64,000 nucleotides of DNA from Polyangium spumosum (GTDB lineage Bacteria; Myxococcota_A; Polyangia; Polyangiales; Polyangiaceae): the NCBI RefSeq assembly GCF_009649845.1, contig NZ_WJIE01000011.1:219543-283542 (forward strand), read 5' to 3'. Position 1 is the first letter of the stretch. Each line of letters starts with the position of its first letter. Of this stretch, positions 1-64,000 are shown one piece after another. Position numbers and translations under genes: made by a program. Under the pieces are notes generated by a model, which had not been told where the DNA came from, ran no database searches, and saw only the letters and a list, made by a program, of their open reading frames with translations.

Positions 1-18
1 TCCTCCTCGAGGTACCTC

Positions 19-1254
19 GTGCAAGGCAGTGAGTCTCCCGGAAGGCGGCGCCCGATCATCGTCCAGAAGTACGGCGGCTCCTCGGTGGCCGACGTCGAGA
101 AGCTCGGGCGCGTGGCCGATCGTGTCGTCGCCGCGAAGCGCGCGGGCAACGACGTCGTCGTCGTCGTGAGCGCGATGGGCAAGACGACCGACGGGCTGCT
201 CTCGCTCGCGCGTCAGGTCGCGGGCCAGGCCGGGGGCGCCGCCGATCCGCCGCGGCGTGAGCTCGACATGCTCCTCTCGACCGGCGAGCGCGTCTCGATG
301 GCCCTGCTCTCGATCGCGATCCAGGCGCGCGGCGAGGCGGCGATCTCCTTCACCGGCTCGCAGTCCGGCATCCTCACGAACGACCGGCACTTCGACGCGC
401 GGATCATCGAGGTCCGGCCGCACCGCATCGAGGACGAGCTCGCGCGCGGGCAGATCGTGATCATCGCGGGCTACCAGGGCATGAGCTACCGGCGCGAGAT
501 CACGACCCTCGGCCGCGGCGGCTCCGACACCACCGCGGTCGCGCTCGCCGCCGCGCTCGAGGCCGAGCGGTGTGAGATCTACAGCGACGTCGACGGCGTG
601 TACTCGGCCGATCCGCGCGTCGTGCCCGACGCCAAGCACCTGCCCGAGCTCGACCACGCCGTGCTGCAGGAGATGGCCGAGTGCGGCGCGAAGGTCGTCT
701 GCGCGCAGGCCGTCGAGTGGGCGCGGCGCGCGAACATCGCGATCTACGCGCGCTCGACGTTCGACGCGGACGACGAAGGCGCGAAGCAGACCGTGGTGCG
801 CAAGTTCGGCCCGCGCGAGGATCTCCGCGCGCGCGCCGTCGTCGGCGAGGGCAACGTCGCGCTCGGGAGCCTGCCCGACGTGGCGAGGCTCGACGAGCTC
901 TTGCGTGTCGCCGGCGAGGCGAAGGTGCCCCTCAAGGATCTCTCGGTGAACGAGCGCGGCGCGAGCTTCGTGATCTCGCTGCTCAACGTCCCCGATTGGC
1001 GCGGCGCCAAGCAGAGGCTCGAGAGCGCGCTGCCGTCGCTCGAGCTCGCCCCGGACGTCGCCGTCGTCAGCGTCGTCGGCGATGGTCTGGCCGCGACGAC
1101 CGAGCCCCTCGCGCGTCTCCTCGCCACGCTCCGCGGCGTCTCCGCGAGCCCGCGCGCGCTCACCGCCACGCCGCTGCGCCTCGGCGCCGTCCTGCCCGCG
1201 AGCGCTCTCGCCGAGGCCCAGCGCGCGCTGCACCGGGCCTTCGTCGAGGGTTGA
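19..1254 (+). CDS. lysC: aspartate kinase
   Basis: Phosphorylates L-aspartate with ATP, the first step to lysine, threonine, methionine and diaminopimelate. The N-terminal amino-acid kinase domain carries KYGGSS (Lys17), the [12 protein letters not shown] loop near residues 163-175 and [12 protein letters not shown] near 188-199. Two ACT-type regulatory segments follow from about residue 270, with VKDLSVNE-like KDLSVNE at the first. At 411 aa it is the usual length for a monofunctional aspartokinase. The GTG at 19 is the first start inside the window, but the frame is open to base 1, so the true start could lie upstream. It ends 9 bp from a convergent gene. Feedback control by lysine or threonine is expected from the ACT region but was not resolved. 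Confidence 0.95.
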
Positions 1255-1263
1255 GCTTCTGCG

Positions 1264-2802
1264 TCAGTGCCGCCGCGCAGGGCCGAGCGCGACGAGGCCG
1301 AGTCGGCTCGCGATCCAGACGAGCTCGCGCGCGCCGTCCCACGCGATCGACGCCTCCCCGAGGCCCGTGCCGTCCTGCCCGCGTAGCTCCGCGACGCGCG
1401 AGAGATCGCCGTCCTCGCCCACGCGCACGACGTACGACGCCGCGTCTCCCGGCGGCGCCACCAGCGCGTAGAGCGGGTCCTGCTCCTCGTCGCCCGCGAA
1501 ACACGCGTCGATCACGCCGTGCAAATCGATCGACTCGAACGATCGCGCGCCGTCGTTCGACAGGAGCAGGCCGCGCGGCGACACGATCACCACGCGCCGC
1601 CCCGCCGCGGCGACGGCCAGGCCGGGCCTCGGATCCGCCGTGGCGAGCTCGGCGGCCGCGCCTTCGAGCGGCGCTCTCTGCCAGGCTTCGTCGTCGCCGC
1701 GCAGACGCTCGATCGCGGCTCCCTCCGGCCGCGTCGCGAGCACCACGAGCGTCCCGCCGGCCGCCTTGATCGCCCGCACGCCGCCCTCCCGCGCGAGCAC
1801 CGGCGTGCCTTCGTGGCCCGTCATCGACCAGAGCGAGCCCTCGTGCAGGATCCAGATCCGCCCCGGCGTCGCCGCGAGCTCCACGGGGCTCTTGCCCGAT
1901 CGGAACCCTGCGACCGGCGTCGCCGACGCGCATCCGTCGCGGCTCACGAGCAGCCCGCCTCGCGCCGACGCTGCGACCGTCATCTCGTCCGTCGCGACCA
2001 CCGCCGTGCTCGGTGAATCCAGCCCCGTCTGCCGCGCCGCGTGCGCGCCCTCGTCCACCACGAGCACCACGTCGCCCGCGGCGAGCACGCGGCCTCCGCA
2101 CACCGTCACCCCGGTGCACGGCACGGGCGCGCCTGCGCCTTCGAGCACGACGAACCGGCTCGCTGCCCACGGCGGCAATTTTCCGCGCGTGGCCTCGTCG
2201 AGCAGCTCGTCGGCGAGCGCGTCGTCCGCGTCCTCCGTGTCGTTCTCGCTCTCGTCGAGCTCTGGCAGCGCGGACTCGTCGATGTCGTTCTCTACGTTCT
2301 CGCCCGTCCCTTCGGCGCCGCCGTCGTCCTGGGTCGCGTCGAGCTCCAGATCCGCGTCGTCGTCGCCGTGCGTGTCCTGCTCCCGGTCGTCGTCGAGCGC
2401 GCTCTCCTCGTCGTCGAGCGTCACCAGGTCCTCGTCGAGTGACCCGATGTCCACCCCTTCCTCGAGGCCCTCGTCTCCCGCGCCGCCCTCGTCCTCGCCC
2501 TCGACGTCGAGCCCCACGTCGAGATCCTGGGCGTTCGTGTCGTCGAGCGGATCTCCGCCGTCGTCACGCAGATCCGGCAGCTCGTCGTCGAACGTGTCGT
2601 TGCCGTTCTCGTCGTCGCCCGCGTCCGTGTCGAGCGGCGGCAGGTCCATGTCGTCGTCCTCTTCCTCGGTTTTCCGAGGTGCGCGCGCCGGCGCGCCGGA
2701 GGCGTGGACGAGAGTGCGTTCGTCCCTCTTCCTGGGCTCCCCCTCCTCGGACTGCGGATCGCAAGCAACTTCGGCAACCCGATCGTCTTTCCCGTACGAC
2801 AT
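1264..2802 (-). CDS. acidic-linker protein with a propeller-like C-terminal half
   Basis: No family was recognised. The first roughly 210 residues are very rich in Asp and Glu (about residues 45-205) with almost no hydrophobic residues, so they should be disordered and strongly negative. The C-terminal 300 residues are built of short repeated beta units (for example ARGGLLVSRDGC, PRGLLLSNDGARSF), like BNR or WD-type propellers. There is no signal peptide. The ATG at 2802 gives 512 aa; an internal ATG at 2649 (MDLPPLDTD) is a plausible alternative start that would trim a basic N-terminal stretch. It is convergent with lysC and divergent from the DUF4911 gene. The acidic tract could bind cations or basic proteins, but this is inference only. 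Confidence 0.75.
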   Translation of the reverse strand: MSYGKDDRVAEVACDPQSEEGEPRKRDERTLVHASGAPARAPRKTEEEDDDMDLPPLDTDAGDDENGNDTFDDELPDLRDDGGDPLDDTNAQDLDVGLDVEGEDEGGAGDEGLEEGVDIGSLDEDLVTLDDEESALDDDREQDTHGDDDADLELDATQDDGGAEGTGENVENDIDESALPELDESENDTEDADDALADELLDEATRGKLPPWAASRFVVLEGAGAPVPCTGVTVCGGRVLAAGDVVLVVDEGAHAARQTGLDSPSTAVVATDEMTVAASARGGLLVSRDGCASATPVAGFRSGKSPVELAATPGRIWILHEGSLWSMTGHEGTPVLAREGGVRAIKAAGGTLVVLATRPEGAAIERLRGDDEAWQRAPLEGAAAELATADPRPGLAVAAAGRRVVIVSPRGLLLSNDGARSFESIDLHGVIDACFAGDEEQDPLYALVAPPGDAASYVVRVGEDGDLSRVAELRGQDGTGLGEASIAWDGARELVWIASRLGLVALGPARRH

Positions 2803-2948
2803 GGCGGCACGAATCTAGCGCCTTTGCCCCGACGAGCACGGCGGGAGCGACGCTTCCTCGGCTGGAGAGGCCGCCTCCGCGCCTCGTGCGGGGAGGGTGG
2901 TGCCTGCGCTGGATCCCGGCGACGCGCGGTGCTTACCTGTTCCGTCCC

Positions 2949-3314
2949 ATGCCCTCGCCCGACACGGCGCATCCCACCGATCGCGCCTGCACGCCCAGCG
3001 CCTCCCCCGCGCCCGAAGCGCGAAGCCCTGGCCACGGCGGTCCTGCGCGGAGGCGACGCGCGCTCCCGATCCCCGAGGTCTCGGCGGGCATGCTCGTGCG
3101 TCGCGTCGACGTTCGTCCCGCGGATGTCGTTTTTCTCAAGGGCATCCTCGAAGCGAGCGAGGGGCTCGGCACCATCTTCGCCGAGCGAGGCGGCGAGCTC
3201 GTCGTCGCCGCGCCGCCCGATCGCCAGAAGGATCTCGACGAGCTGCTCCGCGATCTCACGCTGGAGATCCACGTCCGCGTCCATGACGACGCCGCCTCGG
3301 GGAGCGATCGATGA
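2949..3314 (+). CDS. DUF4911-like small protein
   Basis: Encodes 121 aa. The first 45 residues are Pro/Ala-rich and probably unstructured. The rest (about 47-112) fits the short DUF4911 pattern: a strand, the stretch FLKGILEASEGLGTIF, a second strand, then an Asp/Glu/Leu helix (DLDELLRDL). The biochemical role of DUF4911 is unknown to me. The stop overlaps the next start by 4 bp (ATGA at 3311), so the two genes are probably translated together. A much longer upstream extension of the same frame is Arg/Pro-rich antisense noise over the neighbouring gene, so the ATG at 2949 was preferred. Confidence 0.7.
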   Translation: MPSPDTAHPTDRACTPSASPAPEARSPGHGGPARRRRALPIPEVSAGMLVRRVDVRPADVVFLKGILEASEGLGTIFAERGGELVVAAPPDRQKDLDELLRDLTLEIHVRVHDDAASGSDR

Positions 3315-4051
3315 ACGAGCCGCGAGAGCCCGGTAGCCAGCGCGCTCGCCTCGATCTCGGCGATCGCACGCCCGCGCCGCCCGGCGCGGCTCCCTGCGGC
3401 GAGGCGTGCACGACCGCCTCGGCCGATGCGGTGCCCGAGCCTCGGATCCTCGCGGCCTGGCGTGAGTGGCTCGGCGCGCTCGCCAACGACGCCGACGCGG
3501 CCCTCGCCGCCGCCGACGTCTACGCCGGCCTCGCGCCCGAGGCTCGTGACGCCTGGCTCGACGCCCTCGCCGAGGACGCGCCGGGTTTGTCCGTTCCCCT
3601 CGTCGCGCTCTACGCTCCGCTGCTCGCCGTCGAGGCCGATCCTGAGCGTCGCGCTCGTATGGAAGCGGAGATCGCCCTCGGCGACGCCTCGGCGTGGCGA
3701 GGCAGGCCCATCCGCGCGCTCTCCGGCATCGCGCCCGGCGGCGTGCGTGTCGTCGCGCTCGTCCAGCCCGTCTACCTCCGCTTCGTGCGTGTCCTCTGGT
3801 GCCGCTACCTGCCCGACGAAGGCTTCTCCTGGGCCCGGCACGACAGCCTCCTCAGCGAAGGCGACGCGCCCCGCAGCGGCGCTGTCGTCGAAGGCGTCTC
3901 GCTCGAGACCACGCCGCTCACGCCCGTCGTCGAGGAGCTCGCGCATGCGATCCTCGCGCATCGCCGTCGCGGCGGCGAGCTGCCCTCTTCGCTGCGCGAG
4001 TTCGCCGACCTCTTCGACGCCGACTTCGAGGCGATCGATGACACGCGTTAG
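3311..4051 (+). CDS. hypothetical protein (DUF4911 partner)
   Basis: Encodes 246 aa with no recognised domain. It is Ala/Asp/Glu-rich and mostly predicted helical, with no signal peptide or membrane segment. A central patch (about residues 140-175, ALVQPVYLRFVRVLWCRYLP) is hydrophobic and aromatic and is probably the folded core. It is translationally coupled on both sides: its ATG overlaps the upstream stop by 4 bp, and its last 14 bases overlap the start of the downstream redoxin-like lipoprotein. The three genes therefore look like one transcription unit. No function is proposed. Confidence 0.75.
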   Translation: MNEPREPGSQRARLDLGDRTPAPPGAAPCGEACTTASADAVPEPRILAAWREWLGALANDADAALAAADVYAGLAPEARDAWLDALAEDAPGLSVPLVALYAPLLAVEADPERRARMEAEIALGDASAWRGRPIRALSGIAPGGVRVVALVQPVYLRFVRVLWCRYLPDEGFSWARHDSLLSEGDAPRSGAVVEGVSLETTPLTPVVEELAHAILAHRRRGGELPSSLREFADLFDADFEAIDDTR

Positions 4052-4604
4052 CCGCGCCCTGCCCCTGCTCCTGCTCCTCGCGGCCCCGAGCGCGTGCTCG
4101 TCCGCGCCTGCGCCCGACGCGCCCACGCGATCCGTCACGCGAGGCCCGCGTATCGCCTTCTCGTACGAGACGATCGACGGCGAGGCCCTCTCCACCAACA
4201 CCGTCGCGGGCCGCTTCACCGTGATCGCGTTCGTCGCCACGTACGACGACTCCTCCCACGCGCAGGCTCGTTTCCTCTCCACGCTCGTGAAGCGGCACGT
4301 CCCGCGTATCAACGCCGGCCTCGTCGTCCTCGAGCCGCCGCACCACAAGCTCCTCGTCGAGTCCTTCGCGCACGTCGTCGATCCGCCGTATCCGGTCGCC
4401 ATGGCCGACGAGGCCACGATCGCGGGCGCTGGGCCTTTTCAGGGCCTCCACCACGTCCCGAGCGTGGTCGTCCTCGATCCCGAGGGACGCGAGGCCTTCC
4501 GCCACCTCGGCCTCGCGTCGGCGGACGCCCTCGGCGCGGCCCTGCGGGCGCTCCAGCAAGGCAAGATGCCCGAGGCCCAGAAGCCTGCGTCGAGCGAGGA
4601 TTAA
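4038..4604 (+). CDS. redoxin-like lipoprotein lacking the CxxC motif
   Basis: Encodes 188 aa with a type II signal peptide (hydrophobic run followed by a Cys at residue 20, then Ser-Ser). The rest has the TlpA/AhpC-type thioredoxin layout: a strand reading TVIAFVATYDDSSHAQ near residue 60, a helix, and VPSVVVLDPEGREAFRHLG with the cis-Pro strand and beta-hairpin. Where redox-active members carry Cys-x-x-Cys this protein has Asp-Asp-Ser-Ser, and no Cys remains after the lipobox. It is probably a structural or binding variant rather than an oxidoreductase. The start overlaps the upstream gene. The stop shares a TTAA with the convergent gene's stop. Confidence 0.75.
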   Translation: MTRVSRALPLLLLLAAPSACSSAPAPDAPTRSVTRGPRIAFSYETIDGEALSTNTVAGRFTVIAFVATYDDSSHAQARFLSTLVKRHVPRINAGLVVLEPPHHKLLVESFAHVVDPPYPVAMADEATIAGAGPFQGLHHVPSVVVLDPEGREAFRHLGLASADALGAALRALQQGKMPEAQKPASSED

Positions 4605-5416
4605 GCCTCGGCGGCGATCAGCTTCGCCAGCGGATCCAGGTGCTCGCTCAGCGCCACGACGAACCCCTCCGCGCCGAAGAGAGCGCGTGCCGCGCGACCG
4701 AGCGCGCTCTCCCCCGAGCCCACGAGCGCGCGCTGCACCTTGCGCATCACGGCCACCGGCACGCGTACGCTCGCGGCCATCACGTCCGCCGGGATCGGCC
4801 CTGCGCTCGTGATCACGTGTACCGCCGCGTCGCCCCAGCCTGCCCGCACCACGCGCTCGCCGCGTGGATGGCTCGGATCCGGCTCCACGTGCACGAACGT
4901 CGCGCCGACGTCCGCGTCGCCCTGCATCACGGCGCGCGCCACCGCCCCGTGCGAGCCGAAGAAGAGGTTGTCGCGGAAGGCTCGATCGAGATCCACGCCG
5001 ATCGAGCGCAGGTGCGCCCGCAGCACGATGTACCCGGCCGCGCTCTGCCGATCGACCCACGCTGCGCGTAACCCCTGCAGATCGGCGAGCTCGCGGATCG
5101 GCGACGTGCTCGGCGCGTAGAGCGCCGTCATGTACGAAGACGCGCCGTTCCGCACGGGCAGCGCGATCGGCAAGACCCGCGCGCGGCTCGTCGCGCGCAT
5201 CGCCACGAGCGGCGGCAGCCAGCCGAGATCGACCTCGCCTGTCTCCAAGGCTTCGAGCAGCGTGTTGTAGTTCCAGCCTCCGAGGCCTTGCACCTCGAGG
5301 CCCGTCGCGGCCGACAGCTCCTCGCAGAACGCGGCGAGCGACGCGCGTGACCCCTCTGGATCCGACGTGAGCACGACGCCCACGCGGAGCGTCGTCTTCT
5401 CTTCTTCCGGAGCCAT
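4601..5416 (-). CDS. PhnD-like phosphate/phosphonate substrate-binding domain protein
   Basis: Encodes 271 aa from ATG 5416; a GTG at 5440 would add eight residues. It matches the periplasmic-binding fold of PhnD-type proteins: LRVGVVLTSD at the N terminus, a GWNYNTLLEALETGEVDLGWLPP stretch giving the ligand cleft, AAWVDRQSAAGYIVLRAHL, and QGDADVGATFVHVE in the second lobe. No signal peptide or lipobox is present, so as written it is cytosolic, which is unusual for a transport receptor. It lies 42 bp downstream of the dehydratase-like gene on the same strand and could be its third operon member. It may sense a small anion or metabolite rather than deliver one to a permease; no permease or ATPase gene is adjacent. 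Confidence 0.8.
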   Translation of the reverse strand: MAPEEEKTTLRVGVVLTSDPEGSRASLAAFCEELSAATGLEVQGLGGWNYNTLLEALETGEVDLGWLPPLVAMRATSRARVLPIALPVRNGASSYMTALYAPSTSPIRELADLQGLRAAWVDRQSAAGYIVLRAHLRSIGVDLDRAFRDNLFFGSHGAVARAVMQGDADVGATFVHVEPDPSHPRGERVVRAGWGDAAVHVITSAGPIPADVMAASVRVPVAVMRKVQRALVGSGESALGRAARALFGAEGFVVALSEHLDPLAKLIAAEA

Positions 5417-5458
5417 GCCCCCACGGTCGCAGGGGGTCACGCGGTGGTCAAGATGGGA

Positions 5459-7381
5459 TCATTCTGCGGCGATCGGCTCGTACGTCGTCGTCCGAATCTC
5501 GGGGTTGTTCTCGAACACGGCCTTGCCCATGAGCTGCTCGAGCAGCGGGCGGAACCGCTCCATCGCCTTGCCGCGCACGATGTCCTTGAGGACGAGCGCG
5601 TCCTCGCGGACCTTCGTGATCGTCTCGGGATCCGTCGCCTTCCGGTAGACCTCGGCGATCGCCCCGGGCGCGGCCACGGCCGCGTCCTTGAGCGCCTCGG
5701 CCGCGTGTTTGGCCTTGTCGATCGCCCGCTCTGCCGCCGACTTCTTGATGAGCGGCGCCACGACGTAGACGAGGTTCGCCGCCGTCCCTGCGACGCGGTG
5801 GGGCGGGTAGTAGAGCGCGCTCTTGTACTTCGGGTTCGCGTCGAGGAACGCGCGCACCTCTTCGATCGTCACGCCCTGCTCCGCGAGCACGCGCTCGAGC
5901 TCCTGCTCGGCCGCGATCCTCGCCTTGAACATGTACATCTGGATTCGCGAATAGAAGTTCGTGGCTCCGTCGCCGCTCGTCTCGACCGCGCAGAAGATCG
6001 TACCGGGGTACTTGCCGGTGATCAGCGACTGCACGCCGTCGGAGACGCCGGACGAGGGCATGCAGCCGAACGGCTTCACGCTCACCGTGATGTGCGCCTT
6101 CGCGCGCACCGTGTTCACGATCAGCTTGCCGACCTCCATGTGACCTTCGCCGCCGCGCAGATCGTTCGAGTAGTAGTCCTCGGCCACCTTCGCGACGAGG
6201 TCCATGTCCGGCAGGTGATAGTCGTGCAGGCCGATCGGCTGCGCGAACGCCTGGAATCCGACCTTCAGCGCCGTCTCCGCGAGCCGCATCGTGGCGATCC
6301 GCTTCGCCACGTCGAACTCACCTTGATGCTCCTTCAGCGCGTACGTCCCGTCGTCCACGCCGCGCAGCTCCATTCGATCCTGCGTGTCGTGACGGACCTC
6401 CCACACGTTGTAGAGCAACCACGCCGTCGTGAGCTGAATGTCGTTCTCGGCGCCCTCGCTCTCGAGGAACTTCTGGAGCTGGTAGTTGCCGTCGCCCTCC
6501 GTCGTCATCGCCCAGAACTCGCCGATGATCGACGCCTTCGCGCGCACCCGGAGCCTGTCGACCTCGATCGCCTCGAAGAGCTTCCTGCACTTGTAGAGCG
6601 CGACGAACACGTTCGTCTGGTCGTGCAGCGCCGTGTAGATGATGCGCTTCGCCTCCTCGAGCGCCTTGTTCGTCGCGCCGGGCACGACCTCGTAGGGCCG
6701 GATGCGGTAGCCGAGCGCGTTCAGCACGTCGCCGCACACGATGCCCTTCACGATCCCCACGAAAAACGCGGGGTTCATGTCGATGCCCACGTCGTCGCCC
6801 GTCGCCTGCGACAAACCGCCCGTCTGCTGGAAGAGCATCACCCGGAAGCCGTCGAAGCCCGCGTCGCGCAGCGCCTTGCGGTACTCCGTCACGTACATGC
6901 CGAAGCGACACGGCCCGCACGCGCCGGCCGTCAGGAACACGTAGTTCTTGACGACCTCCTCGCTCGTCAGACCCTGCTCGTCGCGCAGCTTGATCAGGTA
7001 GTTCACCAGGTTGCCCACGGTGAAGTACGTCGGGTTGCACTGGCCTCGGTTGCCGAACTCCTTGCCGACCTGCAGGCCTTCCTGATCGGGGCAGCCGATG
7101 TTCTTGATCTTGTAGCCGAGTCCGCCGAGCGCGCCTTCCACGAGGAAGTCCTGCGCCGCCGTGAGGCCCGAGATCAGGAGCGTCACGTTCTCGCGCTCGC
7201 TCCGCTTCACCTCGGGGTTGAGCATGTTGTCGACCCACTGCTTGCGCTCGGCCTTGATGCCCAGCCGCTCGCGCTCCGCCTCCTCGAAGGCGCGCAGCTC
7301 GGCTTCGAGCGCTTCGTCGATCTTCGGCTGCTTCTCGCTGCCCATGATCGGCAGCCGCGTCTTCTGGACCGCAGTTTCCAT
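5459..7381 (-). CDS. 2-hydroxyacyl-CoA dehydratase-like (HgdB/DUF2229-related) protein
   Basis: Encodes 640 aa. Family members bind Fe-S clusters and receive a low-potential electron from an ATP-driven activase. Conserved Cys positions are visible in IGCPDQEG (about residue 95), RGQCNPTYFT, TAGACGPCRFGMY (about 155), CRKLFEA and VKPFGCMPSSG (about 440). The ATG at 7381 was preferred because a GGAGG lies five bases upstream; a GTG precedes it directly. It sits 25 bp downstream of the activase gene, so the two are co-transcribed. The C-terminal 100 residues are Ala/Lys-rich and helical. The substrate cannot be told from sequence; a reductase or double-cubane-cluster role is as possible as a true dehydratase. 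Confidence 0.85.
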   Translation of the reverse strand: METAVQKTRLPIMGSEKQPKIDEALEAELRAFEEAERERLGIKAERKQWVDNMLNPEVKRSERENVTLLISGLTAAQDFLVEGALGGLGYKIKNIGCPDQEGLQVGKEFGNRGQCNPTYFTVGNLVNYLIKLRDEQGLTSEEVVKNYVFLTAGACGPCRFGMYVTEYRKALRDAGFDGFRVMLFQQTGGLSQATGDDVGIDMNPAFFVGIVKGIVCGDVLNALGYRIRPYEVVPGATNKALEEAKRIIYTALHDQTNVFVALYKCRKLFEAIEVDRLRVRAKASIIGEFWAMTTEGDGNYQLQKFLESEGAENDIQLTTAWLLYNVWEVRHDTQDRMELRGVDDGTYALKEHQGEFDVAKRIATMRLAETALKVGFQAFAQPIGLHDYHLPDMDLVAKVAEDYYSNDLRGGEGHMEVGKLIVNTVRAKAHITVSVKPFGCMPSSGVSDGVQSLITGKYPGTIFCAVETSGDGATNFYSRIQMYMFKARIAAEQELERVLAEQGVTIEEVRAFLDANPKYKSALYYPPHRVAGTAANLVYVVAPLIKKSAAERAIDKAKHAAEALKDAAVAAPGAIAEVYRKATDPETITKVREDALVLKDIVRGKAMERFRPLLEQLMGKAVFENNPEIRTTTYEPIAAE

Positions 7382-7406
7382 CACTTCCTCCCTGACTCCT
7401 TCGACG

Positions 7407-10400
7407 TCAAACCGACACGACGCTGCCGTCGGCGCGCTTCTTCTTGAGCTGAACGAGGCCCTTCGGCGGCTCGGGCGGCGCAGGCGGCGGCGCCTCGTAG
7501 GCCCGCACCTTCGCCGAGAGCTCCATGATCTGCCGCTCGAGCTCCGGGTCCGCGCCCTTGCGCTCGGCGACCTGCTTTTGTTTGAGCTGCAAGAGCTCGA
7601 GCCGCTTCCTGTCGATGTTGTGCGACAGCTCTGCCTTCTTCTTCGCGAGGTCCTCCAGGGACTCCTGGTAGAGCTTCAGGCTGTGCGCGTACGTCTTCAC
7701 GCGGATCTTGATCGAGCCGCCCGGCTTGTTCGCGTCGATGTCGTGCAGCGCCGCGTAGGGCGTCGCGCTCGCCGACACGATGCCGTCCACGATGCCGTAC
7801 GTCGGCGCGTCGTGGCCGCACTTGAAGCTCGATAGATCGAGCAACACGACGTTCGGGTGCCGCGCGGCGAACTTCACGGCCCACACCTTCTGGGCGCTGT
7901 TCGCCGAGTAGTTCTCCGGCCACACGTCGTTGATGTCGAGCGGGTGCTGCCCGCGCGCGTACTCCTCCTTGAAGTAGCGGCGCAGGTACTCGTCGTCGCG
8001 CGGGATCGAGCGCACGCTGAGGATCGGATAACCGAGCACCTGGAACTCCTCCGGGATGCCGTGGTTCAGCCCCGGATCCGAGTGGTACGGCCTCCCGACC
8101 ATCAGGATCGCCACGCGGTTCTCCGCCTCGACCGTCTCCAGGATCGCGCGCCCCTTCTCCTGCAGCTCCCGCTCGAACGTCGCGAGCGCCGCCATCGCCT
8201 CGCGATGCGCGTGATCACTCTCGTCCTCCGTGATCCCGAGCCGCGGGCCCCAGCACTCGTACATGCGCCGCGCCGTGAGCAGCGGCTCGGCGAACGTGAG
8301 CGGCGGATCCAGGTACTCGATCCCGCGCGTCGCGAAGAAGTCGACCTCCTTCGTGAACGCCGCCTTCATCACGTCGGGCACGCCCGCGACGATGGGGCAG
8401 CTCGCGTTGTCCATCACGTTCTTCCCGAAGCTCGGCACGTGCGTGAGGATCGGGAAGAAGATGTACTTCAGCGGTTTGTCCGCGGAGTGGTGGTGAAAGA
8501 GCAGGTTGTGGACGTGCGCCTGCGCCACCTTCGACGGGAAACACGGATCGACCGACCCGTACTTGCCGCCCTCGACCCACATCTCCTCGGTCGTCTCGTC
8601 GCTGAAGATCACGTTCTGCTTCGGGATCCCGAGCGCCTCGAAGTAGGCCCGGAAATACGGGCCCGTCGAGTAGAGGTTCAAGACGCGCGGGATGCCGATG
8701 CGCGTCCTGCGCAGCCGCTCCTGCACCTCGTGCCCGCTCCGCCGGAAGGGCCGCGTCGTCTCCACGCGACGCACGCTGAACAGGCCCTTCTTCACGACCG
8801 TGTCCTTGATCGGCGTGCCCTCGGCCGGCATCGGGTTGCCCTTGTGGAAGCTGCGGAACGCGAGCTTCGACTCGTAGTCGACGCAGTTCGGGAACTGCCT
8901 CGCGATCTTCTTCCGGTCGGCCACGAGCGCGAGCATCGCGTCCTCGCTCTCCACGGTGCCCTTCTCGCAGGAGAAGCCCGAGATGTATCGCGCCGTCGAG
9001 CCGTCCGGCCTCTCTGCGTCGATGAACGTCCGCTTGCACTCGTTCGGGCAGAAGTGGCAGACGGTCTCCTCGTCGTTTTTCGTGTGGTACTTGAGCTCGA
9101 TCGCGGCCTCGAGACCGATGAACGTGCTCGTCCCGCGCCGCTTGATCACCCGCAGCGTCTCGAACGCCGCGCCGATCGCGCCCGCCTCGCCCGTGTGCGG
9201 GTGGACGAAGACCTCCGCGTCCGGCACGCGCTCCTTGATGTAGTCGACCTGCGCCTTGACCGCGGCGAGGTTGTACTGCGTGCCGCCCTGCAGGACGAAC
9301 CTGCGCCCGAGCGACGCGAGCCGCGGGATCTGCACGACGTACTGCCAGACGTTTTTCGGCAGCACCTGCGCGAGCCCCGCGAGCAGCTCCTCCTTCGAGA
9401 ACCCTTCCTTCTGGAAGTTCACCCGATCCGTGTCGAGGAAGACCGCGCAGCCGTAGCTGAACTTCGGCGCGAGCTCGGCCTGGAACGCCGTGTCCGCGTA
9501 CTCCGTCACTTTGAGCCCAAACTGATCGGCCATCGCCTGGAGCAACATCCCGTTGCCGGCCGAACACGAGTTCGAGAGGCGGAAGTTCGCGATGTCGCCG
9601 TTCTTCATGAACAGGACCTTGATGTCCTGCCCGCCGATGTCGCAGATGACGTCGACGTCGCCGAAGTACCGCACCGCGCTCATCATGTGCGCCACGGTCT
9701 CGACGATGTTCACGTCCGCGCGCATCGTCTCCTGCAGGACGTCCGCCGCGTAGCCCGTGGCCCCGAAGCCGAGCACCTCGAGCGTCGCGCCTCGTCCGTG
9801 CACGTAGTCGCGTAGCTGCGCGAGCAGCTCCTTCGTGTCCTGGATCGGGTTGCCCTTCGAGAGCTGATACGCCTTGCAGACGATCTCGCCGTCCTCGTCG
9901 ACGAGCACCGCCTTCGACGACGTCGACCCGCCGTCCACGCCGATCACGCCGCGTACGACCTGCCCGGCTTCGAGCTGCATCGGCTTGAACTTCGGGATCG
10001 CGTAGAGGCTGCGGAACTCGTCGATCTCGTCGTTCGTCCGGACGAGCGGCGGCCCCGCGCTCTCGCCGAGCCGCGCCTTGCGCCCGTTCTTCATGTAGTC
10101 GACGAGCCCGTCCGTCCCCGCGTACAGGCCCACCTCGGGCGCCTCGCGCAGCCCGTACACGCACGAGCCGTACGCCGCGTAGTACTGCGCGTTCTCGGGG
10201 ACGAAGATCGTCTCCTCGATCGGCCGATCCTTCGGCCACGCGTAGCCGCGCTCGTCCCAGGTCTCGGGGATCCTCTTGCGCCAGCACTCCTGCAGGAACG
10301 GCAGGTACGTGTTCGGCCCGCCGAGCAGGATCACCCGGTGTTTCAAGGTTGACCCGCGCGTCAGTACGGACAGGTTCTGCAGGACGATCGCGTCCGCCAA

Positions 10401-11003
10401 GGAGCACAGGATCTCCGTCGACGGGATCCCGCTCTTCACCAGGTTCACGATGTCCGTCTCGGCGAACACCCCGCATTTCGCCGCGACGTGGTGCAGCTTC
10501 GAGTCGTCGAAGTGGATCTCGCGCACGACCTCCGGGGGCAGGCCCACCTTGATCATGCACTTGTCGATCGTCGCGCCCGTGCCCGAGGCGCACTTGTCGT
10601 TCATCGACGGCGCCGCGGTCTTGTCGCCGGTCTTCTCGTCCTTCTTGAAGATGATGATCTTCGCGTCCTGCCCGCCGAGCTCGATCACGCTCCCCACGTC
10701 CGGGTGGAGCTTCTCGACGGCGAGCGTGACGGCGTTGACCTCCTGGACGAACTTCGCGCCGAGCGAGGGGCAGAGCGGCGCTGCGCCCGAGCCCGTCATG
10801 AAGACGCGCCACGCCTCGCGGGGCGAGTGCGGGAACGCCTCCTCGATCTGCTGGAGCATCTCCAGCACCTTCTCGGGCTGCTTGGTCTGGTGGCGCTGGT
10901 AGTCGCTCCACAGGATCTCGAGCGTCTCCGGCTCGAGCACGACGGCCTTCACCGTCGTCGAGCCCACGTCGATCCCGACCACCACCGGATCACGTCTCTC
11001 CAT
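7407..11003 (-). CDS. acyl-CoA dehydratase activase, double BadF/BadG-type ATPase with DUF2229 region
   Basis: Encodes 1198 aa. Two ASKHA ATPase domains stand in tandem: the first starts VVGIDVGSTTVKAV (about 8-21) with MNDKCASGTG (about 134) as the cluster ligand region, and the second starts GVIGVDGGSTSSKAV (about 350) with NSCSAGNGM (about 481). A DUF2229-like region follows with the four-Cys motif CHFCPNEC (about 648). The last 90 residues are a Lys/Glu-rich coiled-coil. Such activases use ATP to push a low-potential electron into a partner Fe-S enzyme, here probably the next gene. An AGAGG Shine-Dalgarno-like sequence precedes the ATG. A perfect palindrome 25 bp upstream points to control by the divergent TetR protein. 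Confidence 0.9.
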   Translation of the reverse strand: MERRDPVVVGIDVGSTTVKAVVLEPETLEILWSDYQRHQTKQPEKVLEMLQQIEEAFPHSPREAWRVFMTGSGAAPLCPSLGAKFVQEVNAVTLAVEKLHPDVGSVIELGGQDAKIIIFKKDEKTGDKTAAPSMNDKCASGTGATIDKCMIKVGLPPEVVREIHFDDSKLHHVAAKCGVFAETDIVNLVKSGIPSTEILCSLADAIVLQNLSVLTRGSTLKHRVILLGGPNTYLPFLQECWRKRIPETWDERGYAWPKDRPIEETIFVPENAQYYAAYGSCVYGLREAPEVGLYAGTDGLVDYMKNGRKARLGESAGPPLVRTNDEIDEFRSLYAIPKFKPMQLEAGQVVRGVIGVDGGSTSSKAVLVDEDGEIVCKAYQLSKGNPIQDTKELLAQLRDYVHGRGATLEVLGFGATGYAADVLQETMRADVNIVETVAHMMSAVRYFGDVDVICDIGGQDIKVLFMKNGDIANFRLSNSCSAGNGMLLQAMADQFGLKVTEYADTAFQAELAPKFSYGCAVFLDTDRVNFQKEGFSKEELLAGLAQVLPKNVWQYVVQIPRLASLGRRFVLQGGTQYNLAAVKAQVDYIKERVPDAEVFVHPHTGEAGAIGAAFETLRVIKRRGTSTFIGLEAAIELKYHTKNDEETVCHFCPNECKRTFIDAERPDGSTARYISGFSCEKGTVESEDAMLALVADRKKIARQFPNCVDYESKLAFRSFHKGNPMPAEGTPIKDTVVKKGLFSVRRVETTRPFRRSGHEVQERLRRTRIGIPRVLNLYSTGPYFRAYFEALGIPKQNVIFSDETTEEMWVEGGKYGSVDPCFPSKVAQAHVHNLLFHHHSADKPLKYIFFPILTHVPSFGKNVMDNASCPIVAGVPDVMKAAFTKEVDFFATRGIEYLDPPLTFAEPLLTARRMYECWGPRLGITEDESDHAHREAMAALATFERELQEKGRAILETVEAENRVAILMVGRPYHSDPGLNHGIPEEFQVLGYPILSVRSIPRDDEYLRRYFKEEYARGQHPLDINDVWPENYSANSAQKVWAVKFAARHPNVVLLDLSSFKCGHDAPTYGIVDGIVSASATPYAALHDIDANKPGGSIKIRVKTYAHSLKLYQESLEDLAKKKAELSHNIDRKRLELLQLKQKQVAERKGADPELERQIMELSAKVRAYEAPPPAPPEPPKGLVQLKKKRADGSVVSV

Positions 11004-11027
11004 GCGGTCCCTCTCCCGTTTGCCCCC

Positions 11028-11047
11028 GACTGACTGTCCAGTCAGTC
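11028..11047. promoter_or_regulatory. palindromic TetR-type operator
   Basis: A perfect inverted repeat with arms GACTGACTG and CAGTCAGTC around a 2-bp centre (TC). It lies between the divergent activase and tetR genes, 25 bp from one start and 105 bp from the other. Length, symmetry and the ACTG-type half-sites match operators of FadR/PsrA-like TetR regulators. The regulator probably represses both genes, and the ligand could be an acyl-CoA. Confidence 0.75.
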
Positions 11048-11151
11048 AGAAGTGGGTACCATGGTGCCTGGAGAGGGGCAAGGCTCGGCCCGCTCGCTTC
11101 CCATGCGAAGCGCTGTGCGCGGCGCGCGGGCGAGGTGGTACAAGGCCCTTC

Positions 11152-11193
11152 ATGGACAAGGCCGAGCGCCGAATGGACAAGGCCGAGCGCCGC
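11152..11193 (+). repeat. 21-bp tandem duplication over the tetR start codon
   Basis: Two 21-bp copies, 11152-11172 and 11173-11193, differ only at their last base. Each encodes MDKAERR and begins with ATG, so the start codon itself is duplicated in frame. Confidence 0.9.
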
Positions 11194-11826
11194 CTCGAGC
11201 TCCTCCGCGCGGCGCGCGACGTCTTCGCGACGAAGGGTTATCACGCGGCGAAGGTCGACGACATCGTGGCCCGCGCGAGCGTCGCCAAGGGCACGTTTTA
11301 TCTCTACTTCCCCGACAAGCGCTCCGTCTTCGTCGAGCTCGTCGACGGGCTCTTCTCGCGCCTCGGCTCCGCGATCCTCAAGGTTGACGTGCGCGCCGAC
11401 ATCGAGGCGCAGATCAAGCACAACATCCGCGGCATCGTGGCCGTTCTGCTCGACGATCCCGCGCTCACGCAGCTCCTGCTCTCCTTCGCGCCGGGCCTCG
11501 ATCCGGCCTTCGCCGCGAAGATCCGCTCCTTCTACGACGGCGTGAAGACGCTCCTGCGCTTGAGCCTCGACGAGGGCCAGCGCCTCGGGATCGTGGCCGA
11601 AGGCGACACCTCGATCTTCGCGACCTTCACCATCGGCGCCCTGAAGGAGATCTTCACCGAGAGCACCGATCGCGGCCAGGCCTGGCCCCGCGAGCAGCTC
11701 GTCGACCAGCTCTTCGGCCTCCTGCAGCGTGGTTATTTGCGGATCGACCACGCCCTCGAAGCGCCCGCCGAGGCCCCCCCGAAGCCCGCCAAGAGGCCCC
11801 GCAAGCGCCGCCCCGCGAGCGCCTAG
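11152..11826 (+). CDS. TetR/AcrR-family transcriptional regulator
   Basis: Encodes 224 aa. The N-terminal helix-turn-helix is typical: LELLRAARDVFATKGYHAAKVDDIVARASVAKGTFYLYF in pieces, with the KGTFYLYF recognition helix near residue 45. The C-terminal ligand domain is helical. The last 25 residues are Pro/Lys/Arg-rich (PPKPAKRPRKRR), a basic tail. The start is odd: a 21-bp tandem duplication gives two successive MDKAERR blocks, so translation could begin at 11152 or 11173. It is divergent from the activase operon with a palindromic operator between them, which implies autoregulation and local control. Confidence 0.9.
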   Translation: MDKAERRMDKAERRLELLRAARDVFATKGYHAAKVDDIVARASVAKGTFYLYFPDKRSVFVELVDGLFSRLGSAILKVDVRADIEAQIKHNIRGIVAVLLDDPALTQLLLSFAPGLDPAFAAKIRSFYDGVKTLLRLSLDEGQRLGIVAEGDTSIFATFTIGALKEIFTESTDRGQAWPREQLVDQLFGLLQRGYLRIDHALEAPAEAPPKPAKRPRKRRPASA

Positions 11827-11930
11827 AGCGCCTCTCCGGCACCGCAGACCGGCCGGTCATGCGCCTCGTCGCGCCGTTCGTCCGGGCATGACTCGCGAGT
11901 CAGTTTTTTGCACCCCTGACGTAACGTCAG
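11827..11930. other. convergent gap with three palindromes, possible terminator or operators
   Basis: The gap between tetR and the convergent amidotransferase gene holds three perfect inverted repeats: GACCGGCCGGTC (11847-11858), TGACTCGCGAGTCA (11889-11902, followed by six T at 11904-11909) and CTGACGT-A-ACGTCAG (11916-11930, covering the amidotransferase stop). The second has the same TGACT-N4-AGTCA core as the operator at 11031-11044. It could act as a rho-independent terminator for tetR, as a second TetR site, or both. Confidence 0.5.
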
Positions 11931-12670
11931 CGGGCGGCGCGCGGGAGGATGTGGCGGATGAAGTTCAGGAGCGTGCGCCGCCCGAGCTCGGCCTCCTCGA
12001 TCGTGGCGTGCAGCGCCTCGACCACGAACCCCTCGCTCGCGAGGGTCTCCCAGCGGTGCTCGATGTAGCCGCGCATCACGTCGGCATCGAGCTCGGGGTG
12101 GAACTGCACGCCGTAGCAGGTCTCGGTGAAGCGGATGGCGTGGTGGTCCTCGAGGTCGTTCTTCGCGAGCGCGACGGCCCCGCGCGGCAGCCGCACGACC
12201 GTGTCCACGTGCGTGACGTTCGCCGAAAAGACGTCGGGGATGCCGTCGAAGATCGGGTCGTCTTCGAGCCTGTGAATGGCCCGCGTGCCGATCTCGCGGC
12301 CGCGCGGGTTTCGTTGCACCTCGCCCCCGAGCGCCTGGGCGAGTATTTGGTGTCCAAAACAAATGCCGAATGTCGGCACGCCGAGGCCCACGACGTCGCG
12401 CAGGAAGCTCTCCGCGGCGAGCATCCACGGCTCGCGGTCGGGCACGTTCGCCGCCGAGCCCGTGATGACGATCGCCGCGGCCTCCCGCAGGTCCGGCGGC
12501 GCGTCCTCGCGGGCGTCGAAGGTCGCATATCCTCCGCTCCAGGCGTCGCCGATGGCGGAGGTGATGAGGTCGGCGAACTCGCCGCGGCGCTCGCGCACCT
12601 TGGGGACGGGTTCGCCCGTCTTCATGATGAAGATCTTCCGCGTCGATGGGTCCGAGCTCTCGTCAGGCAT
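11927..12670 (-). CDS. class I glutamine amidotransferase-like protein
   Basis: Encodes 247 aa from ATG 12670; in-frame ATGs upstream (12697) and downstream (12625, MKTGEPVPKV) are alternatives. The triad of class I glutaminases is intact: Cys in GICFGHQI (about residue 102), His in YGVQFHPE (about 189) and the Glu two residues later. VITGSAANVPDREPW is the oxyanion-side segment. This matches stand-alone GMP-synthase-type amidotransferases, which release ammonia from glutamine or hydrolyse gamma-glutamyl compounds. No synthase partner is adjacent, so the substrate is unknown. It is divergent from the YkgJ gene across about 70 bp. Confidence 0.85.
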   Translation of the reverse strand: MPDESSDPSTRKIFIMKTGEPVPKVRERRGEFADLITSAIGDAWSGGYATFDAREDAPPDLREAAAIVITGSAANVPDREPWMLAAESFLRDVVGLGVPTFGICFGHQILAQALGGEVQRNPRGREIGTRAIHRLEDDPIFDGIPDVFSANVTHVDTVVRLPRGAVALAKNDLEDHHAIRFTETCYGVQFHPELDADVMRGYIEHRWETLASEGFVVEALHATIEEAELGRRTLLNFIRHILPRAAR

Positions 12671-12739
12671 CGCTCGGATCATAATCATGAACGCCAAAAA
12701 GGTCCCGCCCCGCCGCCGAGCGAGTTATAGGGCCTCCGT

Positions 12740-13405
12740 ATGTCGGCACCCCCCGTGGAGCGTCCCGTCTGGCGCAGATTCCGACCGCGCTGGCTCGCGC
12801 GCGCCGCGGCCTGGGTGCGCGCGGGCGGGCACGCGGCGATCGTGAACGAGCGGGACACGGTGGAGGTCCTGCTCGGCCTGGATGAACGGGGAAAGCTCTC
12901 CGAGCTCGGGCTCTGGGCCCTGCTCTCCATCGAGCAGCGGCGCTTCCGCCGCGTGAAGACGGGCCCGGCCGAGGGGCTCGCGCTCGTGCGGATCCGGCCG
13001 AAGTTCCGGCGCGCCGTGCTCGACTGGTGCGTGCGCGATGCGATGCACGAGGAGCCGCGGCGCCGGGTCCCGTTTGATTGCACGACGTGCGCGGCCTGCT
13101 GCCACGACGCCGACGTGCGACTCGACGAGAACGACCTCGCGCGTTTCCGCGCCGCCGGCCGCATCGACCTCACCCGCCGGGCCTACGTCAAGCGGACCCG
13201 CGACGGGCGCGTGAGCTTGCGCTTCGCGGAGGACGGCCGATGCCAGTTGCTCGGCTCCGACAAGCTCTGCACGATATACGAGATTCGCCCCGAGAACTGC
13301 CGCGCGTTCGTGGCGGGCAGCGAGGCGTGTTTGTCGGCGCGGGAGGAGACGTTGGGGCTCCGGGACGGAGCCCCGTGGGACGAGGACGTCGAGCTGATTC
13401 GTTAG
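12740..13405 (+). CDS. YkgJ-family Cys-cluster protein
   Basis: Encodes 221 aa. The defining motif FDCTTCAACC (Cys from about residue 114) is followed by CQLL, KLCTIYEIRPENCRAF (about 175-190) and SEACL. That gives the eight-Cys pattern of the YkgJ family, thought to bind zinc or an Fe-S cluster. The N-terminal 100 residues are family-variable and Arg-rich. There is no signal peptide, so it is cytosolic. A TTATAG hexamer ends 12 bp before the ATG and could be a -10 element of a short-leader promoter, but no clear -35 accompanies it. The precise function of the family is not established. Confidence 0.85.
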   Translation: MSAPPVERPVWRRFRPRWLARAAAWVRAGGHAAIVNERDTVEVLLGLDERGKLSELGLWALLSIEQRRFRRVKTGPAEGLALVRIRPKFRRAVLDWCVRDAMHEEPRRRVPFDCTTCAACCHDADVRLDENDLARFRAAGRIDLTRRAYVKRTRDGRVSLRFAEDGRCQLLGSDKLCTIYEIRPENCRAFVAGSEACLSAREETLGLRDGAPWDEDVELIR

Positions 13406-13421
13406 GCTCTCGAGCCTGGAA

Positions 13422-13718
13422 TCAACGCTCGGGCAGGTCCTTGTTGAGCATCGCGTTCGCGGTCGTGTCGTCCACGCACGCGAGCGTGTTGTCGTCGTTC
13501 AGCGTGCAGCGCTTGAGCTTCGAGTTCGAGTCCGAGCAGCCCCGGCCGAAGCCGGCGAAGCCGCTCGAGCACGTGCCCTCGAGGTAGGTCTGGTAGAGGA
13601 CGGGCTTGCCGTCCGCCGTCGACATCCAGTGGCCCGCCGTGCGGTAACGGACCTGGTTCGAACATCCCACGCCCGTCAGCAAGCAGAGCGCTGCGCAGGC
13701 CCAAAGAAGTTTCTTCAT
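13422..13718 (-). CDS. small lipoprotein 4 of a four-gene run
   Basis: Encodes 98 aa. The signal peptide MKKLLWACAALCLLTGVGC ends in a lipobox with Cys19. The mature part is about 80 residues and has four further Cys (GTCSSGFAGFGRGC, KRCTL, LACVDD), enough for two disulfides. It is the last of four short same-strand lipoprotein genes separated by 10-16 bp. No family was recognised. A predicted outer- or inner-membrane lipoprotein of unknown role. Confidence 0.75.
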   Translation of the reverse strand: MKKLLWACAALCLLTGVGCSNQVRYRTAGHWMSTADGKPVLYQTYLEGTCSSGFAGFGRGCSDSNSKLKRCTLNDDNTLACVDDTTANAMLNKDLPER

Positions 13719-13733
13719 GGTAACCGCGCCTCC

Positions 13734-14003
13734 TCAGTAAATGCTCTCGGGAAGGACGTTGTCGAGCACCTTGGTCTCCTTGCAATTCGCGGAGCCGGTC
13801 TCGGTCACGTCACAAACGGTGACGGAGAAGTTGAAGAGCTGCTTCTTCGTCGCAGGATCGATCTGACCCGTGTTCTGGATGCGCTCCTGGTAGACCTTCT
13901 CGGGCCCGAGGAACGTCTGCGACGTCAGGATCTTCGGGGGCGGACCACACGCGACGCCGGCGAGGGCGAGCAGCGCGACGAGCGCGATACGAATCGATTT
14001 CAT
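13734..14003 (-). CDS. small lipoprotein 3 of a four-gene run
   Basis: Encodes 89 aa with signal peptide and lipobox (LALAGVAC, Cys19). The mature region is polar and carries two Cys in TVCDVTETGSANC, a likely disulfide loop. The motif LFNFSVTVCDV resembles the YLFFAKKTHQFYLC core of the next gene upstream, so the two may be diverged paralogues. It sits 15 bp from both neighbours on the same strand. Confidence 0.75.
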   Translation of the reverse strand: MKSIRIALVALLALAGVACGPPPKILTSQTFLGPEKVYQERIQNTGQIDPATKKQLFNFSVTVCDVTETGSANCKETKVLDNVLPESIY

Positions 14004-14018
14004 CGTGCTTCTCCTTTC

Positions 14019-14309
14019 TCAGCGGACGTTCGTCGTCGCGCCACCATAACCGCCCGAAGCCTGCGGGCAGACGACGTCGTTGGTGCCGTCGCAGGACAGC
14101 TTGCAGATCAGTTTGTCCCCGGTGTCCTGGCACAGGTAGAACTGGTGCGTCTTCTTCGCGAAGAAGAGGTAGTTCTCGAACTTGTTGACCTCGAGCGCGG
14201 TCACGGGGCTCTTCTGGTTGTCCTCGAAGCGCGTGATCGTGCGCGTCACGCAGCCCGTCGCGAGGGCCACGAGGCCGAGGGAGAGGATCGCCATCGGAAA
14301 ACGAGACAT
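14019..14309 (-). CDS. small lipoprotein 2 of a four-gene run
   Basis: Encodes 96 aa from ATG 14309; a longer reading upstream lacks signal-peptide character. The lipobox is LVALATGC (Cys20). The mature part has a hydrophobic strand ENYLFFAKKTHQFYLC followed by CKLSC and DVVCPQ, four Cys in all, and a Gly/Tyr tail. No family was recognised. The ATG is 11 bp from the upstream gene's stop. Confidence 0.75.
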   Translation of the reverse strand: MSRFPMAILSLGLVALATGCVTRTITRFEDNQKSPVTALEVNKFENYLFFAKKTHQFYLCQDTGDKLICKLSCDGTNDVVCPQASGGYGGATTNVR

Positions 14310-14320
14310 GGTGGCTCCTC

Positions 14321-14542
14321 TCAATCCTCGTCCTGCAGGACGAGCTGCATGGGTTTGCATCCGGAAAGCGCGCCGTCCGCAGCGACCTGGCACTTGACCA
14401 CCTGCTGCGAGTTCCCCTGGACGACCAGGAATTTCATCTGGTCACGAGCGCTCGTGATCTGTGTGACGACCTTCGGCGGCGTACATCCGAAGGCGCCCGA
14501 CAGCACCACCAAGGCGCTCGCGCTGAGTAGCCATTTGCTCAT
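14321..14542 (-). CDS. small lipoprotein 1 of a four-gene run
   Basis: Encodes 73 aa from ATG 14542 (MSKWLLSASALVVLSGAFGC). The lipobox Cys is residue 20, followed by Thr-Pro-Pro-Lys. The short mature part has DQMKFLVVQGNSQQVVKC and a second Cys in LSGCKPM. The layout (strand, Cys, charged turn, Cys) recalls the two following genes, suggesting a paralogous set. It is first in the run. A consensus-like TTGACA (complement of 14624-14629) lies about 80 bp upstream, but no convincing -10 follows. Confidence 0.7.
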   Translation of the reverse strand: MSKWLLSASALVVLSGAFGCTPPKVVTQITSARDQMKFLVVQGNSQQVVKCQVAADGALSGCKPMQLVLQDED

Positions 14543-14663
14543 CTTGCTCCACGCTCCTGTGATCCGCGGGAGCCTCCGTGAGGCCCCCCGCCGCGCAGAG
14601 AAACTCGCCAACTTTTACGTCCATGTCAACGTTTTCCCAGCGCGCGTGATGCGGCGGGGTGCG

Positions 14664-17054
<2,391 letters not shown>

Positions 17055-17091
17055 GGGCGGGGCTACTCCCTACCTCGCTCTGCGCCGCGCG

Positions 17092-17766
17092 TCATTTTTT
17101 CCCGCCGACGATGTCGACGATCGCCTGGTAGTCCCCGTCTTCGACGGCCCCCTGGATCAGGCAGGCGAGCTGACCGCTGGGGGCGAAAAGCGCGTGGACG
17201 GGCAGGTTGCCCGCGTCCTTGACCCCGAGCGCCGCGGTCCAGCTATCCCGCCCGCCGCCCTCGGGCAGCCAGTAGGAGGCGCGCACGCCCGCCTGGCCTT
17301 GCGCCTCCAGGAACCGGGCGAGCTGTCGCTCGTCGTCGTCGAGCGAGACGAACGCGAGGTCGATCATCACCCCGGCGTTGCGCAGCCGGCTCTGGAAGTT
17401 CTGGAGCCGGGGCATTTCCTCTTTGCACGGCCCACACCAGGCCGCCCAGAGGTTCACCCAGACCCACTTGCCCACGCCGAACGAAATGTTCGCCGGCAGC
17501 GCCGCGGCCCCCGGGGCGGCCGCCGTCTTCAACGCGCCCTTCGGCGCCGGGCGCGCCGTCGTGTCGGCGCAGAGCTTGCGAGGCGCGGCGGGCGTCGCCG
17601 GCTTCGTGGACGGCGCGGCCGAGGCGGGGCTCGTCGCGCCCCCGCCATTCGGCGCGGTGACCGCATTGCTACGACCGGTCACGGGCGGCGCGGGTTTCTC
17701 CGCCCCTCCATTTTCGCATGCTGCGAGCAGCAGGAGCGGGAGAATCAGAGCTGACAGTCGACCCAT
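17092..17766 (-). CDS. TlpA-type thioredoxin lipoprotein
   Basis: Encodes 224 aa. Signal peptide MGRLSALILPLLLLAAC gives a lipidated Cys17. A 65-residue Pro/Ala linker separates it from the thioredoxin fold, where WAAWCGPCKEEMP (about 105-117) carries the redox-active pair and NLPVHALFAPSGQ gives the cis-Pro strand. It should be a membrane-tethered reductase or oxidase of periplasmic thiols. It is the last gene of a three-gene overlapping unit with the OmpA-like protein and the VKOR-DsbA fusion; its first 22 bases overlap the upstream gene. Confidence 0.9.
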   Translation of the reverse strand: MGRLSALILPLLLLAACENGGAEKPAPPVTGRSNAVTAPNGGGATSPASAAPSTKPATPAAPRKLCADTTARPAPKGALKTAAAPGAAALPANISFGVGKWVWVNLWAAWCGPCKEEMPRLQNFQSRLRNAGVMIDLAFVSLDDDERQLARFLEAQGQAGVRASYWLPEGGGRDSWTAALGVKDAGNLPVHALFAPSGQLACLIQGAVEDGDYQAIVDIVGGKK

Positions 17767-18443
17767 GACACGAACGCGCTCCGGTTGATGGCCTCCGCGG
17801 CGCAGGGCTTGCCTTTCCGCGAGACGTTCCATTCGCAATAATCCTTGCCGAGCTGGGCGAACTCGTTGCCGAGCCAGAGCAGGCCCACCTGCTTGTCGAG
17901 GTCGGGCTCCTTGAACCTGTCGCCGACGTGGAAAAACGCGCTGTTCGCCCGCTTGTGCGAGAGCGACCGGTTGAAGTCCGGCGTGCCCGTCTTCGAGGCG
18001 CGGGCGACGATGAAGAAATACCGGGCGCCCTTCCGCTCGACCCAGAGGTCCTCCAGCATCTTCTTGCCGTCCTCGTCGAGCTTCTCCGAGCCGTCGTCGA
18101 ACATCACGACGCCCCCGCGCTCCTTCAGCGGCGTGAACAGCGCGTTGAAATCGTCGTCGCTGATCGACGCGAGCGTCTTCACGTCCGCCGGCTGGCAGCC
18201 CCGCCGCGCCGCCCCGCCCTCGAGCCCACACGCGTGGATCACCCGGGCGAGCACCTCCTTGAACTTGGGCGTGCAATACGAGGCCTCGGCGTCGTTCGCG
18301 ATCGCCACCGCCGGCTTCACCGACTCCGCGATCCCCGTCTTCAGCCGCTCCGCCGAGGACCGGACCTCCGCGTGCACCCCGGCCGCCGACCCCACGAGCA
18401 GCGCGCAGCCCGCCACGATTCCGATGATTCCAGCGTATTTCAT
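17745..18443 (-). CDS. secreted protein with a degenerate OmpA-like domain
   Basis: Encodes 232 aa. An N-terminal signal peptide ends near AGVHAEV (about residue 26). The central part (about 110-175) reads like an OmpA C-terminal domain: GVVMFDDGSEKLDEDGKK, then a strand, then FNRSLSHKRANSAFF in place of the usual NxxLSxxRA. The peptidoglycan-binding Asp/Arg arrangement is only partly kept. Seven Cys remain after the signal, including a final WVDCQL. This suits a disulfide-rich periplasmic protein and may make it a substrate of the redox proteins encoded on either side. Its ATG overlaps the upstream stop by 4 bp. Confidence 0.7.
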   Translation of the reverse strand: MKYAGIIGIVAGCALLVGSAAGVHAEVRSSAERLKTGIAESVKPAVAIANDAEASYCTPKFKEVLARVIHACGLEGGAARRGCQPADVKTLASISDDDFNALFTPLKERGGVVMFDDGSEKLDEDGKKMLEDLWVERKGARYFFIVARASKTGTPDFNRSLSHKRANSAFFHVGDRFKEPDLDKQVGLLWLGNEFAQLGKDYCEWNVSRKGKPCAAEAINRSAFVSWVDCQL

Positions 18444-19693
18444 CGCATCCCCAGGTTCGGCGCGAGCTTGCGGATGCTGTAGGCGAGGCCGATGTCGCTG
18501 TCCTCGTCACAGAGCCGCGTGTCGCCGAGGAAAAGCTGAGGCGTCGAGACCTGCAGCTTGTTGTCCACGATGTAACGGAGCATCTTGTCGAGCCGGAGCT
18601 TCGTCTCCTTGGAATCGATACACGCGTCGAGGTGGGACCATTTCTCCCGGATGGCCGAGCGCACGGTGGCGAGGCCCGCCGGTGATTTCGCGCCCTCGAG
18701 CAGCCGCTCCTGGTTGTCGTAGGCCCACGCGAGCACGTCCACCGCGCGGTTCTCCCCGCAAAGCACGGCCTTCGAGACCAGGCAGGCCCCCGGGTGCAGC
18801 GGGCGGTCGAGCATCCAGTTGCACTCGTTGTCGAGCGGGAAGAGCACGATCGTCGTGTCGAGGCGCTCGAAGATCGCGTCGGCCTCGAGGCGCTGGTGGA
18901 ACGCCTTGCAGGTCGGGCAAAGTGGATCGACGAAGAGCGTCGCCTGCTGCCTCGCCCCGGCCGGCGTGTGCCGCAGGAGCGCGCTATTGTCCTCGGCGGG
19001 CTTCGCGAGCTTGCCGCAGCCGCTGATGTACGAGGCGTAACTCGGCAGCGCGCTCAGGTAGAGCAACGCGGGCGTGATCGTGAAGACCCCGAGCGCCACG
19101 AGCCAGGCCGGCACGAGCCAGAGCGAGCCCGTGGGCCGCCCCGCAGCAGGAGCGCCCTCCGCGCCCCCCTCGGCCGCGGGCGCCGCCCCCTTCGCCCGCG
19201 CGTCGAGCAGGATCCCGACCCCGGCCACGGCGAGCAGGACGGAGGCGACGTAGATGCCCACGCACGTCTTGCAATATTGCCCGAGCTTCAGCGCCGAGAT
19301 CGCGAACATCAGGCCCGAGACGACGAGCGGCGTCAGGCTCACGGCGCCGTAGAACTGCGCGGCGCGGCGCGGGGCCGTGGGGCCCGCGAGCAGGAGGTAA
19401 AGCGCGTAGGCCGCGAGGAACGCGAAGGCGCCGACCGCGAACAGCGAGATCGGCACGCCGCCCCAGTACCTGTCGCGGAACAGCGCGGAGTACGGGCTGT
19501 ACATCGCCGCGCGGCAAGCGCTCTCCCCCGCCCCGCCCGCGGCGAGCCCGGGGATGAACGAGCAGTGAATGTCGTGGACCTGGCGGTCGAGGTGCCTCGA
19601 ATAATCGAGCGTCGACAACCCCCCAAAGACGAGCCCGATCAGCGAGGCGACGAGCGCCAGAGCCGAGGGCCAGCGACGAGCTGCGCTGGTCAT
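18440..19693 (-). CDS. VKOR-DsbA fusion, disulfide-bond-forming membrane protein
   Basis: Encodes 417 aa. The N-terminal half is a vitamin K epoxide reductase domain with four or five membrane helices, the loop cysteines Cys44 and Cys60, and the quinone-side GQYCKTCVG pair near residues 139-145. A Pro/Ala linker and one more helix lead to a periplasmic DsbA-like thioredoxin domain with DPLCPTCKAFH (about 258) and the cis-Pro in VSTPQLFLG. Such fusions oxidise protein thiols and pass electrons to quinone, replacing DsbA plus DsbB. It heads a unit with overlapping genes (ATGA to the OmpA-like gene) ending in TlpA. Confidence 0.92.
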   Translation of the reverse strand: MTSAARRWPSALALVASLIGLVFGGLSTLDYSRHLDRQVHDIHCSFIPGLAAGGAGESACRAAMYSPYSALFRDRYWGGVPISLFAVGAFAFLAAYALYLLLAGPTAPRRAAQFYGAVSLTPLVVSGLMFAISALKLGQYCKTCVGIYVASVLLAVAGVGILLDARAKGAAPAAEGGAEGAPAAGRPTGSLWLVPAWLVALGVFTITPALLYLSALPSYASYISGCGKLAKPAEDNSALLRHTPAGARQQATLFVDPLCPTCKAFHQRLEADAIFERLDTTIVLFPLDNECNWMLDRPLHPGACLVSKAVLCGENRAVDVLAWAYDNQERLLEGAKSPAGLATVRSAIREKWSHLDACIDSKETKLRLDKMLRYIVDNKLQVSTPQLFLGDTRLCDEDSDIGLAYSIRKLAPNLGMR

Positions 19694-19952
19694 GGAAAGG
19701 GCTTACGCCGGCAGCCGGGGGCCGTCAAACGGTCTCTGGGGTGGAGCAAAGTAGGCTACGCGACCGAGCGTCTCCGGTTTGCGCAGACGGCCGCGCCGAG
19801 CGCCGAGCGGGCGTCCGAAATCCGTCCCGGTTCCGGACGGCACCACCGTTGCGAGGCGGGAGCGTGGAGGCCCACCGGGACCTCGGGGGGGGAACCGGGC
19901 TCGTCATGGCCCGGCTTCTCGAGGGTCGAATGGGTCGGAGGAGACGACAACC

Positions 19953-20315
19953 ATGAAGAAGCTCTTTGGTCTGATGGCCGCGGCCGCGCTCACGGCGACG
20001 GCCGGATTCGCGATGGCCGAGGGCGGCGCGCAGCAGCAACAAGGCGCCGGCCAGCAGCAGGGCATGCAGCAGTACAAGCAGGGGCAGCCGGCCCAGCAGC
20101 AGGCGGGCGTGAGCCGCCAGCAGATGACCGGGAAGATCACGAACATCGACCGGGAGGAAGGCAAGCTGAAGGTCGAGACCCAGCAGCACGGGGAGCTCGA
20201 GTTCCGCTTCCCGCCCGCGTCCCTCCAGAACTACAACGAGGGTGATCAGGTGCGGCTCGAGGTCCAGATCCGCAAGGCGCCTGCGCCTGCGCCTGCGCCG
20301 CAGCAGCAGCGGTAG
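19953..20315 (+). CDS. exported Gln-rich protein with an OB/S1-like segment
   Basis: Encodes 120 aa from ATG 19953. A classical signal peptide (MKKLFGLMAAAALTATAGFAMA) is followed by about 35 residues dominated by Gln, with short QQQ runs. A compact beta domain comes next (about 57-108: MTGKITNIDREEGKLKVET and QVRLEVQI), like the strand pattern of small OB or DUF5666-type folds. It ends in an Ala-Pro tail and QQQR. No named family is claimed. GGAGGAGACGACAACC upstream contains a Shine-Dalgarno sequence. Confidence 0.75.
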   Translation: MKKLFGLMAAAALTATAGFAMAEGGAQQQQGAGQQQGMQQYKQGQPAQQQAGVSRQQMTGKITNIDREEGKLKVETQQHGELEFRFPPASLQNYNEGDQVRLEVQIRKAPAPAPAPQQQR

Positions 20316-20397
20316 CTCCGGATCTCACGCATGTAATGCGGGGGGGCGACGCGCTCGGCGTTGGCTCCCCCTTTTGCCCGTTCAGGGAGGCGGAGCC

Positions 20398-20919
20398 ATG
20401 GCATCACGGAGGTTGGCGCAGGGGCTCGTCGTGCTGGCGACGATCGCGGCGGCGAGCGTGGCGGGGGCGCAGGGGCAAGGGCCGGAGGAGCCCACCCTGC
20501 TCGATCACGCATTCTTCGGGCTCGACACGGACGGCAATGGGAGGATCGATCGGTCGGAGGCGAGCACGCAGCTCAACATGCTCGTGGGCGCGATCTTCTT
20601 CGAGGCCGACAGGGACGCGGACGGCGTGGTCTCGGCCGAGGAGGCGCAAGCGACGACGGCGTCGATGCCGGGGCTGTCCCAGGCGCTCGGCGCGGTGACG
20701 GGGCGGATGACGGGCGAGGAGCTCGACGCGCTGGAGGGGCGCATCGGGCTGCAATGGGGCGAGCCGATCACGGCCGGGGAGGCGCGCGAGGCGGCCGACC
20801 GCGCCGTCGACGAGCTGTTCGTCCTGATGGATCGTGACGAGGACGGGATGATCTCGCGCAGGGAGCTTCACGAGGGTGTGCGGGCGTTGCTCCCGGACAG
20901 GGGGCGACAGACGCGTTGA
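20398..20919 (+). CDS. exported EF-hand protein
   Basis: Encodes 173 aa from ATG 20398, preceded by GGGAGG at good spacing. The signal peptide ends near VAGAQ (about residue 25). Three EF-hand loops are clear: DTDGNGRIDRSE (about 43), DRDADGVVSAEE (about 71) and DRDEDGMISRRE (about 144), each with acidic residues at positions 1, 3, 5 and 12. It is probably a periplasmic or secreted calcium-binding protein. It is on the same strand as the Gln-rich exported protein but 82 bp away. Confidence 0.85.
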   Translation: MASRRLAQGLVVLATIAAASVAGAQGQGPEEPTLLDHAFFGLDTDGNGRIDRSEASTQLNMLVGAIFFEADRDADGVVSAEEAQATTASMPGLSQALGAVTGRMTGEELDALEGRIGLQWGEPITAGEAREAADRAVDELFVLMDRDEDGMISRRELHEGVRALLPDRGRQTR

Positions 20920-20952
20920 CGCGCGGGGAGGGGCCTTGCTACCACGCGGCGT

Positions 20953-21468
20953 ATGCCCCTTCAGCCGTTCGACGAGGCGTTCCTGGCCGACCTACCGTAC
21001 GACCCGGAGGTCCTGCTCTTCGACGCGATCGTGGAGCTCGACCCTGCCGAAAAACGTATCGTCTGCCGGATGCCGACGGACAAGCCGCTGCCGTTCACGA
21101 CCTCGCAACGCGCGCACCCGTTGCGCCACCCGCGGCACGTGGCGGGCGGGACGCTTGTGCACGCGTCGGGGATGCTCGGCTTCATCCATTCGTATTACCT
21201 CCACGAAATGCGCCACGCGGCGGGCTGGATCGGCTACGGGACGCACCTCTACCAGGTGGTCTTCCGCAAGCTGGTGCCGCCGGGCGAGCCGATCCTCGCG
21301 ACGTGTCGCGAGGTGCGCGGGCGGCGAGGGGCGACGAAGCAGTTCGTGCGGTATGCGTTCGAGTTCCGGCACGAAGGGGATGTCTGTTACGAGGGGGAGC
21401 AGAGCGCGGTTTGGATGAAGGTGGGGGAGGGGAGTCCGGTCGTGATGGGGGAGGAGGCGGGGGGCTGA
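20953..21468 (+). CDS. hotdog-fold protein, FabZ/dehydratase-like
   Basis: Encodes 171 aa. The segment HPLRHPRHVAGGTLVHASG (about 55-73) corresponds to the HFPGxPVxPG active-site region and central helix of FabA/FabZ dehydratases. The flanking strands (LFDAIVELDPAEKRIVCRM, LYQVVFRKLVPPGEPI) fit a single hotdog domain. The catalytic Glu/Asp of FabZ is not obvious in the helix, so it may be a thioesterase or a non-catalytic relative. No fatty-acid genes adjoin it. It is followed by the 43-bp tandem repeat. Confidence 0.75.
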   Translation: MPLQPFDEAFLADLPYDPEVLLFDAIVELDPAEKRIVCRMPTDKPLPFTTSQRAHPLRHPRHVAGGTLVHASGMLGFIHSYYLHEMRHAAGWIGYGTHLYQVVFRKLVPPGEPILATCREVRGRRGATKQFVRYAFEFRHEGDVCYEGEQSAVWMKVGEGSPVVMGEEAGG

Positions 21469-21500
21469 GCGGACACGTGTCACCCCGGTCATCTCCACGC

Positions 21501-21779
21501 CCCGTCGCCGAGCCTCCGACCTCCCCCGAGCCACCCCGAAGCCCTGTCGCCAGGCCTTCGCCGCTCCCCCGAGCCACCCCGAAGCCCTGTCGCCAGGCCT
21601 TCCTTGCTCCCCCGAGCCACCCCGAAGCCCTGTCGCCAGGCCTTCGCTGCTCCCCCGAGCCACCTCGAAGCCCTGCCGCTCAGCTTCCGACCTCCCCCGA
21701 GCCACCTCGAAGCCCTGTCGCCAGGCCTTCGCCGCTCCCCCGAGCCACCTCGAAGCCCTGCCGGCATGCCTTCCCGCTT
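21501..21779. repeat. six-copy 43-bp tandem repeat with internal hairpin
   Basis: The 347-bp gap after the hotdog gene is nearly filled by tandem units starting at 21523, 21566, 21609, 21652, 21694 and 21737 (spacings 43, 43, 43, 42, 43), with a decayed partial unit before them. Each full unit starts CCCCCGAGCCAC and contains CGAAGCCCTG-TCGC-CAGGCCTTCG, a 10-bp stem with one mismatch. Two units (from 21652 and 21737) have changed stems. The period is not a multiple of three, so a protein-coding explanation is unlikely although all frames are open on one strand. No spacers are present, so it is not a CRISPR array. Confidence 0.9.
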
Positions 21780-21815
21780 GCTGATGACCTCGCTCGCCTG
21801 TACCGTGCGCCACGT

Positions 21816-22544
21816 ATGCGACGTTTCAACTTTCTCAACCTCGCCGACCTCAAGCTCGGCCTCGACGACCTGCTCGGCCAGCGCCTCCCGGCGCTCACCC
21901 AGTCGTCGCTCGGCAAGAGTTACGTACCCGCGCTCTCCATCAAGAAAAACCTCGTCGACGACCTCCCGCCGGCGCTCACTGGAGGGCGTCCGCTCGCCGA
22001 GGAGCTCGAGGAGACCGACGGGGAGTACGATGGCCTCGGCGGGGCCATCTATTTCACGACCGAGGCCTATCTCCGCTTCCCCGGCGCGGATCCGATACTC
22101 GTCGCCGCGGCCAAGCGGATTCGCGCCGCCTTCATCCCCGAGCTCGACGAGCTGCGCGACAGCTACGCCGACGAGGCCGCCGCGGCGACGACGCGCGAGG
22201 GCAAATTGACCGAGCTCGAGGCCGATCTGAAGCTCTTCCCCACCGCCTACGGCGGCACGCTCCACGATTGGGCCACCGCCTATGTCACCACGGGCAAGAA
22301 GCTCTCGACGCTGCTCAGCCAGCGCGCCGACGCCGGGACCGACGGCCGCAAGAGCGCCGGCAAGCTCCGCTCCGAATGTGTCGCCCTGCTCAACCGCGTG
22401 CGCGGCGCCGTCGCGGACGACGTGGCCATCTCGCCCGACCTGCCGCGGGACCTCGACGCGCAGGTCTTCGGCTATCTCGACGAGCTCGAGCAGCGGCGCG
22501 AGGACGCGAACCGCGCGGCGAAGGCGGCGAAGGCAAAGAAATAG
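21816..22544 (+). CDS. hypothetical helical protein
   Basis: Encodes 242 aa from ATG 21816. It begins MRRFNFLNLADLKLGLDDLLGQRL and is mostly predicted helical, with a Gly/Glu-rich turn about residues 65-80 (EETDGEYDGLGG), an Arg/Glu-rich helix in the middle and an Ala/Lys C terminus (RAAKAAKAKK). There is no signal peptide, membrane span or Cys. No family was recognised. The start follows the tandem repeat by about 35 bp, so its promoter would have to lie in or before the repeat array. Confidence 0.75.
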   Translation: MRRFNFLNLADLKLGLDDLLGQRLPALTQSSLGKSYVPALSIKKNLVDDLPPALTGGRPLAEELEETDGEYDGLGGAIYFTTEAYLRFPGADPILVAAAKRIRAAFIPELDELRDSYADEAAAATTREGKLTELEADLKLFPTAYGGTLHDWATAYVTTGKKLSTLLSQRADAGTDGRKSAGKLRSECVALLNRVRGAVADDVAISPDLPRDLDAQVFGYLDELEQRREDANRAAKAAKAKK

Positions 22545-22559
22545 GGCGGCCGCTCGGCC

Positions 22560-23264
22560 CTATCGCATGAACCGGACCCGGATCGGCGGCGTCACCGCCG
22601 CTTTGGGTCTTCCCTCGTCGTCACGCCCGGGCGCGTATCTCCTCAGCATCGCGCATTGCGCCGCGGCCATCCCGAACCCGTGGCCCGGGTCGCTCTTGAT
22701 TTGCACCCACTCCGCCGCTCCCTCGGCGCTCACGGCGACCGTGAGCACGACGGTGGCCTCGTCGATCTCTGCGGCGTCGGCCGCTTTCGGGAAGGGGCAA
22801 TCCCACGCATTCGGGGCCGCGGGGGGTGGGCTGCCCAGGGCCAGGGCGCCTGTGCTCGGCTTGACGACGCCGAAGGCGAACCTCTGAATGCCGGATTGCT
22901 TCAGGAGAGTCATCACGTGCACGACGTATCGCCACGGGACCCGCGCGTCGGCGTGGATGAGGATCCGGAGATCCGGGGTCTGCTCACGCGCGCGCGTCGC
23001 CGCCCTCCGGAACGCGTCGTCCGACGAGATCGGCTTCCCATCGAGCGTCATCGCGCCATTCGCGTCGAGCCCGACATTCGAGACCATGACGACGTCCGCC
23101 CACTCCGCGGCCCGCGGCAGGTCGTAGGGGACGGCCGGTACCACCTTCAGCGTCGGCACGGGGAGCGGCTGCACGGGCGGCGTCGGCGCGCTGGCCTGGC
23201 ACGCGGCGAGGCACGGGAGCAAGAGGAGCAGCGACGTGATTCGCATGGAGACCGTTTGGTTCAC
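22560..23264 (-). CDS. ExbD/TolR-like domain lipoprotein
   Basis: Encodes 234 aa from GTG 23264, which overlaps the upstream stop as GTGA; ATG 23246 (MRITSLLLLLPCLAAC) is the alternative. The signal peptide ends in a lipobox Cys. Residues about 45-135 follow the periplasmic ExbD/TolR domain: VVMVSNVGLDANGAMTLDGK, then LRILIHADARVPWRYVVHVM and IQRFAFGV. Normal ExbD has an N-terminal membrane helix that works with ExbB; here that helix is replaced by a lipid anchor and no ExbB is present. The C-terminal part (VVLTVAVSAEGAAEWVQI) resembles TonB-C or AgmX-type tails. It is last in a four-gene overlapping unit. Confidence 0.75.
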   Translation of the reverse strand: MNQTVSMRITSLLLLLPCLAACQASAPTPPVQPLPVPTLKVVPAVPYDLPRAAEWADVVMVSNVGLDANGAMTLDGKPISSDDAFRRAATRAREQTPDLRILIHADARVPWRYVVHVMTLLKQSGIQRFAFGVVKPSTGALALGSPPPAAPNAWDCPFPKAADAAEIDEATVVLTVAVSAEGAAEWVQIKSDPGHGFGMAAAQCAMLRRYAPGRDDEGRPKAAVTPPIRVRFMR

Positions 23265-24796
23265 GGCGAGAGCTTGATCAAAAACACATCGTCATTGCCG
23301 GTGCTCTCGAGAACCTGGGCGCCGATATCGATCTTCCCCTGGAAAGATCCCGCGAAGATCGTGTTCCCCTCCCGGTCGACGGCCACCGCTTCGGACTTCT
23401 GCTCCGCGCTGTCCCCGAATGCCTTGGCCCATCGGTAGGTGCCGCCGGCGTCGAGCTTGAGCGCGAAGAGATCGGATTCGCTCGCGCCGAGCTTGCTGTT
23501 CAGGAGCGCTTCGCTCCCGGGGACCTGCAGGACGTTGGCAAAACTGCCCGTCACGATCACGTTGTCCGCCGCGTCCACGGCGATTGCCTTTCCTTCCTGC
23601 GATCCCACGCTGCCTGCGCGGAAACTCCAGACGTGCGCCCCGTCGGGGACGAACTTCGCGACGAAGAGGTCCGCGTCCGTATTCGCGGAGGTCGAGAGGG
23701 GCTCGCCGCCGAAGCTGACGGTGCCGGCCATGTCGCCCGTGAGGAGGATGTTGTTTTTCGAGTCGACGGCGAGTGCGCGGGCGTGTTGCTCGGCGTCCGC
23801 CGCGCCGAAGACCTCTTGCCATTGCGGCGCGCCGTCGGGGGCGAACCGGGCGAGCAGAATGGCGCTGCCGCCGACGCTGCCCACCGGGGCGAGTGGTCCG
23901 CCGAGGTTCATCGTGCCCGCAAACGAAGTCGTGACGACGATGTTGTCCTCGTGATCCACCACGACACGAGGCAGCGGGGGCGAGCCGTCGCCCGCGTCGC
24001 CATCCCCCAGGCGCTTGGCCCAGAGGACATTGCCGTCCACGTCGAGCTTCGCGAGGAAGAGGTCACGGCCGCCGTCCATCGTATTGATGAACTGGCCTTC
24101 CGCGAACTGGAGCGTTCCGCTGAAATACCCGGCGAGGACCACGTGCCCCTTCGTATCGACCGCGAGGCCCGTCGCGACCTTCGCCTGCGTGGAGCCGTCC
24201 CCGAACCCCTTCGCCCATGACGTCGCTCCTTCGTGATCGAATTTCGCGACGAACACGTCCGCGTAGCCGCTCGTGCTCGGGAGCGTGACGCCGTTCGGGA
24301 GCACGAGCTCCCCCTCGAAGCCGCCGGCGAGGAAGACGTGGCGATCGGCGCTCACGGCGGCCGCCTGGACGTGCTGCGCGAGAATGTCACCGGCCCGAAA
24401 GGCCCATTGCAATTCACCCACGGGGGTGAATTTGCCGAGGAAGATGTCGGTGAACCCCGCGTGCGTCAGGTCGTCCATGCCGAGCGAAAACGACGATTCG
24501 TGTGTCCCCGCGAGGTAGATGGCGTCGTCCGTCGGATCCACGGCGACGGCCGCGCCGCGGTGGTTGTAGACCAGGTCCTTGCCGAATCCCTTCCCCCAGA
24601 GGACATCCCCCGTCGCCGCGCCGCCCGATCCGCCCGATCCGCCCGCGCCGCCGCCGCCCGCGCTCGACGAGCTGCTCTGCGTGCTGCCCCCGCCCATGCC
24701 CGCGTCCGGGCGCTCAGGGGAGGGGACGGCGTCCGGCGTGAGGCACGCCGAAACGAGGAGGAGGACCGATGCGACCGGAACAAGGAAACGTTTCAT
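23261..24796 (-). CDS. SBBP-type beta-propeller lipoprotein
   Basis: Encodes 511 aa. Signal peptide MKRFLVPVASVLLLVSAC gives lipidated Cys18. A Ser/Gly-rich linker (about 35-62) is followed by about eight repeats of roughly 50 residues. Each has a VAVD...N.(V/I)..AG.F.G core and a D(L/V)F(V/L)AK(F/L)...G...WAK core, as in SBBP proteins. It is probably an exposed propeller on the outer membrane or periplasmic side with a binding role. Its ATG shares one base with the upstream stop (TGATG) and its stop overlaps the ExbD-like start. Confidence 0.85.
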   Translation of the reverse strand: MKRFLVPVASVLLLVSACLTPDAVPSPERPDAGMGGGSTQSSSSSAGGGGAGGSGGSGGAATGDVLWGKGFGKDLVYNHRGAAVAVDPTDDAIYLAGTHESSFSLGMDDLTHAGFTDIFLGKFTPVGELQWAFRAGDILAQHVQAAAVSADRHVFLAGGFEGELVLPNGVTLPSTSGYADVFVAKFDHEGATSWAKGFGDGSTQAKVATGLAVDTKGHVVLAGYFSGTLQFAEGQFINTMDGGRDLFLAKLDVDGNVLWAKRLGDGDAGDGSPPLPRVVVDHEDNIVVTTSFAGTMNLGGPLAPVGSVGGSAILLARFAPDGAPQWQEVFGAADAEQHARALAVDSKNNILLTGDMAGTVSFGGEPLSTSANTDADLFVAKFVPDGAHVWSFRAGSVGSQEGKAIAVDAADNVIVTGSFANVLQVPGSEALLNSKLGASESDLFALKLDAGGTYRWAKAFGDSAEQKSEAVAVDREGNTIFAGSFQGKIDIGAQVLESTGNDDVFLIKLSP

Positions 24797-25803
24797 CAAA
24801 ATCGACCCCCGATGGCAGCTCCCGCGACATTCGGACCAAGCAGCGGGACGACGACGGGCCCCTTCGCCGTCCCCCGCGCGGGCGTCTTCGCGCCGATGAC
24901 GAACCCGGTCACGGCCGCGCCGAGCGCGAGCACGCTCCCGGCGCCGAAGCCCACGAAGAGCCCGAAATTGCGCCGCTTGTGGGCATTGTCGTCCGTCGGA
25001 TCGTATTCGGAGCGCGGCGGGCACCCGCGCGCGAGGTCGCCTTTGCAGAGGGCCTCCTGCCGCCCCTCGATGTAGGCCTGGTCAATGCGGAACGCCGCCG
25101 CCGTCACGCCGAGCGCGACGCTGCCACCCGCCGCGACCCAGGCCCACGCCGGGATACGCCCGCCCCCCAGCGCGTCCGCGTCGCCCTCCGGCACGAGCGT
25201 GATGACGACGTCCTCGGTCTTGCCCTCGGTCGCGGTGAAGGACTTGCGGAACGCGCGATGCCCCGGCGCCTGCACGGCGATCGTCTGCGGCCCCGGATCG
25301 ACGGGAATGACGCTGCCGAGCATGGCCCGCGGGACCTCCTGGCCATTGCGCGTGATGTAAAGGCCGACGGGCGCGTCCGTGACGGTGAGCTTCACGCGCG
25401 GCAGCTTCGGCTCGATCTGGGTGATGCCCTCTTTGGCGATCGTCTCGAGCGCGGTTTTTCGCTCGGCGCCGGGCGTCTCCTGATTGAGGACGAGCGCCCG
25501 CTTGTACGCGCTCCAGGCCTTGGCGAGTTTGCCTTCGTGCTCGTAACACCTCGCGAGGTTGAGCATCGTGCTCGGCGCGGCATACACCATCAAGCTCGCC
25601 TCGAACTTGGCGCAGCCGGCAGCCCAATCGCCCTTCTCCACGAGCTCGCGGGCGCTCTCGAAGAGCGCGAGCGCCGCGGGATCCGGCACCGCAGGCTCGG
25701 CCGCGGCCGCCGGGCGAGGCGACACGAATGCCGCGCAGAGGACGGAGAGCAGGCCGAGCCAGGGGGTTGTCCTGGAATGGCTAAAGCGTCTTGAGCTGGT
25801 CAT
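24796..25803 (-). CDS. TPR/PEGA-domain membrane protein
   Basis: Encodes 335 aa. The N-terminal signal peptide or anchor ends about residue 36 (RPAAAAEP). TPR-like helices follow (about 42-120, with YAAPSTMLNLARCYEHEGKL). Then comes a PEGA-like sheet domain (about 135-205): RVKLTVTDAPVGLYITRNGQ and PQTIAVQAPGHRAFRKSF. Two membrane helices near residues 218-235 and 285-310 flank a Cys-containing loop. This layout is common in Polyangiaceae and is often paired with kinases. Its start overlaps the kinase stop by 23 bp, so coupling is strong. It may transmit a periplasmic signal or act as a scaffold. Confidence 0.8.
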   Translation of the reverse strand: MTSSRRFSHSRTTPWLGLLSVLCAAFVSPRPAAAAEPAVPDPAALALFESARELVEKGDWAAGCAKFEASLMVYAAPSTMLNLARCYEHEGKLAKAWSAYKRALVLNQETPGAERKTALETIAKEGITQIEPKLPRVKLTVTDAPVGLYITRNGQEVPRAMLGSVIPVDPGPQTIAVQAPGHRAFRKSFTATEGKTEDVVITLVPEGDADALGGGRIPAWAWVAAGGSVALGVTAAAFRIDQAYIEGRQEALCKGDLARGCPPRSEYDPTDDNAHKRRNFGLFVGFGAGSVLALGAAVTGFVIGAKTPARGTAKGPVVVPLLGPNVAGAAIGGRF

Positions 25804-27112
25804 ACAAGGATGGCTTGGTGGCGGGCTTCGAGGGGGCCTTGCCGGAGGGAGGCTTCGCGCGGGACGAGCCAGAAGGCAGAGCCGAGGGGAGCGCCGACGC
25901 CGCCGTCTCGGGCGTGGTCGTGGGCGGCGCGGGAGGCGGCGGCGGCGGCTCGGGCGGCGCCGCATGGGTGCTCGCGGCAGGGGCGATATGCGTGGAGGAG
26001 GCGGGCTCGTCCGCGGGCCGCCGGGCGAAGACGATGACGAGCGCCACGCCGAGGAGCAGCGCCGCAATGGCGACGGCGACGAGCAGCCCGAGCTTTTTGT
26101 TCGCGTTCGAAGGGGGCTTCGCGGGGACGGGCGCGGCCGGCTTGCCGTCCGGGAGATCCACGCCGAGCGCCGCCGCGAGCGCGGCGATCTGATCGGAAGC
26201 ACGCTCGAATCGCGCCGCAGGGTCCACCGCGGTCGCCTGGCCGAACCACGCGTCGAACGGCTCGGGCAAGCTCAGGCCGTATCGCTTCGCGCGCCGCGTG
26301 GGCAGCTCCTTCGCGCCCTGCATCATCGTCATCAGGAACGCATACACCGTCTCGCTCGTCTTCGACTCCTCCATCCAGTAAGGCTGCCCGACGAGTAATG
26401 CATAAGCGATATGCCCGAGCGCATACAGGTCGGAGCGAGGCCCGATCGTGCCGTCCCCCGTGATCTGCTCGGGGGACATGTAGGGCGGCGTGCCGAGGTT
26501 GCGCGTGTGCCGGTCCGCGGCCTCGGCCTGCGCGACCATTTTCGCGATGCCAAAATCGAGCACCTTCACGCGCGGCGAGCCGTCGTCGCGGTACGTGACG
26601 AACAGGTTCTCGGGCTTGAGATCACGGTGCACGATGCCCGCCGCGTGGGTCTTGTCGAGGGCACGCGCGATCTGCCAGAGGAGCGTGACGAGCTCCGCCG
26701 CGGCGTACCTGCCGCGCTCGTGCAAGAGGTTCGCGAGGTCGTCGCCCTGGAGCAGCTCCATCGTGAGGAACGGCGCGCCCGTCTCCGGGTCGACGCCGGC
26801 GTCGAAGGTCTCGACGAGGTGATCGCTCACGATCTCCGCGGTGATCGTGGCCTCGAGCTTGAAGCGCTCGCGCATCTCCTCGTTCTGGATGATGCTCGGC
26901 AGCATCACCTTGAGCGCGCGCCGCCGCCGCGTCTTCTGGTCGAGGACCTCGTAGACGACGCCCATCGCCCCAGCGTTGATCGTACGCACGATCTGGTAGT
27001 GACCGTGGAAAATCGAGCCAGGAAATAGCTCCGTTTTCGGGGAGGCGTTCACGTGGGGCCCATCGTACCCCGTCCGCGCGCCGCGGTTCAAGCAGGAGAG
27101 CGCCGGGGGCAT
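25781..27112 (-). CDS. membrane-anchored Ser/Thr protein kinase
   Basis: About 443 aa from ATG 27112. A GTG at 27052, closer to the conserved domain, is an equally likely start, and a TTG lies at 27154. The kinase domain starts FHGHYQIVRTINAGAMGVVY and has the catalytic Lys in ALKVML, HRDLKPENLFV, DFGIAK and GTPPYMSPEQI. A cytosolic linker leads to a helix LGLLVAVAIAALLLGVALVIV (about 335-358), then a Pro/Ala/Ser-rich tail outside the membrane. There is no large extracytoplasmic sensor domain; the downstream PEGA, propeller and ExbD-like proteins could supply that role. First gene of the overlapping four-gene unit. Confidence 0.9.
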   Translation of the reverse strand: MPPALSCLNRGARTGYDGPHVNASPKTELFPGSIFHGHYQIVRTINAGAMGVVYEVLDQKTRRRRALKVMLPSIIQNEEMRERFKLEATITAEIVSDHLVETFDAGVDPETGAPFLTMELLQGDDLANLLHERGRYAAAELVTLLWQIARALDKTHAAGIVHRDLKPENLFVTYRDDGSPRVKVLDFGIAKMVAQAEAADRHTRNLGTPPYMSPEQITGDGTIGPRSDLYALGHIAYALLVGQPYWMEESKTSETVYAFLMTMMQGAKELPTRRAKRYGLSLPEPFDAWFGQATAVDPAARFERASDQIAALAAALGVDLPDGKPAAPVPAKPPSNANKKLGLLVAVAIAALLLGVALVIVFARRPADEPASSTHIAPAASTHAAPPEPPPPPPAPPTTTPETAASALPSALPSGSSRAKPPSGKAPSKPATKPSLYDQLKTL

Positions 27113-27261
27113 GCTCGCGGCGTCATTCAGCGCATTGAATGGTTTCTGCTCCAATCATCACATTTCGGATCCAATGGCGCGAGCCCGGCGCGCCGCCCGC
27201 GTCCGCCCGCCGGTCTTCGTGCCTTGCCCCACCCCCTCGGCGGGACCATGGAAACCCTGCC

Positions 27262-28200
27262 ATGAGCGACCACGACCTCTCCACGCTCCGCCGCGCCCTC
27301 CACGAAGGCGCGCTCCTCCTCCGCGCCCCCGAGCTCGGGACGCTCTCGATCCGCGGCAAGGATCGACAAACCTGGCTGAACGGCATGATCACCTGCGACC
27401 TCGCGCCGCTCAAAGCAGGGCAAGGCGCGTACGGGTTCGCCGTCCAGAAGACGGGAAAGATCCTCGCCGAGCTGCGTGTCCTGATCGACGACGATCACAT
27501 CCTCGTGAGCGCGCCGCGCGATCGGATCGGGGCGCTGACCGAGCACTTCGATCACTACGTGATCATGGAGGATGTCGAGCTCGAGGACACGAGCGCGGAG
27601 GTCGCGTGGATCGTCGCGCATGGGCCCGCGGCGAAGGAGCTGCCAGCGCTCGCGCGCGCGCACGGCGCCCTCGCCGCCGCGTCCATGGACATGTCGGGCA
27701 AGGGCGGGGCGGTCTTCGCGTTCGAGCCCGCGAAGGTGGACGCCGCGCTCGAACGGTTGGCGCAGAAAGAGTTGGGGCAGCAAGGATCCGCGCCGGTGCT
27801 CGTCGCCGACGAGGCGTCGTGGGAGGCGCTGCGCGTGGAGATCGGCCTCGGGCGCTGGGGCAAGGATTATACGGACGAGAACTATCCGCAGGAGGCGTCG
27901 CTCGAGCCCTACGCGGTCTCGTTCCAGAAGGGCTGTTACCTCGGGCAGGAGGTCGTCTTCATGCTGCAAGCGCGCGGGCACGCGAAGAAGAAGCTCGTGC
28001 CGATCTCGATCGAGGGCGACGCGGAGCTCGCGCCTTCCGCGGAGATCACCGACGCCGCCGGGAAGGTGATCGGCAACGTGACGAGCGTGGCGAAGGGGCC
28101 CGATGCGGGGCGCGTCGTGGCGCTCGCGTACGTGAAGTACAAGCACGCGACGAAGGGGACGGCGCTGTTGGTGGCGGGGCGAGCGGCCGTGGTCGCCTGA
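27262..28200 (+). CDS. ygfZ: YgfZ/GcvT-fold folate-binding protein
   Basis: Encodes 312 aa. The signature KGCYLGQE (about residues 223-230) with its reactive Cys is diagnostic for the YgfZ/IBA57 family. The start region RGKDRQTWLNGMITCDLAPLKAGQG matches the folate-binding GcvT-type fold. YgfZ supports repair or maturation of certain Fe-S enzymes in a folate-dependent manner. An Fe-S-loaded activase and dehydratase are encoded elsewhere in the window but not in the same operon. It is convergent with glutamate dehydrogenase. Confidence 0.92.
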   Translation: MSDHDLSTLRRALHEGALLLRAPELGTLSIRGKDRQTWLNGMITCDLAPLKAGQGAYGFAVQKTGKILAELRVLIDDDHILVSAPRDRIGALTEHFDHYVIMEDVELEDTSAEVAWIVAHGPAAKELPALARAHGALAAASMDMSGKGGAVFAFEPAKVDAALERLAQKELGQQGSAPVLVADEASWEALRVEIGLGRWGKDYTDENYPQEASLEPYAVSFQKGCYLGQEVVFMLQARGHAKKKLVPISIEGDAELAPSAEITDAAGKVIGNVTSVAKGPDAGRVVALAYVKYKHATKGTALLVAGRAAVVA

Positions 28201-28239
28201 AAAAAAAGCGGCGCGCGGGTCCGAAGACACGCGCGCCGC
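28200..28239 (-). terminator. rho-independent terminator of the glutamate dehydrogenase gene
   Basis: A perfect 10-bp stem, GCGGCGCGCG (28208-28217) with CGCGCGCCGC (28230-28239), has a 12-nt loop. On the minus strand it is followed by eight T (complement of 28200-28207). It lies about 25 bp past the glutamate dehydrogenase stop. The T run abuts the ygfZ stop codon, so the two convergent genes are very tightly packed. Confidence 0.9.
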
Positions 28240-28264
28240 AAAGACGGCCCCTACCCCGGGAGGA

Positions 28265-29590
28265 TCAGGGGAAGATGTCGCGCTCGCCGTAGGCCGAGGC
28301 GATACGCTGGAGCGCGACGGCGTAGGCGGCGACGCGCATCGAGCACTTCTTCTGCCGCGCGAGCTCGACGACCTCGCGGTAGGCGCGCTGCATGGCCTTC
28401 TCGAGGCGCTCGTCGACCTCCTCGAGCGTCCAGTGCTCGGAGCGCTTGTTCTGCACCCACTCGTAGTAGCTGACGGTCACGCCGCCGGCGTTCGCGAGCA
28501 CGTCGGGCAGGATGTCGATGCCGCGCTCGATGAGGATCTTCTCGCCCTCGGGCGAGCAAGGGCCGTTCGCGCCCTCGGCCACGAGCTTGACCTGCAGGTT
28601 CTTCGCCTCCTCGATGCCGATCTGGTTCTCCAGCGCGGCGGGGATGAGGATGTCGGCCTTGATCTTGAAGAACTCCTCGCGGCTGATCGACTTGCCCGCC
28701 GGGTAGCCCGCGATCGAGCGGTTCTTCTTGACCCAGTCCTGCAGCTTGTGCGGGTTGAAGCCCTCGGGGTTGTAGAGGTAGCCCGTGTGATCACCCACCG
28801 CGATCGTCGAGGCGCCGAGCCGCGACAGGATGAGCGAGGTGAACGAACCGACGTTGCCGAAGCCCTGCACGATCAAGGTCGCGCCGCCGAGCTGGAAGTC
28901 GCGCTCCTCGGCCCACTCCTGGATGCAGTAGACGAGGCCCTGGCCCGTGGCCTTCTCGCGGCCGAGCGTGCCGCCGACGGCGACCGGCTTGCCCGTCACG
29001 ACGCCCTTGACCGACTGCCGGAACAGGCTGCCGACGGTGTTCATGTACGTGTCCATGGCCCACGCCATGGCCTTCGCGTCCGTGCCGACGTCCGGCGCCG
29101 GGATGTCCGTGTCCGGGCCGATGTTCGAGCCGAGCGCATGGAAGAACCGGCGCGTGATCCGCTGCAGCTCCTCGCGCGAGACCTTGTTCGGATCGAACTT
29201 GACGCCGCCCTTGCCGCCGCCGAGCGGCAGGTTCATGAGCGCGCACTTCCAGGTCATCATCGCCGCGAGCGCCTTGACGTCGTCGAGCGAGACGCTCTCG
29301 TGATAACGAATGCCGCCCTTGTACGGGCCGAGCAGGTTATTGTGCTGGACGCGGTAGCCCTTGAAGAGCCGGATCGTCCCATCATCCATCTTCACCGGGA
29401 AGTTGATGATGATCTCGTTCTTCGGCTGGCTCAGGATCGTCTGGATGTACTCGGGCAACCCGATGACGCCGGCGGCCTCGTCGAGATAACCCTGTACGAC
29501 CTTGAAGAACTCGTACTTGTGGTGCTTCTCGGCAGAGGCTGGCGGCACGCTCACGGACCCGGCAGTGTTCACCGTCGGCTGGTTATCCAT
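28265..29590 (-). CDS. gdhA: Glu/Leu/Phe/Val-type glutamate dehydrogenase
   Basis: Encodes 441 aa from ATG 29590; an in-frame upstream start at 29650 would add a non-conserved 20 residues. It interconverts glutamate and 2-oxoglutarate plus ammonia with NAD(P). Conserved elements are KGGIRYH, the catalytic Lys in PLGGGKGGV (about 125), DIPAPDVGT, and the Rossmann loop VQGFGNVGS (about 245). The length matches the hexameric 45-kDa class. It stands alone on the minus strand with its own terminator. The upstream gap contains palindromes that could be regulatory. Confidence 0.95.
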   Translation of the reverse strand: MDNQPTVNTAGSVSVPPASAEKHHKYEFFKVVQGYLDEAAGVIGLPEYIQTILSQPKNEIIINFPVKMDDGTIRLFKGYRVQHNNLLGPYKGGIRYHESVSLDDVKALAAMMTWKCALMNLPLGGGKGGVKFDPNKVSREELQRITRRFFHALGSNIGPDTDIPAPDVGTDAKAMAWAMDTYMNTVGSLFRQSVKGVVTGKPVAVGGTLGREKATGQGLVYCIQEWAEERDFQLGGATLIVQGFGNVGSFTSLILSRLGASTIAVGDHTGYLYNPEGFNPHKLQDWVKKNRSIAGYPAGKSISREEFFKIKADILIPAALENQIGIEEAKNLQVKLVAEGANGPCSPEGEKILIERGIDILPDVLANAGGVTVSYYEWVQNKRSEHWTLEEVDERLEKAMQRAYREVVELARQKKCSMRVAAYAVALQRIASAYGERDIFP

Positions 29591-29649
29591 GGGGGGCCGT
29601 TCTAGTCCGTGCCAAAGCCCAAATCCATTATTTGTTTCGCGCTCCGACA

Positions 29650-29703
29650 CGCCTGAGGCGCGTCAATCGCCGATGCCACGCGTCATCGGCGTTTTCGCGA
29701 AAA
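29650..29703. promoter_or_regulatory. cluster of palindromes upstream of gdhA
   Basis: Three inverted repeats lie in the 163-bp gap between cdsA and gdhA. They are CGCCT-G-AGGCG (29650-29660), a hairpin CGCCGATG/CATCGGCG with an 8-nt loop (29668-29691), and TTTTCGCGAAAA (29692-29703). The hairpin could terminate cdsA transcription, but on that strand it lacks a following T run. The others could be operators for gdhA. No confident promoter hexamers were found. Confidence 0.4.
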
Positions 29704-29753
29704 AATTGCCATTGTGCGACGCAGCAATCCGTATCCACGCGGAGCGCGGGCGA

Positions 29754-30587
29754 TCACGGGCGCGGCCAGAAGAAGAGGACGTAGATGTACGTGAACGTCC
29801 CCGTCACCATGAGCGCGTCGACACGATCGAGGATGCCGCCGTGGCCCGGGACGATGCCGCCGGAGTCCTTGACGCCGGCCGAGCGCTTGATCATCGACTC
29901 GGCGAGGTCCCCCGCCTGGCCGAGCCCACCCGCCACGAGGCCGAGCACGATGGCGTGCGTGAGCGGCAAGCTCTTCAGGTAGACGTAGTGCCCCGCGACG
30001 GCCCCGAGCACGGCCGCGGCGAGCCCGCCCAGCGCGCCTTCGACCGTCTTCTTGGGGCTGACCGCCTCGTAGAGCTTGTGTTTGCCCAGGAACCGGCCCG
30101 CGAAGTACGCGCCCGTGTCGCTGAACCACGAGAGCACGAGCGCGAGCAGCACGAAGCCAGGGCCCGAGTCGAGCCCGTCACGCCGCAAGAGCGCGAGCGA
30201 GCCGAGCCCGCCGCCGAGGTAGAGCGGGCCAAACCCCATCGCCATCGCCCGGAGCGCCGCCGTCTCGATCGAGCCGAGCCGCGCGAGCGTGATGAAGAGC
30301 GCGGCCGTCGGCAGGAGGAAGGCCAGGGCGACGAGCGCAGCCGCGTTCGTCGTGAAGAACCAGAGCGTCGCCATCACGCCGAGCGACAGGAGGACGCCGA
30401 GGATCCGCGAGGCGCGATCCAGCGGGTGCGTCATGCCGAACAGCTCGATGGCGCCCACGGCGAGCGCGAGCGCGAGGAAGAGCGCCCAGCCCCACGCAGG
30501 GCCGAGGTAGAGCAGCGCGAGGAGGAGGGGGATGGCGATGAGCGCCGAGAGCAGGCGCATCGCGAGGTTGCTACGGGCCACGGTCAA
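29754..30587 (-). CDS. cdsA: phosphatidate cytidylyltransferase
   Basis: Encodes 277 aa. It makes CDP-diacylglycerol from phosphatidate and CTP, the branch point of phospholipid synthesis. It is highly hydrophobic with about seven or eight membrane helices. The family signature is present near the C terminus: SMIKRSAGVKDSGGIVPGHGG followed by DRVDAL. Its start overlaps the uppS stop by 4 bp, so the two genes are translationally coupled, a conserved pairing in bacteria. Confidence 0.95.
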   Translation of the reverse strand: MTVARSNLAMRLLSALIAIPLLLALLYLGPAWGWALFLALALAVGAIELFGMTHPLDRASRILGVLLSLGVMATLWFFTTNAAALVALAFLLPTAALFITLARLGSIETAALRAMAMGFGPLYLGGGLGSLALLRRDGLDSGPGFVLLALVLSWFSDTGAYFAGRFLGKHKLYEAVSPKKTVEGALGGLAAAVLGAVAGHYVYLKSLPLTHAIVLGLVAGGLGQAGDLAESMIKRSAGVKDSGGIVPGHGGILDRVDALMVTGTFTYIYVLFFWPRP

Positions 30588-31354
30588 ACCCTCATCGCAT
30601 CGCCGAGGGGCGAAGCCGGCGGAGAGGTAACATGCGAGAGCACGCGTCCGAAGCGCCTCTCGCGCTTCTGGTAACTCGCGAGCGCTTCGAAGAGGTCTTC
30701 TTCGGTGAAGTCGGGCCAGAGCACGTCGGTGAAGGCGAGCTCGGCGTAGGCCGCGCCGAAGAGCAGGAAGTTCGAGATGCGATGCTCGCCGCCCGTGCGG
30801 ATGATGAGGTCGGGCTCGCCCACGCCGAGGCTCGGTAAGCGCGCGGCGATCGCCCGCGTGTCGATCGCCTGCGGATCGAGCCTGCCCTCGCGCGCCTCGA
30901 TCGCGAGGTCCCGCGCCGCCCGCGCGATCTCCTCCTGGCCCCCGTACGAGAGCGCCAGCGCGAGCGTCATCTTGCGGTTGTCGCCCGAGGCGTCGCGCAG
31001 CGGATCGAGCGCCTCCCGCACGAACGGGGGCAGGCGCTCGAGGTCGCCGATCGCCACGAGGCGGATCTCGTTGTCGAGGATCTCGCTCCGCTCCGTGACC
31101 AGAAATTCCCGCAAGAGCCCCATCAGCGCGTCCACCTCGCCGGTCGGCCGCGCCCAGTTCTGCTCGCTGAACGCGTACAGCGTCAGCGCCGTCAGCCCCA
31201 GCCGCCGCGCCAGGCGGACCACCCGACGCACCGCCGCGCTGCCCGCCTTGTGGCCAGCCTCACGAGGTTCGCCGCGCAATTCGGCCCAGCGGCCGTTGCC
31301 GTCCATGATGATCCCGACGTGGTGTGGCAGGTTGCTCGCGTCTACGTACGTCAT
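30584..31354 (-). CDS. uppS: undecaprenyl diphosphate synthase
   Basis: Encodes 256 aa. A cis-prenyltransferase that builds the C55 lipid carrier for peptidoglycan and polysaccharide assembly. IIMDGNGRWA (about 15-24) holds the catalytic Asp. ALTLYAFSEQNWARP and DLIIRTGGEHRISNFLLF (about 188-205) give the substrate-binding Arg and Ser. Length is standard. It is first of a two-gene unit with cdsA and divergent from the Kal-Kce gene. Confidence 0.95.
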   Translation of the reverse strand: MTYVDASNLPHHVGIIMDGNGRWAELRGEPREAGHKAGSAAVRRVVRLARRLGLTALTLYAFSEQNWARPTGEVDALMGLLREFLVTERSEILDNEIRLVAIGDLERLPPFVREALDPLRDASGDNRKMTLALALSYGGQEEIARAARDLAIEAREGRLDPQAIDTRAIAARLPSLGVGEPDLIIRTGGEHRISNFLLFGAAYAELAFTDVLWPDFTEEDLFEALASYQKRERRFGRVLSHVTSPPASPLGDAMRV

Positions 31355-31393
31355 CAGTGTCTTGAACGCCCCAACAACGGCGCGCAGTTTCCC

Positions 31394-31423
31394 CTGTTGA
31401 CTACCGACTGTCGACTGTTGAGT
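31394..31423. promoter_or_regulatory. direct repeats between uppS and the Kal-Kce gene
   Basis: CTGTTGACT (31394-31402) recurs as CTGTTGAGT (31415-31423), exactly 21 bp apart, which is two helical turns. Between them CGACTGT occurs twice in tandem (31405-31411 and 31412-31418). The array is 9 bp before the Kal-Kce ATG. It could be an operator for that gene. Confidence 0.4.
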
Positions 31424-31431
31424 CTCCCGCC

Positions 31432-32769
31432 ATGAGCATCGGCCTAGGTTTGACCGTCACGCTTCGTGTCCGTATCGGAGCCCACGACGCCCACTACGCG
31501 GGCGAGCTCGTCGATGGCGCTCGTATCCTCGGCCTCTTCGGCGATGTCGCCACGGAGCTGCTCATCCGCCTCGACGGCGACGAGGGCCTCTTCCGCGCCT
31601 ACGAGGCCGTCGAGTTCCTCGCGCCCGTCCGTGCCGGCGACTACGTCGAGGCGACCGGCGTCATCACGAAGGTCGGCAACACGTCGCGCACGATGGCCTT
31701 CGAAGCACGCAAGGTCATCGCCAACGTGCGCGATCCCGCGCTGCCGGCCTCGGCGGCCGACGCGTTCGCCGAGCCGGTCGTGGTCTGCCGCGCGCTCGGC
31801 ACGTGCGTGGTGCCGAAGGATCTGCAGCGCCGCCCGCGCCTCGTGCTCCCCGCGCTCTCCTCGCCCGGCCCGGAGCTCGTCGCCAAGCTGCCCGAGCCGC
31901 GCCCGCTCATCACACCTCCGCCACACGTGATCGTCACGCCGCCCGAGTCGCCGCTCGTGCTGACGGCCGCGATCGTGGGCGCCGAGGTGACGCGCGCGCA
32001 GACGCCCCACCTGCCGATCACCGCGCAGGAGCTCGCCGACGAGGCCGCTCGGTGCCGCGACGCGGGCGCCTCCGTGATCCACCTGCACGTGCGCAACGCC
32101 GACGGCTCGCCCTCGCAGTCGAGCGAGCTCTTCGGCGAGGCGATCGCGCGTATCCGCGAGAAGACCGACGTCATCATCCAGACCTCGACCGGCGGCGCCG
32201 TGGGCATGAGCGTCGACGAGCGGCTCGGCCCGCTCGTGTGCAAGCCCGAGATGGCCACGCTGAACTGCGGCACGATCAACTTCGGCGACGACATCTTCGT
32301 CAACACGCGCCCCGACATCCGCGCGATCGCGCGGCGCATCCGCGAGGCCGGCAGCGTCGCGGAGCTCGAGTGTTACGAGGTCGGCCACATCCACGAGGCG
32401 CTCGCGCTGCTCAAGGAGGGCCTCATCGGCGAGCCGCTGCACTTCCAGTTCGTCCTCGGCGTGCCCGGCGCCATCATGCCGAGCGAGGAGGTCGTCCGCT
32501 TCATGCGCTCGCAGATCCCCGCCGGCGCGAGCTGGGCCGTCGCCGCCGTCGGCCGGCACCAGCGCCCCATGACCGAGCTCGCGATCAAGCTCGGCGGCCA
32601 CGCGCGCGTCGGCCTCGAGGACAACATCTACCTGGAGAAGGGCGTCCTCGCCGAGGGCAGCGCGCCGCTCGTCGCGCGCGCCGCCGCCTACGCGAAGAGC
32701 CTCGGCCGCGAGGTCGTCGATCCCGACCGCGCGCGCCGGCTCCTCGGCATCACCACGGCTGCCACGTGA
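31432..32769 (+). CDS. Kal-Kce fusion: 3-aminobutyryl-CoA ammonia-lyase plus BKACE
   Basis: Encodes 445 aa. The first about 125 residues are a hotdog domain like 3-aminobutyryl-CoA ammonia-lyase ([19 protein letters not shown] and [19 protein letters not shown]). After a Pro-rich linker (about 130-170) comes a complete TIM-barrel BKACE/Kce domain. It has [11 protein letters not shown], the zinc ligands in [11 protein letters not shown] (about 216), [20 protein letters not shown] and [10 protein letters not shown]. In fermenters Kce cleaves 3-keto-5-aminohexanoate with acetyl-CoA and Kal deaminates the 3-aminobutyryl-CoA product, so the fusion joins consecutive steps of lysine degradation. No other lysine-pathway genes are adjacent; other beta-keto acids are possible substrates. 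Confidence 0.88.
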
Positions 32770-32803
32770 TCGTCCGATCTCGAAGGAATTTCCCCCGGAA
32801 GTC

Positions 32804-35323
32804 ATGACGTCGTCGCGAGGAACTTTTCTCGACAACCTCGCGGCGCACGCGCGCTCGCGAGGGCTCTTCGTCCTGGGCATCACGCTCGTCGCCCTCGTGA
32901 TCCGCGTCGCGACGAGCCCCGCGCCCCCCGCGCGGAGCGTCGAGGCCATCGCGGCCATGCTCGGCGCCTCCGTGAACGGCTCCGTGGGCCCGGAGGATTT
33001 CATCTGGGAAGAGCGCGGCGGCCTGATCCACGACGCTTTGATCGGCCGCCGCGTGCTCTTCCTGGCGGCGCGGCCAAGCGGGACCGATCTCGCGCCGACG
33101 AATGACCTCTACCGCGCCGAGGTGCGGATCTCCCGTGGGGGTCGGCCGGTCGCCGTGCGCCGGGTCGTCAACCTGACGAACACGCCGCTCGGGCACGAGC
33201 ACGACCTCGTGGCGCACGGCCGCTGGGCGGCCTACGCGACGAGCGCGGATGGCCTCGTCCAGGGGCTCACGATCCTCGATCTCGCGGGCGACGCGGCCTT
33301 GCAGCAGGCGCGCACCCGCAGCGAGCGCCTGCGCGCCGCCGTCGAGAACTGGCTCTCCGAGAGCGCGCTCCGGGGCATCGGCGAGACCGCGGTCCTCTTC
33401 GGCGCGCCGCCCAAACAAGCGCGCTTCGAGCTCACGCAGGACATGCTCGTGATGGCCCTCGGCGAGGACGCGCTGCCCGCCGCGGTGACGCTCGCCGATG
33501 CCTCGGTGAACCCGGGCCCGCGCGACGCGTACGCCCTCGCGGCGCAGCGCCTCCCGCACGACGTGACCCCCTGGTCGCGCTTCCTCGAAGCGACCACGCG
33601 CGAGCTCGTCGGCGAGGGCGCAGCGGGCCGCGTGAAGCGGCTCGTCACGAGCCTCCGCACCAGGGCCCTTCGCTTCCGCGAGGCGACGTCGTCCCCGCCG
33701 CCGGAGCTGCCGGCCCCACCGGCGAGCGAAACCGCCTCGGAGGAGGGCTTCCCGCCGCCGCGCGTGGCCACGAAGCGCGAGCGCACCATGCCCGGCGAGG
33801 GCCTCTGGATCCCGGCGCCCGGCGTCCATCCCTTGCCGGCGAGCAAGCCCGAGGCACCGCCCGCGCTCTTCACGACGTTCGTCCGCCCCGATCCCGATCG
33901 CCCGCACGCGGTCGTGCACCTCGTCGCGCTCGATGGCCGCCGCCTCGAGCTCCGCCCCGTGCCCGGCACCCTCGCGCCGCGTATCCCCACGGGCCTGCGC
34001 GGCGAGGGCCGTATCCCGGCCGCCGACGTGCCCTCCGCCGTCGCCGCGTTCGCCGCAGGCCCGCCGGCAAACACGCCTCCGCTCGGCCTCGTCGTCGAGC
34101 GCCGCACCTTCCTCCCGCCGCGCGCGGACGTGCACACGCTCGCCGTGGATCGTTTTGGTCGCCCCTCGATCGGCGCCTGGCCCTTCGGCGAGGACGTGCC
34201 GCAGGAGATCCGCGCGCTCCGGCAGACCGGCGCGCCGCTCGTCACGGCCGGCCGCGTCGGGACGTTCTCCGAGGCCGACGCGGTCCTCCTCGACCGCTCG
34301 GCGCTCGGCGTGACCGAGGCGGGCCACCTGATCTACGGCTGGGGCGAGGCCCTCTCCGCGGAGCTGCTCGCGCGCGCGCTCGTGCTCGCCGGCTGCCGCG
34401 AGGCCCTCCCGCTCGCCACGAGCCCCGATCCCACGGGCCTCGGCTTCTTCCAGCGAAAGGGCGACGAGCTCGACGCGCGCGCGCACGTGCCCGGCATGTC
34501 GTTTCTGCCCGAGCGCGCGCTCACTGGCTCGCCCACCGAGCTCGTCTACGTCGTCGAGCGCAAGGCGAACCCGGACGCGCCGCTGCCCGAGGGCGCCACG
34601 TGGGAGCCCGATCCGGCCACGCAACCTGCGCCCCTCTGGCAGCCGGGCATCTTCGCCGCGACCGTCTCCAAGCTCGGCGCGCAGGTGCGCCTCGCCTGGT
34701 TCGCGCCCGAGCGCTTCACTTTCCACATCCGCGCCGGCGAGAAGGAGCTCTCGCACCGCTTCGGCGGCACCTTCCCCGGCACGCTCGGCGACGCCGAGCG
34801 CCCCCACGTCCTCGCCGCAGTCGGCCTCGGCACGGGCCGCCGCAAGGGCCCGCGTGGCCTCGCGATCGACGGCTCCATCGGCCTCAAGATCGGCGCCGGC
34901 GCCGGCGTGCTCGTCGTCGGCGACGGCCCCGTGCGCATCGACAAGAGCGAGAGCTTCACGCCCACGCCCGATGCCGACGCGACCGAGCTCCCTCTCACCG
35001 CGGATGAAGGTCGCCCGCTGCCCGAGTCGCGTGTCGTCGGCTCGATGCGCCCGCGCGCGGCCCTCTGCGCGCTCCCGGATGGCGCGGTCCTCGTCGCGTC
35101 GACCACCTTCGACACCGACGAGGCCACCACCGAGGCGCTCGTGGACGCCGGCTGCGCGCGTGTCGTCGCGCTCGATCGAGGCACGCACCTGAACGCCTTC
35201 GTCCACCGCGCCGGGGGCGCCACCTTGCCCGAGGCGCGTTACGAGCAGACCACGCTCTACGTGCTCGAGAGCCCCCTGCGGGGCCGGGCCTCGACGCTGG
35301 TTGGTCCTACGAAACCGAACTAA
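32804..35323 (+). CDS. large membrane-anchored protein, possible NAGPA-like region
   Basis: Encodes 839 aa. One N-terminal membrane helix (about 19-37) anchors a large exported part. No family is certain. Residues about 430-540 (GLVVERRTFLPPRADVHTL, then ALGVTEAGHLIYGWGEALS and LARALVLAGCREALPLATS) recall phosphodiester glycosidase (NAGPA/DUF2233) proteins, but the usual DGG motif is replaced. Segments near 300-345 are Pro-rich linkers. The C-terminal 250 residues are beta-rich. It follows the Kal-Kce gene by 34 bp on the same strand and may be co-transcribed, though the functions look unrelated. Confidence 0.7.
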   Translation: MTSSRGTFLDNLAAHARSRGLFVLGITLVALVIRVATSPAPPARSVEAIAAMLGASVNGSVGPEDFIWEERGGLIHDALIGRRVLFLAARPSGTDLAPTNDLYRAEVRISRGGRPVAVRRVVNLTNTPLGHEHDLVAHGRWAAYATSADGLVQGLTILDLAGDAALQQARTRSERLRAAVENWLSESALRGIGETAVLFGAPPKQARFELTQDMLVMALGEDALPAAVTLADASVNPGPRDAYALAAQRLPHDVTPWSRFLEATTRELVGEGAAGRVKRLVTSLRTRALRFREATSSPPPELPAPPASETASEEGFPPPRVATKRERTMPGEGLWIPAPGVHPLPASKPEAPPALFTTFVRPDPDRPHAVVHLVALDGRRLELRPVPGTLAPRIPTGLRGEGRIPAADVPSAVAAFAAGPPANTPPLGLVVERRTFLPPRADVHTLAVDRFGRPSIGAWPFGEDVPQEIRALRQTGAPLVTAGRVGTFSEADAVLLDRSALGVTEAGHLIYGWGEALSAELLARALVLAGCREALPLATSPDPTGLGFFQRKGDELDARAHVPGMSFLPERALTGSPTELVYVVERKANPDAPLPEGATWEPDPATQPAPLWQPGIFAATVSKLGAQVRLAWFAPERFTFHIRAGEKELSHRFGGTFPGTLGDAERPHVLAAVGLGTGRRKGPRGLAIDGSIGLKIGAGAGVLVVGDGPVRIDKSESFTPTPDADATELPLTADEGRPLPESRVVGSMRPRAALCALPDGAVLVASTTFDTDEATTEALVDAGCARVVALDRGTHLNAFVHRAGGATLPEARYEQTTLYVLESPLRGRASTLVGPTKPN

Positions 35324-36120
35324 GCCGCTGCTCGCTGGATCAAGATCTTCAGCCGCCCGAGGGCGCGCGCGTGGAGCTGCGACACCCGCGGCTCGCTCAC
35401 GCCGAGGTGCGCGCCGATCTCCTTCAGCTTCTTGCCGTCGAAGTAGTGCATCCCGACCACCTGCCGCTCGCGCTCGGGGAGCTGCTCCATCGCTCGGAAG
35501 AGCGCGCGGTACGACTCGCGCGCCTCGTAGGCCGCCGCCGGGTCCTCGTCCTCGGCGACGAGGTGCACCTGCTCCTCGATCGGCGTGAGGTCGTGCAGGC
35601 TCACGAGGCACGTCGTGGGGCGCGTGGGGTTCGTCGCGCCGTCACGCGCGGCCGTCACGGCGGCGCGCCTTCGCCGGCTCAGCCAGTCCTGGGCGCGGAG
35701 CTCGTCCACCACCGCGCCGCGGATGCGCATGCGCGCGTACCACTCGAACGTCTCGCCCTCGTTGCCGCCGTTCCTCCGGAGCGAGTCGAGCAGCCCGAAC
35801 ACGCCTGCGGCGAGCAGGTCGTCCCGGAGCACGTTCGCCGGCAGCCGCCGCGCGATCTGCGTGACGACCTGGTTCACGAGCGGCAGGTAGCTCTTGAGCG
35901 TCTGGGCGCACACCGGCGGAAGGTTTCCCTCCTGGGCTGCCCTGCGCCGTGGCCGCGTGTCGGACGTCGGGGCGTCGAGGAGCGAGCGGCCCACCGTGCC
36001 TTCCGGTCGTTGCTGAGCGCAGGGCGACACCATGGCCGTGCACCCGCTCAGATCCGCCTGGGCGATGACGGTGGCGTCTCGTTCCTGAACATCCTGTCGG
36101 TGGAAGTAGGACTGCTGCAT
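35320..36120 (-). CDS. FliA/WhiG-type alternative sigma factor
   Basis: Encodes 266 aa from ATG 36120, with GAGG about 11 bases upstream; longer starts at 36162 and 36258 remain possible. Region 2 is clear: YLPLVNQVVTQIARRLP, LLAAGVFGLLDSLRR, then FEWYARMRIRGAVVDELRAQDWLSRR. Region 4 has LPERERQVVGMHYFDGKKLKEIGAHLGVSEPRVSQLHARAL in pieces. Region 1 is absent, as in FliA/WhiG sigma factors. No flagellar genes occur in the window, so it probably controls a developmental or envelope regulon. The N-terminal 70 residues are not conserved. It is convergent with the 839-aa gene by a 4-bp overlap. Confidence 0.85.
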   Translation of the reverse strand: MQQSYFHRQDVQERDATVIAQADLSGCTAMVSPCAQQRPEGTVGRSLLDAPTSDTRPRRRAAQEGNLPPVCAQTLKSYLPLVNQVVTQIARRLPANVLRDDLLAAGVFGLLDSLRRNGGNEGETFEWYARMRIRGAVVDELRAQDWLSRRRRAAVTAARDGATNPTRPTTCLVSLHDLTPIEEQVHLVAEDEDPAAAYEARESYRALFRAMEQLPERERQVVGMHYFDGKKLKEIGAHLGVSEPRVSQLHARALGRLKILIQRAAA

Positions 36121-36305
36121 CTGTTCAGGGACCTCGTGATGTAAGCCACGTTCGTGGCACATCCCTGTGAGGTGGCAAGGAACGGCTCGTCCCAAACGTA
36201 CACTGGTCCCGTCCTCCAGAGAAGGACCGCAAACGAATCTAAACCACGCATTCTGCACCAGGAAATTTCCCTCGGACAGTCAGGAAAATCCCTACGGGTC
36301 CTGGG

Positions 36306-37415
36306 TCAGTCTTGACCCGCCTTCGGCGCGTTTCGAGGCGTCGGATCCTGGGAGTTCGAGTTTCCCGTTGAGGGATCAACGACTTGCGAAGGGGGGGGAT
36401 GGGTATCCCCCGACCCACCTGCCGGCGTGTGGGGCGTGGTGGGTTTTTCTTTTCCCGACCCCGAGGGGGCGGGGGTAGCGCCCGAAGGCGCTTGATCCAC
36501 GTCCGCTGTCGATTCGTCCGCGGAGGCTCGAGCCACTGGGGAATCGTAGCGGGGGGCCTCACCGGGCCTGGAGTAGTCGATCCAGAAGGCCTTCGTCGTC
36601 CGAACGTCGAGGTGAACGAATGAGCTGTTCGGGTAGTAACCTACCCCAGCATTGCGGAAGGTCCGACAGAAATCGCGCAGCTTCGTGTTCGGAACACCCT
36701 CGATGCTGAAATCGATCGCCCGACCCAGGTTGTGCTTGGAGTCCTTGGTGTACTGTGTGGGAGAATAGGGGCGGAAGCCACTCGTGATGTGGATCGTGCG
36801 TCCGCCGAAGTGATCGCTGACCATGCCGATCAGCGTGGCGAGGCGCGGATCGATCGCGATCTTCGCCCCCGACTGCGCGTGCCGCATCATCTTGCCGAGC
36901 TTCGGCAACGCCGACGGCACGAGCCGCCCGTGCTTCGTGAGGAGCTGCGTCTCCAGACGCTCGCTGCCCCGCACCATCTTCACGAAGCCCGGCCGCTTCG
37001 GCTTCATGACGAGCGGCATCGGCTTCGCGGGCCTGGCCTCGCCCTTCTTTTTCCCCTTGCCCGCGGCGGCGCTCTCCTTCGCGGATGCGCCCTTCTTGCC
37101 GCCGCTTTCCTTGGATGCTCGCCGCGCCGCCGCCTTCTTCGCGGCCTCCGCCTCTTTCCCCTTCTCGGGGATCACGAGCTCCTGGCCCGGCTTGAGGAAC
37201 TGACCGGGCCTGAGCCCGTTCGCCGCCCGGATCGCCTCCACCGTCGTGCGGTACCGCTTCGCGATGTGGACGAGGACCTGGCCCCTGGACACGACATGAA
37301 CGACGTCGCCCGCCTCGGCGTATACTGAGAGGAGCGCCGCCGCTGCGCCGGCCAGCAAGGCCACGCAGCGGAGCCGGAACGATCGTCGGCGCGGTGTCGG
37401 GGCGAAAGCGTCCAT
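36306..37415 (-). CDS. LysM plus DUF882/M15-type cell-wall peptidase-like protein
   Basis: Encodes 369 aa from ATG 37415. A signal peptide (cleavage near YAEAGD) is followed by a LysM peptidoglycan-binding domain (about 37-85: VVHVVSRGQVLVHIAKRY, AANGLRPGQFLKPGQEL). A Lys/Ala-rich basic linker comes next. Then a DUF882/peptidase M15-type domain has HITSGFRPYSP, SKHNLGRAIDF and SSFVHLDVR, containing the zinc-ligand residues His, Asp and His. The C-terminal 60 residues are Pro/Ser/Thr-rich. It probably trims peptide bridges in the wall. It is divergent from pilM across about 200 bp. Confidence 0.85.
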   Translation of the reverse strand: MDAFAPTPRRRSFRLRCVALLAGAAAALLSVYAEAGDVVHVVSRGQVLVHIAKRYRTTVEAIRAANGLRPGQFLKPGQELVIPEKGKEAEAAKKAAARRASKESGGKKGASAKESAAAGKGKKKGEARPAKPMPLVMKPKRPGFVKMVRGSERLETQLLTKHGRLVPSALPKLGKMMRHAQSGAKIAIDPRLATLIGMVSDHFGGRTIHITSGFRPYSPTQYTKDSKHNLGRAIDFSIEGVPNTKLRDFCRTFRNAGVGYYPNSSFVHLDVRTTKAFWIDYSRPGEAPRYDSPVARASADESTADVDQAPSGATPAPSGSGKEKPTTPHTPAGGSGDTHPPPSQVVDPSTGNSNSQDPTPRNAPKAGQD

Positions 37416-37619
37416 GTGTGATGCGTTCAACGTTATCGGGGTGCTCGATACGATTGGGCACCCCAGGCTGTCTTACCTTCGGTACGCGGAACCGTTCGAT
37501 GCGTAAAGCACTATTTTGCCCGGGGATTGGCCGGGGTGCGATGCTGGCTCGGACCCTCTCCCGGGGTCTGCCCGGCGGCGCGCCTCTGCGCCGCAGTCAA
37601 GAGGCCGAGGACTGATTCG

Positions 37620-38678
37620 ATGGCGGACGGAAACAACCTGGTAGGCGTCGACATCGGCTCGAGCGCCATCAAGGTGTGCCAGCTCAAGGAAGGGCGCAAA
37701 GGGCTGTCGTTGGTCCGGGCCGGTTACTGCCCGCTGCCGCCGCAGAGCATCGTCGACGGCCACGTGATGAACGCCTCGGCGATCGTCGCGGCCGTGGGGC
37801 GAGCGCTCGCCGACGCCAAGATCAAGCAGCGCGAGGTCGCGCTGAGCATCAGCGGCCAGGCCGTGATCATCCGCAAGATCACCGTCCCCCTGATGACGCA
37901 GAACGAGCTCGACGAGCAGATCCAGTGGGAGGCGGAGCAGCACATCCCCTTCGACATCAAGGACGTGCACGTCGACTACGAGGTCCTGCGTCGCCGCCCC
38001 GAGGCCGGGCAGATGGACCTCTTGCTCGTCGCCGCCAAGCGCGAAGAGGTGAACGACTACCTCGAGGTCGCGAAGGCCGCGAAGCTCAAGCCTCTCATCC
38101 TCGACATCGACGCCTTCACCGTCCAGAACCTCTTCGAGTACGGCCGCGGCATCCCCGCCGATCAGACGTTCGGGATCATCAACGTCGGCGCCTCGCTCAC
38201 CTCGATCAACATCGTCTCGCGCGGCGCGAGCTCGTTCACGCGCGACATCCCGAACGCGGGCAACTACGTCACCGAGCAGATCCAGAAGCAGCTCGGCGTC
38301 ACCTTCGAGCAGGCCGAAGAGCTCAAGTGCCAGAGCGTCGCGCAGCCCTTCGGCCCCGCGGCGCAGGTGCCGCCGATCGTCGACGCCGTCTGCGACACGA
38401 TCGCCGGTGAGATCCAGCGCTCGCTCGACTTCTTCCTCGCCACGAGCGGCGAGCCCGAGATGCACCGCATCTACCTGACCGGCGGCACCTCGAACCTGCC
38501 CGCGCTCTCCGCCGCGATCTCGCGCCGCTCCCGCGTGCAGGTCGAGATGCTCCAGCCCCTCGAGCGCGTCACCGTCGAGGGCAAGGACGTCAGCGCCGAC
38601 ATGCTCCGCGCCCGCGGCTCGCAGCTCTGCGTGGCCCTCGGCCTCGCCATGCGCAAAGACAAGGAGAAGCGCGCTTGA
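37620..38678 (+). CDS. pilM: type IV pilus assembly protein PilM
   Basis: Encodes 352 aa from ATG 37620. An actin-like ATPase-fold protein of the inner-membrane alignment complex. LVGVDIGSSAIKVCQL at the N terminus gives the phosphate-1 loop, VLRRRPEAGQMDLLLVAAKRE the central part, and IYLTGGTSNLPAL the adenosine motif. PilM binds the cytosolic tail of PilN. It is first of the conserved pilMNOPQ set; its stop overlaps the pilN start. Confidence 0.95.
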   Translation: MADGNNLVGVDIGSSAIKVCQLKEGRKGLSLVRAGYCPLPPQSIVDGHVMNASAIVAAVGRALADAKIKQREVALSISGQAVIIRKITVPLMTQNELDEQIQWEAEQHIPFDIKDVHVDYEVLRRRPEAGQMDLLLVAAKREEVNDYLEVAKAAKLKPLILDIDAFTVQNLFEYGRGIPADQTFGIINVGASLTSINIVSRGASSFTRDIPNAGNYVTEQIQKQLGVTFEQAEELKCQSVAQPFGPAAQVPPIVDAVCDTIAGEIQRSLDFFLATSGEPEMHRIYLTGGTSNLPALSAAISRRSRVQVEMLQPLERVTVEGKDVSADMLRARGSQLCVALGLAMRKDKEKRA

Positions 38679-39313
38679 TCCGGATCAACCTCCTGCCGCA
38701 CAAGCGCGGCGCGGGCGGAACGCAGCCGAGCCAGCGGTGGTTGCTCGTCGTGCTCGCCGTGCTCCTGATCGAGATCGTCGGGCTCTTCCTCTTCTACCAG
38801 GCGAAGCGCGAGGAGCTCGACGCGCAGAACCGCACGAACGCCCAGATCAAGAGCCAGATCGACGACATCAAGCGGCTCGTCGCCGACCACGACGAGATCA
38901 AGAAGGCCCTCGCCGTGCTGCGTGCGCGGGAAGAAGCGATCGCGCGGCTGCAGGCCGGCCGCACCGGCCCCACCGCCGTCCTCCTCGAGCTCGCGCAGAT
39001 CATGACCACCGGCAAGGGCCCCTCCGCCGACCCGGACGAACTCGCCAAGTTACGCAAGGACAACCCCCTCGCCGTCTTCAACCCGGCCTGGGACGCGCGC
39101 AGGCTCTGGCTCACGGCGTACCTCGAAGGACAACGCACCGTGCGCATCGAGGGCCTCGCGCGTGACGGCAACGACGTCTACGAGCTCGCGCAGCGCCTCA
39201 AGCTCTCGCCGTACTTCCACGAGGTCACGCTCCTGCCCGGGAAGAAGGACGAGGATCGTACCGCCAAGATCGACCTCGTGAGCTTCGCGCTCCAGCTCAA
39301 GGTGAGGTACTGA
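38675..39313 (+). CDS. pilN: type IV pilus assembly protein PilN
   Basis: Encodes 212 aa. It opens with the PilM-binding motif IRINLLPHK, then one membrane helix (about 22-43) and a coiled-coil before the periplasmic ferredoxin-like domain. The start is a TTG inside a TTGA overlap with the pilM stop. A TTG start next to a reinitiation overlap would lower independent initiation and tie PilN levels to PilM. The INLLP residues sit directly after this start, so it is well placed. Confidence 0.93.
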   Translation: MIRINLLPHKRGAGGTQPSQRWLLVVLAVLLIEIVGLFLFYQAKREELDAQNRTNAQIKSQIDDIKRLVADHDEIKKALAVLRAREEAIARLQAGRTGPTAVLLELAQIMTTGKGPSADPDELAKLRKDNPLAVFNPAWDARRLWLTAYLEGQRTVRIEGLARDGNDVYELAQRLKLSPYFHEVTLLPGKKDEDRTAKIDLVSFALQLKVRY

Positions 39314-39957
39314 TGGCCCCGAAAGCCCCCTCGGCGGGGAGCTCGACGCTCGATCGCCTGCCCCTCGCGGGCAAGATCGGCTTCGGCCTGCTCTTCATGA
39401 CCCTCGTCGGCGCGCTCTTCTTCGTCTTCGTCTACGAGGACCTCTCGAACGAGCTCGCCGCCGCCAAGCAACGCGAGGGCACGCTCCGCGGCGAGCTACG
39501 CGCGGCCGAGGCCATCAAGGAGGCGTACCAGAAGGATCGCGAGGAGAAGATCCGCAGCGAGGCGCGCGCCGAGCAGACGAAGAAGATCCTGCCCGACGAC
39601 CCCGAGACGCCCGCGTTCCTCGCCTCGCTCCAGCAGACGGCCACCATCGCCGGCGTGAACCTCACGAGCTGGACGCCCGTCGACGAGGTCCCGCAAGAGT
39701 TCTTCGCCAAGGTGCCGATGAAGCTCACGCTCACCGGCCGCTACCACCAGATCGCCAAGTTCTTCCACGGCGTGGGGCAGATCGACCGCATCATCAACAT
39801 GGAAGACATCCAGATGAAGCTGTCGACGAAGAGCGGCACGGCGAAGCCCGATCAGCCCGTCGAGCCCGAGGTCACGGTCGAGTGCCTCGGCACCGCCTTC
39901 CGCGCGCTCAAGCTCGACGGCAAGGACGGCGCCAAGCGCAGGGGGACCGGCAAGTGA
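39313..39957 (+). CDS. pilO: type IV pilus assembly protein PilO
   Basis: Encodes 214 aa. It has a short cytosolic N terminus, a membrane helix (about 21-40), a periplasmic coiled-coil (about 45-90) and a ferredoxin-like domain with PMKLTLTGRYHQIAKFFHGVGQIDRI. It pairs with PilN as a heterodimer that links PilM to PilP. The start shares one base with the pilN stop (TGATG) and its stop overlaps the pilP start. Confidence 0.93.
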   Translation: MAPKAPSAGSSTLDRLPLAGKIGFGLLFMTLVGALFFVFVYEDLSNELAAAKQREGTLRGELRAAEAIKEAYQKDREEKIRSEARAEQTKKILPDDPETPAFLASLQQTATIAGVNLTSWTPVDEVPQEFFAKVPMKLTLTGRYHQIAKFFHGVGQIDRIINMEDIQMKLSTKSGTAKPDQPVEPEVTVECLGTAFRALKLDGKDGAKRRGTGK

Positions 39958-40586
39958 CGCGGCCGCGCGTGTCCTCGTGGCTCCTCCTCGTCGCGCTCGT
40001 GTTCGTGGTGCTCGCCGCCGGCTGCGAGGAGGACGAGCTCTGGGTGCCGCCTCCGAGCGCGAAACCTCCGCCCGGCGCAGGGCTCGATGCCGGCGTGGGC
40101 GCGGACGGCGGGGCGCGGGCGCCGAAGGCCGCTGCGTCCGCGGAGCTTCCGCAGCGCGAGTTCGGCGAGGTCGACTTCACCGAGACCGAGAAGAACCGTG
40201 ATCCGTTCCGCGGCTTCGCCAGCGTCTTCGCGCAGCAGGCCAAGGGCCGCACCGTCGTGCAGCGGCAGGTGGTGATCGAGAGGTACGCGCTCGACGAGCT
40301 CGAGCTCAAGGGCATCGTCACGCGCTCGCAGCCGCGGGCGCTCTTCACCGACCCTGCCAACGTCGGCTGGGTCGTCAAGGTCGGCGACTACGTGGGCAAG
40401 CCCGAGATCGTGCGTACGGGTGGTCCGGCCGGGATCGACGTCGCGATCAACTGGCGCGTGGACCGCATCCGGGACGGGGACGTCGTCTTCGTCCGCGAGG
40501 ACCCGGCACACCCGGAAATCGCCCCCGTCACGCGAGTGATCGCGCTCTTCCCCACGGAAAACGCGAACAACGAGGGCCGGCGATAG
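39954..40586 (+). CDS. pilP: type IV pilus lipoprotein PilP
   Basis: Encodes 210 aa from GTG 39954, which overlaps the pilO stop (GTGA). The signal peptide ends in the lipobox VLAAGC (Cys24). The mature protein has a flexible acidic/Ala stretch, the conserved KNRDPFRGF that contacts PilN/O, and the beta domain (ELELKGIVTRSQPRALF, GWVVKVGDYVGKP) that docks on the PilQ N domain. It is lipidated, so it is an Lgt substrate. PilQ starts 45 bp downstream. Confidence 0.93.
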   Translation: MTRPRVSSWLLLVALVFVVLAAGCEEDELWVPPPSAKPPPGAGLDAGVGADGGARAPKAAASAELPQREFGEVDFTETEKNRDPFRGFASVFAQQAKGRTVVQRQVVIERYALDELELKGIVTRSQPRALFTDPANVGWVVKVGDYVGKPEIVRTGGPAGIDVAINWRVDRIRDGDVVFVREDPAHPEIAPVTRVIALFPTENANNEGRR

Positions 40587-40631
40587 CTACGAACTAGGCC
40601 CCGTTCGCGGGCTTTGGGTAGCATCGGGGGC

Positions 40632-42929
40632 ATGCTGACGAAACCGCGCTCCGCGATGCTCCTGGCGGCGCTCCTCTCCTTCGTCTCTGCAAGCGCGTAC
40701 GCCGACGGGAACACGCGGCTCGAGGTCCGTGACGTGAAGCTCGTGAAGACCGGCGAGGGCGAGGCTCGCGTCACGGTCGAGACGAGCGACGAGCCGCGCT
40801 TCTTCGCGCGCGTCGACGGAGGCGGAAAGCGCCTCGTGATCGACGTCTCCGGCGCCGAGATCAAGGGCGCGCCTGCGGCCCTCACGCGAGGCAACGCTCT
40901 CGTCGGCGGCGTCCTCACGCAGACCTTCGATCAGGACGGCAAGAAGATCACGCGGGTCCTCGTGCAGCTCGCGCGCGCGGCCGAGTACCGCATCACCGCG
41001 ACGCCGAAGGGCCTCGTCGTCGACCTCGTGGCCGCCGACGTCACCGCGCCGATGCGCGCGTCTGCGCCTGCGCCTGCGCTCGGCTCGTCCGCCGCGGCGC
41101 CGAAGATCGAGGCGCGCAAGGCCGAGCCTGCGAGCGTCGCGGCCGTGACGAACGTCCGCTTCGAGCACCAGCCGGGCAAGGATCGCGTCACGATCGAGCT
41201 CAACGAGAGCGTGAAGTTCACGCACGTCACCTCCTCGACGGGCCGCTCGATCCTCGAGCTCGACGGCGTGCGCTTGCCCGACGCGCTCGAGCGCAAGCTC
41301 GACGTGAGCGCCTTCGGCGGCACCGTCACGGCCATCTCCACCTACCGCCGCAAGAGCGACGCCTCGCGTGTCGTCGTCGAGGTCGAGCCCAAAGGAAACG
41401 CGCTCGGCGTCGTCTCGCGTGAAGGCAACACGCTCGTCCTCACGTTCGCGGACAGCGCCGCGCACCCGATGCTCTCCGGCGTCGGCGCCGACGGCGGGGC
41501 CGCGCGGCGCGTGCGCACGGTCGCGCGGGAAGAGGACGTCCTTTCGCCGAGCGCCTCGAAGGTGACGACCGTCGACGGTGAAGAGGCCGCGGGCTTCTTG
41601 CCGACGGCGATCGCGCAGCAGCGCCGCTTCACGGGGCGTCGTATCGACCTCGACCTCAAGGACGCCGACGTGCACAACGTCCTGCGCCTCGTCTCCGACG
41701 TCGGCCGCGTCAACATCGTCACGAGCGACGACGTGAAGGGCAACGTCACGATCCGCATGCGCAACGTCCCGTGGGACCAGGCGCTCGAGACCGTGCTTCA
41801 GGCCAAGGGCCTCGGCATGGTCCGCCAGGGCAACATGATCCGCGTCGCGCCGCAGGCCGAGCTCAACAAGGAGCGCGAGCTCGACCTCGCGCGCAGGAAG
41901 AGCGAGCTCGCCCTCGCGCCGCTCGAGACGCGCCTCATCCCGGTCAACTACGCGGCTGCGAAGGAGCTCCAGGCGCGCGGCAAGGACCTGCTCTCGCCGC
42001 GTGGCTCGCTCGCCGTCGACGAGCGGACCAACGTCCTCGTCGCGCGTGACGTCGCGGGCAACCTCGACCAGATGGAGGAGCTCGTGCGCGCGCTCGACAC
42101 GCAGACGCCGCAGGTCCTCATCGAGGCGCGGATCGTCGAGGCGACGAGCCGCTACCTGCGCGACGTCGGCATCCAGTGGGGCGGCGACACGACCTTCAGC
42201 TCGGCGACGGGCAACCCCACGGGCCTCGTCTTCCCCTCGCGTATCGGCCTCGTCGGCGGCGCGAGTGATCAGGCCACGCCCACGGGTGGCCTCTCGCCCT
42301 TCGAGAACCGGGTCCAGAACCCGAACTTCGCGGTCAACCTGCCGGCGATCACGGGCACGGGCCTCGGCGGCGCGCTCGGCCTGAGCCTCGGCTCGATCGA
42401 CAACACGGTGAACCTCGCCGTTCGCCTCTCGGCGGCCGAGGCGAGTGGCCTTCTGCGGATCGTGTCGAGCCCGCGTATCCTCACGCTCGACAACCGCGAG
42501 GCGCGCATCAGCCAGGGCACGTTGATCCCGTTCTCGCAGATCAGCGCGCAGGGCGTGCAGACGACGTTCCAGGAGGCGAAGCTCCAGCTCCTCGTCAAGC
42601 CTCACGTCACGAGCGACGGCAGCGTCGCGATGCACGTCAAGATCAACCGCGACGAGCCCGACTTCAACCAGACCTCGGCCCGCGGCGATCCCACCATCCT
42701 CAAGCGCGAGGCCGAGACCGACCTTCTCATCATGGACGGCCACACCGCCGTCATCGGCGGCATCTTCACGCGCAACACCGGCCGCAACCTCGACCAGGTC
42801 CCGGTGCTCGGCGACATCCCGATCCTCGGCGTGCTCTTCCAGCGCCGGAGGTCGAGCGACACCCGGAGCGAGCTCGTGATTTTCATCACCCCGCGGATCG
42901 TGAACCGGGCGGAAGCGCTCGGGAAGTAG
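40632..42929 (+). CDS. pilQ: type IV pilus secretin PilQ
   Basis: Encodes 765 aa from ATG 40632. A signal peptide (cleavage near SAYADG) is followed by two AMIN domains (about 28-120 and 165-265) that bind peptidoglycan. Then come an STN domain (about 340-395: RRIDLDLKDADVHNVLRLV), an N1 domain and the secretin pore (about 500-765: PQVLIEARIVEATSRYLRDVGIQWGG, then VPVLGDIPILGVLFQ). It forms the outer-membrane pilus channel. It is last of pilMNOPQ; a 42-bp tandem repeat follows 5 bp after the stop. Confidence 0.95.
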   Translation: MLTKPRSAMLLAALLSFVSASAYADGNTRLEVRDVKLVKTGEGEARVTVETSDEPRFFARVDGGGKRLVIDVSGAEIKGAPAALTRGNALVGGVLTQTFDQDGKKITRVLVQLARAAEYRITATPKGLVVDLVAADVTAPMRASAPAPALGSSAAAPKIEARKAEPASVAAVTNVRFEHQPGKDRVTIELNESVKFTHVTSSTGRSILELDGVRLPDALERKLDVSAFGGTVTAISTYRRKSDASRVVVEVEPKGNALGVVSREGNTLVLTFADSAAHPMLSGVGADGGAARRVRTVAREEDVLSPSASKVTTVDGEEAAGFLPTAIAQQRRFTGRRIDLDLKDADVHNVLRLVSDVGRVNIVTSDDVKGNVTIRMRNVPWDQALETVLQAKGLGMVRQGNMIRVAPQAELNKERELDLARRKSELALAPLETRLIPVNYAAAKELQARGKDLLSPRGSLAVDERTNVLVARDVAGNLDQMEELVRALDTQTPQVLIEARIVEATSRYLRDVGIQWGGDTTFSSATGNPTGLVFPSRIGLVGGASDQATPTGGLSPFENRVQNPNFAVNLPAITGTGLGGALGLSLGSIDNTVNLAVRLSAAEASGLLRIVSSPRILTLDNREARISQGTLIPFSQISAQGVQTTFQEAKLQLLVKPHVTSDGSVAMHVKINRDEPDFNQTSARGDPTILKREAETDLLIMDGHTAVIGGIFTRNTGRNLDQVPVLGDIPILGVLFQRRRSSDTRSELVIFITPRIVNRAEALGK

Positions 42930-42934
42930 CCCAC

Positions 42935-43156
42935 CTCTCCTCCTGTCGGCCGGCGATCGTCCGTCGGCCAGCATTTGGACGATCCTGCGCGGCGGGGATC
43001 GTCCGTAGGCCAGCCTTTGGACGATCCTGCGCGGCGGCGGGCGGCCGTACGCCAGCGTGTGGACGATCCTGCGCGGCGGCGAGCGGCCGTACGCCAGCCT
43101 GTGGACGATCCTGCGCGGCGGCGGGCGGCCGTACACCAGCGGGTGGGCAATCCTGT
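42935..43156. repeat. 42-bp tandem repeat downstream of pilQ
   Basis: About five copies with an exact 42-bp period. The anchor GGACGATCCTGCGCGG occurs at 42977, 43019, 43061 and 43103, and a decayed copy at 43145. Variable positions lie in the middle of each unit (GATCGTCCGT in the first two, GCGGCCGTAC in the rest). In the first units GATCGTCC can pair with the following GGACGATC, giving an 8-bp stem. The period is a multiple of three and every frame is open, but the encoded 14-residue repeats have no start context or composition of a real protein. It fills most of the 278-bp gap before the next gene. Confidence 0.88.
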
Positions 43157-43207
43157 CGTCGTCCCTTTTCTGGCCCTCTCCTCTTCGGGCCGCTAGGTTC
43201 CTCCGTG

Positions 43208-43921
43208 ATGAGCCCGCATTCGAACTGGTTTCGTATGGCCACCGCGGCCCTGCTCGGCCTCGCCTCGGCGGGGGCTTGTGGCGCTGCGATGCCGGACGCC
43301 GGTCCCGTCGGGAAGAGTCATGCCTCGACCGATATGGAGGCGGACACGCTCGGCCGAAAAACGGAAGACGATCCGTCGAAATGCCCCCACGGCGCCCTCG
43401 AAGACCCGCACCGTGGATTCGTCCGTTGCTTGCGCCCCGACGAGCGTGACGCCGGCTGGCTCCCGCCCGCCCCGCAACCCGAGCCCCCCGCGCCCGACGC
43501 CGGCCCGGATGCGGCCCCGCCGCCGCCGCCGCCTCCGCCTCCGCCGCCACCTCCGCCGCCGCCGGAGAAACCCGCGGAGAAACCGAAGCCTGGCCCTCCG
43601 CCCCTCATCACGGTCTCCGCGCCGAAATTCGAGGGCGGCGAGGTCCCGCGCGCCGAGAAATTCGTCAACAACAACCTCGAGGGCATAACGAAGTGCATCG
43701 CCGACAATGGTGGCCTCGAGGCGGCGAAGGGCTCGATCAAATTGAGCTTCCTCGTCCGCGTGCGCGGCCGCGCCGAGGGTGTCGAGATCGAGAGCAAGAA
43801 GGGCGTCACCGAGGAGGCCGCCTCCTGCATCCGCCTGCTCCTCAAGAACAAGGCCGTCGGCGCGCCGAGCAGTGATCCCGTCGGCGTCACGGTCACGTTC
43901 TCCCTCGAACGACCTCGCTGA
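43208..43921 (+). CDS. exported AgmX/TonB-C-like protein with polyproline stalk
   Basis: Encodes 237 aa from ATG 43208. A signal peptide is followed by a Cys of lipobox type (LASAGACGA) at about residue 24. An acidic stretch, a Pro-rich stalk with a run of about 16 Pro (about 108-123) and a C-terminal domain follow. The last domain (about 150-237) has SIKLSFLVRVRGRAEGVEI, ASCIRLLL and GVTVTFSLE, the pattern of AgmX/PglI and TonB C-terminal folds. It probably spans the periplasm from a lipid anchor. It lies downstream of pilQ; in myxobacteria AgmX-like proteins have been tied to motility, which makes the location suggestive. Confidence 0.75.
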   Translation: MSPHSNWFRMATAALLGLASAGACGAAMPDAGPVGKSHASTDMEADTLGRKTEDDPSKCPHGALEDPHRGFVRCLRPDERDAGWLPPAPQPEPPAPDAGPDAAPPPPPPPPPPPPPPPPEKPAEKPKPGPPPLITVSAPKFEGGEVPRAEKFVNNNLEGITKCIADNGGLEAAKGSIKLSFLVRVRGRAEGVEIESKKGVTEEAASCIRLLLKNKAVGAPSSDPVGVTVTFSLERPR

Positions 43922-43939
43922 CGATCGTATCTTCCCGGC

Positions 43940-46723
43940 ATGGCACGTCCGGGCTCCCTCTCCGTCTCCTTTGGCCTAGGCACCCTCCTCCTCGCCTTTT
44001 TTGGCGTGGGCGCCCGCCTCCCCGACCTCGTGCCCCACGCGGCCCGGATCGTCTCCCCTGCAATCACGCTCGACGCCCCGGACTATGGTCCTTCCAGGGG
44101 CAAACAGAAGAACCCCGCCGTCGCCTTCGACGGATCCAAATGGCTCGTCGTGTGGGAGGCGCCCTCGGCGGACGGCCTCGCCGTTGGCCTGCGTGGCGCC
44201 TTCGTGGGCCCCTCGGGCGCGCCGATCGACCCCCAGGGCTTCGAGATCGAGCCGGCCGTCGGGCAAAACCTCGCCCCCGCCGCCGCCTGGGACGGGGCGG
44301 GTTTCGTCGTCGCCTGGGAGAATGGCGTGCCCGGCGACGATACGAGCTGGGACATCCGCGCGCGCCGCTTCGCCCCCGACGGCGCCCCGCTCGGCCCCTC
44401 ATTCGTCCTCGCGGGCGCCGCGAATGCGCAACGCGCCCCGGCCATGGCCGGAGGGTCGAGCCGCGTCTTCGTCGTCTGGGAGGACTTTCGCAATGGCACC
44501 TCGAACGACATCTACGGCGCGCGCCTGCTCTCGAATGGCGTCCTGCTCGATCCCCTCGGCCTGCAGGTCGGCGGCGCCACGAACGAGCAGACCTTCCCCG
44601 CGGTCGCGTGGGACGGCACGAATTTCGTCGTCGCCTGGCAGGATTATCGCAGCGGCACGAGCCAGGACGTTTATGCCGCCCGCGTGACGCCGATGGGCGC
44701 CCTGCTCGATCCCGCGGGGATCGCCGTGTCCGCGATCGCGGCGAGCCAGATGTATCCGGCCATCACGAGCAGCGGCGCGGGCTCTCTCGTCGTCTGGCGT
44801 GATTACCGCAGCGGCAGCTCCTACGACATCTATGGCGCGCGCCTCGGGGTGGACGGCGTGGTCCTCGACGCCGCGGGGGTGCTCGTCTCGGCGGCGGCGG
44901 GCGCGCAGCGATATCCCGCGGTCGCGTGGGACGGCTCGAATTACGTCGCGGTCTGGGAGGACCTTCGGAATGGCGGCGGGCTCTACGACCTTTATGGAGC
45001 CCGCGTCGATCCCCAGGGCACGGTCCTCGACCCGGCGGGCTTCGCCGTGCTTAAAGGGGGCGCCGACGAGGTGTCCGTCGCGCTCGCGCCCGGCGGCGGC
45101 CATAGCCTCGCCGTCTGGGAGGGCGACGGCGACGATCGGGACATCTTCGGCGCGCGGATCGGCCAGGGGACGACGACCGTCGACGCGCCTCGGCTCCTCT
45201 CCACGGAGCCCAATACGGAGATCGTCGGCGACGCGGCGTTCGACGGCACGAACTGGCTCGTCGTCTGGGCGGATTCTCGGCAATCGGGCAGCGTCATCGC
45301 GGGCGCCCGCGTGAGCCCCGCGGGGGACGTCCTCGACGCCGCGGCGATCCTCGTCACTGCCGGCCAGGGTCCCGTCGCGAGCCCGCGTGTCGCGTTTGAT
45401 GGCACGAATCACCTCGTCGTCTGGACCGACCGGCGCACCACGCAGAACCAATCCGACGTGTATGCGGCGCGCGTGAGCCCTGCCGGCGTCGTCCTCGACC
45501 CCGGCGGTTTCCCTGTGGCCACGGGCATCTCGTCCCAGGAGTCGCCCTCGGTCGCCTCCACGGGTGGCGCCTGGCTCGTCGCCTGGCTCGACGATCGTCA
45601 TGCGGCGACGGCGTGGGACATCTATGGCGCCCGCGTCTCTCCCTTCGGCGCGGTGCAGGATCCCCAGGGGTTTCCGATCACGACCGCGCCGGGCTCGCAG
45701 TTCGTATCGGACATCGCCTCGAATGGTTCACTTTTCCTCGCCGTGGCCTCCGATCATCGCGTCGATCCGAGCGGCGACATTTCTGCTTACCGGATCGACC
45801 CGATCAGCGGCGCCGTCCTCGACCCCGCGGGTATTGCGGTCGCGGTCGCGCCGAATGCGCAGACGCGCCCCTCGGTCACGTACGATGGCGCGGACTTCCT
45901 CGTCGCCTGGACCGACGACCGAGCGCCCACGGCGCCCGACGTTTTTGCTTCGCGCGTGACGACGGCGGGGGTCGTCCTCGATCCTGCGGGCGTGCCGCTC
46001 GTCGCGACCCCGGCGGCCGAACGCGCGCCCTCGGTGGCCTTCGACGGCGCGGGTCATGTCCTCACGTATTCGACGGGCGACGCGGGCGCGAGTGACCTCG
46101 CGGGGCTCCGGCTCTCGGCCGAGGGGACGCCGGTGAATGGAGTGCCCTTCGTGATCAGCGCGGAGCCGGGCGAAGAGAGCGCGTCGATCGTGCATGCGGG
46201 GCCAGCCGGGAGGGTGCTCGTCGTGTATGGGGCGTTTGATGACGTGACGGATCGAATACGCGCCCGGGCGAGGATCGTGTCGGAGGAGGAAGGCGGGGCC
46301 GGCGGAAGCGGCGGCGGCGGCGGAAGCGGCGGCGTAGGCGGAAGCGGCGGAAACGGCGGCGTAGGTGGAAGCGGCGGCGTAGGCGGAAGCGGTGGCGGCG
46401 GCGGAAGCGGCGGCGCTGGCGGGAATGGCGGCGGCGGCGGCAATGGCGGCGCTGGCGGCAATGGCGGCGCGGGTGGCGCTGGCGGCAATGGTGGCGCTGG
46501 CGGCAATGGCGGCAATGGCGGCGCGGGGGGTGCTGGTGGCCTTGGTGGAATGGGCGGCGCGGCTTCCTCGGGCGGCGGCCTTTCCGGGCCGCTGCTCGTG
46601 GACGACGGTTGTGGGTGCCGGGTGACGGGCGAAGCGCCGGCGACCTCGCCGGGCCTGCTCTCCCTCGCCGCGCTTTTTCTCCTGCGGCGGCGCCGGAACA
46701 CGCGTAAGCTCCGCGCCGGGTGA
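43940..46723 (+). CDS. MYXO-CTERM surface protein with propeller-like repeats and Gly-rich stalk
   Basis: Encodes 927 aa. A signal peptide precedes about 14 repeats of roughly 50 residues, each with a FDGTN(F/Y)LVVW.D.R core and a DIYGARV...G.(L/V)LDPAG core, suggesting one or two large propellers. Residues about 775-870 are a Gly-rich stalk of GGNGG and GGSGG repeats. The end is a MYXO-CTERM sorting signal: GCGC, then a hydrophobic helix (LLSLAALFLL) and RRRR. Myxobacterial proteins with this tail are thought to be lipid-modified at the Cys and cut by a dedicated intramembrane protease for surface display. Confidence 0.88.
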   Translation: MARPGSLSVSFGLGTLLLAFFGVGARLPDLVPHAARIVSPAITLDAPDYGPSRGKQKNPAVAFDGSKWLVVWEAPSADGLAVGLRGAFVGPSGAPIDPQGFEIEPAVGQNLAPAAAWDGAGFVVAWENGVPGDDTSWDIRARRFAPDGAPLGPSFVLAGAANAQRAPAMAGGSSRVFVVWEDFRNGTSNDIYGARLLSNGVLLDPLGLQVGGATNEQTFPAVAWDGTNFVVAWQDYRSGTSQDVYAARVTPMGALLDPAGIAVSAIAASQMYPAITSSGAGSLVVWRDYRSGSSYDIYGARLGVDGVVLDAAGVLVSAAAGAQRYPAVAWDGSNYVAVWEDLRNGGGLYDLYGARVDPQGTVLDPAGFAVLKGGADEVSVALAPGGGHSLAVWEGDGDDRDIFGARIGQGTTTVDAPRLLSTEPNTEIVGDAAFDGTNWLVVWADSRQSGSVIAGARVSPAGDVLDAAAILVTAGQGPVASPRVAFDGTNHLVVWTDRRTTQNQSDVYAARVSPAGVVLDPGGFPVATGISSQESPSVASTGGAWLVAWLDDRHAATAWDIYGARVSPFGAVQDPQGFPITTAPGSQFVSDIASNGSLFLAVASDHRVDPSGDISAYRIDPISGAVLDPAGIAVAVAPNAQTRPSVTYDGADFLVAWTDDRAPTAPDVFASRVTTAGVVLDPAGVPLVATPAAERAPSVAFDGAGHVLTYSTGDAGASDLAGLRLSAEGTPVNGVPFVISAEPGEESASIVHAGPAGRVLVVYGAFDDVTDRIRARARIVSEEEGGAGGSGGGGGSGGVGGSGGNGGVGGSGGVGGSGGGGGSGGAGGNGGGGGNGGAGGNGGAGGAGGNGGAGGNGGNGGAGGAGGLGGMGGAASSGGGLSGPLLVDDGCGCRVTGEAPATSPGLLSLAALFLLRRRRNTRKLRAG
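46291..46560 (+). repeat. low-complexity Gly-rich coding repeat
   Basis: Short GGCGGC-type units (GGCGGAAGCGGC, GGCAATGGCGGC) repeat over about 270 bp inside the MYXO-CTERM gene. They encode Gly with regular Ser, Asn, Ala or Val. All frames stay open here, which produces spurious antisense proline-rich frames. Repeat number is likely to vary between strains. Confidence 0.8.
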
Positions 46724-47151
46724 CGAAAGCAGGGAACGTGTCGGTGGGTACGGAGCTACGAATCGGCGCGCACCGGCTCGTGTTCGAGGAGGCCGATACG
46801 GTCCACATCGAGCTTTGTGGCGAGCTCGGCGAGGAGCTCCGGGACCTCGTCGAAGCGCTCGAGGCGTTTGGTGGAGACCGTCCCTACTTGCTCGTCCTCG
46901 CCTCGGTCTCGCGCGTGACGACCTGGACCGCGGGTGCGCGGAAGGTCGCGCTCTCGTCACATCGTATTCGCCTCCCGCGCCGCGCCGTCGCCCTTCATGG
47001 GGGCGGCTTCGCGCTGCGCATGTCCATCGGGATGCTCATGCGCGCCACGGCCGCGCTCGGCGCGCGGGAGCGGTTCGTCTTCCACGGCGACGACGAGGCC
47101 GCGGCGCGCGCGTGGCTCGCGCAGATGCGGCCGAGGTTGGCGGGGGGGTGA
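46720..47151 (+). CDS. STAS/SpoIIAA-like small protein
   Basis: Encodes 143 aa from a GTG that overlaps the upstream stop (GTGA). The pattern VHIELCGELGEELRDLVEALEAF and LLVLASVSRVTTWTAGARKV, with alternating strands and helices, fits the STAS/SEC14-like SpoIIAA fold. The C-terminal half (RAVALHGGGFALRMSIGMLMRA) completes the sheet. It has no membrane segment. The role is unknown; related proteins act as small regulatory or lipid-binding modules. Confidence 0.6.
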   Translation: MTKAGNVSVGTELRIGAHRLVFEEADTVHIELCGELGEELRDLVEALEAFGGDRPYLLVLASVSRVTTWTAGARKVALSSHRIRLPRRAVALHGGGFALRMSIGMLMRATAALGARERFVFHGDDEAAARAWLAQMRPRLAGG

Positions 47152-47171
47152 GGGGGTGACGGCGGCGAGGC

Positions 47172-48125
47172 TCACGCCTCGCTCTTCGGCGCCTTCGGCG
47201 TGAGCCAGCGGACGAGCTCTTCGGTCGTCCTTTCGAGCACCACGTCGCCCACCCGCGCCGCGCCGAGCTTCGCCAGGCGGCTCTCGAGCCTCTGTCGCTC
47301 GGGCATGGTCAGCGGGCGCCCGAGCCGCCGTTCGAATTGGTGCCCGAGGGCCTCGAGCTGCCCCTGCCTGCGTCCGTCCTTCCGGCCGTCCTTTCGCCCT
47401 TCTCGGTAGAACCAGTTTTGCATGACCACACCCTTCGACACCTCGGAGAGTACCACATCCCTGAGCCCCTTCACACGACGGTTTGTCTCCGCGAGGACGG
47501 CCATGGCCGCGCGGAGCTCTTCGAACTCCCAGGGTGCGCTCTGCGCGCGCAAGAGCTCCACGACGTGCGCCAGTTTGTCCCCGTCCACGTCTCTCGCCAG
47601 AGGCGCGAAGATCAACCAGAGCGGACTTCGTTGCTCGGTCGCCCGCCGCACGAGCTCGGCCACGGTCCGCTGATACACGGGCTCCACGCGGAAGGTCACG
47701 CCGGAGAACGGCCGGTCGTCCGGCGAGGTCCGGTACGCACCCTCCGCGGGCCAGGGTTCGTCCCGGCCCGAGAGCAGCACGAGCACGCTCTCGACGCGCG
47801 GCGGCCCCTCCCAGGGCTTCGCCCCGCGCCGCGCGCGCGCCTCGTCGCCCAGGGCCAGCGCCGTCAGGGTGTTGTATTCGAAGATGCGCCACGACACGTC
47901 GCGCGTCATCGTCCGCGCCCATTCCACGTGGAGCAGCCGTTTTTCCTGGCCCGCCTTCACGAGCAGCGCTCGATCGAGCCGCCGCTGTCGCGACGTCACC
48001 TGCGTGTCGACCCATTCCAGAGGCTCGACGAGCTCATCGCAATCGACGAGCGCCCGCGCCACGGCGCGTGGCAGCTTGCGCGAGACGTGACGGAGGATCA
48101 GGTCGATGTCGTCGGCCCCCTCCAT
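47172..48125 (-). CDS. Rpn/PD-(D/E)XK-type putative nuclease with DUF4351
   Basis: Encodes 317 aa from ATG 48125 (MEGADDIDLILRH); an upstream start at 48248 would add a poorly conserved 41 residues. The N-terminal half matches the Rpn/transposase-like PD-(D/E)XK family: RALLVKAGQEKRLLHVEW carries the Glu-x-x strand, and FEYNTLTALAL follows. The C-terminal region (about 255-317) fits DUF4351: LGHQFERRLGRPL and VLERTTEELVRWL. A charged Lys/Arg/Asp stretch with GRKDGRKDGRRQG links them. Rpn proteins are recombination-linked nucleases, often in many copies in large genomes. Confidence 0.75.
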   Translation of the reverse strand: MEGADDIDLILRHVSRKLPRAVARALVDCDELVEPLEWVDTQVTSRQRRLDRALLVKAGQEKRLLHVEWARTMTRDVSWRIFEYNTLTALALGDEARARRGAKPWEGPPRVESVLVLLSGRDEPWPAEGAYRTSPDDRPFSGVTFRVEPVYQRTVAELVRRATEQRSPLWLIFAPLARDVDGDKLAHVVELLRAQSAPWEFEELRAAMAVLAETNRRVKGLRDVVLSEVSKGVVMQNWFYREGRKDGRKDGRRQGQLEALGHQFERRLGRPLTMPERQRLESRLAKLGAARVGDVVLERTTEELVRWLTPKAPKSEA

Positions 48126-48345
48126 GGCTCGCCCCGCGCCGCGCTCGGTCGTTTCCACGCGCCGCCCGAGAGCGAGCCTCGTGCCAGGCCGAGACGCCCT
48201 GGAATCCGCGGCAAACCACGGGCGCATGGGGGTGGCGCCGCCGCTCATCGGGTGGCGGCCGCCAGCGCCCCGTGGAGCGGCCCGTCCGTCTCGGCCACGT
48301 GCCCCTCGCGCCCTCGTCGCGGGGTGCTAAGGTGCGCGCGCCGCC

Positions 48346-49965
48346 GTGTCCGACCCTCATCTCCTCCAGCGCGAGATCTCTCGCCGCAAGACCTTCGCCA
48401 TCATCTCCCACCCTGACGCGGGCAAGACCACGCTCACCGAGAAGCTCCTGCTGTACGGCGGGGCCATCCAGCTCGCGGGCGCGGTCAAGGCCAAGCGCGC
48501 ACGGGCGCACGCCGTCAGCGACTACCTGGAGATGGAGCGCGAGCGTGGCATCTCCATCCAGTCGAGCGTCCTGCAGTTCCCGTACAAGGGCCGCTTGCTC
48601 TCGCTCGTCGATACCCCGGGCCACGCCGACTTCAGCGAGGACACCTATCGCGCGCTCATGGCCACCGACGCGGCCATCATGCTGCTCGACTCGGCCAAGG
48701 GCGTCGAGGCGCAGACGAAGAAGCTGTTCCGCGTCTGCAAGCTGCGCTCGATGCCCATCTTCAGCTTCGTCAACAAGATGGACCGGCCCGGCCGCGATCC
48801 GTTCGAGCTCATCGGCGAGGTCGAGGAGGTCCTCGGCATCGGCGTCTATCCGATCACCTGGCCGATCACCGTCCGCGGGCAATTCAAGGGCGTGTATCAC
48901 CGCGTCCTGCGGCAGGTGTTCCTCTTCCAGCAGGTCGCGCACGGCGCCGAGATGGCGCCGATGCAGGCGCACGACCTCTATTCGCCCGAGCTCGGCGAGG
49001 CCGTCGAGGAGGAGGGCGTGAAGCAGCTCCGCGAGGACGTCGAGCTGCTCGACGCGGCCGGCGACGCCCTCGACACGGGCAAGCTCGCGCGCGGCGAGGT
49101 CACGCCCATGTTCTTCGGCAGCGCATTGACCAATTTTGGCCTCCCGCAGCTCCTCGACTCCTTCGTGGAGATGATGCCGCAGCCGGCCCCTCGCGCGAGT
49201 GACAGGGGCGCGATCGCGCCGGACGACGGGCGATTCACCGCGTTCGTCTTCAAGATCCAGGCGAACATGGATCGCGCCCACCGCGACCGCATCGCCTTCG
49301 TCCGCGTCTGCTCCGGGAGGTACGAGCGTGGCATGAAGGTCCGCCACGTCCGCCTCGATCGCGACATTCGCCTCACGAACCCCGTGCAATTCCTGGCGCA
49401 GGAGCGCACCGTCGTCGACGACGGCTTCGCGGGCGACATCATCGGCGTCTTCGATCCGGGCATCTTCCTCATCGGCGACACCCTCACCGACGGCGCGAAC
49501 ATCAAATATGCGCCGCTCCCGCAGTTCCCGCCCGAGCATTTTGGCCGCGTCATGATGGTCGATCCGATGAAGCGCAAGCAGCTCAAGAAGGGCCTCGAGC
49601 AGCTCGCGCAGGAGGGCAGCGTGCAGCTCTTCCGGCCGCCGGAGGGCCGCGAGGGCGAGAGCATCCTCGGCGCCGTCGGCGAGCTCCAGTTCGACGTCGT
49701 CAAGCACCGCCTCCTCAATGAATACGGCGCGGATGTGCGGATCGAGCGCCTCTCCTGGAACCTCGCCCGCTGGGTCGAGGGCGAGCCCGTCCCCCTCGCG
49801 GAGCTCGAATCGCAGCTCTACGGTTATGGCGCGCTCGACGTGCACGGCCAGCCCGTCGTCCTCTTCAAGGGCGAATGGCAGCTCGAGACCTGCGCGAAGG
49901 CCTTCCCCAAGACCCGCTTCGTCGAGCTCGGCGCGGGCGCGCTCAAGCTGCCCACGGCGGATTGA
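48346..49965 (+). CDS. prfC: peptide chain release factor 3
   Basis: Encodes 539 aa from GTG 48346. A translational GTPase that removes RF1/RF2 from the ribosome after peptide release. Motifs are G1 HPDAGKTTL (about 22-30), G2 in the RGISIQSSV loop, G3 DTPGHADF (about 89) and G4 NKMDRPG (about 145). Domains II and III follow (FKIQANMDRAHRDRIAFVRV, GELQFDVVKHRL). The length matches E. coli RF3. It is convergent with the S37 peptidase gene across 6 bp. Confidence 0.95.
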   Translation: MSDPHLLQREISRRKTFAIISHPDAGKTTLTEKLLLYGGAIQLAGAVKAKRARAHAVSDYLEMERERGISIQSSVLQFPYKGRLLSLVDTPGHADFSEDTYRALMATDAAIMLLDSAKGVEAQTKKLFRVCKLRSMPIFSFVNKMDRPGRDPFELIGEVEEVLGIGVYPITWPITVRGQFKGVYHRVLRQVFLFQQVAHGAEMAPMQAHDLYSPELGEAVEEEGVKQLREDVELLDAAGDALDTGKLARGEVTPMFFGSALTNFGLPQLLDSFVEMMPQPAPRASDRGAIAPDDGRFTAFVFKIQANMDRAHRDRIAFVRVCSGRYERGMKVRHVRLDRDIRLTNPVQFLAQERTVVDDGFAGDIIGVFDPGIFLIGDTLTDGANIKYAPLPQFPPEHFGRVMMVDPMKRKQLKKGLEQLAQEGSVQLFRPPEGREGESILGAVGELQFDVVKHRLLNEYGADVRIERLSWNLARWVEGEPVPLAELESQLYGYGALDVHGQPVVLFKGEWQLETCAKAFPKTRFVELGAGALKLPTAD

Positions 49966-49971
49966 TACCCT

Positions 49972-51360
49972 TCAATCGGGATCGCGCCGCGTCCTCCGCG
50001 CCCGGATCGCCGTCTGGGGCGGCAGGACCGGCGTGACCCCCGTCCACGCCTCCAGCGACGCGAGCGCCGCGGCGCGCTCCGGCTCCGTCAGGTCCACGAT
50101 CGACGCGGAATGGTTGAGCCCCGGCGCGAAGTACACGTAGCTGTCCTCCGCGTCTCCGATCTCGAACGCCGCCGCCGAATACGGGTCGTTCTCGCCGTAA
50201 ATGAAGAGCAGCCTCTCGCCCTCGGCCGAGAGCCACGTGGACACGTCCTGCATCGCCGAGGCGTCGAACACCGGCGTCTTGCCCGGCCCCGGCACGAGGA
50301 ACGTCGCCGCCGCGTCGAGCCCCGGGAACTTCAAGAGGTCCGCGAGGTGCGCCTCCTCGACCGCCGGGTAACCGAGCTCCGTGGCGGCTTGCCAGTAGTA
50401 GGGTTCGTACGCGAGGAAGTCCGCGTCGGAATAGAAGTTCGGGCCGAGGATCTCGTTCAAGAACGCCCAGACCTCGTCGTCGGTCGCCGCGGGCCCGGGG
50501 ATGTCCCCGCAAAAACTCGCGTCGTAATATTGCCAGAAGGCGAAGACGAGCTCGACCACCGTGACCTCGAGCGCTTGCTCCCGGCCGAGCAGTTCGTAGC
50601 TGTATCCATCCGTCGTGGCCTGCGCGTCCATCCGCGCGAGCATCCCCTCGCGCCGCAGGAGCACCTCGCGCTGAAAACCGCGGAGCGCGTCCCGGCACGT
50701 GGGCTCCCCGAGCGACGCCACGAAATCCAGGTATCGCGTATCGTCCGTGCCGAGGCTATGCGGCGCGACGTAGGCGATCGTGCCGTCGACGTCGCCCGGG
50801 AAAAACCGCCGGTGGTAGACGGAGGTCATCCCGCCCTTGCTCGCACCCGCCGAGATCCATTTGCCCGTGTAGATCGGCCTGAGCGCCTCGGTGATGCGGT
50901 GATGGTCCGTCGCCGCCTGCTCGATCGTGAGCCGGGACCAGTCCGTAGGCTCCGGCCGTGAGGGCGAAAAGAACCGTTGCTCGACGAAGAGCTGATTCGC
51001 CTGGAGCAACGCGGCCGGCTCACGGAGCCTCTGCCGCGTGGGGCTCACGAAATACCCCGACGTCCCCAGCACGAACGGCGCCGCCTCGTCCCTGTGGTGC
51101 AAGAGCAAGCGCTGCGCGAACGTGGGCCCGCCCGGCGCGCCGTGATCGGCCGGTTGCTCGTACTCCATCACGAAGTACCGATACCCTTCGATCCCCGAGA
51201 CCTGCTCGGTCACGGTCATCCCGGCGATGGCCGCGAGCCGGCCTGCGATATCGAGCTCGGGCGGCGGGACGGGCTCGGCGTCGTCCGAGCAAGCGGGCAG
51301 GAGCAAGAGGGCGAGCGGGGCCACGAGCGCGAGCGCGGCCCGCGCGGGTCGAGACGTCAT
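49972..51360 (-). CDS. S37-type (PS-10) aminopeptidase lipoprotein
   Basis: Encodes 462 aa. The lipobox ALLLLPAC gives Cys24. The alpha/beta-hydrolase triad is visible: Ser in SAGASKGGMTS (about 175), Asp in YGENDPYS (about 389) and His in PGLNHSAS (about 414). VEQRFFSPSRPEPTDW and TIEQAATDHHRI match the S37 tripeptidyl/prolyl aminopeptidase family first described in Streptomyces. It is lipidated, so likely displayed at a membrane, and would release N-terminal peptides from secreted substrates. It follows the Lgt fusion on the same strand, 9 bp downstream. Confidence 0.85.
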   Translation of the reverse strand: MTSRPARAALALVAPLALLLLPACSDDAEPVPPPELDIAGRLAAIAGMTVTEQVSGIEGYRYFVMEYEQPADHGAPGGPTFAQRLLLHHRDEAAPFVLGTSGYFVSPTRQRLREPAALLQANQLFVEQRFFSPSRPEPTDWSRLTIEQAATDHHRITEALRPIYTGKWISAGASKGGMTSVYHRRFFPGDVDGTIAYVAPHSLGTDDTRYLDFVASLGEPTCRDALRGFQREVLLRREGMLARMDAQATTDGYSYELLGREQALEVTVVELVFAFWQYYDASFCGDIPGPAATDDEVWAFLNEILGPNFYSDADFLAYEPYYWQAATELGYPAVEEAHLADLLKFPGLDAAATFLVPGPGKTPVFDASAMQDVSTWLSAEGERLLFIYGENDPYSAAAFEIGDAEDSYVYFAPGLNHSASIVDLTEPERAAALASLEAWTGVTPVLPPQTAIRARRTRRDPD

Positions 51361-51369
51361 CTCATTGCC

Positions 51370-53058
51370 TCAGAGCGGCGCGACCTTCAGCCAGAATCGC
51401 GGCTCGTACGTGAAGAGCGTGTTCACGCTGCCCGACCCCATGACCGCGAAGCCGAGGGGCGTGAAGCCGATGGCGAAATGCGAGGTGAGCGGGAAGCCGA
51501 ACGCGACCTGGAACCGGGAGCCGAAGCCGTTCGCCGGCTCGAAGTAGGGCGCGTCGAAGACCACGCGCGTGTAAAACGGCAGCGCCGTGGCCTCGAGCTC
51601 CGCGTACCGGCCGAGGCCCGTGACGAACCGGATCGGCACGCCGATCCCCCATTGTGTCGCGTCGCCCGTCCCCACGAAGCGCCCTTCGAGGCCCACCTCC
51701 ATGCGCTGCCGCGGCCCCGTGGCCACGCGGAACGTGGCTTCGAGGTCGACGAGCGCGCCGTCCTTCACCGCGAACCTGCCCGGCGCGAAATACCCGCCGG
51801 CCGCGAGCCCGATGCCGAAGCGTCGCTTGTTGTAATCCTTCTGCGGATCCGCGGGCCTCTCCTCGGGCGGCAGCTCCTCGGCCGGCACCGATCTCACGGG
51901 CGTCGAGCCCGCGGCGCCCGGAGGCGGCGGATACGGGTAGGGGTAAGGGTAGGGATAGGGCGCCGCGCCCTGCGCAGGCGGCGGATACGGGTAGGGGGGA
52001 GGGTACGGATAAGGCGCCGCGCCTTGCGGAGGCGGATATGGGTACGGATAGGGCTTCGCGCCCTGCGGCGGCGGCGGCGGCGGGACGCTGGATGGCGTCG
52101 CGGCCGGAGGAGGGGTTTTTCCGGCGGGAGGCGGCGGGGGTTGTCCGGTCGAAGCAGCGGGTTTCGCCGGTTGCGCCGGTTGCGCCGGCTGCGCCGAGGC
52201 CTCCGCGGGCAGGAGCAGCGCCGCCGCCAGCATGGCCGAGGCCAGGGACAACCGCGGGCCACGCCGGGCGAGCAGCACGGCCGCGCCCACCCCGAAGAGC
52301 AGCACGATCGACACCACCTGCGCCGAGCTCAAGGGCCCGTACGTCCCGCGCGACGCGTCGCCGCGCAGCAGCTCGACCAGGAACCGCCCCACGGCGTAAA
52401 GGCCGATCCACGTGGCGAACGCCCGCCCGTCGCGCCGCGGCCCGCGTAGCCACAACGACGCGAGCGCCGCCGCCACGAGCCCCACCGCCGCCTCGTAGAG
52501 CTGCGTCGGGTGCACGGGCAGGCTCGGCGCGCCGCGCGGGATCCAGCCGAGCGCCGCGTGATCGAGCGCCGCCGGGCTGTCCACCGGGAATCGCACCCCG
52601 AAGAGCCCCGCCGTGGGCTTGCCGTAATCACAACCCGCGAGGAAACAGCCCGTCCGCACGAGCCCGTACGAGATGCCGCAGAGCGGGACGGCCCGATCCA
52701 GGAAAGGCAGCGCCTTCGCGCCCCCGCGGCGCAGCACCACCGCCGCCGCGAGCGCCGCCACGAGCAGCCCCCCGTACGCCGCGCGCCCCACGCGGAAGAA
52801 TGGCTGGATCGATCCTGCCGCGAGGGCCTCCGGCAACATCCGCAGCCATTCGAGGACGTATCCGCCGAGGAGCGCCCCCGCGTACGCCGCGACGAGCGCT
52901 CGACCTTCGAGCCCCACGTCGGCGCCGTCGCGCCGCGAGAGCCTCTGCGTGATGGCCGCGCCGATCAGCGCCGCGAGCCCCACCATCACCATGTAATCGG
53001 GCGCGAGCCACCCGGGCAGCCCGTGGCGCTCGAGCCAGGCGACGACGAGGCTCCTCAT
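51370..53058 (-). CDS. lgt: prolipoprotein diacylglyceryl transferase fused to a Pro/Tyr linker and beta-barrel-like domain
   Basis: Encodes 562 aa from ATG 53058. Residues 1 to about 275 are a polytopic Lgt domain: LLGGYVLEWLRM, VRTGCFLAGCDYGKPT (about 138, the Lgt signature region) and PVHPTQLYEA (about 182). It then runs in frame through SLASAMLAAALLLPAEASAQ (about 270-289), which itself looks like a signal peptide. A Pro/Ala then PYPYP-rich stretch (about 323-384) and a C-terminal 165-residue beta-rich domain (RRFGIGLAAGGYFAPGRF, FWLKVAPL with an aromatic end) follow, like small outer-membrane barrels. No stop separates the parts. It could be a true fusion, or an internal start could yield a separate barrel. 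It overlaps the Cys/Asn-repeat lipoprotein by 4 bp. Confidence 0.85.
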   Translation of the reverse strand: MRSLVVAWLERHGLPGWLAPDYMVMVGLAALIGAAITQRLSRRDGADVGLEGRALVAAYAGALLGGYVLEWLRMLPEALAAGSIQPFFRVGRAAYGGLLVAALAAAVVLRRGGAKALPFLDRAVPLCGISYGLVRTGCFLAGCDYGKPTAGLFGVRFPVDSPAALDHAALGWIPRGAPSLPVHPTQLYEAAVGLVAAALASLWLRGPRRDGRAFATWIGLYAVGRFLVELLRGDASRGTYGPLSSAQVVSIVLLFGVGAAVLLARRGPRLSLASAMLAAALLLPAEASAQPAQPAQPAKPAASTGQPPPPPAGKTPPPAATPSSVPPPPPPQGAKPYPYPYPPPQGAAPYPYPPPYPYPPPAQGAAPYPYPYPYPYPPPPGAAGSTPVRSVPAEELPPEERPADPQKDYNKRRFGIGLAAGGYFAPGRFAVKDGALVDLEATFRVATGPRQRMEVGLEGRFVGTGDATQWGIGVPIRFVTGLGRYAELEATALPFYTRVVFDAPYFEPANGFGSRFQVAFGFPLTSHFAIGFTPLGFAVMGSGSVNTLFTYEPRFWLKVAPL

Positions 53059-54389
53059 GGCCGCCTCCGTCGCGAGAGGAGGTACAGATACGCGATGGGG
53101 AGCGACAACCAGAACGCCGTACCTACCGGCGAGGGCACGGGCGATTGCCCGGGCCGCCGGGCGACGGCGCAATTGCTGCCCTTGCAGTTCTGGTTGCAGT
53201 CCTTGCAGTTCTGGTTGCAGTCCGAGCAGTTCTCATTGCACTTCGAGCAATTGTCGTTGCACTTCGAGCAATCCTCGTTGCAGCCGTCGCACGAGCTGCC
53301 CGAGCAACCCCCGCAGCTCGACGACGACCCGCTGCTCCCGCCCGACGAGCCCTGCGACAGCGTCCCGTCCGCGAGGCATTGCTCGAGCAGGCTCATGCAA
53401 TCCGTGCTCGCCAGGAAAGCGAGCGCGTCGTCCCGCGTCACCACGGGCAGCGCCGCGCAGGCCGAGCCGCCCGACTCCACGCACGCCCGCACCCCGTCGA
53501 TGTTCATGAGCGCGAGCACGCAGAGCGCCGCCGCGTTCGACGCGCCCTGGTTCACCCACGTGCACTCCGCGTTCGCGTCCGCGAACGTCGGATCCGTCAC
53601 GGCGTGATCACACGACGAGCTCGCCGCGCATCCGCACGTCGTCTGCACCTGGAGCGCGCATTGCTCGACGCTGTCGGGCAGCATGTACGGATTGAAATCG
53701 ACCGACAGGGGCTTCGACCCCGGGAAACCTACGATCGGGACCACGGCCGGGCTCGGCCCGCTCTCCGCGCCCTCTTCCTCGAGCGCTTCGAGCGCGACGA
53801 GCCACGACGCATTCACGTAGAGCTTGTCCTCGAAGGCCCAGGCGCCCATCGGCAGGCCCGTCGTCCGCACGATCTCCTGCGCCTCCGACCGCGCCGCGAG
53901 CTCCTTCACCCAGCGCCCCGCGCGCCCTCGGAGCGCCGCCTCTTCGAGCGCCGCCGTCGTGTCCCCCGGGCGCCCGCGCATCTTCGGCGGCCCCTCGCTC
54001 GTATCGCCGGGCTCCTTGGCCTCCCGCGGCGCGAGGAACATCTCCGCGCCTTCCTGCTCGATCGCGCCGAGCACGAGCGCGTCCTCGCCCTTCTCCTCGC
54101 GCGCCTCGTCCGCGGCGCTCGCGAGCGCGTCGAGCGTCGTGACCTCGGGCGGCGGGATCACGAGCTTCTCGTCCACGGGGACCGGGGCGAGGGCCGACTC
54201 CTCCAGCCGCAGCGCCACGTCGCGCCGCGTCTCCTTCGGCAACGACGCCATCACCTCGGGCGCCGCGCGCAGCGCGTCCCGCAGCGGGAGCGCGTCATAC
54301 GGCGGCGCCTCTTCCCCGCAGCCCGCCGAGAGCAACGCGGCGACCCACAGCGCCCCGCACCTCCCCGAGAACCTCCCCAACCGCACCAT
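53055..54389 (-). CDS. lipoprotein with Cys/Asn repeats and C-terminal sorting-like tail
   Basis: Encodes 444 aa. The signal peptide ends in LLSAGC (Cys24). The body is Ala/Glu-rich (about 30-230) followed by a globular Cys-containing part (TTCGCAASSSCDH, DANAECTW, VRACVESGGSAC). Residues about 360-408 hold 14 Cys in about 49, as a seven-residue repeat CNxNC(S/K)(D/K). A Pro/Ser segment, a single helix (about 415-437) and a final RRRRP follow, like a MYXO-CTERM tail, although the usual Gly-Cys is not adjacent. No family was recognised. Both ends could be membrane-attached. Its stop overlaps the start of the Lgt fusion (ATGA), suggesting a dedicated enzyme-substrate pair. Confidence 0.8.
   Translation of the reverse strand: MVRLGRFSGRCGALWVAALLSAGCGEEAPPYDALPLRDALRAAPEVMASLPKETRRDVALRLEESALAPVPVDEKLVIPPPEVTTLDALASAADEAREEKGEDALVLGAIEQEGAEMFLAPREAKEPGDTSEGPPKMRGRPGDTTAALEEAALRGRAGRWVKELAARSEAQEIVRTTGLPMGAWAFEDKLYVNASWLVALEALEEEGAESGPSPAVVPIVGFPGSKPLSVDFNPYMLPDSVEQCALQVQTTCGCAASSSCDHAVTDPTFADANAECTWVNQGASNAAALCVLALMNIDGVRACVESGGSACAALPVVTRDDALAFLASTDCMSLLEQCLADGTLSQGSSGGSSGSSSSCGGCSGSSCDGCNEDCSKCNDNCSKCNENCSDCNQNCKDCNQNCKGSNCAVARRPGQSPVPSPVGTAFWLSLPIAYLYLLSRRRRP
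53181..53285 (-). repeat. 21-bp coding tandem repeat (Cys/Asn heptads)
   Basis: Five 21-bp units (starts 53181, 53202, 53223, 53244 and 53265) encode the CNxNC(S/K)(D/K) heptads of the lipoprotein. The first two units are identical. The others differ mainly at synonymous or conservative positions while every Cys codon is kept, which suggests selection on the cysteines. Confidence 0.88.
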
Positions 54390-54523
54390 GGCCGCCCCCT
54401 TCCTGCACCGGGCGATCCACGAATAACAGACCCCTCTCCGGGCGCCAAGCCCCTCCGGCGAGACTCATTCTTGCTCGCCGCCACGCGTCACGCCATTTCG
54501 GGCCCCGCGCTCGCTGGAAAGGG

Positions 54524-56245
54524 TCAGCGCCTCCCCTCGAACGGCGCGCCCGGCTTCGCCGCTCCTTGCGCCGCGGCCTCCGGGCAGGGCCCCCGCGAAA
54601 CGGCGAGCTTCCATTGCGCCCCTTCACCGATCACGATTCGTTTGTCCTGGAATGCCGGCAGGGCGCGTAGCGCCACGAGGGCGGACTCCGATTCTTTGTT
54701 TGGCTTGTGAGACCCGCCCACGGGCGCCTCGACGCACCCGACGAGCCCGTCCGCCGCGTCCAGGTGACGGAGCGCCCCGAGCGCCCGAGGCAAAAACTGC
54801 GCGACGTCCTGCGCCTCGGCCACGAGGGGCTCGGCGGGGATCACCACGTCCCGCACCGAGACCTCGGTCTCGAGGCTCCGCGACAGGTGCGCGCCGAGCA
54901 GCGCGACGCCGGGCTCGCCGAGCTGCGGCCCCTGGTGGACGACCTCGAACGTGATCGGCGCCCCCGCCGGGAACACGACCCGCACATTGAGGAGCGGCCC
55001 CGCGGCCGGCGGCCAGGCGTCGTCGAGCGCGCGCGCCACCTCCTCGCGGGTATCGTCGAGCCGCGGCGTCTTCGGCAGCGTGACCACCGGCACCTTCGAC
55101 GCCTCGATCCGCGACGTCAACGCGTCGAGCGCGGTCGCGTCCGGCACGGCGATCACCTGCACCTTGGGCACCGTCCCTGCGATGGCCGCGATCCGGCTCG
55201 TCAGGTCCTTCTCGAGCTGCGACGCCTCCTCTGCGCGCCCGAGCGTCACGAGCCGGACCGCCACGGCGTCCCGCTCCACCGTCACGCTCGACCGGACCGC
55301 GTTCTCCGGCAACGTGCCCAGGATTCGATGAATGCCCGCGCGCACCCGCACCTGCCACGTCACCTGCGCGAGCGCCTCGCGCAGGGGCACGTACACGCCC
55401 GCGACGAGCAAGAGCGGCATGAGCACGCGCAACAGCGGGCCGTACTTCAGGCCGAACACGAACCGCAACGCGCGCGCGATCCGCCGGATCAGCCCCTTCT
55501 GGTGCCTGTCGAGCTCGATCCGCTCGCTCGTCGACGCGCTCGCCCGGCTGTAGCCCAGGGCCAGGAAGCAGAGGACCGCGAAGAGCAGGATCGCGCAGAA
55601 GTTCGCGACGAAGAGCAGCCCGGCGCCGCTCCAGATGGGCTGCGCGCCGGTGCCGACGCCATACCCCACGACGCAGAGCGGCGGCACGAGCGCGATCCCG
55701 ATCGCCGTGCCCGCCGCCGTCCCCGCGCTGTCCGAGCCGGGCCGGATCGTCGTGTACGCGGCGGCGATCGCGCACAGGGTCGCGATCAAGAGGTCGAGCG
55801 CCGTCGGCGCCGTGCGCGCGGCGATCTCCGGCGTCACCTCCTGGAACGGCAGGGCGAGCGTCAGCAGCGCCGCGCTGCCCACGACGACCCCGACGCTCGT
55901 GGTCGTCCGGGCGAACGAGCGGAGCACGAGCAGCGGCGAGCCCACCGCGAGCCCCATTCCGAGCTCCACGATCGGCCCCATGAGCGGCGATATCAACATG
56001 GCGCCGATGACCACGGCGGTGCTGCCGAGCACGAGCCCGAGCGAGGCGATCCCCATCGCGAGCAGCAGCTTCAGCCAGTAACCCACCGCCTCGCCGGGGC
56101 TACGCGCGAGCATCGCGCTCACCGTCGCCTCGCGATCGGCGGGTCCGATGCCGAGCGCGAGCGCGAGCCTGTCCTGCGCCCCGCCGAGCATGTCCAGGAA
56201 CGACGGCGACTCGACCTCCGCGGTCGTGGGCTCCTGCTTGTCCAT
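54524..56245 (-). CDS. DUF389 membrane protein
   Basis: Encodes 573 aa from ATG 56245 (MDKQEPTTAEVES). The N-terminal half is the DUF389 region: six or so membrane helices with GLVLGSTAVVIGAMLISPLMGPI near residues 72-95, SFARTTTSVGVVVG, and AAGTAIGIALVPPLCVVGYG. A further helix pair precedes a periplasmic C-terminal part (about 300-573). This is two BON-like alpha/beta repeats (VRSSVTVERDAVAVRLVTLGRAEEA, VPKVQVIAVPD) and a final Cys pair. Transport activity is suspected for the family but not proven. The 134-bp gap downstream shows no clear terminator. Confidence 0.85.
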   Translation of the reverse strand: MDKQEPTTAEVESPSFLDMLGGAQDRLALALGIGPADREATVSAMLARSPGEAVGYWLKLLLAMGIASLGLVLGSTAVVIGAMLISPLMGPIVELGMGLAVGSPLLVLRSFARTTTSVGVVVGSAALLTLALPFQEVTPEIAARTAPTALDLLIATLCAIAAAYTTIRPGSDSAGTAAGTAIGIALVPPLCVVGYGVGTGAQPIWSGAGLLFVANFCAILLFAVLCFLALGYSRASASTSERIELDRHQKGLIRRIARALRFVFGLKYGPLLRVLMPLLLVAGVYVPLREALAQVTWQVRVRAGIHRILGTLPENAVRSSVTVERDAVAVRLVTLGRAEEASQLEKDLTSRIAAIAGTVPKVQVIAVPDATALDALTSRIEASKVPVVTLPKTPRLDDTREEVARALDDAWPPAAGPLLNVRVVFPAGAPITFEVVHQGPQLGEPGVALLGAHLSRSLETEVSVRDVVIPAEPLVAEAQDVAQFLPRALGALRHLDAADGLVGCVEAPVGGSHKPNKESESALVALRALPAFQDKRIVIGEGAQWKLAVSRGPCPEAAAQGAAKPGAPFEGRR

Positions 56246-56353
56246 CGCGGTTGCGATATCACGCTTCGGCCGTACGTCCACCAAGCAAATGGAGGCGGTT
56301 CCCCCGTGAAAACCGCTCGTGGGAGGGTTTGTCGACGCAGGCCCCGCCGCGCG

Positions 56354-57034
56354 TCAGCGCCGCCGCTCGGCGCGCGCGTGGGCCTCTTCTTCGCGCATCT
56401 CCGCCTCGGCCAGCGCCTCCTCCTCGGCCGCGCTCGAACCCACGCGCGCCCCCGTCCCCACGCGCACCCGCGGCCCCGCGAAACGATGCCCCGCCGCGTC
56501 GCGCACGTAATACCGGAGCGTCCCGTCGTCGTCGACCTCCAGCGTGACGTGCCCCTCCGGGCGCTTCGCCATCTGCGTGAGCAACGCGTCCGCCTCGGCC
56601 TCCGTGAGGTTCACGGCCCGCGCCAGCTCGGCCGGCGTCACCGACCCGGCGTTGCGCTTCGCCACCGCGAAGACCGCCTGCTCGTGCGCGCCTTGCTGAC
56701 GCTCCTTGCCCGTCTTCCAGAGCATCCGGCCGCCGAGGATGAAGACGAGGCCAAACAGAAGGCTCATCGCGGCGAGGAACCCGCCCACGATCCCCGCCGC
56801 CGCCGGGCTCAAGAACGAGAGCAACCCGCCGACCGTGAGCGCGAGCAAGAGCCCCGTGATGAGGACCACCCAGCCGACCACGCTCGCCACGCCGCCGCCG
56901 ATCTTCGACGGCTGGCCGGCGACGTTGACGGGCGTGTCGTCGAGGAGCGAGCGAGGCGCGCCGCAGGCCGTGCAATACGCGCGAGCTCCTCGCGCGATGG
57001 TGGGCGCTTCCTGGCGGCAGTTCGGGCATCTCAT
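56354..57034 (-). CDS. zinc-ribbon, two-helix membrane protein with winged-helix-like region
   Basis: Encodes 226 aa. It opens with a zinc ribbon (MRCPNC at 3-6, YCTAC at about 21-24). Two membrane helices follow (about 50-72 and 82-105), then a cytosolic winged-helix-like segment (about 120-165: VTPAELARAVNLTEAEADALLTQMAKR) and a Glu/Ala/Arg-rich coiled tail. Such proteins are frequent in myxobacteria and of unknown function. It is 99 bp downstream of the arrestin-like gene on the same strand. Confidence 0.75.
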   Translation of the reverse strand: MRCPNCRQEAPTIARGARAYCTACGAPRSLLDDTPVNVAGQPSKIGGGVASVVGWVVLITGLLLALTVGGLLSFLSPAAAGIVGGFLAAMSLLFGLVFILGGRMLWKTGKERQQGAHEQAVFAVAKRNAGSVTPAELARAVNLTEAEADALLTQMAKRPEGHVTLEVDDDGTLRYYVRDAAGHRFAGPRVRVGTGARVGSSAAEEEALAEAEMREEEAHARAERRR

Positions 57035-57133
57035 CGTTGGTTCCGCAGCTCCTGGCGGCCGAACATAAGGCCCCGATCCACCCGGGGGAAGAGGCGACGA
57101 GCGGCCGAGCAGGGCCGCGTCGCTCCTCGCCGT

Positions 57134-58195
57134 TCAGGGCGAAGGCGGGTGCACGAGGATCCGCTGCGTCTGCTTCCACGACACGAGGTCCGCCGTGCGC
57201 GCCGTCGCCGTGACCTCCCAGCGCACCTCGTTGTTCGGCGCGCCAAACGAGGGCGGACCCCGCAGCGGAATGCGGAACATCTCCTGGATCACGGTCACCC
57301 GGCCCGGCGGCAGCCGCAGCCTGCCCCGATCCACCAGGCGCCGCTCGCCGTGCAGGGAATGACGGTAATGGCGTGGCTCGTCCGGCTCGCTCGACGGGCG
57401 CAACACGACCTCCTGCGCCGAGACCGAGATCACGAGGTCCTTCAGCACCTCCGGCCGCCCCGGCTCGAACGAGACCGAGACCGTGAGCACCTCGCCCGCC
57501 CGCACGATCTCCGGCAACACGGCGAGCTCGGGCGGGCCCAGCCGCTCGCGCAAGGTGCGGCGCCGGAGGTGCGCGAAGAGCGCCGAGAGCCCGCCGACGA
57601 GCAAAAGCAACGCGAGGATCCGCGTGAACGCCCCCGCGCGCAGGACGAGCAGCGCCACGCTCGCCGCCGCGAGCGACACGCCGACGAGGGGGTGCTCCAC
57701 GGTCCGCGACTCGTCCCGCTTTTCGAGCGTGGCCTCCGGCAAGGGGCCCGGGTCGTACACGAGCGCGTATTTCGACGGCGCCTTGCGATACCCCGTCGCC
57801 GTGAGCGCGCGCGCCTCCTCGGTCCACGGGAGCAAGAGGATCCGCGCCTCGACGCGCTCGCGGGAGGCCCAGCCGAGCTTCGCCTCCACGCGCAGGGTCC
57901 AGCTCACCGTGAGGATATGCCCGTGGTAGGTGAGGGGGCCGGACGGCGCGGGGATCTCGAAAGGGACGAGCGTGGGCGCGCCGGGCGAGAGCGCGAGACC
58001 CGCGGCGAGCAAGACGGGCGCGCCGCGGCTGGAGAAGGGCTCGCCGCGGCTCTCGACCTCCCAGTCGAGCGAGGCCACGAGCTCGTCGCAGCGGCGGCTC
58101 TCCGGACATACGAGCTCCACGCGCCCGGTGATGAGCTCACCGGGCCTGTGGACGGCGTCTTGCCTGTCGAGGTGGATGGAGAGCCGACGCGACAC
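57134..58195 (-). CDS. arrestin/Spo0M-like membrane protein
   Basis: Encodes 353 aa from GTG 58195. Two beta-sandwich halves flank a pair of membrane helices (about 175-210). The first has HRPGELITGRVELVC, LVPFEIPAPSGPLTYHGHILTVSWTLRVEAK and ARILLLP, the arrangement seen in arrestin-like and Spo0M proteins. The second repeats it with VRAGEVLTVSVSF and FRIPLRGPPSFGAPNNEVRWEV. A likely interaction or scaffold protein; no catalytic motif is seen. Confidence 0.7.
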   Translation of the reverse strand: MSRRLSIHLDRQDAVHRPGELITGRVELVCPESRRCDELVASLDWEVESRGEPFSSRGAPVLLAAGLALSPGAPTLVPFEIPAPSGPLTYHGHILTVSWTLRVEAKLGWASRERVEARILLLPWTEEARALTATGYRKAPSKYALVYDPGPLPEATLEKRDESRTVEHPLVGVSLAAASVALLVLRAGAFTRILALLLLVGGLSALFAHLRRRTLRERLGPPELAVLPEIVRAGEVLTVSVSFEPGRPEVLKDLVISVSAQEVVLRPSSEPDEPRHYRHSLHGERRLVDRGRLRLPPGRVTVIQEMFRIPLRGPPSFGAPNNEVRWEVTATARTADLVSWKQTQRILVHPPSP

Positions 58196-58213
58196 GCGTG
58201 GGCCTCGCGCGTG

Positions 58214-60058
58214 TCAGAAGCGCGCCGAGACGCTGGCGCCGAAGCCGAAGAAGTTCGGGCTGATGAAGCTGCGGAGCGCGACCGTGCCTTCGCTCGGGTC
58301 ACGCTCGACGAACGTGCCGTTGTTGTCGCGGACGTATTGCAGCCAGAGCAGCGCCGACATGATCGTCGAGAGGTCCCATTTCAGGCTCGCGCGCGCCTGG
58401 AAGATGGGCACCGCGCCCTGGTTGACGGGCAGGATGGCGATGTTGCCCTGCTCGCGCACGACGACGGTGCGCGAGATCGGGGCGTTCGACTGGTCCACCG
58501 TGGAGGTGGAGAACGTCGACGGGAACTGGAGGCCCGCGCCGAGGCCGACGGTGAGCCGCGGCTTCGGGAGGTAATAATCCGAGGCGAGCGCGAGGAAGAA
58601 CTCGTTCGCGGTCGCGGCGTCGTTCGGCAGCGACTGGAACGGGATGTAGCTCGGCTGGTTGCGCAGGACGTACGGCAGGTCGCGATAGATGGCCGTGAAG
58701 CTGCCGCGCAAGAACCCCGATTTCACGTTGGCCTGGAACGCCGCGGCGCGGGCCTGCTGGAACGTGGTCCCGCCGGCGACGTCGAAATCCTTGACGCGTT
58801 GCCAGAGGTTCGTCGCCTCGACCGAGAGCGACCACGTCGTCTTGCCGGGGTTGTAGACCTCCGGCTTGAAGATGATCATCGGCTTGTTCGGGTCGTTCCG
58901 ATAAAGCGCGAAATCGATCGACTGCGGGACGGGCGTGTTCTTGTCGTGGACGAGGATACGCGTCGAGCCGCCGAGCGTGTAGATGCTCTGCCCCGCCACG
59001 TCCGGCAGGTCGAACTTGCCTTGCTGGAAATAACCACCGCCGACGTCGATGTGCAGGTAATCGTTGACCTCGACGCTGCCGCCGCCGAGCAAGCCGTAGT
59101 TCGTCTGCCCGATGCGGATCTCCTCGACCTCGCTCGTGCCCGGCGTCAGCGTCTGCTCGACCTGCACGATCGTCGCGGTCTTCAGGCCGAAGAACACGCT
59201 CCACTTGTCGCCCGTGTACTCGACCTTTCCGCCGGGCGCGCCGCCCTGCACGCGCGGGAAGATCGATTGATTGATGAACGGGTTCGTGCCGCCCCAGGAG
59301 ATGTCGTAGAGGTAGCCGAGGCGGAAGCGGTCGGTGTCGAGCGGCCAGAGGGTGACCGAGATGCCCTTCTTGCCGTCCTTCTTGCCGTCCGTGTGATAGA
59401 AGGCGCGGATGAACGAGCCGGCGTCGTAGAGCGATTGATTGAGGTTGTTCGTGGCGCGCGCGAGCGACGCGAGGTCGAAGCGCAGGACCATCGACGCCTC
59501 GGTGTCGAGGCCCTTGATGAACCCCGGCATCTTCTTGTAGAGCGCGAGGTGCGTCAGGTTCTCGCGGCCGGCGAAGCGCGAGTTCAGGTTGTCGAAGAAG
59601 AGCCGGTAGGTCCGCCGATCGCCGATCGAGAAGTCCGGCGAGAGCGGCTGCGCCTGCCCCGTCTGGTGCAGCACGTCGTCGTCGCCCATGACCCACGTCA
59701 GGCGGGTATCCATGAAATCGCCGATACGCACGGACGGCGGATTGTTGTCGACCGTCTTCACCGGCGGCGGCTCGGGCGACAGGAGCGGCACCACGACCGG
59801 CGTCACGGCCTTCGGCGGCTCGGGCGCGGGCGGCGGCGCCTCGGGCGCGGGCGGAGGTGGCGGTGGCGGCGCCTCGGTCGGCGGCGGCGCCGCGTCGCCC
59901 GTCTCCGGGGGCGGCTCGGGGGTCGTCCCCGCAGGCGGGGCCGCCGGTTCCGGCTGCGGAGCCGGCTGCGCTGCCGCGCCGGCGGCCGCGAGGACGAGGG
60001 CAGGGATCACGGCCAGGGTGACGCCGGCGGACTTGCGGAGTCGCATGCGGGAATGCAT
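58214..60058 (-). CDS. outer-membrane beta-barrel protein with Pro-rich N terminus
   Basis: Encodes 614 aa from ATG 60058 (or 60046). The signal peptide is cleaved near GAAAQP. Residues about 30-110 are Pro/Glu-rich, probably a periplasmic or wall-spanning stretch. The rest is a run of alternating amphipathic strands (TYRLFFDNLNSRF, FRLGYLYDISWGG, KLTVGLGAG-like RLTVGLGAGLQFP) ending in VSARF, a C-terminal aromatic typical of BAM-inserted barrels. Cys is absent. It is third in a run with the nucleotidase and the Cys-rich lipoprotein, 17 bp downstream of the latter. Confidence 0.82.
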   Translation of the reverse strand: MHSRMRLRKSAGVTLAVIPALVLAAAGAAAQPAPQPEPAAPPAGTTPEPPPETGDAAPPPTEAPPPPPPPAPEAPPPAPEPPKAVTPVVVPLLSPEPPPVKTVDNNPPSVRIGDFMDTRLTWVMGDDDVLHQTGQAQPLSPDFSIGDRRTYRLFFDNLNSRFAGRENLTHLALYKKMPGFIKGLDTEASMVLRFDLASLARATNNLNQSLYDAGSFIRAFYHTDGKKDGKKGISVTLWPLDTDRFRLGYLYDISWGGTNPFINQSIFPRVQGGAPGGKVEYTGDKWSVFFGLKTATIVQVEQTLTPGTSEVEEIRIGQTNYGLLGGGSVEVNDYLHIDVGGGYFQQGKFDLPDVAGQSIYTLGGSTRILVHDKNTPVPQSIDFALYRNDPNKPMIIFKPEVYNPGKTTWSLSVEATNLWQRVKDFDVAGGTTFQQARAAAFQANVKSGFLRGSFTAIYRDLPYVLRNQPSYIPFQSLPNDAATANEFFLALASDYYLPKPRLTVGLGAGLQFPSTFSTSTVDQSNAPISRTVVVREQGNIAILPVNQGAVPIFQARASLKWDLSTIMSALLWLQYVRDNNGTFVERDPSEGTVALRSFISPNFFGFGASVSARF

Positions 60059-60075
60059 GAGCAATCGAGGGTCCT

Positions 60076-61506
60076 TCAGTTCGAGCCTTGATCGTTGTCG
60101 TCGATGGTCCTGAGGCGAACGCAGGCTTTCGTGGAGGGCACGGTCGCCTCCACGCACCCCTGCGACTGGCACACGAGATCGTCGGGGCAACGCGCCTCGA
60201 TGGTCCAGTTCAAGGAGCCTCCGGAGAAATTACGCAAGGTGCCGGTGACCGCGTCGAGCAGCTCGCCCTTGTGCCCCGTCGGATCGAAGCTCGCCGCGGT
60301 GCCCGTCTGGATCTGGACCTGCGTGGTCCCCTTGAAGACCTTGTAATTGCCGCGCGCCGAATACGACGTCCACTCGGTGCACGCGGGGTCGGCGGAGCAG
60401 GCGTCCGAGCACGCGCCCTCGGCCTGGCTCTCGAAATCGACCTGCCCGTCGCCGTTGAGGTCGCAATTCGAATGGTCCGCGTCCGGGACGTTGTCGACGA
60501 CGGGCTTCGGCCCGAACTTCGTCGCGATGCGGAACCCCTCGATCCGCACGAGGCCGGACTCGAGCTTCTCCATCGCGTCGATGTCCTTGATCGTCGCGTC
60601 GTCGAGCACGACGGGCTCGGGCACCTGGCACGTCTCCTCGCCCTCGATCGGGTAATCGACGACGAACGAGGGGAACGAGAGCTCCGTGAAGCCGAAGAAC
60701 TCGACCACGGTGCCCGTCAGGTACGTCACGCGGTCGCAGACGCGCATCCCGGGCGGCGTGTTGAAGCTGAAGGCGAAGATGTGGTTGTACCCCGTCGCCT
60801 GCTCCGACAGGTCCGTCACGTAAAACCCGTCGCTCGCCACGCGCGTCACGACGAGCGGCTGCGGGCGGTCCGTGTTGATCTCGATGGCCTCGTACGGGAA
60901 AGGCGTCGTCGCGCCGAAGCCCTGGACGTCGCTGATCCGCGGCAGCTCGTAGGGCACGGGCGGCGAGATGCCGGCCGCGAACGAGCCCGTCCCCTCGTCG
61001 TCGTCGTCCGCGAACGCGCAGCCCGGATCGGCGGGGAAATCGATGAGCACGTCGCCGTCGTCGTCCTTGCCATTCGAGCAGGCCGGCCTGTCCGCGAGCG
61101 GCACGGGCGAATACCCGAGGTCCTCGACCCAGAGCCGCGCCGGGCCATACACGGCCGTCACGGTGACCGTGCCTTGCGCCTTGCCGTCGACGACGCGGAT
61201 GTTCCGGCCCGCCGCGCCCTCGCCCGTGACGTCGAGCACGACGCCCGGCTCGACGCTGATCCGCACCGTCCCGTCGAAATCGAGGGGCTCACCATAAGGC
61301 GAGCGCGCCTCGAGCTCGAACGCCCACGTGTCCTTGCGATCCCCGCGGTTCGCGGGCAGCGGCGAGGACGCGTCGGGGAGAGCCGCGCCGTTGACCTGCG
61401 TGATCCGCACGCGGAACGTGGACGCGCCGCTCAGCGGAGCGACCTCGTCCGTGCAGGCGCAGAGGCCGAGGAGCGAGAGGGCGGCGAGGGACGTGAAAAA
61501 CTTCAT
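60076..61506 (-). CDS. Cys-rich lipoprotein with an OB-like domain
   Basis: Encodes 476 aa. Lipobox LLGLCAC gives Cys18. After a beta domain (about 30-145) comes ACSNGKDDDGDVLIDFPADPGC (as pieces around residue 150), a calcium-type acidic loop common in myxobacterial secreted proteins. Residues about 190-300 fit the OB-like segment found beside extracellular nucleases (SDGFYVTDLSEQ, CDRVTYLTGTVVEFFGF). A second acidic loop (NCDLNGDGQVDF) and paired Cys follow. Its ATG overlaps the nucleotidase stop by 4 bp. It may help bind nucleic acids or nucleotides for the neighbouring enzyme. Confidence 0.75.
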   Translation of the reverse strand: MKFFTSLAALSLLGLCACTDEVAPLSGASTFRVRITQVNGAALPDASSPLPANRGDRKDTWAFELEARSPYGEPLDFDGTVRISVEPGVVLDVTGEGAAGRNIRVVDGKAQGTVTVTAVYGPARLWVEDLGYSPVPLADRPACSNGKDDDGDVLIDFPADPGCAFADDDDEGTGSFAAGISPPVPYELPRISDVQGFGATTPFPYEAIEINTDRPQPLVVTRVASDGFYVTDLSEQATGYNHIFAFSFNTPPGMRVCDRVTYLTGTVVEFFGFTELSFPSFVVDYPIEGEETCQVPEPVVLDDATIKDIDAMEKLESGLVRIEGFRIATKFGPKPVVDNVPDADHSNCDLNGDGQVDFESQAEGACSDACSADPACTEWTSYSARGNYKVFKGTTQVQIQTGTAASFDPTGHKGELLDAVTGTLRNFSGGSLNWTIEARCPDDLVCQSQGCVEATVPSTKACVRLRTIDDNDQGSN

Positions 61507-63794
61507 TGCCCGACCATCCGGATACGACCATCGGAGAAGTTCCCGATGTACCGATCGACGCAAGAGAGGTACTTGCAGGTCTCGCCCGCGGTCCTGCAGG
61601 GCGCGAGCCCCTCCTCGCATTCACGCTCGACCGAGGCGGACGGCGCGTTCTCGCAGACCGAGCGCTGGAAGGCCGCGACGTCGTCGCGGCAGGCCCGGAG
61701 CACACACGTGCCGGCCTCGCAGGGGCGGGCCGGGTCGGACGAGCAGGTGTCGCCTTCGATGACGGATTCGGGGCAGGCGCAGACGAAGTCCTTGTCGAGC
61801 TTCGTGCAATCGCCGTCGGTCTTGCAGGCGATGGGCTCGTCGTGGTCACACACGCCGCTCTTCGTGCAGGTGGCCGAGAGGCCGAGGAGCGAGGAGCACT
61901 CGTCGGATTGGCTGCCGTTGCCATTCTGATCGGCGGGGCAGGGGGGCCGGATCGTGCAAGGCTCGCCGGCGCGGATGTAATCGACGAGCGCGTCGCGCTG
62001 CTGGATCTGCGTGTCGAACTGCGTCGTGTTGCGCTGCAGGACGCGGAAGCCGCTGCCGCCGCCCGCGAGGTAGTTCGAGGTGGCGAGCTCGTAGCTGGCG
62101 AGCGAATCGAAGGGCTGCCAGCACACGCCGCCCTCGACGTCGCAGCTCCCGAGGCCCTTGTCGGGGCAGTCGGCGTCGCTCGCGCAGTTGACCTTGGGGT
62201 TACGCGCGCCGATGTAGATGTCCGTCGCGACGCCGGGCGGGCCGTCCGGGGTCTTGCGCTGCGTGCAATCGACCACGATACGCGCGCCCGCGATCTGGAC
62301 CTGCGAGACGCAGCCGCGGCCGGCGGACCTGCGCGCCACGAAATCGAAGAGGTCCTGCACCTCGACGCCCGAGAGCTGCATCTTCGAGATCGAGTTGTCG
62401 AAGGGGAAGATGTTGTACATCTGCTCGACGGTGACCGGACCGGGCACGAGATCGGCGCGGATGCCCGTGGTGTTGGTCATCGAGAAATCGGTCTGCACGC
62501 CGAGGCGGAGCCACATCGCCGTCGCGATCATGTTGCCGAGGGGCGAGTCGCCGCCGCTCGTCGAGAAGCGCCGCGAGCCGTCCCGCGCATACCCCACGAG
62601 CAGCTCCAGGTTCGCGAGCGCGTCGAGGCTCTGCGAATACGGCTCGAGCGTCGCGAGCACGATCGGATCCTCGGGCACGGCCTCCGTCACCGGGAAGAGC
62701 CGATAATCGTTCGAGATGACCTCGAAGCCGTTCGCCGGGTCGTACGGGGAGGCGCCGCCGGCCTCGCCCGGGAAATCCTCGGGGTCGTTCGAAACGATGA
62801 GGTCGAGCCGGCCGACGTACTTGGCGAACGCGCCGGAGTGGGCGAGGACGACGTCGCGCGGCCGGCAGTAGCGCCGGACCTTGCCGGTCTCCGCGTTCGG
62901 ATCGTTCAGCTCGATGTAATAGCTGTTCACGGCGGCGTCGTAGTTCGCCGAGCAGTCCCGCACGCGCTTCGGCGGCTGGAGCACGATGTGGTTGTGCCCG
63001 CCGAGGATGACGTCGATGCCCGTCGTGTTCTGGATCATGCGCTCGTCGACCTCGAGGCCGAGGTGCGTGACGAAGACGACGACGTCGACGATGGGCCGGA
63101 GGAGGTCGGTGTAGAACTGCGCGACCTCGACGGTGTTGAGCGGGGTGATCCCGAGCCGGTTCGGCGCGTCGAAGATCGAGGTCATGCTCGACAGGTTGCC
63201 CATGCCGATGAGCCCCACGCGCAGGCCGTCGAGGTTGAAGACGGTGTACGGCTGGAGCTGCGCGCCGAGCGGAGAGGCGCCGGGCTGCGCCGGGTCTTCG
63301 AGCAGGTAGTTGGCCGCGAGGACGGGGAAGTTCGCCCAGTTCTGGAGCTGGATCCCGAGGTTCAGGGCGCCGCGGTCGAACTCGTGGTTGGCGACGAGCA
63401 TGGCGTCGACGCCCATCGCGTCGAGCGCGCGAATCTCGGCCTCACCGGAGAAGAAGTTGAAGACGGGCGCGCCCTGGAAGCAGTCGCCGCCGTCGACGTG
63501 GAGGACCCGCGAGGCCCGCGCCCGCTCCCGCCCGACGATATGCGAGATCCGCGCGGCGCCGCCGACGTTGGCGATGCTGAGCGCCTCGCCGAGCCCGAGC
63601 CCCGAGTCGACCTGACCGAGCTGCAGGTTGTACGGGTAGAGCCGCGAGTGGATGTCGGAGGTGTGGATCAGGGTCAGGTGGGTCTGACCCTTGAGCTTGG
63701 GGGTAGGCGCGGGTTCTTCACAGCCCGAGCCCAGGGCCAAGGTCGCAAAGAGGGGCGCGGCCAGGAGGGGGGCCAGGAGGCGTCGGAAGCGCAT
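61503..63794 (-). CDS. 5'-nucleotidase/metallophosphatase lipoprotein
   Basis: Encodes 763 aa. Lipobox ALGSGC gives Cys25. The metallophosphatase domain has HTSDIHSRL, DGGDCFQG, MLVANHEFDRG, VFVTHLG and GGHNHIVL, supplying the two-metal ligands. The 5'-nucleotidase C-terminal domain follows (about 400-560: SPLGNMIATAMWLR, FPFDNSISKMQLSG, ELATSNYLAGGGSGF). The last 140 residues are Cys-rich with repeated CKTDGDCTK-like loops, an extension beyond the usual UshA length. It should release phosphate from nucleotides outside the cell. It heads a run with a Cys-rich lipoprotein and an outer-membrane barrel. The 206 bp to the window edge show nothing else recognised. Confidence 0.9.
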   Translation of the reverse strand: MRFRRLLAPLLAAPLFATLALGSGCEEPAPTPKLKGQTHLTLIHTSDIHSRLYPYNLQLGQVDSGLGLGEALSIANVGGAARISHIVGRERARASRVLHVDGGDCFQGAPVFNFFSGEAEIRALDAMGVDAMLVANHEFDRGALNLGIQLQNWANFPVLAANYLLEDPAQPGASPLGAQLQPYTVFNLDGLRVGLIGMGNLSSMTSIFDAPNRLGITPLNTVEVAQFYTDLLRPIVDVVVFVTHLGLEVDERMIQNTTGIDVILGGHNHIVLQPPKRVRDCSANYDAAVNSYYIELNDPNAETGKVRRYCRPRDVVLAHSGAFAKYVGRLDLIVSNDPEDFPGEAGGASPYDPANGFEVISNDYRLFPVTEAVPEDPIVLATLEPYSQSLDALANLELLVGYARDGSRRFSTSGGDSPLGNMIATAMWLRLGVQTDFSMTNTTGIRADLVPGPVTVEQMYNIFPFDNSISKMQLSGVEVQDLFDFVARRSAGRGCVSQVQIAGARIVVDCTQRKTPDGPPGVATDIYIGARNPKVNCASDADCPDKGLGSCDVEGGVCWQPFDSLASYELATSNYLAGGGSGFRVLQRNTTQFDTQIQQRDALVDYIRAGEPCTIRPPCPADQNGNGSQSDECSSLLGLSATCTKSGVCDHDEPIACKTDGDCTKLDKDFVCACPESVIEGDTCSSDPARPCEAGTCVLRACRDDVAAFQRSVCENAPSASVERECEEGLAPCRTAGETCKYLSCVDRYIGNFSDGRIRMVGQ

Positions 63795-64000
63795 CGACGG
63801 GGCGTAACCTAGGCAGGATGCCGCCGGTGGCTCAAGGGAAAAACGTGGTGTGTGAACATACTACGGGCGCGAAGGATCCCGGGTTCGCACGAACGCGCGG
63901 GAAAAACGGAGCGGTTTCCCCGGCCAGACCGCGGCGTCGCCATCTCCCGATCGTGAGGAGGAGGTTCGTCACGGGATCGTCACCCGGGAGAGCTTGACAG

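Follow-up and report, generated by a model that had tools for sequence, protein, structure and literature searches.

Two overlapping genes in the window (the whole 64,000-nucleotide stretch of Polyangium spumosum DNA that was analysed) are proposed with moderate confidence to form a translationally coupled lipoprotein-maturation unit. In this unit ORF1 would encode the client, and ORF2 a dedicated diacylglyceryl transferase paralog that mostly (18 of 22 pairs) runs on into a barrel. The features on which the proposal rests are collected in Table 1.

Table 1. Positions in the window of the two genes and of the observed or predicted features within them
Feature	Position	Strand	Basis
ORF2, fused Lgt-barrel gene P0001, 562 aa	51370..53058	-	open frame
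Lgt paralog domain, residues 1-264	52267..53058	-	PF01790 E 3.1e-32; 5azb fold match
Internal signal peptide / eighth membrane segment, residues 265-289, predicted cut ASA↓QP	52192..52266	-	A.A↓[QE] conserved
Pro/Tyr-rich linker, residues 290-412	51823..52191	-	sequence
Eight-strand outer-membrane-type beta-barrel domain (predicted), residues 413-562	51373..51822	-	AlphaFold2, Foldseek
ATGA stop/start overlap, ORF1 stop and ORF2 start	53055..53058	-	direct sequence
ORF1, Cys-rich lipoprotein P0002, 444 aa	53055..54389	-	open frame
N-terminal lipoprotein signal and lipobox, Cys24	54318..54389	-	sequence, alignments
Cys/Asn repeat tract, residues about 359-402	53184..53315	-	sequence
C-terminal tail: Cys407-AVA, Pro-rich spacer, membrane helix with W..LP, Arg end	53067..53171	-	alignment A7

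The fused frame and the conserved pair

The frame of ORF2 runs from an ATG at 53058 to the stop codon at 51370-51372 with no internal stops; the 600-aa version of the same frame begins at a TTG upstream, within the neighbouring gene ORF1. In order, the product comprises a seven-helix Lgt paralog, a signal peptide, a Pro-rich linker and an eight-strand barrel predicted to be of the outer-membrane type. The fused frame was found intact in the window genome, in five more of the same genus and in other genera, and pN/pS was 0.07-0.58 in each of the four segments for 8/8 species pairs (the signal-peptide segment contributing 25 codons only), which indicates purifying selection on all four. Given the intact frames in relatives and these pN/pS values, it was concluded that the fusion is not a sequencing accident. 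An earlier sequence-only reading of this DNA had described one uninterrupted Lgt-linker-barrel frame, and no internal stop interrupts that frame.

The 4-base NTGA overlap between partner and Lgt was observed in all 22 assembled pairs, 18 of which were of the fused type (two of these open to the contig end) and four unfused. These 22 exclude three weak partner matches (G079, G166 and G391), for which no Lgt motif was found in the fetched stretches, one of them lying at a contig end. Pairs were found in some soil myxobacteria, and the fused type spans two families of the order. In a sample of 377 genomes of the phylum, the six genomes with an Lgt above 400 bits were the same six that gave a strong partner match. 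The suggestion of a dedicated pair made in the sequence-only reading is supported by these data, and the neighbouring lipoprotein was as it had been described there, with the ATGA overlap, the Cys/Asn tract and the Arg-ended helix all present. Such an overlap alone is not special, since at L021 the same kind of overlap joins a gene of the lspA type to an Lgt of the housekeeping type. No phage links and no defence links of the locus were found.

The conserved unit is judged to be the ORF1-ORF2 pair, which can do without the fusion, as the four unfused cases among the 22 show. Two Lgt trees were built, the first with 2 of 41 rows left out (L032 and L063) and the second from the Lgts of the 22 pairs plus 11 selected Lgts that have no partner. 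The unfused MAG Lgt branched next to a fused gene in both (99/87 and 92/92), so that the fusion has probably been lost, or else gained on two occasions, and is not indispensable. The three diverged pairs that lack the fusion, together with the unpaired G056, joined the close pairs at 92/87, making one common origin of the pairing likely, with the placement of G056 unsure.

The predicted barrel and the junction

The tail of ORF2 had been called barrel-like from its sequence, and structure prediction agreed. In the AlphaFold2 model it formed eight strands at residues 414-559, two of the eight being broken in the DSSP listing, and Foldseek matched it to the OmpX, NspA, Ail and OmpA barrels (E about 1e-3, with 8.1e-4 for OmpX; TM (target) 0.53-0.66). 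The structure predictions drew on the window and related loci only, giving shallow alignments of 9 and 10 rows, and the L057 row of the first starts one codon early and ends one codon early. The predicted fold is common to these four eight-strand barrels, but sequence identity in the Foldseek alignments was 8-13% and no Pfam family was found for the domain. The tail is predicted from the model to be an eight-strand barrel of the outer-membrane type. A profile of the barrel gave one match per positive genome (8/39 and 3/4 genomes), only at the fused gene, so that none of the 43 genomes searched by profile yielded a stand-alone barrel gene. The separate-gene homologues with an unrelated tail that had been named as counter-evidence did not appear: no barrel was found in MAG, the one of the four unfused genomes that was searched.

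An AxA↓Q/E site was present at the Lgt-linker junction in 16/16 complete fused genes, the region around it being otherwise poorly conserved between lineages. The layout of a signal peptide was recognised in 12 of 13 complete fused genes scored for it; the one missed, L064, has its hydrophobic core further from the cleavage site. No signal-peptide-like stretch was found in two stand-alone Lgts tested. The motif A.A[QE] alone was frequent in shuffles of the Ala-rich junction (0.33-0.60, seven sequences scored), and this motif-only test was deemed too loose. In the stricter version run afterwards, where the signal-peptide layout was also required, the combination was rare (0-0.0085). With a signal peptide and an AxA↓Q/E site lying between Lgt and linker, release of the barrel by cleavage is probable, and we infer that ORF2 is one gene giving two proteins after cleavage by signal peptidase I. 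That ORF2 is really two genes, the second with an overlooked start of its own, was considered unlikely, because the in-frame start codons inside ORF2, some of which occur at the same place within Polyangium, shift between lineages, and because Shine-Dalgarno-like strings precede only four internal starts, in 3/16 genes.

It is also conceivable, though somewhat unlikely, that the fusion arose by accident when a stop was lost between a membrane-protein gene and an outer-membrane-protein gene, in which case the barrel would be unrelated to the Lgt and would work alone after cleavage. The junction, where a signal peptide survives whole and complete with a cleavage site, and the existence of unfused pairs are consistent with such an origin, but the failure to find a separate barrel gene by profile and the occurrence of the fused type in most pairs and in two families argue against it. 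The barrel is most likely a co-made outer-membrane partner.

The partner lipoprotein and its tail

ORF1 begins with a signal that ends in the lipobox LLSAGC24, and C24 was the same in every row of alignment A1 (8 rows) and of alignment A5 (10 rows). The length and residues of the repeat vary between lineages, each of the 22 partners having 3-19 Cys among its final 150 residues. A C-terminal helix is predicted at residues 421-441 and the protein ends SRRRRP. The partners end in a membrane helix followed by Arg. In 20/22 the final 58 residues also include a Cys, which stands as C-x-[VL] in 16/22. In alignment A7, made from 13 chosen tails out of the 22, one Cys, one Pro and one Arg were invariant and the W nearly so. 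Relatives of ORF1 were present in 17/108 family genomes, and no family was found for it in Pfam and NCBIfam (both at E up to 1) or in PADLOC (E up to 0.01). Since the mean pLDDT was 54.5 and no PDB match lay below E 4, no fold is claimed for ORF1.

A predicted Lgt-like acyltransferase was proposed in 2025 as part of the MYXO-CTERM model (PMC11980579). The likeness to our pair consists of the client Cys, the membrane helix and the Arg tail, together with the Lgt-like acyltransferase of the model; ORF1 differs in that it scores below the cut-offs, has an N-terminal lipobox and adjoins its enzyme gene. The MrtJ/JDVT-CTERM pairs described in the same paper likewise place one sorting enzyme beside one tailed client, but there the neighbour is a protease, whereas that of ORF1 is an Lgt-type enzyme.

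When the partner tails were compared to TIGR03901 and TIGR03382, 0/10 were over the cut-off and the window tail gave no match; the best tails were those of MAG (18.0 versus a cut-off of 20, TIGR03901) and L049 (15.0 versus 15.85, TIGR03382). Our own MYXO-CTERM HMM, built from 24 of 30 tails after four unreadable and two wrong-strand tails were left out, did not recognise the window tail, and among 15 tails MAG alone was rare against shuffles (11/200). The window ORF1 was rejected as a MYXO-CTERM member on the curated models and on this HMM, with a faint resemblance remaining. The layout of Cys, membrane helix and Arg end in the partner tails recalls MYXO-CTERM, although 2/22 have no Cys in the last 58 residues. 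Profile-profile comparison of the partner tail with 24 MYXO-CTERM tails gave a probability of 82 over 13 columns and a score of 27.8, which was reached by 0/30 column permutations (highest 26.0). In four genomes, 8 of the 21 non-client matches of the partner-tail profile (E 0.007-0.91) were MYXO-CTERM genes.

An extension that we regard as unlikely is that the Lgt paralog lipidates the C-terminal Cys of its partner. The pair would then be a self-contained relative of the MYXO-CTERM acyltransferase step, to which the Polyangiales frame would add a displaying barrel via the internal signal peptide, and the client would be doubly anchored. Because the genes of an Lgt-type enzyme and of a helix-Arg-tailed client, in most cases with a Cys ahead of the helix, overlap in 22/22 loci, the pair provides a small and directly testable enzyme-client case.

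The Lgt domain

PF01790 (Lgt) matched residues 22-256 of ORF2 over positions 14-233 of the 240 in the profile, with 112.2 bits against a curated cut-off of 24.9, and the domain is complete, as had been read from the sequence, though its motif residues are changed. Against the best-scoring NCBIfam equivalog model, that of housekeeping lgt, the score of 105.3 bits was below the cut-off of 334. The best fold match found by Foldseek was E. coli Lgt (5azb). Equivalents of R143, G145, G154, E202, Y235, R239, E243 and R246 were kept in all 22 paired Lgts; N146 and E151 were both replaced by Cys in 22/22, the H103 position was occupied by Tyr (18), Phe (3) or Trp (1), and the GGL motif was absent from three. 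In ORF2 itself, YGGL replaces HGGL and RTGCFLAGCDYG replaces GRLGNFINGELWG. The R.GC...GC type was found in 39 of the 41 Lgts compared, including one beside lspA, the exceptions being L009 and L010. ORF2 shares PF01790, the seven-helix fold, the catalytic arginines and the Glu/Tyr network with E. coli Lgt (5azb/5azc), but differs in N146C, E151C and H103Y, in its C-terminal signal peptide and barrel, and in having one paired client.

For E. coli Lgt, R143, R239 and R246 are essential (PMC4728403 and PMC13251419), and N146A kills the enzyme. An N146C Lgt paralog of M. smegmatis is presumed to be weak, and Cys146 and Tyr103 are known from other Lgts too. It is quite improbable that the Lgt part has given up lipid transfer and serves the Cys-rich protein as a scaffold in the membrane or as a chaperone that binds lipid. 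The substitutions at N146, E151 and H103 would suit such a role, but the three arginines, E243 and Y235 are invariant, and the occurrence of Cys146 and Tyr103 in other Lgts and the prevalence of the R.GC...GC type also speak against it. A long C-terminal extension is also present in M. tuberculosis Lgt, where it is described as without homology to known proteins (PMC13251419), whereas that of ORF2 is a predicted barrel after a signal peptide.

Further Lgt genes had been suggested as worth seeking elsewhere in the window genome, and four other Lgt-family loci were present, one of which adjoins two lspA genes. The N-terminal lipobox of the client should in any case be lipidated by a housekeeping Lgt, and the need for an enzyme dedicated to it is therefore not obvious.

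Proposed maturation steps

In the proposed unit, ribosomes ending ORF1 would restart at the observed NTGA, so that client and enzyme are co-made. The C-terminus of E. coli Lgt is cytoplasmic, and the Lgt part would insert in the same orientation. The next segment would act as an internal Sec signal peptide, taking the tail to the periplasm. Signal peptidase I would cut after the observed AxA and so separate the Lgt from the barrel, the latter folding into the outer membrane. The conserved catalytic residues and the pairing suggest that the Lgt moves diacylglycerol to the client Cys, at the lipobox and possibly also at the C-terminal Cys. More speculatively, the barrel might receive, hold or display the client at the outer membrane.

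The linker of ORF2 is 40% Pro and contains 12 PYP. Over the 16 complete fused genes, its length was 40-228 aa when the barrel was assumed to be the last 150 residues, and PYP repeats were present in 10/16. It is 123-228 aa and Pro-rich in the Polyangium and Sorangium types. In G368 it shrinks to about 40 aa, and five other relatives have 72-110 aa without PYP. The sequence-only reading had envisaged a lipidation and export unit with the barrel as a physical bridge between the membranes; the dedicated pair and the outer-membrane-type barrel are in keeping with this, but the bridging is not. An uncut chain whose linker crosses the periplasm, with the Lgt in the inner membrane and the barrel in the outer, was set aside as very doubtful, for although ORF2 is one open frame and its longer Pro-rich linkers recall the TonB-type proteins, which are Pro-rich periplasm spanners, the well-placed cleavage site is conserved throughout and the linker is short in G368 and shorter and devoid of PYP in the five others.

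Should cleavage at the internal signal peptide take place, as we propose, ORF2 would be a bacterial reading frame yielding an inner-membrane enzyme and an outer-membrane protein. The same layout of one gene and two proteins is known from Bradyrhizobium fbcH, whose cytochrome b/c1 precursor gives an inner-membrane and an exported protein through a signal peptidase cut at an internal signal; the proteins themselves are unrelated, and the exported half of ORF2 would be an outer-membrane barrel.

Organization of the locus and predicted fold of the fused product

The sequence-only reading had described Lgt, linker and tail as one uninterrupted frame, and this was borne out, ORF2 being without an internal stop throughout. 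The overlap that it had reported between the lipoprotein gene and the Lgt gene was likewise found in the sequence, with the ORF2 start inside the ATGA that terminates ORF1. The predicted lipoprotein ORF1 comprises, in order, a lipobox (LLSAGC), a body to which no Pfam or NCBIfam family was matched, a Cys/Asn repeat tract, and a tail made up of Cys-AVA, Pro-rich spacer, membrane helix and SRRRRP. No description of the Lgt-barrel fusion or of the ORF1-ORF2 pair was found in the literature searched. The genome containing the window is 10.76 Mb. Of the named relatives of the locus, four are from Polyangium, four from Sorangium cellulosum, and the remaining one is a MAG. The peptidase S37 gene adjoins the pair in 4/5 other Polyangium-genus loci, as placed by the gene caller.

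Coordinates of the pair, its neighbors and other Lgt loci
Feature	Locus	Position	Strand	Basis
ORF1, predicted lipoprotein, 444 aa	Window	53055-54389	-	Open frame
ORF2, Lgt + linker + tail, 562 aa	Window	51370-53058	-	Open frame
Peptidase S37 protein, neighbor of pair	Window	49975-51360	-	
DUF389 membrane protein, neighbor of pair	Window	54527-56284	-	
MYXO-CTERM protein end	Window	46604-46722		
Tandem SPase II (lspA) genes, then directly Lgt gene	L008	4752-7236		PF01252 (lspA)
Lgt paralog, 479 aa	L007	5072-6511		
Lgt-like protein	L009	6737-8134		
Lgt-like protein	L010	5600-6337		

A seven-helix Lgt followed by an eight-strand barrel was predicted by AlphaFold2, with a low-confidence linker and the strands at residues 414-559 (overall mean pLDDT, 63.6; in the barrel, most blocks scored 64-89 and the dips reached 47 and 57). 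Foldseek ranked 5azb first (E 3.5e-5), followed by OmpX (8.1e-4), NspA and Ail (1.1e-3), and OmpA (1.8e-3). The barrel profile matched 8/39 relatives and three of four further records (not the unfused MAG), and each of the 11 matches lay at the fused gene. The linker ranged from 40 to 228 aa across the 16 complete fused genes, and PYP repeats were present in 10 of these, the Polyangium and Sorangium types. Across four ORF2 segments and eight species pairs, pN/pS was 0.07-0.58.

A conserved signal peptide-like junction

Lgt helix 7 leads directly into a basic segment, after which come a hydrophobic core and an AxA site; the next residue is Gln (Glu once). The signal peptidase I-type site A.A|[QE] was found in all 16 complete fused genes, as ASA, AAA, ATA, AEA, AHA, AFA or ANA. 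When the layout was defined as a basic n-region, hydrophobic core, 3-8 residues and this site, 12 of the 13 complete fused genes then in the set passed, as did 0/2 stand-alone Lgts and 0 to 0.0085 of shuffled junction regions; a looser version was uninformative. The C terminus of E. coli Lgt faces inside. Since that protein has seven membrane helices (PMC4728403), an eighth segment would point outward, as required of a signal peptide. In-frame start codons ahead of the hydrophobic core vary in position between lineages, and Shine-Dalgarno-like strings precede four of them, in 3/16 genes. Cleavage of the ORF2 product into two proteins is considered likely.

Distribution and history of the pair

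The 22 pair loci assembled, many of them close relatives, were six from the Polyangium genus, five Sorangium type, seven other fused (G024, G443, G444, G372, G425, G417, and G368) and four unfused (MAG L065, G322, G132, and G362). Genes were complete in 16 of the 18 fused-type pairs, the other two being open to the contig end. The last three unfused pairs were discovered from the Lgt side, as the partner profile missed their diverged upstream proteins, which have a lipobox, a Cys-rich tract and C-x-V-A, helix and Arg tail as in the partner. An NTGA overlap was present in 22/22 pairs; it is not special in itself, because an lspA-type gene and a housekeeping-type Lgt overlap in that way in locus L021.

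In the phylum sample, strong partner matches occurred in 6/377 genomes (plus three weak), and close Lgts (>400 bits) in the same six; the partner was present in 17/108 family genomes. Genome G056 has a related Lgt with no partner match and an upstream neighbor on the opposite strand. We lean slightly toward the Lgt part being dedicated to ORF1. The close paired Lgts formed a single clade (100/99 and 100/98 in two trees). The unfused MAG Lgt grouped as sister of that from G368, which is fused (99/87 and 92/92), and it is thus probable that the fusion has been lost or gained twice.

The Lgt domain and other Lgt genes

PF01790 matched ORF2 (E 3.1e-32), and a PDB sequence search at E 0.01 matched E. 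coli Lgt alone. With E. coli numbering taken from the alignment with that protein and from PMC4728403 and PMC13251419, the equivalents of R143, G145, G154, E202, Y235, R239, E243, and R246 were identical in all 22 paired Lgts. Cys replaces both N146 and E151 in every one, while the H103 position is occupied by Tyr in 18, Phe in 3, and Trp in 1. PMC13251419 (2026) reports Y or W for H103 in other phyla, and C or C/D for N146 and E151 in distant Lgts. The Lgt part is probably an active transferase. The Lgts of diverged pairs L155, L156, and L157 have SFWGYLAG in place of YGGL, with the arginines kept.

A search for further lgt genes, proposed in the sequence-only reading, showed five Lgt loci in all in the window genome; the one behind two SPase II genes (L008) is the natural housekeeping candidate. 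The L007 paralog has a long C-terminal part with an Asp/Glu/Lys-rich end and resembles paralogs at relatives' loci L020, L023, L037, and L040. In L009 and L010 the signature is replaced by RAGCSVVHDHPG / RAACAFAHDHPG; these are perhaps the motif-poor myxobacterial subgroup mentioned in PMC13251419.

Relation of the ORF1 tail to MYXO-CTERM

As shown in PMC11980579 (2025), MYXO-CTERM tails (Cys, membrane helix, Arg) are cut by myxosortase; a predicted Lgt-like acyltransferase, described there as not yet identified, is proposed to lipidate their Cys before cleavage. Several results count against ORF1 being a MYXO-CTERM client: the curated models placed 0/10 ORF1-type tails over cutoff, our own HMM (24 MYXO-CTERM tails) distinguished 1/15 from shuffles, weakly, and 2/22 partners lack Cys in the last 58 residues. 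By hhalign, a 13-tail ORF1 profile matched the MYXO-CTERM signature at 27.8, a score reached by 0/30 column permutations, with the permutation maximum near it at 26.0. MYXO-CTERM genes made up 6/9 of the weak nonclient matches of the ORF1-tail profile in the window genome and 8/21 over four genomes. Given the model failures and this weak profile likeness, membership is not supported, and a distant likeness of the tails is possible. That the C-terminal Cys of ORF1 is the Lgt target seems unlikely.

The window genome contains 42 MYXO-CTERM matches, and one such protein ends ~6 kb from the pair. In locus L072, too, the pair has a MYXO-CTERM match nearby, and MAG L065 has a tail of MYXO-CTERM look, judged by appearance.
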